Shown: positions 1 through 48,118 of the stretch, one piece after another | Numbering within the stretch: the stretch's first letter is position 1 | Layout: the number at the start of each line of letters is the position of its first letter | The notes under the pieces: model-generated | What the model was told of the DNA's origin: nothing | Seen by the model: only the letters and a program-made list of their open reading frames with translations | Database searches by the model: none | Source: Holophagaceae bacterium | GTDB taxonomy: Bacteria; Acidobacteriota; Holophagae; Holophagales; Holophagaceae | Length of the DNA stretch: 48,118 nucleotides | Reading direction: 5' to 3' | Assembly (NCBI GenBank): GCA_017859995.1 | Contig: JAFJUR010000002.1 | Span: 1-48,118 of the forward strand | Program-made: the position numbers and the translations under genes

Positions 1-77
1 GTGGTCCATCTTCTCCCTACGGAATCGGCTGGCGACAGCCACTCACCCCGGGACACCGGGTCAGGAGCTCTGCCCCT

Positions 78-1493
78 ATGAGCCATCGTTCACGCCTCAC
101 CCTCACCGCCCTCGCCCTCGTCGCCGCCGGGGCCTTCGCCCCCCAGGCCCAGGCGAGCGGCTTCCAGCTCCGTGAACAGAGCCCCAGCAGCCAGGGCAAC
201 GCCTTCGCCGGCGTCAGCGCCGGGGGCAGCGACATCAGCTCGATGTTCTTCAACCCCGCGGCCATGAGCCTGTACTCCGACAACCAGTTCGTGATCGGCG
301 GCAGCTACATCGGCCTGAGCGCCAAGTTCTCGGATGGCAGCGCCTCCCGCACCCCCGTGCTGCTGGTGCTGCCCGGCCCGCAGAGCCCCTCCTCGCTGCC
401 CATCTCGGGGTCGCCCACCCACAAGAACGCCGCCATCTCCGCGGTGCTGCCCGAAGTGAACCTGATGTACAGCCTGAGCCGAGATCTGAAGGTCGGCTTC
501 TCCATCAACGTGCCCTTCGGCCTGACCACCGAATACGACGGCAACTGGATCGGCCGCTATCACGGCCTGAAGTCCGACCTGAAGACCATCGACCTCGCGC
601 CGAGCATCTCCTACCGGTTCAGCCCGAAGTTCTCCGCCGGCGTGGCCTTCGTGGCCCGGAAGGCCGATGCCGAGCTGACCAACGGCGTGGACTGGGGCAC
701 GGCCCTCACCCTGGCGACCAGCGGGTTCGGCGCGGCCATCGGCGGCGTCCCCGGGGGCTATGACGGCAAGGCCGGCCTGAAGGGCGACGGCTGGGGCTAC
801 GGCTTCAAGGCGGGCCTGATCTGGGAACCCACCCAGGCCCTGCGCATCGGCCTGGCCCACCAGGGCGCCATGGACATGACCCTGAAGGGCGACGCCACCT
901 TCGAGTTCCCCTCCGCCCTGCCGGCGGCGGGCCTCGCGGGCCTGCAGGCCAAGGGCTACAAGAATGGCAAGGGCAGCGCCGAGCTGAACCTGCCCGCCAC
1001 CTCCTCCCTGGGCGTGAACTACATCGTCAGCGACACCTTCTCCCTCCAGGGCGAGGCCGCGCTGTCCACCTGGTCGCGCTTCAAGGAACTCCGGGTGAAG
1101 TTCGAGACCGGCACGCCCACCGCGGCCGATTCCGTGACCGACGAGAACTGGAAGGACACCTGGTACTACTCCGTCGGCGGCACCTGGAAGCTGAACCAGG
1201 AATGGGCCGTCCGCGCCGGCGTGGCCTTCGATCAGGGCGCGGTGGACGACACCCATCGCACGCCCCGCATCCCCGACAACGACCGCAAGTGGATCTCCCT
1301 GGGCGCCACCTACACCCATTCCAAGAAGATCTCCATGGACTTCGGGTTCACGCGCATCTTCATCGCCGATGGCAAGGTGAACCTCTCTGCCGGCACGTCG
1401 CCCACGGACAACAACGCGACCCGCGGCAGCCTGAACGGCACCATCAAGGCGGCCATCATGATCTTCGCCGGCCAGCTGCGTTACAACTTCTAG
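78..1493 (+). CDS. OmpP1/FadL/TodX-family outer membrane transporter
   Basis: Signal peptide (MSHRSRLTLTALALVAAGAFAPQAQA), then SGFQLREQSPSSQGNAFAGVSAGGSDISSMFFNPAAMS typical of FadL N-termini; C-terminal aromatic ending RYNF. Confidence 0.93.
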   Translation: MSHRSRLTLTALALVAAGAFAPQAQASGFQLREQSPSSQGNAFAGVSAGGSDISSMFFNPAAMSLYSDNQFVIGGSYIGLSAKFSDGSASRTPVLLVLPGPQSPSSLPISGSPTHKNAAISAVLPEVNLMYSLSRDLKVGFSINVPFGLTTEYDGNWIGRYHGLKSDLKTIDLAPSISYRFSPKFSAGVAFVARKADAELTNGVDWGTALTLATSGFGAAIGGVPGGYDGKAGLKGDGWGYGFKAGLIWEPTQALRIGLAHQGAMDMTLKGDATFEFPSALPAAGLAGLQAKGYKNGKGSAELNLPATSSLGVNYIVSDTFSLQGEAALSTWSRFKELRVKFETGTPTAADSVTDENWKDTWYYSVGGTWKLNQEWAVRAGVAFDQGAVDDTHRTPRIPDNDRKWISLGATYTHSKKISMDFGFTRIFIADGKVNLSAGTSPTDNNATRGSLNGTIKAAIMIFAGQLRYNF

Positions 1494-1510
1494 TCTGGCG
1501 ATCCGCCAAC

Positions 1511-1545
1511 AAAGGAAGGGCCCGGTTTGACCGGGCCCTTCCTTT
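1511..1545. terminator. Bidirectional intrinsic terminator between convergent genes
   Basis: Perfect 15-bp inverted repeat aaaggaagggcccgg-tttga-ccgggcccttccttt between the fadL-like (+) and thiolase (-) stops. Confidence 0.85.
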
Positions 1546-1562
1546 GTCTCCCGGACATGGCG

Positions 1563-2735
1563 CTAGACCCGCTCCACCGCCATGGCGATGGCGTTGCCGC
1601 CACCGAGGCAGAGGGCCGCCACGCCCCGCTGCTTGCCCTGGCGTTCCAGGGCGTGCAGGAGGGTGGCCATGACCCGCGCGCCGCTGGCTCCGATGGGGTG
1701 GCCCAGTGCGACGGCCCCGCCGTGCACGTTGATGCGGTCGGCGGACAGCTTCAGCTCGTTCATGGTGGCCACCAGCTGCACGGCGAAGGCCTCGTTGATC
1801 TCCCAGAGGTCCACGTCGCCCGTGGCCCAGCCGATCTCGGACAGGAGCTTGCGGATGGCCTCCACCGGGGCCATGAGCACCCACTCGGGGGCCAGGCCTG
1901 CGGTGGCCGTGCCCAGGATCCGGGCTTGGATGGGCAGGCCGTGGGCCTTGGCGTAGGCCTCGGTGCTGACCAGGGCCAGGGCGGCGCCGTCGTTCACGCT
2001 GGGCGCATTGCCGGCGGTGACGGTGCCATCCTTCTTGAAGGCGGGGCGGAGCTTCGAGAGGGATTCAAGCGAACAGTCCGCCCGGGGGCCCTCGTCGTCG
2101 CTGATGAGGACCTCCCCCTTCTTCCCGGGCACGGCGATCGGCACGATCTCGGCCTTGAAGGCGCCTGACTGCATGGCCGCGAGGGCCTTGCGGTGGCTCT
2201 CCACGGACCAGGCGTCCTGGGCCTCGCGGCCGACGCCGTACTTCGCGGCCACCAGCTCGCCGGTATGCCCCATGTGCTGGTCGGTCATGGCGCACCAGAG
2301 TCCGTCGAGGATCATGGCGTCCTTCGCCTCGGTGTGGCCCATGCGGGCCCCGGCCCGGAGCTTGGGCATGAGATAGGGCGCGTTGGACATGGACTCCATG
2401 CCTCCCGCGAGCACCACCTGATGGTCGCGCAAGCGCACAGCGTTGGCGGCCAGCTGGATGGCCTTCAGGCCGCTGCCGCACACCTTGTTGATCGTGAGGG
2501 CCGAGATGGTGTCGGGCAGGCCGCCGCGCAGGGCGGCCTGGCGCGCAGGGGCCTGGCCCACGCCGGCGCTCACCACGTTGCCGAGGATGGCCTCGGTGGG
2601 TTCAGCGCCAGGCACGGCCGCGAGGAGGGCCTTGATCACCTGGGCGGCCAGGTCCGGCGCCGCCAGGGGCGAGAGGCCGCCCTGGAACTTGCCGATGGGG
2701 CTGCGCAGGGTCTTGAGGATCACGGCGTGGGTCAT
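1563..2735 (-). CDS. Acetyl-CoA C-acyltransferase (thiolase)
   Basis: [22 protein letters not shown]..., [51 protein letters not shown] and CLGGGNAIA thiolase motifs; start placed at internal ATG 2735. Confidence 0.95.
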
Positions 2736-2782
2736 GGAAACTCCAAAAACGGCCAATGGTATCGCAGGGATCGACGTACAGC

Positions 2783-3331
2783 TCAACCCAAGGGACGGGG
2801 GCGCCGGGGAGGCTGGACAGGCTCGTCCAGCGAGGTCAGATCCAGATTCTCAAGGTTCAGGGTGGGCGGTGCCGCCATGTAGATGTCCGGGGCCTCCTCC
2901 TGCAGGTGGCGGCGGGTCCGGTCCATGAGGGCCTCGACCTCGCGGAGGAACTTCAGGCGTTCCATCTTCAGGCTGCGCAGCTGGACTTCGAGCTCCACCA
3001 CGTGCTGCTGGGCTTCGCGGATGATCTCCTCGGCCTTGTACTGGGCCTCGCGGACGATCAGCTCCTTCTCGCGGCCCGCGCCGTCCAGCACGTCCTCGCG
3101 GGTGCGCTGCGCCTGGAGCAGGGTTTCCCGGAAGATCCGGTCCTGGTCCTGGTATTGGCGGAGGCGCTCGCGGCTGTCGAGGATCTCCTCCTTGAGCTTC
3201 TGGTTCTCGGCGAGGAGTTCCTCCCACTCGCCGGCGATCTCGTGGAGGAAGGTGCGGACCTCGGATTCCTCGAGGCCCCGGAAGACCTTTTCGAACTCGC
3301 GACGCTGGATGTCGAGGGGGGTGTACTTCAT
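2783..3331 (-). CDS. DivIVA-domain protein
   Basis: [49 protein letters not shown]: DivIVA N-terminal domain plus coiled coil; start chosen internally to the longer ORF. Confidence 0.88.
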
Positions 3332-3348
3332 GGCAGGGCCTCTGTGGC

Positions 3349-3606
3349 TCAGGAGGTGAGGGCTCGCAGGAAGACGCGCTGGATGATCCCGAGGAGCACC
3401 ACGGCGATGAGGATGTCGAAGCTGAACCCTCCGACGGGCGGCACGAGGGCCCGGATCGGGTGCAGAACGGGTTCGGTGATGGTGTGCATCAGCCGGATCC
3501 ATCGGTTGCGTGGATCGATGGGGAACCAGGACAGGATCGCCACCGCCAGCAGGAGGTAGATGATCGCGTCAATGGCGTAGTATGCGAACTTGAAGAGAAG
3601 AGGCAT
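3349..3606 (-). CDS. YggT family membrane protein
   Basis: 85 aa, two hydrophobic segments, WFPIDPRNRWIRLMHTITEPVLHPIRALVPPVGGFSFDILIAVVLL typical of YggT; adjacent to DivIVA. Confidence 0.88.
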   Translation of the reverse strand: MPLLFKFAYYAIDAIIYLLLAVAILSWFPIDPRNRWIRLMHTITEPVLHPIRALVPPVGGFSFDILIAVVLLGIIQRVFLRALTS

Positions 3607-3656
3607 GGGCAGGATCCCGGGAACCTGATCATCATAGCTGGGTGAGGACCCAATCC

Positions 3657-4766
3657 ATGCGCATCGGCATCTCCTGTTACAGCACCTTCGGCGGCTCGGG
3701 CGTCGTGGCCACGGAGGTCGGCAAGGCCCTGGCGGCCCGGGGCCACGAGGTGCACATTCTCAGCCCCAGCCTCCCGCCGCGTCTGGTGGGCTTCGAAGAC
3801 CGGATCAACTTCCACGAGGTGCGGGCCAGCCCGTACCCCCTCTTCGAGGACGCGCCCTATTCCATTGCCCTGGGCTCCAAGATGGCGGACGTGGCCGAGC
3901 ACCACGGCCTGGACATCCTCCACGCCCACTACGCCATCCCCCACACCATGGCGGCCCTCCTGGCCCGGATGGCCATCCCCAGCCTGAAGGTGGTGACCAC
4001 CCTCCACGGCACGGACATCACGGTGGTGGGCAGCGATCCCAGCTACCTTCCCATGGTGCGCATGGCCATTCGCGAAAGCGACGGAGTGACAGCCGTGTCC
4101 GAGTACCTGCGGGACGAGACCATCCGCACCTTCGGCGTGGAACGCCACATCGACGTGATTGGCAACTTCGTCGAGCCCCCGGGCCAGGAACGCCCGGACT
4201 GCCGGGCCTGGCTGGCGCCCAAGGCCGCCTTCGTGCTGACCCACATCTCCAACTTCCGCCCCGTGAAGCGGGTGATGGACGTGCTGCGGATCTTCGAGCG
4301 CGTCCGCAAGGAAGTCCCCGTGCGGCTGGTCATGGTAGGCGATGGTCCGGACCGCGTGGAGGCCGAGGCCTTCTGCCGCGAGCGGGGGTTCTCCGGGGAG
4401 GTTCGCTTTACCGGCAAGCAACTGGACATCGGCACTGTGCTGGCGTGCTCAGACCTCTTCCTGCTGCCCAGCGCCACCGAAAGTTTCGGCTTGGCCGCGC
4501 TGGAGGCCATGGGCCACCGGGTTCCGGTCATCGCGAGCCGGGTGGGCGGCATCCCGGAGGTGGTCCGGCATGGGGTGGACGGCTACCTCCAGGCGATGGG
4601 CGACGTGGACGCCATGGCCGCAGACGTCGTCAAGCTCCTGAAGGACGAGGACCTGCGGCTTTCCATGGGCGACGCGGCCCGGGAGCGGGCCCTGGGCACC
4701 TTCGCGGAAGGCCCCATCGTGGATCAGTACGAGGCGCTCTACCGGCGGGTGCTGGGCCAAGTCTGA
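3657..4766 (+). CDS. bshA: N-acetyl-alpha-D-glucosaminyl L-malate synthase (bacillithiol biosynthesis)
   Basis: MRIGISCYSTFGGSGVVATEVGKALAARGHEVHILS..., HAHYAIPH, TTLHGTDITVVGSDPSY, GT4 C-terminal domain; ORF opens at 3642, second Met at 3657. Confidence 0.9.
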   Translation: MRIGISCYSTFGGSGVVATEVGKALAARGHEVHILSPSLPPRLVGFEDRINFHEVRASPYPLFEDAPYSIALGSKMADVAEHHGLDILHAHYAIPHTMAALLARMAIPSLKVVTTLHGTDITVVGSDPSYLPMVRMAIRESDGVTAVSEYLRDETIRTFGVERHIDVIGNFVEPPGQERPDCRAWLAPKAAFVLTHISNFRPVKRVMDVLRIFERVRKEVPVRLVMVGDGPDRVEAEAFCRERGFSGEVRFTGKQLDIGTVLACSDLFLLPSATESFGLAALEAMGHRVPVIASRVGGIPEVVRHGVDGYLQAMGDVDAMAADVVKLLKDEDLRLSMGDAARERALGTFAEGPIVDQYEALYRRVLGQV

Positions 4767-4846
4767 GGTTCGGGGAATGGCGACGACGGGCCTGGAGTCA
4801 GTTTCCAGGTGGTATCTGCCGAAGAGTGGGTCATGAAGGAGCATGC

Positions 4847-7399
4847 ATGAGAGGGTGGCGGAGCCTGCTGGCGTCCCTGGTGGCGGTGGCGGCGATGGCC
4901 TCGGAAGGCTGGCACCGGCCCTTCTCGGTCCTGGGCCCGGACCAAGGCCTGCCCACGGGGGCGATCACAAGCCTGACCCAGGACACGGACGGCTTCATCT
5001 GGGTGGGCACGGAAAGCGGCCTGCTGCGGTACGAGGGCGCCCTGTGCAGCCGGTGGACCCGGGATGAGGGCCTGCCGGCCGACTACGTGCACCGGGCCCT
5101 TGCCGATCCGGCGGGCGGCGTGTGGGTGGCGACCACCCGCGGAACCGCGCGAATCCGCGACGGCCGCATCGAGCTGGCCGTCCTCGGCAGGGACCCCGCG
5201 GCCCAGGCCCCCACGTCCATGGCCTTCGACGTGTCGGGACGCCTCTGGATCATCACCTCGAGGGGCATCTACGTTCAGCAGGACGGAGTCACGTTCAGCC
5301 GGCAATCCTGGACAGTGCCGGGCCGGATGCATGTCCTTTCCCCGGGACTGCGAGGCGAGATGCACCTGGGCACCGACCAGGGGTTGTACACCTTCCTGCC
5401 GGACGGCCGGATCCGCGCCTGGGGGCCGGCCCAGGGCCTGCCGCGCGAAGGCGTGTCCATCGTGGCGGAAGACGGAGCCGGGCGGATCTGGGCGGGAACC
5501 GGCCGCAGCCTCCGCATGAAGGCCCGCGAGGCGGAGCGCTTCTCGGATGAATCCGGCCGCTTGAAAGGAAGCCTCTCGCCGAACAGCCTCCCCTTCGTGG
5601 ACACTGACGGGTCCCTCTGGCTGCCCACCCAGGCCGGAGCGCTTCACGTGAACGGCGCGGCCACGGAATCGGTGGACGCCACGCTGGGCCTCCCCTTCCG
5701 CTGGGTCCGCACCGTGTTCCGCGACCGCGAAGGCACCCTCTGGGTGCTCGGCACCACCCTCGCGCGGCTACAGGGCGGCGGACGGGTGTGGAACCACTCC
5801 CTGGCCTCCAGCACCTCAGGCGAGGTGGTCTGGTCCATCACCCGGGACGCCAGCGGCCGGATGCTGGCCGCCACCGACGACGGCGCCATCCGCGTGAGCC
5901 CGGCCGGCCTCCAGCGCATCACGGGCACGGAGGGCCGGCGCATCAAGAACCTGGCGGTAGACCAGACGGGCCTCCTCTGGATGGTGAGCACCATCGGGCC
6001 CACGCTGTGGCTCCGTCCCGGCAGCACCCGCGCGGAGATCGCGCCCCTGGGCGACCTGGGCCACGCGGTGAACACCGTCATGATGGATTCGCGAGGGAAG
6101 CTCTGGCTGGGCCACACCCACGACGGCCTGCTCCGGTGGGATCCCGCCGGGCGGCGCCTGGTTCCGGAGCTGGGGCCTGCCCAGGCGGCCGGCAACGCCC
6201 TCGGCGTGTTCAGGGTGCGGGAGGATCGCCAGGGCCGGCTCTGGGCGGCCACCACCGCGGGCCTGTTCGTCCGCGAGGACAGCGGCGTCTGGCGGCTCTT
6301 CAACGAGGTCCAGGGACTGCCCGCCTCCGGGCTCTACGGCATGGCCTTCCTGCCAGACGGCACCGCCTGGCTGCACTTCCAGGAAGGCCAGGGCCTCATG
6401 CGGGTCCGGGTGGAGGGAGATCGCCTGAGCATCCTCGAGCGGCGCGTGAAGGGTCAGGGGCTGCGCTCCAACCTGGTCTATGCGGTCGAGGTGGACGACC
6501 GGGGCCGCACCTGGGCCACCACGGATGTGGGCCTCGATCGCCTGGATCCACCTCTTCATGTGGGTCGTCGGGAGGGCATGGTCAGCGAGGATTGCGCGAT
6601 CCTGGCCCTGCTCACCGAACAGGACCGAGTCTGGGTGGGCACCGCCGCAGGCCTGGTGCGGTACGAAGGCGGTCCCTCCGAGCCCCAGGGCGAGCTGCCC
6701 AGGGCGCACCTCCTGCAGGTGACGCAGGGCGAGCGGCGGCTCCAGCCCCCCTTCGACCACCTGAAGCCCATCCCCGCCGGGGAATCTTCGGTGGCCATCC
6801 GCGTCGCGGTGCCCAGCTACCGGAACGAGGGCCAGACGCGGATCCAGGTCCGACTCCTGGGACTGGAGGATGCCTGGCGCGACCTGGACGCTCCCCAGGC
6901 CCGCTATCCGGCGCTGCCGGGCGGGAGATACCAGTTCGAGGCCCGGGTGGTCAGCCCGGAAGGCGCCGTGGGTCCTGTCACCAGCCTGGCCTTCCAGGTG
7001 CGGCCTCCCTGGTGGCGGTCCTGGTGGATGGTCTCGCTCGAGGGCCTGGTGGCGGTGGCGGCGGTCATGCTCATCCTCTGGGCTCGGCTGCACGTGCTGG
7101 CACGCAGCAAGGCCGAGCTGGAGGCCCTGGTCGCCCGGCGCACGGATGAGCTGACGGCGCGGAACGAGGAACTGTCCCTGGCCCTCGGGAACGTGAAGCA
7201 GCTCTCAGGCCTTCTGCCGATCTGCGCCTGCTGCAAGAAGATCCGCGACGACAAGGGCTACTGGAACCAGCTGGAGCAGTACATCAGCGAGCATTCCGAC
7301 GTGGGCTTCTCGCACGGCATCTGCCCCGATTGCGTGGAAACCGTGTTCCCCGGGCGCACCGCCCGGCAGGCGGCCAAATCGCCGGCGGATCAAGCCTGA
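4847..7399 (+). CDS. Two-component-regulator-propeller protein with Y_Y_Y-like domain, TM segment, coiled coil and C-terminal CxxC module; no kinase domain seen
   Basis: Signal peptide; repeated D/G-x-IWVGT / GRLWIIT / GKLWLGHT propeller repeats; TM (WWMVSLEGLVAVAAVMLILWARL); ends LPICACCKKIRDDKGYWNQLEQYISEHSDVGFSHGICPDCVETVFPG. Start at ATG 4847 inside the longer ORF. Confidence 0.88.
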   Translation: MRGWRSLLASLVAVAAMASEGWHRPFSVLGPDQGLPTGAITSLTQDTDGFIWVGTESGLLRYEGALCSRWTRDEGLPADYVHRALADPAGGVWVATTRGTARIRDGRIELAVLGRDPAAQAPTSMAFDVSGRLWIITSRGIYVQQDGVTFSRQSWTVPGRMHVLSPGLRGEMHLGTDQGLYTFLPDGRIRAWGPAQGLPREGVSIVAEDGAGRIWAGTGRSLRMKAREAERFSDESGRLKGSLSPNSLPFVDTDGSLWLPTQAGALHVNGAATESVDATLGLPFRWVRTVFRDREGTLWVLGTTLARLQGGGRVWNHSLASSTSGEVVWSITRDASGRMLAATDDGAIRVSPAGLQRITGTEGRRIKNLAVDQTGLLWMVSTIGPTLWLRPGSTRAEIAPLGDLGHAVNTVMMDSRGKLWLGHTHDGLLRWDPAGRRLVPELGPAQAAGNALGVFRVREDRQGRLWAATTAGLFVREDSGVWRLFNEVQGLPASGLYGMAFLPDGTAWLHFQEGQGLMRVRVEGDRLSILERRVKGQGLRSNLVYAVEVDDRGRTWATTDVGLDRLDPPLHVGRREGMVSEDCAILALLTEQDRVWVGTAAGLVRYEGGPSEPQGELPRAHLLQVTQGERRLQPPFDHLKPIPAGESSVAIRVAVPSYRNEGQTRIQVRLLGLEDAWRDLDAPQARYPALPGGRYQFEARVVSPEGAVGPVTSLAFQVRPPWWRSWWMVSLEGLVAVAAVMLILWARLHVLARSKAELEALVARRTDELTARNEELSLALGNVKQLSGLLPICACCKKIRDDKGYWNQLEQYISEHSDVGFSHGICPDCVETVFPGRTARQAAKSPADQA

Positions 7400-7424
7400 G
7401 GGTTTCCGGAATGGGCCGAGACCT

Positions 7425-8954
7425 TCAGCACCGCACCTCGGCGTTCTTCCGGGCGTAGTAGTACCAGTTCAGAACGAGGCACACCACGTAGAACGCGGCG
7501 AACCCGTAGAGGGCGACCTCCACCTTGCCGGCGTCGACCTGGATCTTGAAGATGGCCGGAATGATGAAGGCGCCGTAGGCCGCGGCGGCGGAGGTCCAGC
7601 CCAGCACGGGGCCCGCGAGCTTCGGCTCGAAGATGAAAGGCACCATCTGGAAGGTGGACCCGTTGCCCAGGCCCGAGGCCACGAAGAGCAGGAGGAACAG
7701 CCCCAGGAACGGCAGGAAGTGGACTGCCGGATCCGGCGCCGCCTGGGCCAGCTTGACGAAGTGGGCCACCCCGAGGGCGCCGAGGATCATCAGGACCGTG
7801 GACCACTGGGTGACGCGGGAGCCGCGGAACTTGTCGGAGAGCAGCCCGCCGATGGGCCGCACGATGGAGCCGACCAGGGGTCCCAGGAAGGCGTAGGCCA
7901 GGGGGTTCGGGCTCTGGGGGTTCAGCACGCCCACGGGATAGCGGCCGAACACCACCTTGATGAGCAGGGGCAGGGCGGAGCTGAAACCGATGAAGCTGCC
8001 GAACGTCATGAGGTAGAGCACCGTCATGATCCAGGTGTGCTTCTTCGGGAAGATGGCGAACTGCGCCGTCAGGCCCGTCTTCACTTTCCCCGGCAGGAGC
8101 TTCATCAGGCCCAGGCAGACCAGGATGGTGAGCACCAGCACGCCCATCTGCGCCAGAAGGCCCAGCTTGAACCGCAGCAGCAAGATGACGCCCAGGGCGG
8201 TGGCCAGGAACCCGATGGCGTGAAGGCCGAGGATCTTCAGGAGGGCGAGGCCGGTGGGCTCGCAGTCCTGGCCCTCCCGGTTGTCCATGAGGAACCAGGC
8301 CAGGCCGGCGAGGATGACCAGGAAGGGCACCCAGACCAGGGCCCCGTTCTGCACCCAGAGCTGGCGCCCCGCGGCGCTCAGGTGGGGCGCGCCGGCCAGG
8401 GCGCCGAAGAGGGAGGTGCCCATGACGGTGGGCACGAGGATCTGCATGATGCTCACGCCGAGGTTGCCGATGCCCGCGTTGAGGCCCAGGGCGAGGCCCG
8501 CCAGGCGCTTGGGGAAGAAGCCGTTGATGTTGGCCATGGAGGAGGCGAAGTTGCCCCCGCCGATGCCGCTGAGGGCCGCCAGCACGGCGAAGGTGCCGAA
8601 GGAGGTGCCCTTGTCCTGCAGCGCGAGGCCGGCCCCGAGCGCGGGGGCGACGAGCAGGGCCGTGGTGAGGGCGATGGTGTTGCGACCGCCGGCCAGCCCC
8701 ACGAGGAAGGCGCTGGGGATGCGCAGGGTCGCGCCGCTGAGGCCCGCGATGCTGATCAGGGTGAAGAGCTGCGCGGCGGTGAAGGGAAAGCCCGCCTCCT
8801 TCATCCGCACGGTGAGCACGCTCCAGAACATCCAGATGCAGAAGGCCGACAGCAGCGCCGGCACCGACACGGCCAGGTTCCGCCAGGCCGTGAGGCTCCC
8901 GCCGGCCGCCCAGGCCTGCGGGTCTTCAGGATTCCAATCGGTGAGTTTGGCCAT
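7425..8954 (-). CDS. NarK-type nitrate/nitrite MFS transporter
   Basis: MFS with GIGGGNFASSMANINGFFPKRLAGLALGLNAGIGNLGVSIMQ nitrate-signature-like segment and TFGSFIGFSSALPLLIK. Confidence 0.92.
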   Translation of the reverse strand: MAKLTDWNPEDPQAWAAGGSLTAWRNLAVSVPALLSAFCIWMFWSVLTVRMKEAGFPFTAAQLFTLISIAGLSGATLRIPSAFLVGLAGGRNTIALTTALLVAPALGAGLALQDKGTSFGTFAVLAALSGIGGGNFASSMANINGFFPKRLAGLALGLNAGIGNLGVSIMQILVPTVMGTSLFGALAGAPHLSAAGRQLWVQNGALVWVPFLVILAGLAWFLMDNREGQDCEPTGLALLKILGLHAIGFLATALGVILLLRFKLGLLAQMGVLVLTILVCLGLMKLLPGKVKTGLTAQFAIFPKKHTWIMTVLYLMTFGSFIGFSSALPLLIKVVFGRYPVGVLNPQSPNPLAYAFLGPLVGSIVRPIGGLLSDKFRGSRVTQWSTVLMILGALGVAHFVKLAQAAPDPAVHFLPFLGLFLLLFVASGLGNGSTFQMVPFIFEPKLAGPVLGWTSAAAAYGAFIIPAIFKIQVDAGKVEVALYGFAAFYVVCLVLNWYYYARKNAEVRC

Positions 8955-8978
8955 GGCATGCTCCAGGTGGGTATCGAA

Positions 8979-10499
8979 TCAGGCGGGTTCGGTGAGGCCC
9001 ACGGGCGGCAGGCTGGGCTGCTCGAAGCGGGTGAAGAGGGTCTGGTCCTGCTCGCGGGTGATCCGGCGGACCACGGTGTGCAGCCAGACCAGGCAGACGC
9101 CGGAGAGCAGGGCCAGGAAGACCCACATGGTGGTCCAGAGGCCCGTGGACTTGAGCATGTAGCCGAAGAGGATGGGCCCGGCGAAGCCGCCCAGGCCGCC
9201 GATGACGCCCACGATGCCGCCCACCACGCCCACCTGCTCAGGGAAGTAGTCCGGGATGTAGCGGTACACCGCGGCCTTGCCGATGCCCCACACGATGCCC
9301 AGCAAGAAGACCAGGAAGGTGAAGATCCAGACGTTGGCCTGGAAGAAGACATGGGTGACGCCCGTGGCCAGGAGCTGCTTCTTCTTCACGGTGTCTCCCA
9401 CCTTCACCGCCGGCACCTGCCAGAAGCGGCTCTGGGGCAGCACCATGACGCGCTCGTTCTCGAACTCCGCCTCAGGGGCCTTCTCCCGCAGGGCGTAGGC
9501 CGTGCCGTTGACCACCACCCGACCCGGCCCCACCTCCTGCACCCGGCCACCCGCCTGCGCCAGCACGGCGGGCCCGGGGCTTTCGATGGTCATGCGCGGC
9601 ACCATGAGGGCCACGCAGGCCACCAGGCTGAGGCCGAAGGTCCAATACATGACGGTGCGGGCACCGAAACGGTCGGACATCCACCCGCCCGCGGCGCGGA
9701 TGAGCCCCGAAGGCAGGCTGAACAGGGCCGCCAGGAGACCAGCCATCGCGAGGCTCATGCCGTAGACGCCGACGTAGTAGGGGATGAGCCACTGGGCCAG
9801 GGCGACGAAGCACCCGAACACCAGGAAGTAGTAGAGGCCAAAGCGCCACACGCGCACATGGCGCAGCGGGCTCAGCAGCTCGCCGAGGCGCTTGCCCTTG
9901 GCGCTGGCCACCCGCCGCTCGTGGGTCAGCAGGTAGAAGGCGAGGGCCATCCCGACCAGCAGCACCGCGTAGAGCCGGGGCAGCATCCGCCAGCCCTCCA
10001 GGTTCGCGCCACCCGCGCTGAAGTGCTTGAGGAGCAGGGGGGCGCCCATGCTGGTGAGGGCGGACCCGGCATTGCCCGCGCCGAAGATGCCGAGGGCCGT
10101 GCCCTGGCGCTCCTTGCTGAACCACACGCTGGAATAGGCGATGCCCACGGCGAAGGCCGCGCCGGACAGGCCGAAGCCCAGGGAACCCAGCAGGAAGCCC
10201 TGGTAGGTGGTGACGGAACCCAGCAGCCAGGTGGGGATGGCGCTGAGCAGGAGCAGCAGGCTGTAGACCGTCCGCCCGCCGAAGCGGTCCGTCAGGAGGC
10301 CCACGGGCAGGCGCATGAGAGAGCCCGTGAGCACGGGGATGCCGATGAGCCAGCCCACCTGGCCCGTGTCCCAATGGAACACGCCGTTCTCCACCAGGAA
10401 GGTGACCAGCACGCCGTTCAGCGTCCACACCGCGAAGCAGAGGGTGAAGGCCAGTGTGCTCATGGCCAGGGCCGTGCGGGCTTGGGCCTGTTCAGACAT
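8979..10499 (-). CDS. NarK-type nitrate/nitrite MFS transporter (second copy) with central soluble insertion
   Basis: MSEQAQARTALAMSTLAFTLCFAVWTLNGVLVTFLVENGVF; GIFGAGNAGSALTSMGAPLL; GGIVGVIGGLGGFAGPILFGYM. Start taken at internal ATG 10499. Confidence 0.9.
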   Translation of the reverse strand: MSEQAQARTALAMSTLAFTLCFAVWTLNGVLVTFLVENGVFHWDTGQVGWLIGIPVLTGSLMRLPVGLLTDRFGGRTVYSLLLLLSAIPTWLLGSVTTYQGFLLGSLGFGLSGAAFAVGIAYSSVWFSKERQGTALGIFGAGNAGSALTSMGAPLLLKHFSAGGANLEGWRMLPRLYAVLLVGMALAFYLLTHERRVASAKGKRLGELLSPLRHVRVWRFGLYYFLVFGCFVALAQWLIPYYVGVYGMSLAMAGLLAALFSLPSGLIRAAGGWMSDRFGARTVMYWTFGLSLVACVALMVPRMTIESPGPAVLAQAGGRVQEVGPGRVVVNGTAYALREKAPEAEFENERVMVLPQSRFWQVPAVKVGDTVKKKQLLATGVTHVFFQANVWIFTFLVFLLGIVWGIGKAAVYRYIPDYFPEQVGVVGGIVGVIGGLGGFAGPILFGYMLKSTGLWTTMWVFLALLSGVCLVWLHTVVRRITREQDQTLFTRFEQPSLPPVGLTEPA

Positions 10500-10573
10500 G
10501 GAGGCTCCCGGAGGTGGGGAAGGAGGAATGGGCCGGCGGGGGGGATAAAAAAGAAATAGCAGTCTTAAATAGG

Positions 10574-10601
10574 GCCACGCCCGCCCTGGGACGGGCGTGG
10601 C
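10574..10601 (-). terminator. Intra-operon hairpin upstream of the second narK-type gene
   Basis: gccacgcccg-ccctggga-cgggcgtggc 10-bp perfect stem; minus-strand continuation is AT-rich (ccctatttaagactgctatttctttttta). Confidence 0.5.
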
Positions 10602-10609
10602 GCGAGGCA

Positions 10610-10822
10610 TCAGTCCTTCCGGCGGTGTTGCACGGTGCTGCGGAAGGCGAGGAACAGCGCGATCCCCGTGAGGGCCAGGGACACCCCGAAGGCGCCCGGC
10701 AGGACGCCGCGCTGGCCGTCGAGGACCGCGCCCAGCACGGTCTCGAAGAGGTAGAGCTGGATTACCAGCAGCACGAGGATGACGCCCAGCGCGGCCGGGG
10801 AGATGCGGACCGAAGCGCTCAC
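10610..10822 (-). CDS. Small (70 aa) two-TM membrane protein of the nitrate-reductase-like operon
   Basis: MSASVRISPAALGVILVLLVIQLYLFETVLGAVLDGQRGVLPGAFGVSLALTGIALFLAFRSTVQHRRKD; overlaps the preceding Rieske gene by 4 nt. Confidence 0.75.
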   Translation of the reverse strand: MSASVRISPAALGVILVLLVIQLYLFETVLGAVLDGQRGVLPGAFGVSLALTGIALFLAFRSTVQHRRKD

Positions 10823-11394
10823 GCCTTCACCTCCGCCGGGTCTTGACCCGCTTGGTCCCTGGGACAGGCCGCCCGCTGTCCTGGGGGCTCCAGCGTGGGC
10901 TTGGGCAGCTCACCCACGGCCCAGAGGCTGCCGTCGGAGCGCTCCTCCAGGGCGATGGCGGCCAAGGGCCGGCTGGGCGGGCCCTGCACGGGAAATCCCC
11001 GGTCGGTCTCGAAGAAGCCCAGGTGGCACGGGCATTCCAGACGATCGGCCTTGAAGCGGACGGCACAGCCCAGGTGAGTGCAGATCTGCCGATAGGCCTT
11101 CAGCTCGCCCTTGCCGGTGCGGAGCAGGATGCAGGCGTCGTGGGCATCCCGGAACTTGAAGAGGCGGCTTTCGCCGGGCTTCAGGTCCGCGGCCATGCCT
11201 ACAGCCACGGGGTGCTCCACCGGGCCGGGCTCCGGATCGGAGGCCCCTTCGAGGGGCGCCTTCCGCAGCCAGAGGAAGCCGATGCCCGTGGTGAAGCCCG
11301 CGCTCACCAGGGCGAGGAACCGGGCGAACTCCCGACGGGAGAAGTGGCCCTCTTCGGCGAGCTCGAGGGGAAAGGCGCGGCGCCACCAGGTCAT
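10819..11394 (-). CDS. Rieske [2Fe-2S] protein with N-terminal membrane anchor / Tat-like signal
   Basis: CTHLGCAV...CPCHLGFF Rieske ligand motifs; N-terminus FSRREFARFLALVSAGFTTGIGFLWL. Confidence 0.9.
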   Translation of the reverse strand: MTWWRRAFPLELAEEGHFSRREFARFLALVSAGFTTGIGFLWLRKAPLEGASDPEPGPVEHPVAVGMAADLKPGESRLFKFRDAHDACILLRTGKGELKAYRQICTHLGCAVRFKADRLECPCHLGFFETDRGFPVQGPPSRPLAAIALEERSDGSLWAVGELPKPTLEPPGQRAACPRDQAGQDPAEVKA

Positions 11395-11993
11395 CAGAGG
11401 CCTCCGGACGGGAACATCGAGTCGTCAATGAGCAGGGCCGCGTCCAGATGCAGAGGCGTTTCCGGATCGGGCACCATGATGGCGTTCTTGGTCTTGACCC
11501 GCACGGCGCCGATGAGGAAGTCGCGCAGGGGCTTGTTCTTGCGCATGCCGGCCACTTCGTCTTTCCGCACGAAGAGCAGGGCCTGGCTGGGGCAGACGGT
11601 GGCGCACATGGGCTTGTGGCCCACCGAGGTGCGGTCGTAGCAGAGGTCGCACTTGAGCATCTGCTCCAGGCCCGAGAACACGATGGGCACGCCGAAGGGG
11701 CAGCTCAGCTCGCAGTTCTGGCAGCCGATGCAGCGGGGCTTCTGGGCTGCGTGAACCACGCCGTCCTCGCTGCGCTTGATGGCGTCGGAGGGGCACACCT
11801 GGGCGCAGATGGGATCCTCGCAGTGCATGCACACGGTGGGCACGGTCTGGGGGCTGTTGTAGCGGTCGATCTCGTCGAGATGGATCATGGACCGGCCCCG
11901 GTGCGTGCCGCACTCCGCGCAGGCGCCGACGCAGGAACGGCAGCCGATGCAGCGCTGGGGATCGATAAAAAATCCGTAGTCCTGGGGCACCAT
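11394..11993 (-). CDS. 4Fe-4S dicluster electron-transfer subunit (DmsB/NrfC-like, four cluster motifs)
   Basis: CIGCRSCVGAC, CMHCEDPICAQVCP, CIGCQNCELSCP, CDLCYDRTSVGHKPMCATVCP; start codon overlaps the upstream stop (TGATG). Confidence 0.93.
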   Translation of the reverse strand: MVPQDYGFFIDPQRCIGCRSCVGACAECGTHRGRSMIHLDEIDRYNSPQTVPTVCMHCEDPICAQVCPSDAIKRSEDGVVHAAQKPRCIGCQNCELSCPFGVPIVFSGLEQMLKCDLCYDRTSVGHKPMCATVCPSQALLFVRKDEVAGMRKNKPLRDFLIGAVRVKTKNAIMVPDPETPLHLDAALLIDDSMFPSGGL

Positions 11994-14254
11994 CAGAACA
12001 CCTGCTCGGGCATGTCGGTCTGGTTGCTGCGGGCCTCGAAGGCCATGCGCTGCAACTCGGCCAGCTCGGGTGAAAACTGATCCTTGGTGGTCTTCCGCAG
12101 CCGCACCGCGCTCACCTTGAACTCGGGGATCTTGGAGACAGGATCCAGGTGCCGGCCCGTCAACCGGTTGGCCGACAGGGCGCCGGCCCAGTGGTAGGGA
12201 ATGAACACGGTGTCCGGGCGGATGCTCTTCACCACCCGGGCCGGCAGCACCATGGCGCCGCGCCGCGAGGTGATCTCCACCGCGTCGCCCTCCTGCAGGC
12301 CATACCGCTCCGCCAGGCGGGGGTGGATCTCCAGGTAGGGGTGGGGGCACTGCTCCACCAGGAAGCCGATGCGGCGGGTCTGGGTGCCGCTCAGGTAGTG
12401 GAAGACCACGCGGCCCGTGGTGAGCCAGATGGGGAACTCGTCATCCACCACCTCTGCCGGCGGACGGTACGGGGTGGGATTGAACCTCGCCTTGCCGTCG
12501 GGGTGGAAGAACCTCCCGCCCTCGAAGAGCCGCGGCGTGCCGGGATGGTCGTCCGTGGGGCAGGGCCAGAAGACGCCCATCTGCTGCTCGATCTTCGCGT
12601 AGCTGATGCCGGCGTAGTCCGCGGTGCCGCCCTTGGAGGCCACCCGCAGCTCGTTGAAGATGTCCTCGGGCTTCTGGAAGTGGTCGAAGTACTTGCCCCG
12701 GCCCAGGCGGTGGGCGAGCTCCACCATGATCTGCCAGTCCGGCCGGGCGTCCCCGGGGCAGTCCACGGCCTTGTTGATCTTGATGACGCGCCCCTCGGCG
12801 CTGGTGGAGGTGCCCTCGTCCTCCTCGTGCAGGGCGGAGGGCAGCACGATGTCGGCGTGCTGGGCGCTCTCGCTGAGGAAGAAGTCCAGGCAGACGAAGA
12901 ACTCGAGCTTGCTGAGGGCTTCCCGGGTGAACTGCGTGTCAGGCAGCGACACCAGGGGATTGAAGCAGAGCAGGAGGAGTCCCTTGATCTCGCCGGCGTG
13001 GATGGCGTTCATGATTTCCTGGGCGCTCTGGCCCACGCCCGGCAGCTCCTCGTCGGTGCAGCCCCAGACGCTGCAGATGTACTTCCGGTGCTCGGGGTTG
13101 CTGATGTCGCGGTTGCCCGGCAGCTGGTCGCACTTATGCCCGTGCTCCCGGCCGCCCTGGCCGTTGCCCTGGCCCGTGATGGTGGCGTATCCGCAGCCGG
13201 GGCGCCCGATGCGGCCCGTGGCGAGCACCATGTTGATGCAGCCGAGGACGTTGTCGACGCCCTTGGTCTGGTGCTCGATGCCCCGCGCGTGCAGGAGGAA
13301 GCTGGTCCGGGCCTCGCCCCACATGCGGGCAGCCTTCTCGATGGCGTCCACCGGCAGCCCCGTGATGCGGCTGGTCCATTCGGGCGTGCAGTCCTTCACC
13401 GCCTCCAGGGTCTGCTCGAAGCCGCTGGTGTGCTCGTTGACGAAGTCCCAGTCGATGAGGTTCCACCGGTGGAGGAGGTGCAGGATCCCGTTGGTGAGGG
13501 CCGAATCGGTGCCGGGCTTCAGGGGCAGCACCAGGTCGGCGGTGCGGGCCAGGGGCGTGATGCGGGGATCCACCACGATGAGCAGCGCGCCGCGATCCCG
13601 GGCCCGCCAGATGTAGTCGGTGGTGATGGGCGAGCATTCCGCCACGTTGGACCCGGCCACCCAGATGACGTCGGCCAGCTCGATGTCCGCCCAGGAGTTG
13701 GCGGCCCGGTCGACGCCGAAGGCCTTCTTGTTGCCCGCCCCCGCGCTCACCATGCAGAGGCGGCCGTTGTAGTCGAGGTTCTTCGTCTGCAGGCCCAGGC
13801 GCGCGAACTTGCCCGCGAGGTAGCTCTTCTCGTTGGTCAGCGAGACGCCGGACAGCACCGCGAAGGCATCCTTGCCATGGGCTGCCTGGATGCGCTGGAT
13901 CTCCGCGGCGGTGCGGTCCATGGCCTCGTTCCAGTCCATGGGCTCGAAGCCGTGTTCCGTGCGCTTCATGGCCCGGGTCAGGCGGTCCGGGTGGTTGCCC
14001 TGGAGGTAGCGCTTCACGCCCTTGGGGCAGAGCTTTCCCTGGTTGAAGGGGAAGGCCTCCCAGGGATCGAAGCCGATCACCTTGTTGTCCTTCACCTTCA
14101 GCTTGATGCCGCACTGCTGGCCGCAGAAGCAGCAGTGGGTCTCGACGATCTTGTCGGGCGTGGGATCGGACAGCCAGCCCCCCGGCGGGGCGAGGTTCAG
14201 ATGGGGGCCGAACTGGGCGCGGAGCTGGTCCTGGGAAAGAGGAAGAACGCTCAT
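11993..14254 (-). CDS. Molybdopterin (bis-MGD) oxidoreductase catalytic subunit, nitrate-reductase-like (Nas/NarB/NapA clade features)
   Basis: CCFCGQQC...GKLCPKG [4Fe-4S] motif, Cys in the Mo-ligand region ([19 protein letters not shown]), C-terminal molydopterin dinucleotide-binding domain; neighbours are NarK transporters and mobB. No N-terminal Tat signal seen. Confidence 0.9.
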
Positions 14255-14261
14255 GGATACC

Positions 14262-15374
14262 TCAGGACTTTAGGCTGGTGGTGTCGGGGATGGGTTCGGC
14301 GTGCACGGGGATCGTGGCGAAGGGATCGAAGGCCCCGTGCAGGCGGGCGCCCTGGGCTTTCGCCACCAGGCGGCGCTTGCAGCGCGGGCAGAGGTCGAGG
14401 TGATGGATCCCCTCGCCATGCCTCGCGCCGTCCAGGTCGAGTTCCTTCCACAGCGCGATCAGGTCGCGGCGCTGGTTCATGCGGATGAAGCGGTCGCCGC
14501 AGCCCTTGCAGGAGAACCGACCTTCGGACTCACCGTCGGCCTTGTAGAGGGAGACGCCGACCTGGGCGGGCCGCTGGATGACGTGGAACAGCTTGCCGAA
14601 GGGCAGGCCCAGCAGCAGCAGGATCACGGTCAGCTCGTGCAGGAAGGCGAGCGTGGCGAAGTTGCGGCCCTGAAGCCACTTCTCCGAAGCGGTGAGCATG
14701 AGGCCGGTCATGCTCACGGCGATGAGCAGCACGAGGGGCAGCAGGTCGAGGTCGAAGCGCTGGGTGGCCGTGTCCCCTTCATCTTGCTTGCGGCGGATGA
14801 GGCTGAGCACGCAGCCGGCGATCACCATGACGGCGGCCAGGTCCAGCACATGGAAGCTCATGAACGCCGCGAAACTGTCCAGGGGGAAGCTGCCCGCGGG
14901 AAAGCCGAAGAGCCAAGCCTGGTAGCGCGTGGCGTCCAGCCCTTCGCTGGTGAACCGCACCCATCCGAACACCAGGGGGATGGTCACCGCGAAACCCAGC
15001 ATGCAGCCCCAGGCGAGGAGCGCGTGGGCCCCCCAGCGGCGCAGCGAGCGCTTTTCGATGAACCGCTGGAGGAACATCTGGTCGAGCGCCAGCACAGCCA
15101 TGTTCGGCAGGGCGCTGAAGACCTTGACGGAAAGGAGGGTGCGGACCGTGTGCCGGAAGTACATCCGGGTGGCGGGCCGCTCGATCCAGGTGAAATACCG
15201 ATAGGCGACCCCGAAACCCGCGAAGAGGGTCGCCAGGAGGTAGCCGAGCAGGGCAGGATCGAGCCAGCGCCCGCCCCGGCTGCCCAGGGCCACGACTCCG
15301 CAGAGGGCCAGGGTCGCGAGGGCGGCCCGGATCAGGGGGCGGGGTTCGAGGTCGAGACGGCCTGACAGGGACAT
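14262..15374 (-). CDS. NarI-like multi-TM membrane protein with C-terminal Cys-rich ribbon
   Basis: Several TM segments; [26 protein letters not shown] (two His 18 residues apart); C-terminal [15 protein letters not shown]...[11 protein letters not shown]. Start at internal ATG 15374. Confidence 0.78.
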
Positions 15375-15429
15375 GGGGTGCTCCAGGGGGCCCAGCGTTG
15401 ACCGGAACGGGACCCATAAGGTGGCTTTA

Positions 15430-15888
15430 TCAATGGGGATGAGCAAGGCCTTTGAGACGCAATCTTTGTTCGGATTGCCTCATGTGGCGCAGGTCCATCA
15501 GTTGCAGATCACGAATCGTGGCTTCCGTCATGGAGGAGGCCACCTGGGATTTCACGGCGGTCCAGGCCTCGTGGAGCGGGCAGGGATGCTCGCTGCTGCA
15601 GACCGGGAACCCCATGACGCAGCCATCCAGGGATTTCGGACCTTCGATGGCCACAACCACCTCGCCTACGGTGATGCGGTGCGCCGGGCGGCTCAGGCGG
15701 AACCCGCCCTTGGGACCCCGCACCGATTCGAGGAGGGACGCCTGGGCCAAGGATTGCAGGATCTTGGCGAGGTAGGGTGCGGGAAGGTCCAGCTGGGCCG
15801 CCAGATCTTTGGACAGGCAATGGCTTCCGTCCTCGGGCAGGGCGGCTAGGGCACGGAGGGCATAGCCCGTGGCGGTGTGGAACAACAT
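15430..15888 (-). CDS. Rrf2-family transcriptional regulator with three-Cys motif
   Basis: MLFHTATGYALRALAALPEDG...LAKILQSLAQASLLESVRGPKGGFRLSRPAHRITVGEVVVAIEG and CVMGFPVCSSEHPCPLHEAW. Confidence 0.92.
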   Translation of the reverse strand: MLFHTATGYALRALAALPEDGSHCLSKDLAAQLDLPAPYLAKILQSLAQASLLESVRGPKGGFRLSRPAHRITVGEVVVAIEGPKSLDGCVMGFPVCSSEHPCPLHEAWTAVKSQVASSMTEATIRDLQLMDLRHMRQSEQRLRLKGLAHPH

Positions 15889-15984
15889 TCAGGAGTCCTT
15901 GCTCTGAATTATAGGTACACCAGGACCAGCGCAATCGTCCACTGGGCTGTGACCGGCGTCATAGCGTTTCTTGGAACAATGCGT

Positions 15985-16488
15985 TCAGGGCCGCCCCAGG
16001 CCCATGCGAGCAAGGATGAATCCGGCGATGGCGGCGGGATCATTCAGGTCCAGCCGCGGGATCGCGAGGCCGGGCAGGGGGCGATCGCTCGCCACGGCCA
16101 CGATCTCCGGGTCGTCATGGCAGAGCAGGGGCTTGCCCTCGGACTCGCGGTGGATCTCCAGCTTGGGATGGGAATGGGTCTTGAATCCCTCGATGAGCAG
16201 CAGGTCCACGGGGGTCATGCGCTCGATGAGGGATTCAATGCTGGGCTCGGCCTCCTCCCGGGATTCGTGCATGAGCACCCAGCGTGAGGAGGTCACGACC
16301 AGCACCTCCGAGGCACCCGCCTCGCGATGCCTGAAGGAATCCTTGCCGGGGGTATCCAGGTCGAACCGGTGGTGCGCGTGCTTCATGGTGGACACCTGAA
16401 CCCCCGCAGCCTTCAGGAGCGGCAGCACCGCCACCAGCAGGCTCGTCTTTCCGCTGCCGCTCCAGCCCACGATCCCCATGACCTTCAT
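15985..16488 (-). CDS. mobB: Molybdopterin-guanine dinucleotide biosynthesis protein B
   Basis: MGIVGWSGSGKTSLLVAVLPLLKAAGVQVSTMKHAHHRFDLDTPGKDSFRHREAGA; LLLIEGFK. Confidence 0.93.
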   Translation of the reverse strand: MKVMGIVGWSGSGKTSLLVAVLPLLKAAGVQVSTMKHAHHRFDLDTPGKDSFRHREAGASEVLVVTSSRWVLMHESREEAEPSIESLIERMTPVDLLLIEGFKTHSHPKLEIHRESEGKPLLCHDDPEIVAVASDRPLPGLAIPRLDLNDPAAIAGFILARMGLGRP

Positions 16489-16617
16489 CCCGCCTCCTGC
16501 CGACCGGAATGTGGGCGGGGTGTGACCCCGCCTGTCCAGGCATTCATGATCGTGGGTGATATTCCAGGCTATCCAGTCTTTTATGTCATTCCCGGGCCGC
16601 GGATGGAATCCCGGGGG

Positions 16618-19600
16618 CTATCCCTTGAGCTTCGCCTTGAGCGCCGCCAGCCGTCGTTTGGCCAGGGCAGGGCAGCCCGCCTCGCCATCCTCCAACTCGC
16701 CAGGTTCCGGCTTCACCCGCCGATAATACGACTCCGCGGCCGCCGTCTCCCCCAGCTGCTCGGCGACGCGCCCGAGGAGATACCAGTCCGCTCCGGTGGG
16801 CTCTTCTTCTTCCCGCAGTTCCAGCGCCTTGAGGAGGAAGCCTAGGGCCTCGGTCGTCCGGCCGGATTCCGCCAGCACCGTGGCCAGGGTGTGGTGGGCG
16901 GCGCTCGAGGAGGCTCCCGTCCCCTGGATCGACCGGCGGGCATAGTCCAGGGTCTCCGGATCGATCTTTCCCTGTACCACCAGCCACCATGCGAGGTTGT
17001 TGAACTCGCCTGGGCCGGCCTTGCCACGCTTGATGCGGTCGATGGTCAGCGCAGCCGACTCGGCCGCGCGTCCCAGCCTGCTCAGGATGTACGGCTTCCG
17101 GGCCTGGAAACGGTCTTCCTCGGGGTATTTGGCGATGGCAGCATCCACCGCCTCCAGGGCTTCCGGCCACCTCCCGGAGGTCACCAGGCAGTCGATCCTC
17201 CAGCTCCGGGCCGCCAGGGAATCCGGATAGAGACTGACCAGCCGCAGCGTGGCCTGGTCCAGCGTCTGGAAGTCCTTGCGGTCGCCCGCCCCGATGGCCG
17301 CGCTGCGCGCCACAGCGCCCATCTTGGGATCGGGGAGGGCTGAAGCCAGGGCGGCTTTCACCGCCGAATAGGCCCCGTTCTCATCCTTGTCGATCGCGAG
17401 CAGGCTCTCGCAGGCCAGGCGGATTTCCGCCGCGGTTCCCTGCTGCCCCTTCTCCCATAGCCGGCGGACGAGGTTGCCGGACAGGGGGTCGCCGTCCTCG
17501 GGCTTCCGGCTTTCCTCGTGCAGGCGGTCAAGCCAGGCGCGGGCGGGCCCCAGCTCGCCGCGGTGGACATGCCAGAGGGCCTGGCGCGCCAGGTCAAAGA
17601 GTTCGTTCCCGACGAGACGGCAGGTGGTTCCGATCCGCGCCACGTAAAAACGTGACGGGCTCTGGCCCGGCATCTGCGCCTGGACGACGTAGCCCTTGAG
17701 GTCGTCACCATCTGCGGTCACATCGCTCAACGACATGGTCAGGTCGATCATGACCGGGACGGAAAGCCCCTGTTTGGCGAGGCCCGCGACAACTTTCTGC
17801 TGCTCCCGGTTGGCCTTCCGGATCTGGGAGGCCGTGAGGTTGGCCTCCGAGAAGAAAGGCCTGAGGCGGTCTGCGGTGAGGTGATGGTCTCCGATCGTCA
17901 GGAACATCGACCGCACCGCATCCCGGGGATCCTTCAGATCCAGCACCCTGGTTTCGAAGGGCCTGACCTTGGCGAGGATCTCGGCCCTGCCTTTCACCTG
18001 GACCATGTCAGAGGCCCCGGAAGCCCCTTCGTTCAGGAGACCGGAGGCCTCCGCATACTTTCTGAAGATGACCGCCACATCAGCCGCCCCGAGGTAGGTG
18101 GCTCGGCGGGTGGCCAGATCGGGGAAGAGCGTCCGCCCAAGGGCAATGGCCTTCTCCTGACCGTTCAGGCAGGCCTCGAGCCCGACCAGCCAGGCGTTGC
18201 GGCGGGGGGACGCCTCCCTGGCCCGGGCGATCTCCTGGGCTTCCCTCAGCTGCCCCAGCTTGGAGAGGCAGACCATGAGGTTGTCCTGCAGCGCATCCGA
18301 CTTCTCCTCCTCGATGAGGGCTTTGTAGAAGCGAGCCGCCTCCTGGAGGTCCGCTCCCTTGGCGTACCTCTCCCCGTCCGCATCGTGTTCGAGGAGAATC
18401 GCCAGGTTCTGCCGGGCAAATCGATCCTTTGGATCCAGGGCGATGGCCCGGCGGTAAGCCTCTACCGCGCCCTTTCGGTCCCAGCCCGGCTTCATCTTCC
18501 GCCCGATCCAGTCGTGCTGGAGGACCCAGCCCTGGACCTGGTGGGCGATGCCCCGGGATGGTTGCAGCCGGATCGCCTGCCGGAGCGAGTCTCGCGCCGT
18601 CTCCGCCAGGCCGGCGCTCAGTTGGGCTCGGGCCAGGCGCACGAGCGGGTCCGCACTGGTCGGCAGGGCTCCCATTTCCCGGCGGAATTCGGCCATGGCC
18701 TCCTTCGTCTTTCCGGCGCCCAGGAAGGCTTCACCCACCTGCTGGAAGACCACCAGGGGGATTTTGGTTTCCCCGAAGGCCTTCAACGCGGCCCTGCCCT
18801 GGTTGACCTCCTTGGGCGTCCAGTGCCGTTTCGGGCAGTCCATCCGGTAATCGGCCTGCACCGTGCCGTCGGGAAGGCCTTTGTAGCCCATGGACAGGGT
18901 CGCCGGGCCGATGGCCACGGATTGGTCCTGGGGCAGGGTGTCGTAGGCATAGCCGGTCGGCGGGTGAATGATCCACCTCGCTTCCATGGCGTAGGGCGCC
19001 TGCAGCAGGAGGTCCGTTTTCCTGGGGACCACCTCGCCAGGCTTCTTCGATTCCGCGGTTGCCTCGTCTTCGGTCGAGTCATCCTTGCTGCCGGCATTCA
19101 AGGTGTTGGAGAGCCCCTCGACCAACGGCCAGGCGTTGGCGGCGACAGCGGCGTCCGTCGTTCCTGTGTTGGCGATTCCCGCTTTCTGGGCCTCCAGGAC
19201 AAGGCGGAACGGAAGGTTCACATCCTCGGGGTGGGCGTATTCCAGGCGACCCAGTTCCTTGGCCTTGAACGCACGCTCCACGTAGCCCTTGAGGTTCTCG
19301 CGGGTCCGCTTCGGGTCGACCCCAAGATACTCTCCGCGCAGCTGGATCCCGGCGGGTCCCTGAGCTTCGCTGGTCTCGACGATGCGGCCCGTTCCATCCT
19401 CAGCCAGAAAGACTTCCTTGGTCTCGTGGTAGAGGTTTTGCTGAGCGGTAACGCCTGGGGTCGTGACCAGCCCTGGCGCGGGAAGGCCGATCACCAGGGC
19501 CTGGCGTTCCAGATCCGCAGAAGGGAGCTCTCCAACGGGCGCTTCCGGGACCGTGGGATCGATCCACAGGGAGGGCGGGCCGGGGATGTAGACGATGGCG

Positions 19601-20742
19601 TGGTCGAAGGCCGACAAACCCGGCATGTCCGGCTCCACGTCCTGCCTTGATCCCGCCCGGAGAAGGGCCAGATGGGCGGGAATTCCCGCCTCTCGCAGGA
19701 CGGCCACCAGAAGCGCCGACTTGTCCTTGCAGTCTCCATAGCCCCGCTTCAACGTGTCCGCCGGAGTCCTGGGGACCACCGACGCCTCGCCGAACTCGAG
19801 CCCCGTGTAGCGAACATCCTTGTGCATCCGCGCCACCAGGCGTTTCAGAATCTCCATCCGATCCGTGGCTCCGCCCACCGCCTGGCGCACCCAGGCCTGA
19901 AGCTGGGCGCCCTTCAGCTGGCCTTCTAGAATGTCTGAGTATTCGGCCGCGGCGGTTTCCCAGGAAGGCGTGGTGGTGTAGTACATGACTGGGCCGGGGT
20001 CCTGCCCCGGAACCTGGTGGGGCTCCGCCTTCTTCCTTGGCCTGGTAGGCCCAAGAACCACCGTCAGAGACGTGCGTCCGTTCAGGGTCTGGGACTGAGG
20101 CTGAATGCCCGGCAATCCCACAAGCTTCCACTTCAGGGGCGCGGTTGCAGGAACCTCAAGGGTGTACCGGCTCTGCTGGACAGGCACGTTCTGGGAAAGG
20201 GAAAAAGAAGCCCGCGTGCCGGTCCGGGAGAAGGGGCGGTGGTCCTTCCACAGGATTTCCACTTCGGCGATGGCGCCTTTCGCCAGCTTGGGAAGCGGGG
20301 CTCTGAGCTGCCGGCGGTCCGTGAAGACGCCCGAACTTTCCTGCTCGGGACTGTAGTCTCCGATCGTGGCCGGGTCCAGGGCGTGCTCCTGACCGTCCGC
20401 CGTGATGACCCTCGCCCGGATGACCGGCCTTTCCTCCCACCAGGTGGTGTAGTCCGCTGTCACCGTGCCCCAGCCTTCGATGGCCGAGTCCTGGTCGATG
20501 CGAAAGATGTAGCGGTAGCGCGCGGTGCGCCGTCCGGCCTCATCCAGCGAGACATGGTATTCCTCGAGAAGCTCTTGCTGGGCGTAGCCCGGCTGGATCG
20601 GGAGGCTGGCGGAGGTTCTGATCAGATCCTGGGGAGCCGCGCTGAAGGGCGGAGCGGCTTCCCAGGGGGTCGAAGCAGGGAGGTTGAGGCCCGCCAGGGA
20701 CATGCATGCAGGAACCACCAACTGGATTCGGGCGAGCGACAT
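16618..20742 (-). CDS. Large DUF3857/transglutaminase-like protein with TPR-like repeats (1374 aa)
   Basis: N-terminal DUF3857-like domain, transglutaminase-like RGYGDCKDKSALLVAVLREAGIPAHLALLRAG and DHAIVYI, then TPR-like helical repeats. Confidence 0.88.
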   Translation of the reverse strand: MSLARIQLVVPACMSLAGLNLPASTPWEAAPPFSAAPQDLIRTSASLPIQPGYAQQELLEEYHVSLDEAGRRTARYRYIFRIDQDSAIEGWGTVTADYTTWWEERPVIRARVITADGQEHALDPATIGDYSPEQESSGVFTDRRQLRAPLPKLAKGAIAEVEILWKDHRPFSRTGTRASFSLSQNVPVQQSRYTLEVPATAPLKWKLVGLPGIQPQSQTLNGRTSLTVVLGPTRPRKKAEPHQVPGQDPGPVMYYTTTPSWETAAAEYSDILEGQLKGAQLQAWVRQAVGGATDRMEILKRLVARMHKDVRYTGLEFGEASVVPRTPADTLKRGYGDCKDKSALLVAVLREAGIPAHLALLRAGSRQDVEPDMPGLSAFDHAIVYIPGPPSLWIDPTVPEAPVGELPSADLERQALVIGLPAPGLVTTPGVTAQQNLYHETKEVFLAEDGTGRIVETSEAQGPAGIQLRGEYLGVDPKRTRENLKGYVERAFKAKELGRLEYAHPEDVNLPFRLVLEAQKAGIANTGTTDAAVAANAWPLVEGLSNTLNAGSKDDSTEDEATAESKKPGEVVPRKTDLLLQAPYAMEARWIIHPPTGYAYDTLPQDQSVAIGPATLSMGYKGLPDGTVQADYRMDCPKRHWTPKEVNQGRAALKAFGETKIPLVVFQQVGEAFLGAGKTKEAMAEFRREMGALPTSADPLVRLARAQLSAGLAETARDSLRQAIRLQPSRGIAHQVQGWVLQHDWIGRKMKPGWDRKGAVEAYRRAIALDPKDRFARQNLAILLEHDADGERYAKGADLQEAARFYKALIEEEKSDALQDNLMVCLSKLGQLREAQEIARAREASPRRNAWLVGLEACLNGQEKAIALGRTLFPDLATRRATYLGAADVAVIFRKYAEASGLLNEGASGASDMVQVKGRAEILAKVRPFETRVLDLKDPRDAVRSMFLTIGDHHLTADRLRPFFSEANLTASQIRKANREQQKVVAGLAKQGLSVPVMIDLTMSLSDVTADGDDLKGYVVQAQMPGQSPSRFYVARIGTTCRLVGNELFDLARQALWHVHRGELGPARAWLDRLHEESRKPEDGDPLSGNLVRRLWEKGQQGTAAEIRLACESLLAIDKDENGAYSAVKAALASALPDPKMGAVARSAAIGAGDRKDFQTLDQATLRLVSLYPDSLAARSWRIDCLVTSGRWPEALEAVDAAIAKYPEEDRFQARKPYILSRLGRAAESAALTIDRIKRGKAGPGEFNNLAWWLVVQGKIDPETLDYARRSIQGTGASSSAAHHTLATVLAESGRTTEALGFLLKALELREEEEPTGADWYLLGRVAEQLGETAAAESYYRRVKPEPGELEDGEAGCPALAKRRLAALKAKLKG

Positions 20743-20951
20743 TCAACCTCCAAGGGCAGGAAGGGGATGCAATGGATTAGATCCAAATGGGAAGGTGAAT
20801 TGAGTCAAACTCCGCCGCTCCGACCGGATTTCGAAGGGGTGGAAAGGTGGCTCAAACTATCGAATTGGCGCACCGATCATGATGTCATCGAGCCATGCGG
20901 ATTGGCTAGCCAGCGGGCCTTCCCGCCCAGGGGCCCAGCGACAATTCCAGC

Positions 20952-21102
20952 GGGCCGCCCATGCCTCTCGGCAGTCCCGAGTCTGTCGGTTAGGGTGGGC
21001 GTACAAAAACACCGGAGCCGCTCGGCTCCGGTGCGTTGGGTGGTGGCTGTTCCTGGACTTCAGGCAGCGTCCGCGCTGACCGAAGGAGGCAGACTCGAAC
21101 TG
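20952..21102. repeat. Degenerate copy of the tRNA(CAU) 3' end + terminator (island flank, copy A)
   Basis: Near-match to 25997..26111, including gtacaaaaacaccggagccg-c-tcggctccggtgcgttg and ggtggtggctg / ggaggcagactcgaactg, interrupted by ~35 bp at 21050..21084. Confidence 0.75.
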
Positions 21103-21450
21103 GCGCGTGGCTGGCCCCGGCTGCGGACGCTGTGCAGGCTCCACTGGAGCCTTGCTCGCTGCAGTGTGGGGAGAACACTGAAACCACAATCTTCAATATG
21201 AGCGCGCAAAACATGCAGTCATAAAACTTGTACTTCACCTGAAAGCCGGTTGGCCTGCCATCTAGGCACTTGGCACCCTCATCCGGCCCCCACACCATTT
21301 CAATAAGAACAGACCTGGAACGCGCACTAACCAGTAAGTGCCCATCCACAACGAGCCCACGAAAGGTGATTCCCTCCTTCGTGATACGCCGCTCAAGTCG
21401 CGCTCGCTCAGCCTCAGCTCGGTTGCCCCAATGGCCAGCTGCTGCTGAGG

Positions 21451-21789
21451 CTAATCAGGCTTCTCCCCGGGCTCCGCGATCATGGATCCCCAACTGGTAA
21501 TTGCTTCCACGACCTGTTGGAAGCCGCATCCCTTGCAGGTTAGCTTGTACTCCACCTTCACTGGGGTGGTGGGGAAGACATGGCGCGCCAGCAATCCCTG
21601 GGACTCCAGTTCCTTAAGCCGAGCTGATAGAACCTTCTCGCCGATGCCTGTCACGCGAGTGGCGATTTCGTTGAACCTCAGCGGGCCTTCCTGGAGCGTC
21701 CACAGGATCTGGCCGGTCCATGGCTTGGCCAGAAGGTCGACTGTCTTTCGGAAGACTTGGCAGCTACTGGGTGATTCAGGGGTGTCCAT
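21451..21789 (-). CDS. HxlR-family transcriptional regulator
   Basis: CQVFRKTVDLLAKPWTGQILWTLQEGPLRFNEIATRVTGIGEKVLSARLKELESQGLLARHVFPTTPVKVEYKLT; start placed at ATG 21789. Confidence 0.9.
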   Translation of the reverse strand: MDTPESPSSCQVFRKTVDLLAKPWTGQILWTLQEGPLRFNEIATRVTGIGEKVLSARLKELESQGLLARHVFPTTPVKVEYKLTCKGCGFQQVVEAITSWGSMIAEPGEKPD

Positions 21790-21842
21790 GAAGGATCCTT
21801 GACCATTTGTGGTCTTCACAAAACTATCCCAAGGAAAGTTGC

Positions 21843-21871
21843 TTGACAAGGGGAAGCGTGTGGATGAGTAT
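21843..21871 (+). promoter_or_regulatory. Candidate sigma70-type promoter for the DoxX gene
   Basis: TTGACA - 17 bp - GAGTAT, 48 bp upstream of the doxX-like ATG. Confidence 0.4.
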
Positions 21872-21919
21872 TGCTTTCATTGAGAAATTGACTTCCCCAT
21901 AGAAAGCGACGGAGGCACC

Positions 21920-22327
21920 ATGATACACACCAACACTTCCATCACCCTGACCCAGGCCTGGGCTCCTCGCGTTGGCCGTCTGGCCCTTGGGGCCATCTTT
22001 CTTTTGAGTGGTCTTGGGAAATTGGCAGACCTTTCTGGAACGGCCACCTACATGCGGGCCGCCCACATGCCTGGCGTGCCCGTTTTCTTGGCAGGTGCCA
22101 TCGCCTTGGAAACGGTGGGCGGCCTTTCCGTGATCACCGGCATCAAGCCTCGATGGGGCGCAGCGGCACTGATCGTCTTTCTGATCCCGGCCACGCTCAT
22201 CTTTCATGGCTTTTGGGCCTACCAGGGCTTGGAGCGCCAGATGCAGATGGTCAGCTTCCTTAAAAACGTCTCCATCGGTGGTGGTCTCCTCTACCTCTTC
22301 GCCACGGCCCCCAGCCATCAGGGCTGA
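21920..22327 (+). CDS. DoxX family membrane protein
   Basis: GRLALGAIFLLSGLGKLADLSGTATYMRAAHMPGVPVFLAGAIALETVGGLSVITGIKPRWGAAALIVFLIPATLIFHGFW. Confidence 0.9.
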   Translation: MIHTNTSITLTQAWAPRVGRLALGAIFLLSGLGKLADLSGTATYMRAAHMPGVPVFLAGAIALETVGGLSVITGIKPRWGAAALIVFLIPATLIFHGFWAYQGLERQMQMVSFLKNVSIGGGLLYLFATAPSHQG

Positions 22328-22441
22328 CCTTCGGCGGACACCCTTCCTCGGTCCGATCCCAGTAAACATTCCGCCTACCACCACCCAGGTTACGGCCTGG
22401 TAAGGGGGGCTTGCCCACCCGCGCCACTCCAGGAGCTTCTC

Positions 22442-23512
22442 ATGCGCGCTCTGCTTGCGCTGGCCCTTGGCCTGTCTCTGCAGGCCCAAGACAACCCCTA
22501 TCCCGAGATGGGCCCTCTGCCGACACGAAACATGTTCACCCTGCTTCAGGCTCCCATGACCTACCAGCCGACGGCTCCGCGCCCGATCGGAGAAGGAACT
22601 TGGAAACTGACCCTCTCTCACGTGCGGGCCAATGTGTTCGAGTTCTCGGGTCTGATCAAGGATCATCCGCCAGCCTGGTTCCAGGGGCGTCGACGAATGG
22701 ACCGCGCTTCTCTGGAGGCCCTGGCTGCCGAATACCCCAGTGCGCCCTTCGTCTTCTACTTCGATGAGGAGATCGCCCGAACCACGCTCCAAGTGCGTCG
22801 AGGCATCACAGCTCGAACCGACGTTTGGATCGAATTGCCCGTAGAGGCTCATGGCGGTGGGAATTTGGATACGTCTATCGAATCCTTCCACAAAGCCTTC
22901 GGGTTCGAGCAGTGGGGGCGCACCGGTATCGCACGCAACCAGGCGGTGGTGGCCACCATTCGATACGGCCATCTGGAGTTTGTGCGAGAAGGCTCTCAGC
23001 CAACGCACGTTCAGGATCCGCTCCTGGGTGTTGTCCACGAGATCTACCAGAATGGACGCTCCGGTTTGAGCGCCACCTTCACGGTGAAACCGCCCTTGGT
23101 GACCACGTATGGAAACTATCGAGCGGGTTGGGATTTAGAAGGCGGGCTGACCGGGTGGTGGAACTTCAGCCGCACCCAGACGCTTTACGTGGGAGCCGCC
23201 TACACCCACCGAGGGCGCGGCAACTCTGCCTACAACGGCTTGGACTACTCCTCCGATCTGGGTGCCCACATCACTTGGCAAGGGCGCCGAAACAAGGCTG
23301 TTCAACCCTTCGTCCAACTCTATTTCCTCAGCGGATTCAGCGCGCCTCAGCCGTTCGCGAAGCTTCACGAAGGCAGCCTTCAGCACGATCTCGGTCTGCA
23401 TGTGCAATTGGACCGTCGCGCAACCTTGACGTTCCGCTACATCAACAACATCACCCATCACGAAAACACAGATGACGCTTCCTTCGGCGTGAGCCTTACT
23501 TGGCGGATCTGA
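22442..23512 (+). CDS. DUF3187-like outer-membrane beta-barrel protein
   Basis: Short signal peptide; NPYPEMGPLPTRNMFTLLQAP; alternating beta-strand pattern with C-terminal SLTWRI. Confidence 0.7.
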   Translation: MRALLALALGLSLQAQDNPYPEMGPLPTRNMFTLLQAPMTYQPTAPRPIGEGTWKLTLSHVRANVFEFSGLIKDHPPAWFQGRRRMDRASLEALAAEYPSAPFVFYFDEEIARTTLQVRRGITARTDVWIELPVEAHGGGNLDTSIESFHKAFGFEQWGRTGIARNQAVVATIRYGHLEFVREGSQPTHVQDPLLGVVHEIYQNGRSGLSATFTVKPPLVTTYGNYRAGWDLEGGLTGWWNFSRTQTLYVGAAYTHRGRGNSAYNGLDYSSDLGAHITWQGRRNKAVQPFVQLYFLSGFSAPQPFAKLHEGSLQHDLGLHVQLDRRATLTFRYINNITHHENTDDASFGVSLTWRI

Positions 23513-23835
23513 CCTAGGAACTGGGGGATTGAAATCACGAGAGGTTTTTCGGATGCATGCCACGCTAACAGTCGCCGCACTTGCCATCCATCGAAAGCTG
23601 AGTGGTAGGGCCTCTCTTCCTGTAGGGCTCAGGGGTCTGGGTCAATCGCAACACCTTTCTCGTCAAAACAGGGACGCCCATGAATCCCGCGGAGAGAGGC
23701 ACACTCGGCCTCCTCCTCTCGGTCAATCCCAGAGGAAATCCAAAAAGCCGCGGGCGTGCTGAACGCTGGAAATCGGGATTGCTCGAATTTAGCGCAGCAA
23801 AGCTGGCTCAATACCTCACGGAAAGGAAATAGATT

Positions 23836-24906
23836 TTGACTACGAACATTCCCAACAAACTACTCTCTCCTATTCAAGTGGGTGCCCTCAAATTGAGTAA
23901 TCGAATGGTCATGGCGCCGCTAACGCGCAGCCGTGCGGGCGATGGTGATGTACCCACGCCGATGAATGCCGAATACTATCGGCAACGTGCGACCGCTGGC
24001 CTCATCCTTACTGAAGGATCTCAGATTTCGCCTCAGGGCAAAGGGTACCCACGGACGCCAGGGATCTTCTCTCAAGGGCAGATTGCGGGTTGGAGGCAGG
24101 TAACAGAGGCCGTTCATGCTGAAGGCGGGCGAATCTTCCTGCAACTCTGGCATGTTGGTCGTCTCTCGCACTCGGTGGTGCAATTGGACGGCAGTCTGCC
24201 GGTGGCACCCTCTGCGATTAAGGCTGAAGGAGAAATTTTTACTGTTTCAGGGCTCAAACCCTACGAAACGCCGAGGGCCCTTGAGATCGATGAGATCTCA
24301 GGTGTGGTCGCGGACTTCCGCCAAGCGGCTGAGAATGCCAAGCTGGCGGGTTTTGACGGTGTCGAAATCCATGCAGCCAATGGCTACCTGATTGACCAAT
24401 TTTTGCGTGACGGCTCCAATATCCGCACGGATGCTTATGGCGGCTCCGTGGAGAACCGTGCGCGCTTCCTCCGAGAAGTAGTCGAAGCCGTCATTCCTGT
24501 TTTTGGTGCAGACCGTGTTGGCGTCCGCCTGTCGCCCATCTTCAATATCTTCTCGATGAGCGACAGCGATCCTGCGGCTCTTTTTGGCCATGTGGCCGAC
24601 CTCCTCAGCCAATACGGACTGGCCTATTTGCATGTCGTGCAATTAGGTGAAGGGGCATTCAACTTCGCGGACCTTAAGCAGCGCTTCGGAGGCACCTATA
24701 TTGCCAATGGAGGATTTGACGCGGAGCGAGCCACAAAGGCGATCCATGCAGGTAAGGCCGACCTTGTATCGTTCGGCGCCCTTTTCTTGGCGAATCCAGA
24801 TTTGCCCGAGCGATTCAGAAAGGGAGCCCCGCTGAATACGCCGGATACTTCGACGTTCTACCAAGGAGAAGAACACGGCTATACGGATTACCCGGCGCTA
24901 GCTTAG
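23836..24906 (+). CDS. Old Yellow Enzyme family alkene reductase (NemA-like)
   Basis: LLSPIQVGALKLSNRMVMAPLTRSRA, ILTEGSQISPQGKGYPRTPGIFS, LQLWHVGRLSH, GFDGVEIHAANGYLIDQFLRDGSNIRTDAYGGSVENRARF. Confidence 0.95.
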   Translation: MTTNIPNKLLSPIQVGALKLSNRMVMAPLTRSRAGDGDVPTPMNAEYYRQRATAGLILTEGSQISPQGKGYPRTPGIFSQGQIAGWRQVTEAVHAEGGRIFLQLWHVGRLSHSVVQLDGSLPVAPSAIKAEGEIFTVSGLKPYETPRALEIDEISGVVADFRQAAENAKLAGFDGVEIHAANGYLIDQFLRDGSNIRTDAYGGSVENRARFLREVVEAVIPVFGADRVGVRLSPIFNIFSMSDSDPAALFGHVADLLSQYGLAYLHVVQLGEGAFNFADLKQRFGGTYIANGGFDAERATKAIHAGKADLVSFGALFLANPDLPERFRKGAPLNTPDTSTFYQGEEHGYTDYPALA

Positions 24907-25088
24907 GTCGCGACGTGGCTATCTGCTGGCCCCCAGGAAACAGAAACTGGCGCTTCCGCAGGCTAGGTTAGTGCGAACACTGCAGTCTCAACCTCAACGC
25001 CGTGCCAGTAATTGGGATGGCACTACCGTCAGCCTAAGGGGCGCTAACGCGTAGCTTTTGTCCGCCCCGTAGTTCTCAGGAGTAAATC

Positions 25089-25733
25089 ATGAAAATCGGA
25101 ATCGTCGGTTCCGGCGCCCTCGGCTCCAACGTCGCCCGCGCGCTCGCAAGCAAAGGCATCTCGGCGACCATTGCCAACAAATCCGGGGTTGCATCTCTGG
25201 CACCGCTGGTCGCGGAATTGGGGCCCACGATCACGGCTGGTACGATCGAACAGGCAGCAAGCGCGGATATCGTTTTCGTCGCCGTGCCCTGGGCCGCCCT
25301 CAAGACCTTGCTGAGCAGTCTGCCTGCCTGGAATCATCGCATCGTAATCGACGGCACCAATCCGGTCCTCTTCCTCGATCCAAATTCCCCGGACGCCAAG
25401 GATCCGAGCAACCCGCTGGCGGCCTTCGGCATCAAGGCCGTTGATCTCGGCGGCAAGTACTCGAGCGCGGTCTTCCGTGAACTGGTCCCTGGCGCACGAG
25501 TGGTCAAGGCATTCAACCATGTGGATGCCACGGTGCTATCACAGCCAGAAGTCGCAGGGGGGAAGCGCACTCTGTTCTTTTGTGGCGACGATGCGGCCGC
25601 GAAGGCCGAGGTTCGCCATTTGCTTGAGACCACAGGGTATTTCCCGGTTGACCTTGGCTCGCTTGATGTGGGTGGCCCATTGATGGAACTGCCCTTCGGT
25701 CCGCTGGCCATGAGCAACTTCATCAAAATCTGA
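25089..25733 (+). CDS. NAD(P)-binding oxidoreductase, F420:NADP-reductase-like (NpdG-type fold)
   Basis: MKIGIVGSGALGSNVARALASKG nucleotide-binding motif; VVKAFNHVDATVL; FFCGDD. Confidence 0.85.
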   Translation: MKIGIVGSGALGSNVARALASKGISATIANKSGVASLAPLVAELGPTITAGTIEQAASADIVFVAVPWAALKTLLSSLPAWNHRIVIDGTNPVLFLDPNSPDAKDPSNPLAAFGIKAVDLGGKYSSAVFRELVPGARVVKAFNHVDATVLSQPEVAGGKRTLFFCGDDAAAKAEVRHLLETTGYFPVDLGSLDVGGPLMELPFGPLAMSNFIKI

Positions 25734-25751
25734 GAGTAAGCATGAATAGCG

Positions 25752-25793
25752 GTGCTGGGGGCTCTCCTGAAGCATGGGAGGAACCCCCAGCAC
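25752..25793. terminator. Strong hairpin downstream of the NpdG-like gene
   Basis: gtgctggggg ... cccccagcac 10-bp perfect stem with inner ctcc/ggag pairing; no long T-run. Confidence 0.5.
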
Positions 25794-25996
25794 AGCATCT
25801 TCTGGCATGGACCCGACCAGCGGAACCGAAGACCAGCGACGGGGAGCCAGGAGCGCACAGATTCCCCGATACGCCGACCACGACAAGGCGACGCAACCAT
25901 AAAGCCCTTCAAAACAACCAATACGAATTCAATATTCATTTTTCCCCTTCATTTCGTGGAATGCCACTTCATTCCGCTCCCGACATGCAGCCTACC

Positions 25997-26111
25997 GGGC
26001 CGCCACCGCTTCTCGGCAGTTCGAGTCTGCTGGTTTGGGTCGGTGTACAAAAACACCGGAGCCGTTCGGCTCCGGTGCGTTGAGGTGGTGGCTGGAGGCA
26101 GACTCGAACTG
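25997..26111. repeat. Island flank copy B, overlapping the 3' end of the intact tRNA(CAU)
   Basis: Matches copy A at 20952..21102; contains the tRNA terminator and part of the tRNA. Confidence 0.75.
26045..26075 (-). terminator. Intrinsic terminator of the tRNA(CAU) gene
   Basis: Minus strand caccggagccgaacggctccggtgtttttgtac: GC stem followed by a T-run. Confidence 0.8.
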
Positions 26112-26162
26112 CCGACCTAGGGATTATGAGACCCTCGCTCTAACCACCTGAGCTACCCAGCC
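26086..26162 (-). tRNA. tRNA with CAU anticodon (probably elongator tRNA-Met; tRNA-Ile2 not excluded)
   Basis: GGCTGGGTAGCTCAGGTGGTTAGAGCGAGGGTCTCATAATCCCTAGGTCGGCAGTTCGAGTCTGCCTCCAGCCACCA folds as a cloverleaf; anticodon loop CTCATAA; encoded CCA. Confidence 0.93.
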
Positions 26163-26198
26163 ATGAAGGAGCAGTTTAGCGTGGGTGTGGGCCTGCGT

Positions 26199-26885
26199 CT
26201 ACGCCAGATCATCCACGAGCACCACGATGAGGCGCTTGGGCCCGTGGACGCCGTAGGCGAGGGTCTGCTCGATGTCGGCGGTCTTGCTGGGGCCGGAGAT
26301 CAGCAGGGCGTTGGGGGGGAGGCTGCGGCCCCAGCCCAGGGCCTTCACGGCGGACCAGAAGGTGTCGTGGATGGTGGAGGCCTTCAGCAGGGCGATGTGG
26401 ACGGGCGGCACCAGGGACATGAGACGGGGCTCGTCGGGGCCGGGCATCAGCAGCAGGCCGCCGGTTTCGGCCACACCGCCCACGGTGCCGGTGAAGCCAG
26501 CGTCCACCCCCGTGAAGAGCTCGTGCTTGAAGGCTTCCACGGGCCGGTCGTAGGGCATCAGCTGCGTACCGCCCGGAGCCCAGGCGGCGGCGAGTGCCTT
26601 CCCCGCCTCGCTGGTGGGTCCGTAGAGGAGGTTCTTCAGGCCCGCTCCGTCGCAGAAGGCGCGGACCACCGCGGGCCAGGTGGCCGGCGTGGCCTCCAGG
26701 AACTCGGTGTGGACCGCCTCCATGCCTTTGCGCAGCCGAACCATCCGCTCGGCGGCGGGCCACTGTCTCCGCTCGAGCACGGCGGTATCTGGGACGGGAA
26801 GGGGGCCGGCGCCATCGGCCGCGCGGAGGCGGCCAAGGATGGCGGTACGGGCGTCAGTATGGGTGTCGGTACGTGGCTCAGACAT
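26199..26885 (-). CDS. LutC/YkgG family lactate-utilization protein
   Basis: GTVGGVAETGGLLLMPGPDEPRLMSLVPPVHIALL; ISGPSKTADIEQTLAYGVHGPKRLIVVLVDD. Confidence 0.92.
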   Translation of the reverse strand: MSEPRTDTHTDARTAILGRLRAADGAGPLPVPDTAVLERRQWPAAERMVRLRKGMEAVHTEFLEATPATWPAVVRAFCDGAGLKNLLYGPTSEAGKALAAAWAPGGTQLMPYDRPVEAFKHELFTGVDAGFTGTVGGVAETGGLLLMPGPDEPRLMSLVPPVHIALLKASTIHDTFWSAVKALGWGRSLPPNALLISGPSKTADIEQTLAYGVHGPKRLIVVLVDDLA

Positions 26886-28311
26886 GCTTGCCTCCCTCGG
26901 CGCGCATGCGTTCGCTCAAGGAGCGCCGGGCCGGAACGGGTTTGGTGCGGGATCGGGTCCAGTTCTTGATCAGCGGGGCGCCGGCGGGCAGGGCCTTGCC
27001 GAAGCGCGTGGCAAACCAGGCGGCCAGGCGGTAGAGCGCGGGACGCTTGAGGACGCCGGCCCAGAGGCGCCAGGCCCAGTCCTCGGTGGCGGTGCGGCCC
27101 GTGCCCCGGCCCGCCACGTTCGAGCCCTCATCGTCATGGGTGGCTTCCCGGCGCAGGCGCACGAGGATCTCCGGGATGGGAATCTCCACGGGGCAGACCT
27201 CGCCGCAGGCGCCGCAGAGGCTGGAGCCGTGGATCAGGTCGTGGCGCACGCCCACGCCTTCCATCTGCGGCGTGAGGATCTTCCCGATGGGGCCGGGATA
27301 GACGGCCTCGTAGGCATGGCCGCCCACCCGGGTGTAGACGGGGCAGTGGTTCATGCAGGCGCCGCAGCGGATGCAGCGCAGCGTGGCCCGGAGCTGCGGG
27401 TCGGCGTAGATCCGCGACCGGCCGTTGTCGAGGATGACGAGGTGGACTTCCTGGGGGCCGTCCTTCTCGCCCTCGCCCCGGGGGCCGGTGATCATGTTGA
27501 AGTAGGTGCTCACCGCCTGGCCCGTGGCCGAGCGGGTGAGGATGGCGTAGAGGGGCGCCACGTCTTCCAGGGTGGCCACGACCTTCTCGAGGCCCATGAC
27601 GGCGATGTGGAGGGGTGGCACGTGGGTGCTCATGCGGCCGTTGCCTTCGTTCTCCACCAGGCAGAGGGTTCCGGTCTCGGCCACGGCGAAGTTCACGCCG
27701 GAGAGGCCGGCATCCGCATCGAGGAACTTCTGGCGCAGGACTCGGCGGGCCATGGCCGTGAGCTCATCCACATCCTCGGTGTACTTCGCGTCCTTGATCT
27801 TCTGGCTGAACTGCCGCGCGATCTGGTCCTTGTTCTTGTGGATGGCGGGCATGATGATGTGGCTCGGCGTCTCGCCATCCAGCTGGATGATGTATTCGCC
27901 CAGGTCGGATTCCAGCGCCTCGATGCCGTTCGCCTCGAGGAAGGCGTTGAGGTGCATCTCCTCGGAGACCATGCTCTTGCCCTTGACGAGGGTCTTGGCG
28001 TTCTTGGCGCGGAGGATGCTGAGGATCAGCTCGTTGGCCTGTTCGCAGGTCTCGGCCCAGTGGACCTTGATGCCGTTCTTCGTGCAGTTGACCTCGAACT
28101 GCTCGAGCAGCTCAGGCAGGCCCAGGAGGCTGCGCGAGCGGATGGTGGTGCTGAGGTCGCGCAGGTCCTGCAGGTCGCGGGGATCGGGGAACTGGTTGCG
28201 CCGCTTGGTGATGAGGCCGTCCATGGCGCGGCGGAAGTTCGCCCGGAGCTGCGGATCCAGCAGGGCCTTGGCGGCGGAATCGCGGAACAGGACTTCATGC
28301 TCAGCGTGCAT
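26878..28311 (-). CDS. LutB-like iron-sulfur lactate-utilization protein
   Basis: LVKGKSMVSEEMHLNAFLEANGIEALESDLGEYIIQL; CIRCGACMNHCPVYTRVGGHAYEAVYPGPIG; CGACGEVCPVEIPIPE. Confidence 0.93.
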   Translation of the reverse strand: MHAEHEVLFRDSAAKALLDPQLRANFRRAMDGLITKRRNQFPDPRDLQDLRDLSTTIRSRSLLGLPELLEQFEVNCTKNGIKVHWAETCEQANELILSILRAKNAKTLVKGKSMVSEEMHLNAFLEANGIEALESDLGEYIIQLDGETPSHIIMPAIHKNKDQIARQFSQKIKDAKYTEDVDELTAMARRVLRQKFLDADAGLSGVNFAVAETGTLCLVENEGNGRMSTHVPPLHIAVMGLEKVVATLEDVAPLYAILTRSATGQAVSTYFNMITGPRGEGEKDGPQEVHLVILDNGRSRIYADPQLRATLRCIRCGACMNHCPVYTRVGGHAYEAVYPGPIGKILTPQMEGVGVRHDLIHGSSLCGACGEVCPVEIPIPEILVRLRREATHDDEGSNVAGRGTGRTATEDWAWRLWAGVLKRPALYRLAAWFATRFGKALPAGAPLIKNWTRSRTKPVPARRSLSERMRAEGGKHV

Positions 28312-29047
28312 GGGTGCGCTCCCAGAGGAACTCGGCGATGTGCTGGACGCGCAAGGGACTCTGCTTCGCCTCCAGGGTGCCGTTCACGTTGAGGAGGCAG
28401 CCGCCGTCCGTGGAGAGGACCACGGAGGCGCCGGTGGCCTCGGCATCCGCGGCCTTGTCGCAGGACATGGCCCCGGAGATCTCCGGCTGGCGCACGGAGA
28501 AGGTGCCGCCGAAGCCGCAGCATTCATGCTCGCGGGCGAGGGGCGCCAGCTCCACGTTGGCGAGCTGGCCGATGAGGGCCTGGGGTTCGCCCTTCAGGCC
28601 AAGATCCCGCACCGCATGGCAGGAGCTGTGCCAGGTGACCTTCACCGGCGCGCCGAGATCCTTCAGCTTCACGTCGAGGACATCCACCAGGAACTGGGTC
28701 AGCTCGTAGACGCGGGCGCTGAAGGCCTTCACCTTGGCTTCATCGGGCTGGCCGTGGAACAGTTCCGGATAGTGGACCTTCATCATGCCGGCGCAGCTGC
28801 CGGAGGGCAGGATGACCGGCAGGTCCTGGGGAAAGAGAGCCACCTGATTACGGGCCACATCGCGGGCCTCCTCCCAGTAGCCGCAGTTGAAGGCGGGTTG
28901 GCCGCAGCAGGTCTGGCCTTCGGGAAAGACCACGTCCACGCCGGCCTGACGCAGCAGCTGGATGCCGGCCATGCCGGCGTCGGGAAAGAAGAGGTCCACC
29001 AGGCAGGTGCCGTAGAAGTAGACCTTCTTGGGCTTGGGTTCACTCAC
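28301..29047 (-). CDS. LutA-like (Fe-S)-binding lactate-utilization protein
   Basis: VYFYGTCLVDLFFPDAGMAGIQLLRQAGVDVVFPEGQTCCGQPAFNCGY; HECCGFGGTFSVRQPEIS (CCG motifs); GTG start overlapping the upstream stop. Confidence 0.92.
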   Translation of the reverse strand: MSEPKPKKVYFYGTCLVDLFFPDAGMAGIQLLRQAGVDVVFPEGQTCCGQPAFNCGYWEEARDVARNQVALFPQDLPVILPSGSCAGMMKVHYPELFHGQPDEAKVKAFSARVYELTQFLVDVLDVKLKDLGAPVKVTWHSSCHAVRDLGLKGEPQALIGQLANVELAPLAREHECCGFGGTFSVRQPEISGAMSCDKAADAEATGASVVLSTDGGCLLNVNGTLEAKQSPLRVQHIAEFLWERTHAR

Positions 29048-31899
29048 TTGGAGGCCTCCGGTCGCGTGGCGGATTCGAGCAAGTATAGGAAGCTGCGGTA
29101 GACCTCGCCCGTGGAACGCGTCATGCCCACCTCGCAGGTGCGGCTGCTGGCGAAGTGGCCGTCGAAGGCCTGGGCCTTCACTTCCTTCGCTTCGTGCTTG
29201 GTGGCGGAGGCGGTCAGCTCGGGATGCGTGAAGCCGCGGTCGCCCGCGAAGCCGCAGCAGCCCGCGTCCCGCGGCACCACCACCTTGTCGGCGCAGGCCT
29301 TGGCCACGCCTTCGAGCTTGGGCAGCAGGTTCATCTTGGTGACCGAGCAGACCGGATGCAGCGCCACCGAACCCACCTTGTGGGTGACCTTCAGCCGGGG
29401 CAGCAGCACATCGTGGGCGAACGCGGTGCTGTCGAGCACCTTCAGCTTGTCGAACTTCGCCTGGTTTTCGGGGGTGAGGTAGGCGCGGCTGGTAACCACG
29501 CCGTAGGTGCAAGGGCTGGTGTCCATCACCACGGAGAGGCGGCCTTCCTGGCTCCACTCCCAGAACTTCTCGATGGCCCGGTTCACGGTGAACCGGTGGG
29601 CCTCGTCGAAACCCTTGGAGGAGAAGGGCACGCCGCAGCAGGTGCCCTCCACGTCGTAGGGGATGTGGACGGGCATGCCCGCCCGCTCGGACACCTTGAC
29701 CAGGGCCTCCACCAGGCTCATCTCGGTGGGCTCGCCGGGCAGGTGGCCCATCATGCGGGAGATGCAGGCGGGGAAGTAGATGGCCTGCGCGCCCCCCAGG
29801 CTGGTTCTCGGCAGGACGGCCTTGGCCGCCTTGGGCATCTCGGGGCTCCACTGGTGGGAGGCTCCGAAGCCCTTGAAGATGCGGGTGATGAAGGGCATGA
29901 CCTTGGGGCCGAAAATGCTCTGCACCAGGTGCCCGCTGCGCAGGGCCAGGCGCATGACCGGCTCCACGGTGGCGAAGTTCCTGGCCACGGTGAGCGCGAT
30001 CTTCTGGGCGCGGCGGCTGTGGTTGGCCCGGCGGAAGCGCTTGGTGAGCTGGCCGGTGTCGATGCTTACGGGGCAGGCCGTGGCGCAGAGGCCATCCACG
30101 GCGCAGGTGTCGAGGGCCATGTAGGGGAAGGCCTCTTGCAGGGAGGCGAGCAGGGCGGGGTTCTCGCGGTTACCTTCGAGGCGCGCCATCTCGCGGCGCA
30201 CCACGATGCGCTGGCGGGGCGTCAGCGTGAGCTCGCGGCTGGGGCACTTGGGCTCGCAGTAGCCGCACTCGATGCACTTATCCACTTCCTCTTCCACGCC
30301 GGGCATGGGTTTGAGGTCGGACAGGTGGCACTTGGGATCGGCGTTGAGGATGACGCCGGGGTTCAGCAGGTGCTGGGGATCCACCAGGGCCTTCAGCTTG
30401 GCCATGACGGCCTTGGCCTCCGGTCCCCACTCGGCCTCCACGAAGGGCGCCATGTTGCGGCCCGTGCCGTGCTCGGCCTTCAGGGCGCCGTCGTACTTCT
30501 TCACGACCAGCTCGACCACGTCGTCGATGAGGGCCGAGTAGCGGTCCACCGCCGCCTGGTCGTTGAAGGACTGAGTGATGACGAAGTGCAGGTTGCCATC
30601 CTTGGCGTGGCCGAAGAGGATCGCTTCGTCATAGCGGTGCTTGGCGAAGAGCCGGGTGAGGTCCACCGCGGCGTCGGCCAGCTTCTCGATGGGGAAGGCC
30701 ACGTCTTCGATCAGCACTGTGGTGCCACGCTTGCGGACTGCCCCCACGGAGGGGAAGGTGCCCGAGCGGATCTTCCACATGAGGGCCTGTTCCACGGGAT
30801 CGTGGGTGAAGCGGGCGGGCTCCAGGAGGTTGAAGCCGGCGGCGGCGGCGAGCGCGGTGCGCTCCAGGTCGGCCCGGACCGATTCCTCCCGGCCGTGGAA
30901 CTCCACCAGCAGCGCCGCGGCGCCTTCGGGCAGGGTCTTGATGCTGGGGGGGATGCCCGCCTGGTTTTCCACGGATTTCAGGGAGGCGCGGTCCAGCAGT
31001 TCCAGCGCGGCGGCGCCGGCATCCCGGAGGGGCACGATGGCGGCGCAGGCCGCGTGCAGGTCCGGGAAGATCAGGAAGCCGGTGACCTTCACCGGCAGGT
31101 CGGGCACGGACTTCAGCACCGCCTCGGCGATGAAGGCCAGCGTGCCTTCCGAACCCACCAGCAGGTTGCGGAAGATGTCCACGGGCCGGTCGAAGTCAAT
31201 GAAGGCATTGAGGGAATAGCCCGTGGTGTTCTTCATCTTGTACTTGGCGCGGATGCGCTCGGCCAGGGACCGGTTCGCCTCGAGCTCGGCCTTGAGGTCG
31301 AGCAGGCCCTTCGCCAGGGCGGGCTCCAGCTCACGGAAGCGCTCATCAGCGCCAGGGGCTGCCGTGTCGATGACGGTGCCCGAAGGCAGCACGAAGGTCA
31401 GCGATTCCAACGTGTGGTAGGCGTTCTGGGTGACGCCGCAGCACATGCCGCTGGAGTTGTTCGACAGGATGCCGCCCACGGTGCAGGTGTTGATGGACGC
31501 GGGATCAGGCCCCATCTTGGCGCGGAAGGCCTTCAGCGCATGGTTCACGTGCGCGCCGATGACGCCGGGCTGCACCTTCACCTTGGCGCCGCCTTCGAGC
31601 ACCTGGATGCCGCGCCAGTTGCGGGCGACCTCCACCAGGATGCCGTCTGAGACAGACTGGCCCGACAGGCTCGTGCCCGCGGCCCGGAAAGTCATGGGGA
31701 TGTTCCGCTCATGGCTCAGGCGGAAGAGGCCGCGGATGTCCTCCACGCTGCCCGCGAAGGCCACGGCTTTGGGGATGAGCCGGTAGAAGCTGGCGTCGGA
31801 GGCGAAGGCGATCAGGTCCACCGGGCGGTCGAGCACGCGCTGCTCGCCCACGATGGCCGCGAGGGAATCCCGCAGGGAGGTGGCTGTGGTCGTGGTCAT
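29044..31899 (-). CDS. FAD-binding and (Fe-S)-binding dehydrogenase, D-lactate dehydrogenase type
   Basis: PMHV-type FAD domain (FRAAGTSLSGQSVSDGILVEVARNW, NNSSGMCCGVTQNAYHTLES), ECGYCEPKCPSRELTLTPRQRIVVRREM, CCG motifs. Start at ATG 31899 or 31908. Confidence 0.9.
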   Translation of the reverse strand: MTTTTATSLRDSLAAIVGEQRVLDRPVDLIAFASDASFYRLIPKAVAFAGSVEDIRGLFRLSHERNIPMTFRAAGTSLSGQSVSDGILVEVARNWRGIQVLEGGAKVKVQPGVIGAHVNHALKAFRAKMGPDPASINTCTVGGILSNNSSGMCCGVTQNAYHTLESLTFVLPSGTVIDTAAPGADERFRELEPALAKGLLDLKAELEANRSLAERIRAKYKMKNTTGYSLNAFIDFDRPVDIFRNLLVGSEGTLAFIAEAVLKSVPDLPVKVTGFLIFPDLHAACAAIVPLRDAGAAALELLDRASLKSVENQAGIPPSIKTLPEGAAALLVEFHGREESVRADLERTALAAAAGFNLLEPARFTHDPVEQALMWKIRSGTFPSVGAVRKRGTTVLIEDVAFPIEKLADAAVDLTRLFAKHRYDEAILFGHAKDGNLHFVITQSFNDQAAVDRYSALIDDVVELVVKKYDGALKAEHGTGRNMAPFVEAEWGPEAKAVMAKLKALVDPQHLLNPGVILNADPKCHLSDLKPMPGVEEEVDKCIECGYCEPKCPSRELTLTPRQRIVVRREMARLEGNRENPALLASLQEAFPYMALDTCAVDGLCATACPVSIDTGQLTKRFRRANHSRRAQKIALTVARNFATVEPVMRLALRSGHLVQSIFGPKVMPFITRIFKGFGASHQWSPEMPKAAKAVLPRTSLGGAQAIYFPACISRMMGHLPGEPTEMSLVEALVKVSERAGMPVHIPYDVEGTCCGVPFSSKGFDEAHRFTVNRAIEKFWEWSQEGRLSVVMDTSPCTYGVVTSRAYLTPENQAKFDKLKVLDSTAFAHDVLLPRLKVTHKVGSVALHPVCSVTKMNLLPKLEGVAKACADKVVVPRDAGCCGFAGDRGFTHPELTASATKHEAKEVKAQAFDGHFASSRTCEVGMTRSTGEVYRSFLYLLESATRPEASK

Positions 31900-31929
31900 G
31901 TCGTACATCCTCTCCCCGGAAGGGGCGGT

Positions 31930-31965
31930 AAAAAGTCCCGCCGACCCTGAAGCTGTCGGCGGGAC
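31930..31965 (-). terminator. Intrinsic terminator between lactate permease and the dehydrogenase gene
   Basis: Minus strand gtcccgccgac-agcttcagg-gtcggcgggac followed by TTTTT; 11-bp perfect stem about 30 bp upstream of the dehydrogenase start. Confidence 0.8.
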
Positions 31966-31993
31966 CAGGTCGTTCGTCTGAAAGCCGCCGGGT

Positions 31994-33748
31994 CTACTTG
32001 GCCGGGGCGGGGGCGGGCACGGCGGCGGGAGCGGCCGGAGCAGCGGGGGCGGTGACAGCGGCCGGCGCGGCGGGAGGCAGCTGGGGCATCCAGTTCGCGG
32101 GCAGGACCTTCGCATAGAGGAAGATCACGACGCCGACCATGGCGGCCAGGGCCAGGCTGTGGAAGAACACATAGCGGAGGATGGTGCCTTCCTCGCCCTG
32201 CTGGTTGGTGGCCACGGAGGCCACGACGAGGCTCTGGGCGTCGATCATCTTGCCCATGACGCCGCCGGTGGTGTTGGCCGCGGCGGTGAGGATCGGGTTC
32301 AGGCCCAGCTGCTGGGCGGTGATCTTCTGGAGGCCGCCGAAGAGCACGTTGGCGGAGGTGTCACTGCCGGTAAGGGCCACGCCCAGCCAGCCCAGCATGG
32401 CGCTGAAGAAGGGGAAGAGCACGCCGGTGCTGGCGAAGGCAAGACCCATGGTGGCGTCCAGGCCCGCGGACTTGGAGACGAAACCAAGACCCAGCATGGC
32501 GGCGATGGTGAGCAGCGAGATCTTCACGCGATTGACGGTGCCCCCGAAGATCTTGAGCAGTTCCAGGGGGCCGAAGCCCACCAGCAGCCCGCTGCAGATG
32601 CCGGCGAGCAGGAGGCTGGTGCCCGTGAGGGAGAGCCAGTTGAAGGTCCAGACGGCGGCCTCAGCAGAGGGCTTGGCGACCACGGGAGGAGCCTTGATGA
32701 CGTTCTTGTGGAGCAGGGGGATCTCGAAGTTCTTGACGGTGTAGCCCTGCAGGAAGTTCGGCTTGTCCTTGGTGCCGCCGTTCAGGAACGTCTTGACCTG
32801 AGGGGTGCCCCAGGCAAACACGAAGAGGGACAGGAACACCCAGGGCATCCAGGCCTTGACGATCTTGCCGGTGGGCTGCTCGACCTTGGCGGCGTGGGCA
32901 TCTTCGCGCTCGTGCTCATAGCGCCAGGTGGTCTTGGGCTGCCAGACCTTCAGGAAGAGCACCAGGGCCACCATGGACACGATGGCGCCGATGATGTCCA
33001 CCAGCCAGGGGCCGTGGAAGTTGCTCACCGCGAACTGCGTGATGGCGAAGCTGCCACCGGCCACGAGGCAGGCGGGCCAGACTTCCATCATCGCCTTGCG
33101 TCCGGCCATGGTCCAGATGATCCAGAAAGGCACGATCAGCGAGAAGATGGGCAGGATGCGGCCGGCGGCGGCGCTCAGCATGTCCAGGGGCAGGCCGGTC
33201 ACGCCGGCGAGGGCGATGAGGGGGCTGCCCAGGGCGCCGTAGGCCACAGGAGCCGTATTGCCGATCAGGGCGAGGCCCGCGGCCTGGAGGGGGCGGAAAC
33301 CCAGGCCAATGAGCATGGCGGCCGAAATGGCCACGGGCGTGCCGAAGCCGGCGGCGCCCTCGATGAAGGCCCCGAAGCTGAAGGCGATCAGCAGGGCTTG
33401 GATGCGGCGGTCACCGGCAAGGCCGGCGATGGAATGCTTCACCACCTCGAAGTCGCCAGACTTCACGGTGATGTCATAGATGAAGATGGCGTTCAGCACG
33501 ATCCAGCCGATGGGCAGCAGGCCGAAGAGGGCGCCATGCACGGCAGCCATGCCGGCCATGCCCGCGGGCATCTTGTAGATGAGGATCGCGACGGCCAGAC
33601 AGGTGATCAGGCCCAGGATCGCGGAATAGTGCGCCTTCACGTGTTTGGCCAGGAAGCCCAGCAGCACGAAGACTGGTAGGGCGGCCACCAGGGCCGAAAG
33701 GAAGATATTCCCCATGACGGGGGAATAGACTTGGGTCCAGGGGGTCAT
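31994..33748 (-). CDS. lctP: L-lactate permease (LctP family)
   Basis: FLLGF-type N-terminus, GAFIEGAAGFGTPVAISAAMLIGLGFRPLQAAGLALIGNTAPVAYGALGSP, GSDTSANVLFGGLQ; Ala/Pro-rich C-terminal tail. Confidence 0.95.
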   Translation of the reverse strand: MTPWTQVYSPVMGNIFLSALVAALPVFVLLGFLAKHVKAHYSAILGLITCLAVAILIYKMPAGMAGMAAVHGALFGLLPIGWIVLNAIFIYDITVKSGDFEVVKHSIAGLAGDRRIQALLIAFSFGAFIEGAAGFGTPVAISAAMLIGLGFRPLQAAGLALIGNTAPVAYGALGSPLIALAGVTGLPLDMLSAAAGRILPIFSLIVPFWIIWTMAGRKAMMEVWPACLVAGGSFAITQFAVSNFHGPWLVDIIGAIVSMVALVLFLKVWQPKTTWRYEHEREDAHAAKVEQPTGKIVKAWMPWVFLSLFVFAWGTPQVKTFLNGGTKDKPNFLQGYTVKNFEIPLLHKNVIKAPPVVAKPSAEAAVWTFNWLSLTGTSLLLAGICSGLLVGFGPLELLKIFGGTVNRVKISLLTIAAMLGLGFVSKSAGLDATMGLAFASTGVLFPFFSAMLGWLGVALTGSDTSANVLFGGLQKITAQQLGLNPILTAAANTTGGVMGKMIDAQSLVVASVATNQQGEEGTILRYVFFHSLALAAMVGVVIFLYAKVLPANWMPQLPPAAPAAVTAPAAPAAPAAVPAPAPAK

Positions 33749-33830
33749 GCAGCCTCCAGAGGTGGGGGGTAAGAGGATGGGTAGGTAGAGTTTTTGGAAA
33801 GAACCTGGGCGAAGATTACAATGGGTCTAG

Positions 33831-33841
33831 TGGTCAGACCA
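33831..33841. promoter_or_regulatory. Candidate FadR/LldR-type GntR operator
   Basis: TGGTCAGACCA, a perfect 5-1-5 palindrome matching TNGTNNNACNA, in the lctP/GntR divergent spacer. Confidence 0.65.
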
Positions 33842-33920
33842 TACTGAAGAGACCTGGAATTGGTCACAGTTTGCATGTAGTATGTTTTTCAATAGTTAAA
33901 TTTTTTCGAGACGTGCGCCC

Positions 33921-34637
33921 ATGGAATTCACCCCGATCAGGACCCGCCGCCTCTACGAGGAAATCGTGGAGCAGATCAAGCAGCTCATCACGGATGGGCG
34001 GCTGAAGCCCGGGGACAAGCTGCTGGCGGAACGGGAACTGGCGGAACAGTTCCAGGTCAGCCGGGCCTCGGTGCGCGAGGCGATCCGAACCCTCGAGATG
34101 CTCGGCGTCATCGACATCCGCCCCGGCGAGGGCACCTTCGTGCGCGGCACCGAAACCGACGACATCATCCGGCCCCTGGCCATGTTCCTGGCCGTGGAGC
34201 GCAGCTCACTGCTCGACATGTTCGAGATGCGGCGCATCTTCGAGACCGCCACCGCGCGCCTGGCGGCGGAGCGGGCCACCGAGGAGGAGTTCGACCAGAT
34301 CGAGGCGATGCTGGAGAACATGCGGGAACGCCTGAATGTGCAGGATCCGGAGAAGGGCGAGGAGTATGACGCCGCCTTCCACTACGCCGTGGCCGAGGCC
34401 ACCCACAACAGCCTGCTCATCAAGCTCTTCAAGACCGTCTCGGAAGAGTTCGCGAAGGCGAACTCCGTGGCCCGCAGGCAGCTGTACCACAACAGCGTGC
34501 AGAACGCCCAGAAGATCATCGATCAGCACTCCGAGATCCTCGAAGCCATCCGGGCCCGCTCACCCGAGCTCGCCTCGGCAGCGATGCTGTCGCACCTGAT
34601 CTTCGCCGAGGATGAGCTTCGGAAGTGGATCGTCTAG
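33921..34637 (+). CDS. FadR/GntR-family transcriptional regulator (LldR-like)
   Basis: LYEEIVEQIKQLITDGRLKPGDKLLAERELAEQFQVSRASVREAIRTLEMLGVIDIRPGEGTFVRG; FCD C-terminal domain. Confidence 0.93.
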   Translation: MEFTPIRTRRLYEEIVEQIKQLITDGRLKPGDKLLAERELAEQFQVSRASVREAIRTLEMLGVIDIRPGEGTFVRGTETDDIIRPLAMFLAVERSSLLDMFEMRRIFETATARLAAERATEEEFDQIEAMLENMRERLNVQDPEKGEEYDAAFHYAVAEATHNSLLIKLFKTVSEEFAKANSVARRQLYHNSVQNAQKIIDQHSEILEAIRARSPELASAAMLSHLIFAEDELRKWIV

Positions 34638-34662
34638 ACCGGAGGGAAACCGCCGACAGGTT

Positions 34663-34689
34663 GGCGAAGGCACGTCATGTGCCCTCGCC
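34663..34689 (+). terminator. Probable terminator hairpin downstream of the GntR gene
   Basis: ggcga-a-ggcac-gtcat-gtgcc-c-tcgcc interrupted stem followed by a weakly T-rich tract. Confidence 0.45.
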
Positions 34690-34713
34690 TTGTGCCTTTG
34701 CATCGCGGCACAG

Positions 34714-34789
34714 TGGTGGCCCCGGTGGGGTTCGAACCCACGACCAAGCGGTTATGAGCCGCCAGCTCTGACCGCTGAGCTACAGGGCC
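34714..34789 (-). tRNA. tRNA with CAU anticodon (tRNA-Ile2-like or tRNA-Met)
   Basis: GGCCCTGTAGCTCAGCGGTCAGAGCTGGCGGCTCATAACCGCTTGGTCGTGGGTTCGAACCCCACCGGGGCCACCA folds as a cloverleaf; loop CTCATAA. Confidence 0.93.
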
Positions 34790-34839
34790 AGGGCCAGTGT
34801 AGCAAACAGCTCCGGGCTCGCCCGGTGCCGTTTGCCGGG

Positions 34840-35463
34840 TCAGAGCCCCTGGATGGAGCGTCCTCCCAGGGCGAAATCCAGCAGCTGGAGCATGCGGTCC
34901 GCGAGGGTCGGCAGATCCCTTGCCTCCAGAAGGAACTGGCGTTCCGTGGGCTCGAAATCCAGAGCCATGGCCAGGGTGTTCAGCCGCCCCACGTCCTCCA
35001 GGGGCAGGTCGAGGAGCTCCTTGAGCTGAGCCTCGATGCCTTCGGAGGCCGCGTAGGCCTCGAGCGATTCCATGAGGCGGCGACGGTGGGGACCGGGCCA
35101 GAGCACCGAGGCGTCGAAGGGCAGCACCTCGGTGCGGGCCTGGCGGTAGGGCTTGCCCGGGACCTCCTGGAGGACGCGCACCGTGTCCTTCCCCTGAAGC
35201 AGCAAGTTCCAGCGGCCGCCCGTGAGGGGCTCGGCGCGCACCACTTCCGCCAGGCAGCCGATGTCGAAGATGGGCGCGGATTCGCCCAGGGAACCGGGTT
35301 CGGGGTTCTCCCGCATGAGGGTGAGGACGAGGTGGTGGTGGGAGTTGAGGACATCCACCGTCATCTCCTGGTACCTGGGCTCGAAGATGCGCACCGGAAG
35401 GAAGGTCTCCGGGAAGAGCACGACCTGGGGCAGGGGAAAGAGGGGAAGAATGGCTGGTAGCAT
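34840..35463 (-). CDS. Lon N-terminal (LON substrate-binding) domain protein
   Basis: MLPAILPLFPLPQVVLFPETFLPVRIFEPRYQEMTVDVLNS; internal ATG start within a longer spurious ORF. Confidence 0.88.
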   Translation of the reverse strand: MLPAILPLFPLPQVVLFPETFLPVRIFEPRYQEMTVDVLNSHHHLVLTLMRENPEPGSLGESAPIFDIGCLAEVVRAEPLTGGRWNLLLQGKDTVRVLQEVPGKPYRQARTEVLPFDASVLWPGPHRRRLMESLEAYAASEGIEAQLKELLDLPLEDVGRLNTLAMALDFEPTERQFLLEARDLPTLADRMLQLLDFALGGRSIQGL

Positions 35464-35499
35464 GAACACCTTGTTCGCCAATGCATCGGAGTCCGCACC

Positions 35500-36486
35500 G
35501 TGAAGGATGAGAACCAGGGGCCTGGAACGATGGAGGTCGGTCACGCGGTGCTCGACGCGGCTCGCACGGCCATCGCGGCGCTGCGCGAAACCTGGCCGGT
35601 GTCGCAGGTGGACGCCTGGGCCGACATGGTGCTGGGCCGGAACGGGCGCGTGGTGTTGACCGGCATGGGCAAGTCGGGCCTCGTGGCCCAGAAGATCGCC
35701 GCGACCCTGGCCTCCACGGGCTGCCCCAGCTTCTTCCTCCACCCGGCGGAGGCCCTCCACGGAGACCTCGGCATGGTGACCTCGGAGGATTCCGTCCTGG
35801 CCCTGTCCAACAGTGGGGAGAGCGAGGAAGTGGTGCGCCTGCTTCCGAGCCTGCTCCGGATGGGGATCCCCCTGGCGGCCATCACCTCCCGTTCCGACAG
35901 CAGCCTCGGCCAGGCCGCCACCTGGACCCTCACCTACCGGTTGCCCCAGGGGGAAGGGTGCCCCCTTGACCTTGCCCCCATGGCCAGTACCACCCTCCAG
36001 CTGGTCTGGGGCGATCTTCTGGCGGCCACGCTGATGGCCCGGCGGGGGTTCACCAGCGACCTGTTCGCCCTGAACCATCCCGCTGGAAGTCTCGGCGCCA
36101 AGTTATTGAAAGTGAAGTCCCTGATGCATGAAACCTGGCCCAAGGTCGGACCTGCCACCACCTTGACGGCGGCCCTGAAAGCCATGACCGAAGGACGGCT
36201 TGGCATGACCAGCGTCATGGATGGAACCAGCCTCCTCGGTGTGATCACGGACGGCGACATCCGCCGGGCCCTGGAGACGGCCGAGCGGGAAGGCCGGAAC
36301 CCGCTGGCCCTCACCGCCGAGCAGATGATGACCCGGAACCCGGCCCGCATCCCGGAGGACGCCTTCGCCCTGGACGCGGCGAGGGACATGGAGGCCCGGA
36401 AGATCACCTTCCTCATGGCCACCCGGGAAGGGGTGCCCAGTGGGGTGATCCATATCCATGATCTCTTGGCTTCCAAGGTGTTATGA
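35500..36486 (+). CDS. kdsD: KpsF/GutQ-type arabinose-5-phosphate isomerase (SIS + CBS domains)
   Basis: GRVVLTGMGKSGLVAQKIAATLASTGCPSFFLHPAEALHGDLGMV; NSGESEEV; two CBS domains (LLGVITDGDIRRALE). Confidence 0.93.
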   Translation: MKDENQGPGTMEVGHAVLDAARTAIAALRETWPVSQVDAWADMVLGRNGRVVLTGMGKSGLVAQKIAATLASTGCPSFFLHPAEALHGDLGMVTSEDSVLALSNSGESEEVVRLLPSLLRMGIPLAAITSRSDSSLGQAATWTLTYRLPQGEGCPLDLAPMASTTLQLVWGDLLAATLMARRGFTSDLFALNHPAGSLGAKLLKVKSLMHETWPKVGPATTLTAALKAMTEGRLGMTSVMDGTSLLGVITDGDIRRALETAEREGRNPLALTAEQMMTRNPARIPEDAFALDAARDMEARKITFLMATREGVPSGVIHIHDLLASKVL

Positions 36487-36559
36487 GATTTCGCATCGTA
36501 GCCTGGTTTGCATTTAAGGTTACATAATATACATTATCGAAAGTCATCTTGAGCCCCTT

Positions 36560-38779
36560 GTGCCTGCCATCCTGACCCGCTACATCCTCCGCCGCTGGGC
36601 GACCCCTTTCCTGGGAGCCCTGTTCTTCTATGGATTCCTGCTCATTTCCTGGGAGATGATCGCCATCTCCCGCGAGATCTTTTCCCAAGGCGCGCCCTTG
36701 CGGTGGATGTTCCCGCTCCTGCTCCTGTCCCTGCCGGAAACCTTCTCGATGGTGCTTCCCATGGCGGCGGTCCTGGGCGGATTGCTTGGGACACAGCAGT
36801 TGATGGAAGGCTCTGAACTGGTGGCTGCCCAAGGACTTGGCGCCGGCCGAAAGACCTGGTACGCCCCCTGGGGCATCCTGGCCTGTGGCCTCCTGCTGCT
36901 GGCCTCCCTCAACGCCCACCTGCTGGTTCCAGCGTCGGCCTCACTCCAGCAGACGGTGCGCCAGAAGATGTCAGAGGCGGCCCGCGCCAAATTCCTGCGG
37001 CCCGGAAGCCCGCCGTGGCATCCGCCCGGATCCCCCGACACGGCCTTCTGGGTGTCGGAGGAGGGCCAGGTTCACCTCATGGAGTCCACCCCCCAGGGCA
37101 CACAGCACCTGACCGCCGCCCGCATGACCTATGCACTGGAGAACACGGCGGCAGGGAACGCGGAACTCCAGATCCATCTCTCCGACCTGCAGGGGGTCCA
37201 CTTCCAGCCCGGCGGGGATGGCAGCGTGATCCATCTCAAGCAGCAGCAGCAGACCTTGCGCTTCGCCATGCCATCAGGCCCCAGGCTGTTGGCAGCCATC
37301 CCCCTCAGGTACGAATCCACCTGGGCGCTGGCGGGTCATTGTCTGAACGGCGGGGTGCCTGACATCCAGCGCCGGCAGTCCGCCATCGAACTGGGGCGAC
37401 GAATCACCCTGCCCTTGGCCTCGATCGCCCTGCTGCTCATGGGCGTTGCCCTCGGATTCGGCCACCCGCGCTTTTTCCGAGGGGGGGCCGTGATCAAGAG
37501 CCTGGGGGTGATCCTGGCCTACTATTTGTTGATGAAGTACACCGAAAACATGCTGTTGGGTGGAAAAGTTAAATCGCTGTTTCCCGTCATGATCCCGCCT
37601 TTCCTCTTCCTCGCCGCGGGCTGGTTCATCCTCAACCAGCGTCTGTCGCCGCACCGGAGTCGCCAAGGTCCCGGGACCCTCTTCCTGAAACTCCTGGGGC
37701 GCAACCTGCACCTCGCACCCATCTACTCTTGGGTATCAGGCGCCAAGGCCTCCCTGCTCTGCTGGATCCATGGGCAGGGCACGCGCCGGGGCGTGTTCCG
37801 GCACTGGTCCACCATCGCCTGGTGGCGCAACTGGGGGTTGACCCTCGGGAGCCTGCTGACCCTCGACCTGCTGATCGAATTCTCCAATCTTGCAGGAGAT
37901 TTATCGAATAATAAGATTCATTTCATTGTTTTCATTAAATATTGGCTCTGGAATCTTCCGCCATTCCTCGAAGTGGCCTTCCCCGTCTCCTTCCTCCTCG
38001 GCACCATGCTCGCCCTGTCGGAGGCTGCCTTGAACCGGGAGTGGCTGGCCATTCGCGCGGGAGGGGTGAGCCTCCTTCAATGGATCTGGGCCAGCCGGTT
38101 CGCATGGGCCGCCGTGGCCCTGGCCACGTTCTTCCTCCAGGCGGGCCTCGCCCCCACCGCGCGAACCCGCTCCCGGGAGCTCTATCAGCAGATCCTCAAG
38201 CGGCCCTCGCGTTCGGCCTCCTCCTCGCCCTGGATGCACCTGGGCTCCACGGGGGTTCTTTGGCACCTCGCCCCGGATGTCCGCTGGGGGTTCCCCCTGA
38301 AGGGCCCCGGTGAAGCGCCGATCCTGCTCCGCTGGCAGCCCGGGTCGGAACGGTCCGAGGCCCTGGCCTGGGGCGGGATGCACATGGTGCCCGGCCCCAC
38401 CGCGGATTCGCTCTTCCCGGACCGCGCCCTCCAGTCCGCACCTTCCGCCTCCGAGGCGCCCACCCTCGACCTGTTCAAGTGGCAGCGCTGGGCCCCGGAT
38501 CCTGAACGGTCCTATCTGCTGTGGAGCCGGCTCCTGGGCTGGCTGGCGGGCCCCCTGCTCGTCCTTGCCCTGCTCTCTTACGCGTTCCCGGGCCCCCGCC
38601 AGGGGCGCGGCCAGGCCATCGGGGCCGGGCTCGTGGGCGGCCTCGTGTTCCTGGGTCTGCAGACGCTCTTCGGCGGGGCCGCACGGGCCTCGGAGATCCC
38701 CGCCTACTGGGGAATCCTGGCGCCCTTCCTCCTGCTGGCCGCCTTCTCGCTGGTCCGGCTTTCCCGCTTGCGGACCTAG
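36560..38779 (+). CDS. Single-chain LptF-LptG-like permease (two YjgP/YjgQ-type halves)
   Basis: Two successive 3TM-beta-3TM modules: ILTRYILRRWATPFLGALFFYGFLLI...LPMAAVLGGLLGTQQLMEGSELVAAQGLG and WWRNWGLTLGSLLTLDLLIEF...FPVSFLLGTMLALSEAALNREWLAIRAGGVSLL, in one 739-aa ORF (GTG start). Confidence 0.85.
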   Translation: MPAILTRYILRRWATPFLGALFFYGFLLISWEMIAISREIFSQGAPLRWMFPLLLLSLPETFSMVLPMAAVLGGLLGTQQLMEGSELVAAQGLGAGRKTWYAPWGILACGLLLLASLNAHLLVPASASLQQTVRQKMSEAARAKFLRPGSPPWHPPGSPDTAFWVSEEGQVHLMESTPQGTQHLTAARMTYALENTAAGNAELQIHLSDLQGVHFQPGGDGSVIHLKQQQQTLRFAMPSGPRLLAAIPLRYESTWALAGHCLNGGVPDIQRRQSAIELGRRITLPLASIALLLMGVALGFGHPRFFRGGAVIKSLGVILAYYLLMKYTENMLLGGKVKSLFPVMIPPFLFLAAGWFILNQRLSPHRSRQGPGTLFLKLLGRNLHLAPIYSWVSGAKASLLCWIHGQGTRRGVFRHWSTIAWWRNWGLTLGSLLTLDLLIEFSNLAGDLSNNKIHFIVFIKYWLWNLPPFLEVAFPVSFLLGTMLALSEAALNREWLAIRAGGVSLLQWIWASRFAWAAVALATFFLQAGLAPTARTRSRELYQQILKRPSRSASSSPWMHLGSTGVLWHLAPDVRWGFPLKGPGEAPILLRWQPGSERSEALAWGGMHMVPGPTADSLFPDRALQSAPSASEAPTLDLFKWQRWAPDPERSYLLWSRLLGWLAGPLLVLALLSYAFPGPRQGRGQAIGAGLVGGLVFLGLQTLFGGAARASEIPAYWGILAPFLLLAAFSLVRLSRLRT

Positions 38780-38858
38780 CCGGCAAAGACGGGGCCGGCG
38801 CCGGCATCGAACCTTTGGACCTGCGGTGATCCGGGATGAGAGAATGGGACTCCAGGTC

Positions 38859-38893
38859 TCCCGTCCCCTGCCCGGACGGGACCTCTTTTTTTT
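38859..38893 (+). terminator. Intrinsic terminator directly upstream of the LTA-synthase-like gene
   Basis: tcccgtcc-cctgccc-ggacggga followed by cctcTTTTTTTT. Confidence 0.8.
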
Positions 38894-38907
38894 CGCCCCT
38901 CGAAAGG

Positions 38908-40875
38908 ATGTCCTTGAACATGTCGCTGAAGCCTGACCAGCCCACGCCAACCGTGACTCTCAAGGAGGGGCTCGCAGCGCGGTACCTGCCGATCCTCCTG
39001 CTCGCCGCGGGCTACCTCGGCCTTGGGATCCTGCTCCGCGGATTCCTGTGGTTCCGGTTCGGCCGGGAAGCCCAGGTGAAGGCCTCCTCCATCTTCTGGA
39101 TCCTGCCTGCCGGCGTCGTCTCCGATGCGATCCAGGCCCTGTATCTCTTTCTTCCGCTGGCTTTGTACCTCTGGTTGAAAGCCCCCAAAGGGGGCGTGCG
39201 GAGATGGGGCCCCCTGGGCCCGTCCCTGCTCACCTTCCTCTATGCCCTCGGCGGTCTTTTCCTGGTGGCCTGCGAGTATTTCTTCTTCGAGGAGTTCAAC
39301 GCCCGGTTCAACCTCGTGTCCGTGAACTACCTGATGTATCCCACCGAGGTCGCTGGGGACATCTGGTCCGAATACCCGGTGGTGAAGATCCTCGTCGTCT
39401 GCGCGGTTGCGGCGGGGTTCGTGGTCTGGAAGCTGCGGCCCCGCTGGGCGGACGCACTCACCGCGCCCGTGGCCTTCAAGGCACGCAGCCTGGTCATGGC
39501 CGTCTATGCCGCCGCGCTGATCGTGGCCATCGTCTTCATCCCCACCAACCTGCTCGGCTTCTCCTCCAACCGGGTGACCAACGAGCTCGAAGCCAACGGC
39601 ATCTCCAGCTTCTTCCGGGCCCTCCGCACCAGCGAGATCGACTACCACGCCTACTACGCGACCCGCCCAGCCGCCGAGAACCTGAGCCGCCTGACCGCCC
39701 AGCTGGCTCCCGGGGGCGGCACCTTCACGCGCCTTGCCGAAGGCCGCCTCGACCGCCAGTTCCCGGCCCGCCCGGACGGCCTCGGGAAGATGAACGTCAT
39801 TCTGGTCTCGAGCGAGTCCTTCGGCGCCGAGTTCAGCAAGCTCTATGGCTCGACCCGCGACTGGACCCCAGAATTCGATCGCTTCGCCCAGCAGGGGCTC
39901 TGGTTCCGCCACGTCTACGCCACTGGCACCCGCACCGTCCGCGGCCTGGAGGCCCTCAGCACCTCCCTGCCCCCGGTGCCCACGGAAGCCATCCTCCGGC
40001 GCCCTGGCCACGCGGCCATGGCCACCCTCGGCTCGGTGCTCCGGGCCCACGGGTACCAGACGGCCTTCCTCTATGGCGGCTACGGCTACTTCGACAACAT
40101 GAACGCGTTCTTCCAGAGCAACGGCTACGATGTGCTCGACCGGAGGAACCTGGAGACCAAGCCCCGCTTCGAGAACATTTGGGGCGTCTCGGACGAGGAT
40201 CTCTTCGACATGGCCCTGTCGTATGCGGACAAGCGGGCCGCCACCGGGGCGCCCTTCTTTATCCACATCATGAACACCTCGAATCACAAGCCTTACACCT
40301 TCCGCCCCGGCCTGGAGGGCATCGGGGTGAAGGTCAAGGGCGGCGGCCGGGAATCCGGCGTGCGGTACGCGGACTTCGCCCAGGGCCGGTTCCTGCGGGA
40401 TGCGGAGCGTCACGCGTGGTTCAAGAACACGCTCTTCGTGGTCGTGGCCGATCACGGGGCCCGGGTCTATGGACGCCAGGAGATCCCCCTGAAGACCTAC
40501 GAGATCCCGCTCATGTTCTATGCGCCGGGCCGACTGGCACCCCGGCGCTCGGACGGACTCATGTCCCAGATCGACCTGCCACCGACCCTCATGGGCCTCC
40601 TCGGGCTGCCCTACACCGCACCCTGGTTCGGTCAGGACGTGCTGCACACGCCGGAATCCGGCCGGGTGCTCCTGTTCAACCACAACGACCACGCGGCCCT
40701 CATGAAGGACGGCACCCTCACCATCCTGGGGCTCCACGGCAGCTCCGTCTCCAAGGTCTACGACACCGAGAAGGATGCCTACCGGCTGCTTCCGAAGGGC
40801 AGCGGCCACGACGATCTGACCATCGCCTACTACCAGACCGCGTACGAGCTCTTCAAATCAAAGAAATACAATTGA
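38908..40875 (+). CDS. LTA synthase / MdoB-like membrane sulfatase-fold phosphotransferase
   Basis: N-terminal TM segments, then MNVILVSSESFGAEFSKLYGSTRDWTPEFDRFAQQGLWFRHVYATGTRTVRGLEALSTSLPP and VVVADHGARVYG. Start 38908 or 38920. Confidence 0.9.
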   Translation: MSLNMSLKPDQPTPTVTLKEGLAARYLPILLLAAGYLGLGILLRGFLWFRFGREAQVKASSIFWILPAGVVSDAIQALYLFLPLALYLWLKAPKGGVRRWGPLGPSLLTFLYALGGLFLVACEYFFFEEFNARFNLVSVNYLMYPTEVAGDIWSEYPVVKILVVCAVAAGFVVWKLRPRWADALTAPVAFKARSLVMAVYAAALIVAIVFIPTNLLGFSSNRVTNELEANGISSFFRALRTSEIDYHAYYATRPAAENLSRLTAQLAPGGGTFTRLAEGRLDRQFPARPDGLGKMNVILVSSESFGAEFSKLYGSTRDWTPEFDRFAQQGLWFRHVYATGTRTVRGLEALSTSLPPVPTEAILRRPGHAAMATLGSVLRAHGYQTAFLYGGYGYFDNMNAFFQSNGYDVLDRRNLETKPRFENIWGVSDEDLFDMALSYADKRAATGAPFFIHIMNTSNHKPYTFRPGLEGIGVKVKGGGRESGVRYADFAQGRFLRDAERHAWFKNTLFVVVADHGARVYGRQEIPLKTYEIPLMFYAPGRLAPRRSDGLMSQIDLPPTLMGLLGLPYTAPWFGQDVLHTPESGRVLLFNHNDHAALMKDGTLTILGLHGSSVSKVYDTEKDAYRLLPKGSGHDDLTIAYYQTAYELFKSKKYN

Positions 40876-40906
40876 TCCAGCACAACCTTCGAAAGGATTC
40901 CCTGCA

Positions 40907-42040
40907 TTGAGCTCGCTTCTCGCCCGGGCCCAGAAGGCCCTCGCCGCCCACCCCCGCCTGCGGCCCGGGGACCGCGTGCTGGCGGCCATGTCGGGGGGAG
41001 TCGACAGTTCCGTCATGGCTGCCCTGCTCCAGCGGTCGGGCTACGAGGTCATCGGTATTTCCATGCAGCTCTTCGACAAGAAAACCAGCGAAGGTTCGGA
41101 TGGCAAGTGCTGCACCCTCGATGATTTCCAGGATGCCAGGAGGGTCGCCCACGAGTTCGGCTTCCCCCACTATGTGATGGACTTCGAGACCCGCTTCCGC
41201 GATACGGTCATCGAGGGGTTCATCCAGGGGTACTTGGATGGCGAAACACCGAGCCCTTGCATCCGTTGCAACCAGCATCTCAAGTTCTCTGCCCTGATGG
41301 AACGGGCCGACGCCCTGGTGGCGCCCTTTGTCGCCACGGGCCATTACGCCACCATCGCCCACACTGGAAACCATTGGCGCCTCCTCAAGGCCTCGGACCC
41401 GGCCAAGGACCAGAGCTACTTCTTGTTCCACCACACCCAGGCGACCCTCGCCCGGACCCTGTTCCCCCTGGCCGGGTTCACCAAGCCCGAGGTTCGCCGT
41501 CTCGGCGCCGACCTGGGGCTGCACCTCGCGGAGAAGGCGGAGAGCCAGGAGATCTGCTTCGTGACCCAGGATCGGTATGACGCCTTCCTGGAGGCGGAGG
41601 GCCGGGATCCTGGCCGGGGTGAAGGTGAGATTCGCCACCTGGACGGCCGGGTGCTTGGCCGCCACCTGGGCTACTGGCGCCATACGGTGGGGCAGCGCCG
41701 GGGACTGGGCGTGGCCCATGCCGAGCCGCTCTACGTGATCCGGGTGGAGCCCGCCACGAACACCGTCTGGGTGGGCACCGAGTCGGACCTGCTGGGCCGG
41801 GAGCTGGTGGCGCGGGAGCTCAGCTGGGTTCACGGCCAGCCCGCCGGGCCCCTCGCCTGCGACGCGCGCATCCGAAGCCGGTCCCCGGAGGCCGAGGCCC
41901 TGGTCATCCCCCTCCCCGACGGGCGGGTCAAGGTGGCGTTCGCCGAGCCTCAGCGGGCCATCGCGCCTGGGCAGGCCGTGGTCTTCTACCGGGAGGGCGA
42001 GGTCCTCGGCGGCGGCTGGATCGACGGCCACGGGCTGTGA
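40907..42040 (+). CDS. mnmA: tRNA-specific 2-thiouridylase MnmA
   Basis: VLAAMSGGVDSSVMAALLQRSGYEVIGISMQLFD, PSPCIRCNQHLKF, ATGHYATI, DQSYFLF, ESQEICFV; TTG start. Confidence 0.96.
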   Translation: MSSLLARAQKALAAHPRLRPGDRVLAAMSGGVDSSVMAALLQRSGYEVIGISMQLFDKKTSEGSDGKCCTLDDFQDARRVAHEFGFPHYVMDFETRFRDTVIEGFIQGYLDGETPSPCIRCNQHLKFSALMERADALVAPFVATGHYATIAHTGNHWRLLKASDPAKDQSYFLFHHTQATLARTLFPLAGFTKPEVRRLGADLGLHLAEKAESQEICFVTQDRYDAFLEAEGRDPGRGEGEIRHLDGRVLGRHLGYWRHTVGQRRGLGVAHAEPLYVIRVEPATNTVWVGTESDLLGRELVARELSWVHGQPAGPLACDARIRSRSPEAEALVIPLPDGRVKVAFAEPQRAIAPGQAVVFYREGEVLGGGWIDGHGL

Positions 42041-42075
42041 CCCCCGCCCGGGCCTGTGAACGCTAGCCTGTCGGC

Positions 42076-42603
42076 ATGGATAGCTACCGTCTCTGGGTCC
42101 AGGCCCATCCGCTCCTCTCCGCCGCCCTCCAGTTCGCCCTCCTCGGCACCCTGGGCGAAGTGGTGGCCGCGAGCTTGCGGGGCCGACGCCCCACCCTGCC
42201 CTGCACCCTGCCCCAGCTGCTGGCCAAGGTCGCGGCCTGGGCTGTGCTCGGCCTGGTGATCAAGGCCGGCTTCGTGGGCATGAAGGGCTTCACGCGAGGG
42301 CTCCTCGACCACCACCTCCTGCCCGCGTTCCTGGGCTCCGGCCTGGGCTGGGCCTTCGCGCTGTCGGCGCTCACCAACGGCTTCTTCGGGCCCCAGATGA
42401 TGCTGTTCCACCGCTTCGAGGACAACCTGATCCTGCGTCGACGCGGGTTCGACGGCATGGCGCCGGCCCTGTGGACGCTGCTCTGGTTCTGGGTGCCCGC
42501 CCACACCCTGACCTTCAGCCTGCCGGCGGACTACCAGGTGGGCCTGGCCGCCCTGTGGTCACTGGCGCTTGGCATCATCCTGGGGCTTCGCCCGCGGACC
42601 TGA
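42076..42603 (+). CDS. Hypothetical multi-TM membrane protein, Mpv17/PMP22-like C-terminus
   Basis: 175 aa; GFFGPQMMLFHRFEDNLI and ALWTLLWFWVPAHTLTFSLPADYQVGLAALWSLALGIILG. Confidence 0.7.
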   Translation: MDSYRLWVQAHPLLSAALQFALLGTLGEVVAASLRGRRPTLPCTLPQLLAKVAAWAVLGLVIKAGFVGMKGFTRGLLDHHLLPAFLGSGLGWAFALSALTNGFFGPQMMLFHRFEDNLILRRRGFDGMAPALWTLLWFWVPAHTLTFSLPADYQVGLAALWSLALGIILGLRPRT

Positions 42604-43749
42604 GGGCGGGGCCTGCTCCGGCCCCAGCGTGTAGGCCACTCCGGGGTAGCTCACAAAATGGAAGAGGTTCGCCTCGGCGGTCACGCCCAGGCCCGGCACG
42701 GGCAATTGCGGGAAGCCGATGGAAGCGCCGAAGGCCGCGGGAATCCCCCGGGGTGAAGGCATTTTGAGCGCATGCGCCGTCTCCCGCAGCAGCAGGAGGC
42801 CGAGGGGAATGGAGAATCGACCGCACCAGGGCATCCGGTACTCGTCCGGCTGATCGGGGTTCACCACCGTGGCGAAGAAGGTCCTGGCCTTCTCGATCGA
42901 CACCGGCCCCGAGAGCGGCCCCAGGAGCAGGGCCCGGTCCCGGGCCATGGCTTGAAGGTAGGCGTCCACCCCGCCAGCGCCGTAGGGAACATGGTTGAAG
43001 TCCGCGCCGTAATGGATGCCATCCGATGAGATGACCACCGCCACGTCCCGGCCGAGGTTCCACCCGCGGCGGGCCATGCCCTCGGCCAGCGCCGGTCCCA
43101 GCCGTGCCGCCAGCGCCTGGAGCCGCTCGAAGGAGGCCGCCGGAACGAGGATCGGAAGGATCTCCACCGAAGGATCCTGGTGCTTCAGCCAATACGCGAT
43201 GGCTTCCAGCGAATGTTCGCGGTCCTGCATGGCGTCGTCCTGGATGACGTCTCCCGCAGGCAGGCGCCGCAGCAGCTCCTCCCGCAGGGGCGAGATCCGG
43301 AGCTCGCCGTCCGGGGTGCGCCAGGCGCGATGGCGGTCGAACACCAGCGCGTCCTTGGCGCCGAAGCTCCGGTACTTGTGGAACACGCCCACCAGCACCA
43401 CGGTGCGGGCAGAGACCAGGGGCACGAGCCGCCGATAGACCCGGCCGGCATAGCGGTAGTCGTCGTGGGGGCAGATGAGCCCGGCCACGCCGGGCGCTGG
43501 CAAGGGACCGAAGGTTTCCGGCGCGGGAGGCAGCGCCGAGGCCGCCCAGGCGTCCGCCATCTGACCAGCCGTGGACGCGAAGCCCACGGTGTCCTGCTGA
43601 CCGCGGAGATCCTGGATGCACGGGATGCCCATGCCCTTCTGGACCGCTTCGAGCGAGGGGGGGGCCGGGAGAACCGTCCCGGGCGAGGTCTGGGGCCAGG
43701 CAGGGAGGGCGCAGAGAAGGCAGGCGCAGAGGGCTCTGAAGCTCGGCAT
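42559..43749 (-). CDS. MEMO1-like / AmmeMemoRadiSam system protein B with signal peptide
   Basis: GLICPHDDYRYAGRVYRRL, VVLVGVFHKY, EHSLEAIAYWLKH, VVISSDGIHYGADFNHVPYG; N-terminus MPSFRALCACLLCALPAWPQ. Confidence 0.88.
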   Translation of the reverse strand: MPSFRALCACLLCALPAWPQTSPGTVLPAPPSLEAVQKGMGIPCIQDLRGQQDTVGFASTAGQMADAWAASALPPAPETFGPLPAPGVAGLICPHDDYRYAGRVYRRLVPLVSARTVVLVGVFHKYRSFGAKDALVFDRHRAWRTPDGELRISPLREELLRRLPAGDVIQDDAMQDREHSLEAIAYWLKHQDPSVEILPILVPAASFERLQALAARLGPALAEGMARRGWNLGRDVAVVISSDGIHYGADFNHVPYGAGGVDAYLQAMARDRALLLGPLSGPVSIEKARTFFATVVNPDQPDEYRMPWCGRFSIPLGLLLLRETAHALKMPSPRGIPAAFGASIGFPQLPVPGLGVTAEANLFHFVSYPGVAYTLGPEQAPPSGPRAKPQDDAKRQ

Positions 43750-43812
43750 GGGGACCTCGTCAGTCCCACCGTAGCAGTTCAGGCGACAGGGCGGCCGGGC
43801 CGCCCGGACATG

Positions 43813-43835
43813 AAAACGCCCCCTTGGCGGGGGCG
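43813..43835 (-). terminator. Intrinsic terminator of the tRNA-Cys gene
   Basis: Minus strand cgccccc-gccaa-gggggcg followed by TTTTC. Confidence 0.8.
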
Positions 43836-43839
43836 GATC

Positions 43840-43914
43840 TGGAGGCGCCGATCGGAGTCGAACCGATGCATACGGGATTTGCAGTCCCGGGCCTTACCAC
43901 TTGGCTACGGCGCC
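43840..43914 (-). tRNA. tRNA-Cys (GCA)
   Basis: GGCGCCGTAGCCAAGTGGTAAGGCCCGGGACTGCAAATCCCGTATGCATCGGTTCGACTCCGATCGGCGCCTCCA; loop CTGCAAA; encoded CCA. Confidence 0.95.
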
Positions 43915-44003
43915 TTGCGTTCTTGCAACCTTACTGGCGTGAGACATCAAGACTAGCAATGGCGCGCGATCCGGTCAACGGTGAATTTCAAACGTGACCG
44001 GGC

Positions 44004-44441
44004 TCACGCCTGGGCGGCCTCGGCGCTGCAGGCGCTGCAGAGGCCGAAGAGCAGCAGCTGGTGCCGGGTGATCTTGAAACCAGAGAGCGATTCCAGGTTG
44101 CGCAGGGACTCGTCGAGTCCACAGGCATCCACCTCGGCGGTGCGCCCGCAGCGCTCGCACTGCAGGTGGTGGTGGTGGTGGCGGGAATCGCACCGGACGA
44201 AGCGCATCACCTGGTCGCCGCCCAGGATGCTCTCGGCCCAGCCTTCGCGCACGAACCGTTCGAGGTTGCGGTAGACCGTGGGCAGGCCCGAGCGCCGCTC
44301 GGGAATCCGCTCCCAGATCTCCTCGACCGTCAGGGGGCGGTCGGAATCCTTCAGCACCCGCAGAATGCCCTCCCGCTGCGGCGTCTGCCGCATGCCGGCG
44401 GCGCGGAGAGAAGGGGTGCCTGGGGTGGCGGAGTCGGCCAT
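44004..44441 (-). CDS. Fur-family metalloregulator
   Basis: MRQTPQREGILRVLKDSDRPLTVEEIWERIPERRSGLPTVYRNLERFVREGWAESI; HHHHHLQCERCGRTAEVDAC; CSAC. Confidence 0.92.
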   Translation of the reverse strand: MADSATPGTPSLRAAGMRQTPQREGILRVLKDSDRPLTVEEIWERIPERRSGLPTVYRNLERFVREGWAESILGGDQVMRFVRCDSRHHHHHLQCERCGRTAEVDACGLDESLRNLESLSGFKITRHQLLLFGLCSACSAEAAQA

Positions 44442-44450
44442 GGCTCTAGC

Positions 44451-46157
44451 ATGCCAGATTCGGGCACCATGGTTGCCATGCTCCAACGCACCTGGGACAG
44501 GATGGGTTCGCCCGAAGCTGGCGCCCCGTTTCTTCCGCTCTCCTTCCGCCTCTTCGCCAGCTTCGGCTTGCTGGTGGTCCATGCCGCCCTGCCCGAGGAT
44601 GGGCGCGCCTCGGGTCCGGGGGAGTGGGCCTACCTGGCCATCCTGATGCTGATGCTCGTCGAGTCCCTGTGGGAATCCGGCCGGGGCCTGCTGGCCCGGA
44701 ATCAGCTCTTCCCCACGCCGCGCCTCACGTGGATCCGCTGGAACCTGGCCCTGGACCTGGCGCTGGTCACCCTGGTCATCGCCTTCCAGGGCGTGGTGCA
44801 GGATCGCTTCGCCACGCTCTACATCTTCCCGGTGCTCGCCTCGGCCTTCTACCTGGGCACGGTGGAGATCGTGTGGGTGGGCGTCCTCTCCTCCGTCACG
44901 CACATTCTGCTTGTGCTCGGTTTCACCGCGGGATGGCTCCCGCCCTTTGGGCTCTCCGGGGAGATCCCCGATCTCGACATGAGCCGGCTGCCCTACCTCT
45001 TGGGCATCGCCTCTCTGCAGGTGTTCGTCGCCACCCTGCTGGTGGTGATCATCCGGCGACGCATGGACCGGCTCAGCACGGACCTGCAGGAGAGCGAGGC
45101 CACGGTCGGCGAGCTGGCCGCCCTGCACCGCCGCGTGGTGGAATCGCTGACATCGGGCCTCATCACGCTGGATCTGGAAGGCCTCGTCACTTCGGCCAAT
45201 CCCGCAGCAGAAGCCATCCTGGGCCTGGTCATTCCTCCCGGAATCCCCATCGGGAACCTGATCCCCGTCCCCCATGCCCCGACCCTCCACCGGGGTCGGG
45301 TGCAGCGGTTCGAGGTGACGCTGCCAGGGCTGGGCCCGCGCATCATCGGCGGCCATGTGGCCTCGCTCCGCGGCGCCGACGGGATGGAATCGGGCCAGCT
45401 GGTGCTCTTCCAGGACCTCACGGAACTGAAGGCTCTGGAGGAACGCACCCGCATCAGCGAGCGGCTCGCAGCCATCGGTCAGCTCGCCGCCGGCCTGGCC
45501 CATGAGCTGCGCAACCCCCTGGCCTCCATCAGCGGCTGCGTGCAGCTGCTGCACCGGGAGGATTCCCCAGAGGAGGTGAGGTCCCGGGTGCTCGGAATCC
45601 TCGACCGCGAAACCCAGCGTGTCGGCGCCATCGTGTCGGATTTCCTGGATTTCGCCCGGCCCGGTCCGACCGCCGGGGAGGTGCTGCCCCTCGGCCAGGT
45701 GGTCGAGGAGGTCCGGTGCAGTTGGGAGACCGATCCCCGGACCGAAGGCTTGAAGTTGACCCTAGGTGGCCTGCCTGAGGCCCACCTGCGCTCGGATCCC
45801 GTGGGCCTGCATCGGGTGCTGATGAACCTGCTCAGCAATGCCCGCAAGGCCGTCAAGGGGGTTCAATCACCCGAGATCCGGCTGGACGTCGCCCTGATGG
45901 GCAACACGGTGTGCCTCAACGTCTCGGACAACGGCTGCGGCATGACGCCGGAGCAGCTGGATCGGCTCTACGTGCCATTCGTTGGCAGCTTCGAGGAGGG
46001 CTCGGGCCTGGGCATGAGCCTGGTCTACAAGTTCGTGGAGACCATGGGTTGGCGCATCGAGGTCGAGAGTGCCCGAGGCAAGGGCACGAATGTCCGGATT
46101 TTCCTACCTGTCTGCCGTGATGAAGAGGAGATGGCGCCCTTGACCGATCAGTCGTAA
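44451..46157 (+). CDS. Membrane sensor histidine kinase with PAS domain, PilS/NtrB-like
   Basis: N-terminal TM segments; PAS-like LTSGLITLDLEGLVTSANPAAEAILGL; H-box AAGLAHELRNPLASISGCVQLL; NLLSNARKAV; DNGCGMTPEQLDRLYVPF; GSGLGMSLVYK. Confidence 0.92.
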   Translation: MPDSGTMVAMLQRTWDRMGSPEAGAPFLPLSFRLFASFGLLVVHAALPEDGRASGPGEWAYLAILMLMLVESLWESGRGLLARNQLFPTPRLTWIRWNLALDLALVTLVIAFQGVVQDRFATLYIFPVLASAFYLGTVEIVWVGVLSSVTHILLVLGFTAGWLPPFGLSGEIPDLDMSRLPYLLGIASLQVFVATLLVVIIRRRMDRLSTDLQESEATVGELAALHRRVVESLTSGLITLDLEGLVTSANPAAEAILGLVIPPGIPIGNLIPVPHAPTLHRGRVQRFEVTLPGLGPRIIGGHVASLRGADGMESGQLVLFQDLTELKALEERTRISERLAAIGQLAAGLAHELRNPLASISGCVQLLHREDSPEEVRSRVLGILDRETQRVGAIVSDFLDFARPGPTAGEVLPLGQVVEEVRCSWETDPRTEGLKLTLGGLPEAHLRSDPVGLHRVLMNLLSNARKAVKGVQSPEIRLDVALMGNTVCLNVSDNGCGMTPEQLDRLYVPFVGSFEEGSGLGMSLVYKFVETMGWRIEVESARGKGTNVRIFLPVCRDEEEMAPLTDQS

Positions 46158-46356
46158 ACTTCGGTCAGATTTCTAGCACTCAATTCAGGCACACACCCTT
46201 GCAGGGTCCACTCGGCTCCTGCCAAAGTGTTGTATCCCCCTCCAGCGCGCACAGGCCGCCACCCAACCGGGTCTGTCTGTCCAGGGTTCGAGGAGGACTC
46301 GGCCAACGGCCGATGCCTTTGACATTCCCGCACCGCCCACTAGGCCAGGATCTGCC

Positions 46357-46839
46357 ATGAACCGGAAGCTCATCCGACCGAACCTCAGTGAACTGAAGGA
46401 CAAGCTGGGCATCCCTGCCAAGGGAGGCGGCGGGGAGGCCATGACCCCGGTTCCCCCTGCGGTCACCGCGGGCGGAGAGCCCAACCCGGCGGTGAACCCC
46501 GCCGCGGCCACGGCGCCCCAGGGACTCGGGAGTCCGCGCCGGAAGATCGCGCCTCCCGAGCAGACCAACGCTGAGAGCTTCTACTACCTCAAGCAGATGC
46601 AGTCGAAGACGCCGATGGTGATCGTCCTCCAGGACGACGAGAAGGTCCGCGGCGTCATCGAGTGGTACGACAAGCACTGCCTGAAGATCAACCGGGTCAA
46701 GGAACCCAACGTCCTCGTGCCCAAACACAACATCAAGTACATCTACAAGCAGGAAGAGGAACCGCGGATCCGCCGGAGCCGCACCAGCAAGAAGGACGAG
46801 GCTCCGCCAACCGAAGTCGAGATTCCGGTCTTCGATTGA
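46357..46839 (+). CDS. hfq: Hfq-like Sm-fold RNA chaperone with long N-terminal extension
   Basis: [61 protein letters not shown] resembles the Hfq core, with KHN at the Sm2 KHA position. Confidence 0.75.
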
Positions 46840-46880
46840 AGCCAGGCTTGAGTCCTGGCCGTCCCCCTGCAGGGAGCCCC

Positions 46881-48118
46881 ATGAGCCGCCGTCCGCACCT
46901 CGCCATCAGCCTGGGAGATCCGTGCGGCATCGGGCCGGAGATCCTGCTCGGGAGCCTGCCGGCGATCCAACCTTGGACGGATGTGACGGTGGTGGGCTCC
47001 AAGGCGGGGGCCGACCTGCTCGAAGGCATCGAAGGCCGCAAGGTGGACTGGCGTTGGACCGAGCCCCGGAACGCGGTCCCCTCCGGCTTCCATGGCCGGG
47101 CCTACGGGTTGCAGGTGCTGTCCGTGGGGGACCATCCCGGCCAGGTGCTGGCCGAGGCCCTGTGGCTGGATCCCACCGCGGAGATCGGGCCCGACCAGCT
47201 GAAGCTGGGCGAAGGCTCCGCCGCCTCGGGCCAGGCCACGGTGGAGGCGGTTCGGGTGGCGGCCCTCATGGCCATGAGCGGCGCCGCGGACGCGCTGGTC
47301 ACCCTGCCCATGGCCAAGGCCGCGGCCCATCTCGCGGGATACGACATCCCGGGGCACACCGAATACCTGCAGGAGCTGTCCGGTTCCCCCATCACCCGCA
47401 TGGCCTTCGTCAGCCCCCGGCTGAATGTGGTGCTGCACACGGTGCACCAGAGCCTGCGCTCCGTGGTGGAGACCCTCGACACCGACGCCGTGGCCGAAAC
47501 CCTGGCCTTCTCCGCCGACCGCTTCATGCAGCTGACGGGCAACCTGGAGCTGCGCGTGGCCCTCTGCGCCCTCAATCCCCACGCCGGGGAACACGGGGCC
47601 TTCGGCGACGAGGAACGGCTGCTGTCCGACGCCATCGTCCAGGCCGAGGCCTCCTTCCTGGATTTCACGGCCCCGGGCGAGGGGCCCTACGGCGATCTGG
47701 CCTCGCCCTTCCCGGCAGGCGCGGCGCCGGAAGGCTGGCAGGTCTTCCCCCAGGACGGCACGCCCCACCCGCTGACCACGGGCCACCGGGGCCTGGAGGT
47801 GCTGTCCACCCGCGCGCCATTCGAGGCCCGGCCGGCCCCCCGGTTCTTCGGGCCCCTGCCTTCGGACAGCGTGTTCCACCGGGCCTCCCGGGGCGAGTTC
47901 GACCTGGTGGTGGCCCTCTATCACGACCAGGGACTCATCCCCGTGAAGCTCCTCGAACCGGCACGGGCCGTGAACCTGACGCTGGGCCTGCCCTTCATCC
48001 GCACCAGCCCGGACCACGGCACCGCCTTCGACAAGGCCGGGGCTTGGAGGGCGGACACCCAGAACTTCCTGGAGGCCACGGCCCTCGCCGTGCGCCTGGC
48101 GGGCCGGTCCCGGCAGGC
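46881..48118 (+). CDS. pdxA: 4-hydroxythreonine-4-phosphate dehydrogenase, running off the window edge
   Basis: MSRRPHLAISLGDPCGIGPEIL, ALVTLPMAKAAAHLAGYDIPGHTEYLQEL, ALNPHAGEHGAFGDEE, VFHRASRGEFDLVVALYHDQGLIPVKLL, TSPDHGTAFD. No stop within the window. Confidence 0.93.
   Translation, partial: MSRRPHLAISLGDPCGIGPEILLGSLPAIQPWTDVTVVGSKAGADLLEGIEGRKVDWRWTEPRNAVPSGFHGRAYGLQVLSVGDHPGQVLAEALWLDPTAEIGPDQLKLGEGSAASGQATVEAVRVAALMAMSGAADALVTLPMAKAAAHLAGYDIPGHTEYLQELSGSPITRMAFVSPRLNVVLHTVHQSLRSVVETLDTDAVAETLAFSADRFMQLTGNLELRVALCALNPHAGEHGAFGDEERLLSDAIVQAEASFLDFTAPGEGPYGDLASPFPAGAAPEGWQVFPQDGTPHPLTTGHRGLEVLSTRAPFEARPAPRFFGPLPSDSVFHRASRGEFDLVVALYHDQGLIPVKLLEPARAVNLTLGLPFIRTSPDHGTAFDKAGAWRADTQNFLEATALAVRLAGRSRQ

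Follow-up and report, generated by a model that had tools for sequence, protein, structure and literature searches.

A widespread gene module for a probable membrane-bound, quinol-dependent nitrate reductase with a dedicated Rieske protein

Background

Rieske proteins are found in several of the described systems for nitrate reduction, NasG and NirD being the Rieske proteins of Nas systems (PMC3475470). In haloarchaea, Rieske and cytochrome b genes adjoin those of Nar, as cited in two reports (PMC4683180, PMC8301774), and a Nap cluster with Rieske and cytochrome b genes has been described in Caldithrix (PMC5317091). In 2024, naoABC was reported from Symbiobacteriaceae; these genes encode a Mo subunit, a DmsB-like 4Fe-4S protein and an AioB-like Rieske protein with an N-terminal TM segment, and the product was proposed to be an Sb(III) oxidase (PMC11521347; NaoA sequences deposited under PRJNA862653). 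Nitrate-reducing acidobacteria have also been reported that carry nasA-like genes and lack Nar or Nap (PMC5900883).

In this work we analyzed a stretch of 48,118 nucleotides (the window) from a Holophagaceae bacterium, a relative of Geothrix from soil/sediment. An earlier note on this DNA had pointed to a nitrate reductase-like cluster and held that a Rieske protein is not normal in nitrate reductases, a statement that is too broad given Nas, haloarchaeal Nar, Caldithrix Nap and the layout of NaoABC.

The core of the cluster is formed by five genes, which encode a NarI-like membrane protein, a Mo-bisPGD catalytic subunit, an FeS subunit, a Rieske protein and a small DUF6755 protein. NasC/NarB of Bacillota, Actinomycetota and Deinococcus form the sister group of this Mo subunit, and resemble it in catalytic fold and in the Mo-ligand and substrate-channel motifs; however, they share just 38-47% identity with it, pair with NirB and NAD(P)H/flavoprotein partners, and come without NarI-like, DmsB-like, Tat-Rieske and DUF6755 proteins. 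As in NarGHI, a presumably cytoplasmic Mo subunit is combined with a four-cluster FeS protein, a NarI-superfamily cytochrome b and NarK, but the module has one haem His fewer, no NarJ gene in the cluster, and the additional Rieske and DUF6755 proteins. With haloarchaeal Nar it shares a Rieske protein and a b-type cytochrome tied to nitrate reduction; in contrast, haloarchaeal NarG, a type II DMSOR, lies outside the membrane, and NarC is a cytochrome b of the bc1 type rather than a NarI-like protein. The Caldithrix cluster likewise joins a Rieske gene to a nitrate reductase and to ammonifying nitrite reduction, whereas its enzyme is periplasmic, of the NapA type, and accompanied by NapGHM and a bc-like cytochrome b (PMC5317091). 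Compared by layout alone, NaoABC and the module show the same order of Mo subunit, DmsB-like FeS protein and AioB-like Rieske protein with a TM anchor; NaoABC was assigned to periplasmic Sb(III) oxidation, and the main text of that report names no NarI-like or DUF6755 subunit (PMC11521347). Our literature search returned no paper on the five-gene module, NaoABC being the only close layout, and DUF6755 was not mentioned in the literature searched.

Results

Gene organization of the locus

The cluster described in the earlier note was recovered in full, with nine genes on the minus strand in the order mobB, Rrf2, NarI-like, Mo-bisPGD, four-[4Fe-4S], Rieske, DUF6755 and two NarK transporters; a tight operon extends from Rrf2 to the transporters, and mobB lies upstream of it. 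The product of mobB (15985..16488, 167 aa) is a Mo-cofactor guanylylation adaptor (TIGR00176, 159 bits versus a cut-off of 76.2; PF03205), and that of the following gene (15430..15888, 152 aa) is an Rrf2-family regulator (PF02082, 103 bits; TIGR00738, 105 bits) with three Cys arranged as in Fe-S regulators (GCVMGFPVCSSEHPC). At the other end, the NarK-type nitrate/nitrite MFS transporter encoded at 8979..10610 (TIGR00886, 179 bits, under the cut-off) contains an inserted domain of ~88 aa that is also present at other loci, and its gene may have an alternative start at ATG 10499; the last gene (7425..8954) encodes a NarK/NarU-type nitrate/nitrite MFS transporter (NF011608, 292 bits, and TIGR00886, 289 bits, both under the cut-off).

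Comparison with homologues placed the start of the NarI-like gene at ATG 15374 and not at TTG 15446, so that it does not overlap the Rrf2 gene; the FeS gene spans 11394-11993 and does not begin at 12350. Four overlaps on the minus strand are real, located at Mo/FeS (TGATG), FeS/Rieske (TGATG), Rieske/DUF6755 (GTGA) and DUF6755/NarK2 (TGATG).

The catalytic subunit is related to NasC/NarB

The Mo-bisPGD subunit (11993..14254, 753 aa) has an N-terminal [4Fe-4S] site and, as first noticed in the earlier note, a Cys in the Mo-ligand region, which is Cys167, and no Tat signal. In the tree, the Mo subunits of the module form one clade (support 100/100) that groups with NasC and NarB (100/100), separate from FDH and NapA, in agreement with the Nas/NarB-like character initially attributed to this protein. 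The motif DYNGRxCMxSA and a second active-site motif are common to the module proteins and the NirB-linked NasC/NarB. Against the NasC model (NF047855) the Mo subunit scored 825 bits, below the cut-off of 1100, and by its sequence it is a relative of NasC and not a NasC equivalog.

Other families were considered and rejected. For formate dehydrogenase, TIGR01591 gave 591 bits, under its cut-off, the FDH-specific His after the Mo ligand is replaced by Met168 and the Arg of RGQNN by Thr360, and the tree separates FDH from the module. The NapA model gave 273.7 bits versus a cut-off of 930.6, and the Mo subunit lacks the Tat signal; membership in NarGHI was discarded with 62.6 versus 1084 bits for NarG and 37.6 versus 524 bits for NarH.

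The electron-transfer and membrane subunits

The DmsB/NrfC-type electron-transfer subunit (11394..11993, 199 aa; DmsB model, 96 bits) has no Tat signal, and its 17 Cys, invariant in 71/71 homologues, are sufficient for the four [4Fe-4S] clusters originally assigned to it.

The NarI-superfamily subunit (14262..15374) has six TM helices and a cytoplasmic C-terminal Cys domain. Its model (pLDDT 89.2) matched NarI (1siw_C, prob 0.95) and EtfD (prob 0.99) in Foldseek, and the protein also aligns with NarI by hhalign; many GPCR matches were dismissed as generic helical matches on account of their low probability and high rmsd. Two structure predictions were run without plasmid-derived rows. His117, His246 and His264 are invariant in an alignment of 46-48 homologues, and three of the four haem His of NarI are kept: the equivalents of His187 and His205 are present, and only one of His56/His66 is matched, with His56 being assigned by motif. 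On the basis of the alignment, the missing His is the putative distal-haem ligand.

The Rieske [2Fe-2S] protein (10819..11394, 191 aa; PF00355, 40.3 bits) carries a twin-arginine signal anchor. Arg20-Arg21 and the cluster ligands are invariant in 40/40 proteins, and the fold matches AioB best and bc-type Rieske proteins as well. Given the invariant twin-arginine, the Rieske cluster should sit outside and the Mo and FeS subunits inside, and the Rieske head is predicted to be periplasmic. In three genomes (G002, G032 and G019) this is the only Rieske protein detected, and therefore it is not a stray subunit of a bc complex; a bc1/b6f Rieske/cytochrome b complex was rejected because the membrane subunit belongs to the NarI superfamily and not to the bc-type cytochromes b. 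The Rieske gene is followed by that of the DUF6755 protein (10610..10822, 70 aa; PF20540, 28.6 bits, above the cut-off of 27), and a small two-TM protein is encoded at this place in all the examined loci but one, mostly with a 4-nt overlap. Among 396 acidobacteriotal genomes DUF6755 is present in 53, 52 of which also have the Mo subunit; in the remaining one the module genes are present and the Mo gene is truncated.

In AioAB the Tat signal is found only on the Rieske subunit, and AioA and DmsB are exported as hitch-hikers. In the same manner, the Mo and FeS subunits could leave the cytoplasm together with the Rieske protein, as its invariant Tat motif would allow, and be held at the outer face as a periplasmic quinol:nitrate reductase; this is unlikely, since by the positive-inside rule the conserved haem pair His117/His264 would be located towards the cytoplasm, and nitrate transporters (NarK/SLAC1) accompany the module. 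Hitch-hiker export by way of the Rieske Tat signal would also be a feature of a NaoABC-type enzyme that oxidizes metalloids (Sb(III)/As(III)), in which electrons would pass from the substrate through FeS and Rieske to the quinone pool. The naoABC order and the Sb(V) formed by recombinant R. palustris (PMC11521347), the AioB-like Rieske fold and the restriction of the Tat signal to the Rieske protein are consistent with this function. However, we hold it to be improbable: the active site and clade are of the nitrate reductase type, the models of arsenite oxidase, which was itself rejected, gave 176.5 versus 359 bits (AioA) and 40.6 versus 95.65 bits (AioB), NarK/SLAC1 and NrfHA genes adjoin the module, and no arsenic or antimony gene was seen in the neighbourhoods examined.

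Distribution and genomic context of the module

The combination of genes that had been regarded as unusual is real, but it is widespread and not unique, and the guess that related clusters exist proved right. For the Mo subunit, the genome scan gave 468 relatives. The conserved neighbourhood recurs in at least seven phyla (Acidobacteriota, Actinomycetota, Armatimonadota, Deinococcota, Omnitrophota, Desulfobacterota and Binatota), and in nearly all of ~90 loci the NarI-like, Mo, FeS and Rieske genes are together. Among the named isolates with this gene order are Geothrix limicola, G. terrae, G. oryzisoli, G. paludis and Desertimonas flava, and it is also found on Deinococcus plasmids. Since these isolates, the plasmids and many other independent genomes agree in gene order, misassembly was discarded, and synteny across loci rules out a local chance assembly.

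Other module loci carry NarK or SLAC1 genes, and NrfH-NrfA lies inside the module cluster in Omnitrophota (L073), Acidobacteriota (L151, L152) and Armatimonadota (L115). In several Geothrix genomes narG is found ~14 kb from the module. The complete Geothrix genomes G002 and G032 have the module and NrfA and lack NarG, NapA and sirohaem nitrite reductase. Across the 396 Acidobacteriota, with statistics uncorrected for phylogeny, the module was associated with NrfA (odds ratio 5.8, p 9e-9), and no association was seen for sirohaem nitrite reductase (NIR_SIR; odds ratio 0.73, p 0.31); NrfA is absent from 23/55 module genomes, and both nitrite reductases from 15/55. These data bear on the idea of an assimilatory nitrate reductase with extra subunits that draws on the quinol pool instead of NADH/ferredoxin. 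Its nearest characterised relatives are indeed the assimilatory NasC/NarB encoded beside NirB; nevertheless, this role has little probability, considering the link with NrfA and not NIR_SIR across the phylum, the presence of NrfHA within clusters, and the absence of sirohaem nitrite reductase (NirB/NirA) from the window genome as well as from G002 and G032.

Discussion

The gene content and its conservation, the clade and motifs of the Mo subunit, the twin-arginine and the histidines can be read directly in the sequences. From the NasC/NarB clade and active site, the NarI-superfamily subunit, the lack of Tat signals on the Mo and FeS subunits, the presence of NarK/SLAC1 and the linkage with NrfA, it is likely that the five core genes encode a membrane-bound, cytoplasm-facing, quinol-dependent respiratory nitrate reductase. 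The cytoplasmic quinol:nitrate reductase with a hybrid electron-transfer chain suggested in the earlier note is thus the best-supported reading, whereas a simple linear cytoplasmic chain would leave unaccounted for a Rieske domain that is predicted to lie outside the membrane.

For this nitrate reductase we infer the substrate, the topology of the complex and the electron path. Nitrate would be imported by NarK, or SLAC1 in some lineages, and reduced to nitrite at the NasC/NarB-type Mo centre, which would receive electrons from the b-haem of the NarI-like subunit near the cytoplasmic face through the four [4Fe-4S] clusters; nitrite would then exit and, in many hosts, be converted to ammonium by NrfA. 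The Tat-exported Rieske protein and DUF6755 would both belong to the enzyme as dedicated subunits. In the most tentative part of the proposal, the Rieske cluster probably helps to oxidize quinol on the outer side of the membrane, where one distal-haem ligand seems to be lost from the NarI-like subunit. A doubtful variant is a redox-split enzyme in which, the distal haem site of NarI being altered, the two electrons of each quinol would be divided between the Rieske cluster in the periplasm and a single haem on the inner side; one electron would go to cytoplasmic nitrate and the other to a periplasmic acceptor, in a bc1-like bifurcation on a NarI scaffold.

Several observations count against the nitrate reductase: there is no obvious route from a periplasmic Rieske cluster to a cytoplasmic Mo centre, the Mo subunit falls below the NasC cut-off, 23 of the 55 module genomes lack NrfA and 15 lack both nitrite reductases, and an increase in Sb(III) oxidation has been reported for a gene trio with this layout (PMC11521347).

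Conclusions

The module provides a setting for DUF6755, raises the bioenergetic question of what role a periplasmic Rieske centre has in a nitrate reductase that works in the cytoplasm, and makes it necessary to check the assignment of NaoABC as an antimony oxidase. It may also bear on the acidobacteria with nasA-like genes (PMC5900883). If the proposed function is true, a nitrate-respiring enzyme of at least seven phyla is currently annotated as 'assimilatory nasA/narB' or 'molybdopterin oxidoreductase', and the extent of nitrate respiration and ammonification in soils, sediments, groundwater and anammox reactors would be underestimated.

Gene content and conservation of the module

The window belongs to a fragmented genome (258 contigs, 88.7% complete; the window lies on contig C73), which the Mo subunit places closest to isolates and MAGs of Geothrix. 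The nine genes listed in the earlier note were all found, and with start codons corrected using homologues the NarI-like gene spans 14262-15374 and the FeS gene 11394-11993 on the minus strand. Overlaps of 1 or 4 nt chain the Mo, FeS, Rieske, DUF6755 and NarK2 genes, and because of this chain their co-transcription is supported, short of proof. ARAGORN placed a tRNA-Gly(ccc) at 28872-28962 of the minus strand, which is without Rfam support at the gathering threshold.

Roughly half of the genomes from the same genus have an orthologue of the Mo subunit (83-94% identity), as do over 30 further genomes of Acidobacteriota (55-66%) and four Deinococcus plasmids (64%); the two plasmids read show the order NarI-like, Mo, FeS, Rieske, DUF6755, NarK. 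When 85,462 species genomes were scanned, 468 relatives of this subunit were found, and the best 80 of the 468 are from Acidobacteriota, Omnitrophota, Desulfobacterota, Actinomycetota (Microthrixaceae and other Acidimicrobiia), Armatimonadota, Deinococcota and Binatota; one tree row is labelled Myxococcota. The neighbourhood search that had been proposed as a check showed the module genes together in nearly all loci of sufficient length; in some Armatimonadota FeS-Rieske-DUF6755 lie on the opposite strand or a few kb away. One contig (L085), assigned to a Methanoregulaceae archaeon in binning, holds the Mo gene (70% identity) together with NrfHA, NarK and MoeA, and probably comes from an armatimonadal genome and was placed in the wrong bin.

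The catalytic subunit groups with NasC and NarB

In a maximum-likelihood tree of 54 proteins, the 33 from the module formed a single clade (support 100/100), which answers the call for a phylogeny of the Mo subunit; the tree tool flagged long branches among the outgroups, of which the module clade is independent. This clade falls in a group with NasC of Paenibacillus, NarB of actinobacteria and NasA of Deinococcus, proteins that in several cases are encoded next to NirB; FDH and NapA lie outside this group. With NasC/NarB, but not with FDH, the module proteins have in common the motifs around the Mo ligand and those of the [13 protein letters not shown] loop.

Electron-transfer and membrane subunits

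The FeS subunit has 17 invariant Cys (71 sequences). The structure model of the NarI-like protein is confident (pLDDT 89.2, pTM 0.82) and resembles EtfD and NarI with weak E-values, which gives the sequence profile its weight. In NarI, His56 and His205 ligate the proximal, cytoplasmic-side haem, and His66 and His187 the distal one. With hhalign, His246 and His264 pair with E. coli NarI His187 and His205, and motif alignment suggests His117 as the equivalent of His56; ten residues beyond His117, where NarI has His66, there is a nearly invariant Ala. Given the His56/His205 equivalents and this Ala, the inner haem seems to be retained and the outer haem to be changed. In 24 of 38 sequences a His of the following helix could substitute for the lost ligand, so that one haem or two may be bound.

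All 40 aligned Rieske sequences have Arg-Arg ahead of a hydrophobic stretch, in most cases within a (S/T)RR(E/D)F-type motif, and a disulfide-type cluster motif, C(T/P)HLxC...C(P/A)CH. This layout is like that of the Tat-dependent bc1 Rieske protein and AioB, both of which its model matches, so the head is predicted to lie outside the membrane; no signal was found on the Mo or FeS subunits. In the complete Geothrix genomes G002 and G032, and in G019, the module Rieske is the sole Rieske protein detected.

A small two-TM protein is encoded 3' of the Rieske gene in all loci examined except one, and the 10 tested matched DUF6755, three of them under its cut-off. Of 396 genomes of Acidobacteriota, 52 have both DUF6755 and the Mo subunit, three the Mo subunit without DUF6755, and one DUF6755 without the Mo subunit; the lone DUF6755-only genome (G404) has the remaining module genes and a truncated Mo gene. 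At that locus (L167, G404:C10:1-11191) only the last ~113 residues of the Mo gene are left, directly adjoined by a NarK fragment, and the FeS, Rieske and DUF6755 genes are intact; the shortening is either a deletion or a misassembly.

Transporters and genomic context

The module is accompanied by NarK or, in Actinomycetota, a single Desulfobacterales and certain other loci, by SLAC1-type anion channels. A SLAC1-type gene (PF03595) stands 3' of the module where NarK was not found (L124:13644-14714, L075:13617-14666, and likewise loci L077, L078, L092, L098, L108, L127 and L130), which suggests that the channel is a nitrate/nitrite path. The NarK encoded at 8979-10610 has an inserted domain of ~88 aa (residues ~338-425; SPGxGVxA...VGxxVxKKxLLAxGxTxxxFQA), kept in module-adjoining NarKs of Acidobacteriota, Omnitrophota and Armatimonadota, which by eye is like a barrel-sandwich domain.

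NrfA was found in the window genome, G002 and G032; NarG, NapA and sirohaem NiR were not detected in the latter two. NrfH-NrfA genes lie inside the module cluster in Omnitrophota, Acidobacteriota and Armatimonadota. Across the phylum sample, in tests that ignore shared ancestry, module presence was associated with NrfA, also in families other than that of the window (odds ratio 4.5, p 1e-4), and showed no association with sirohaem NiR. Several Geothrix genomes carry a canonical narGHI ~14 kb from the module (L148; L149, G015:C2:228001-258000), in a locus that also has a QrcA-like multihaem cytochrome, a DsrP/NrfD-like protein, moeA and a NarK of 645 aa with an extra N-terminal region.

Discussion

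The module is real, conserved and widely distributed, and its most likely identity is that of a respiratory nitrate reductase with a new combination of subunits. It may be relevant to the acidobacteria of Eichorst et al. (PMC5900883), which reduce nitrate and have nasA-like genes without a dissimilatory nitrate reductase. The order Mo/FeS/Rieske is also that of NaoABC, named an Sb(III) oxidase via heterologous expression, whose host R. palustris carries narGHI (PMC11521347). In the published tree NaoA is nearest NapA, and Nas sequences are absent from the tree legend (PMC11521347); we infer that a NasC relative would land near NapA in a tree without Nas, as NaoA did. If NaoABC belongs to the module family, there are two readings: a promiscuous enzyme, or an Sb(III) oxidase assignment in need of a nitrate-reductase control.

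In the favoured reading, the module would oxidise quinol at a membrane part formed by the NarI-like, Rieske and DUF6755 proteins, electrons would pass from the inner haem through four [4Fe-4S] clusters to the cytoplasmic Mo centre, and nitrate would be imported and nitrite exported. Three roles, all compatible with the sequence data, are conceivable for the Rieske centre: it may take up electrons from quinol first, replacing the distal haem; it may be a site that splits electrons to a periplasmic acceptor; or a periplasmic donor may feed electrons in through it. The role of this centre is the bioenergetic question that the module poses.
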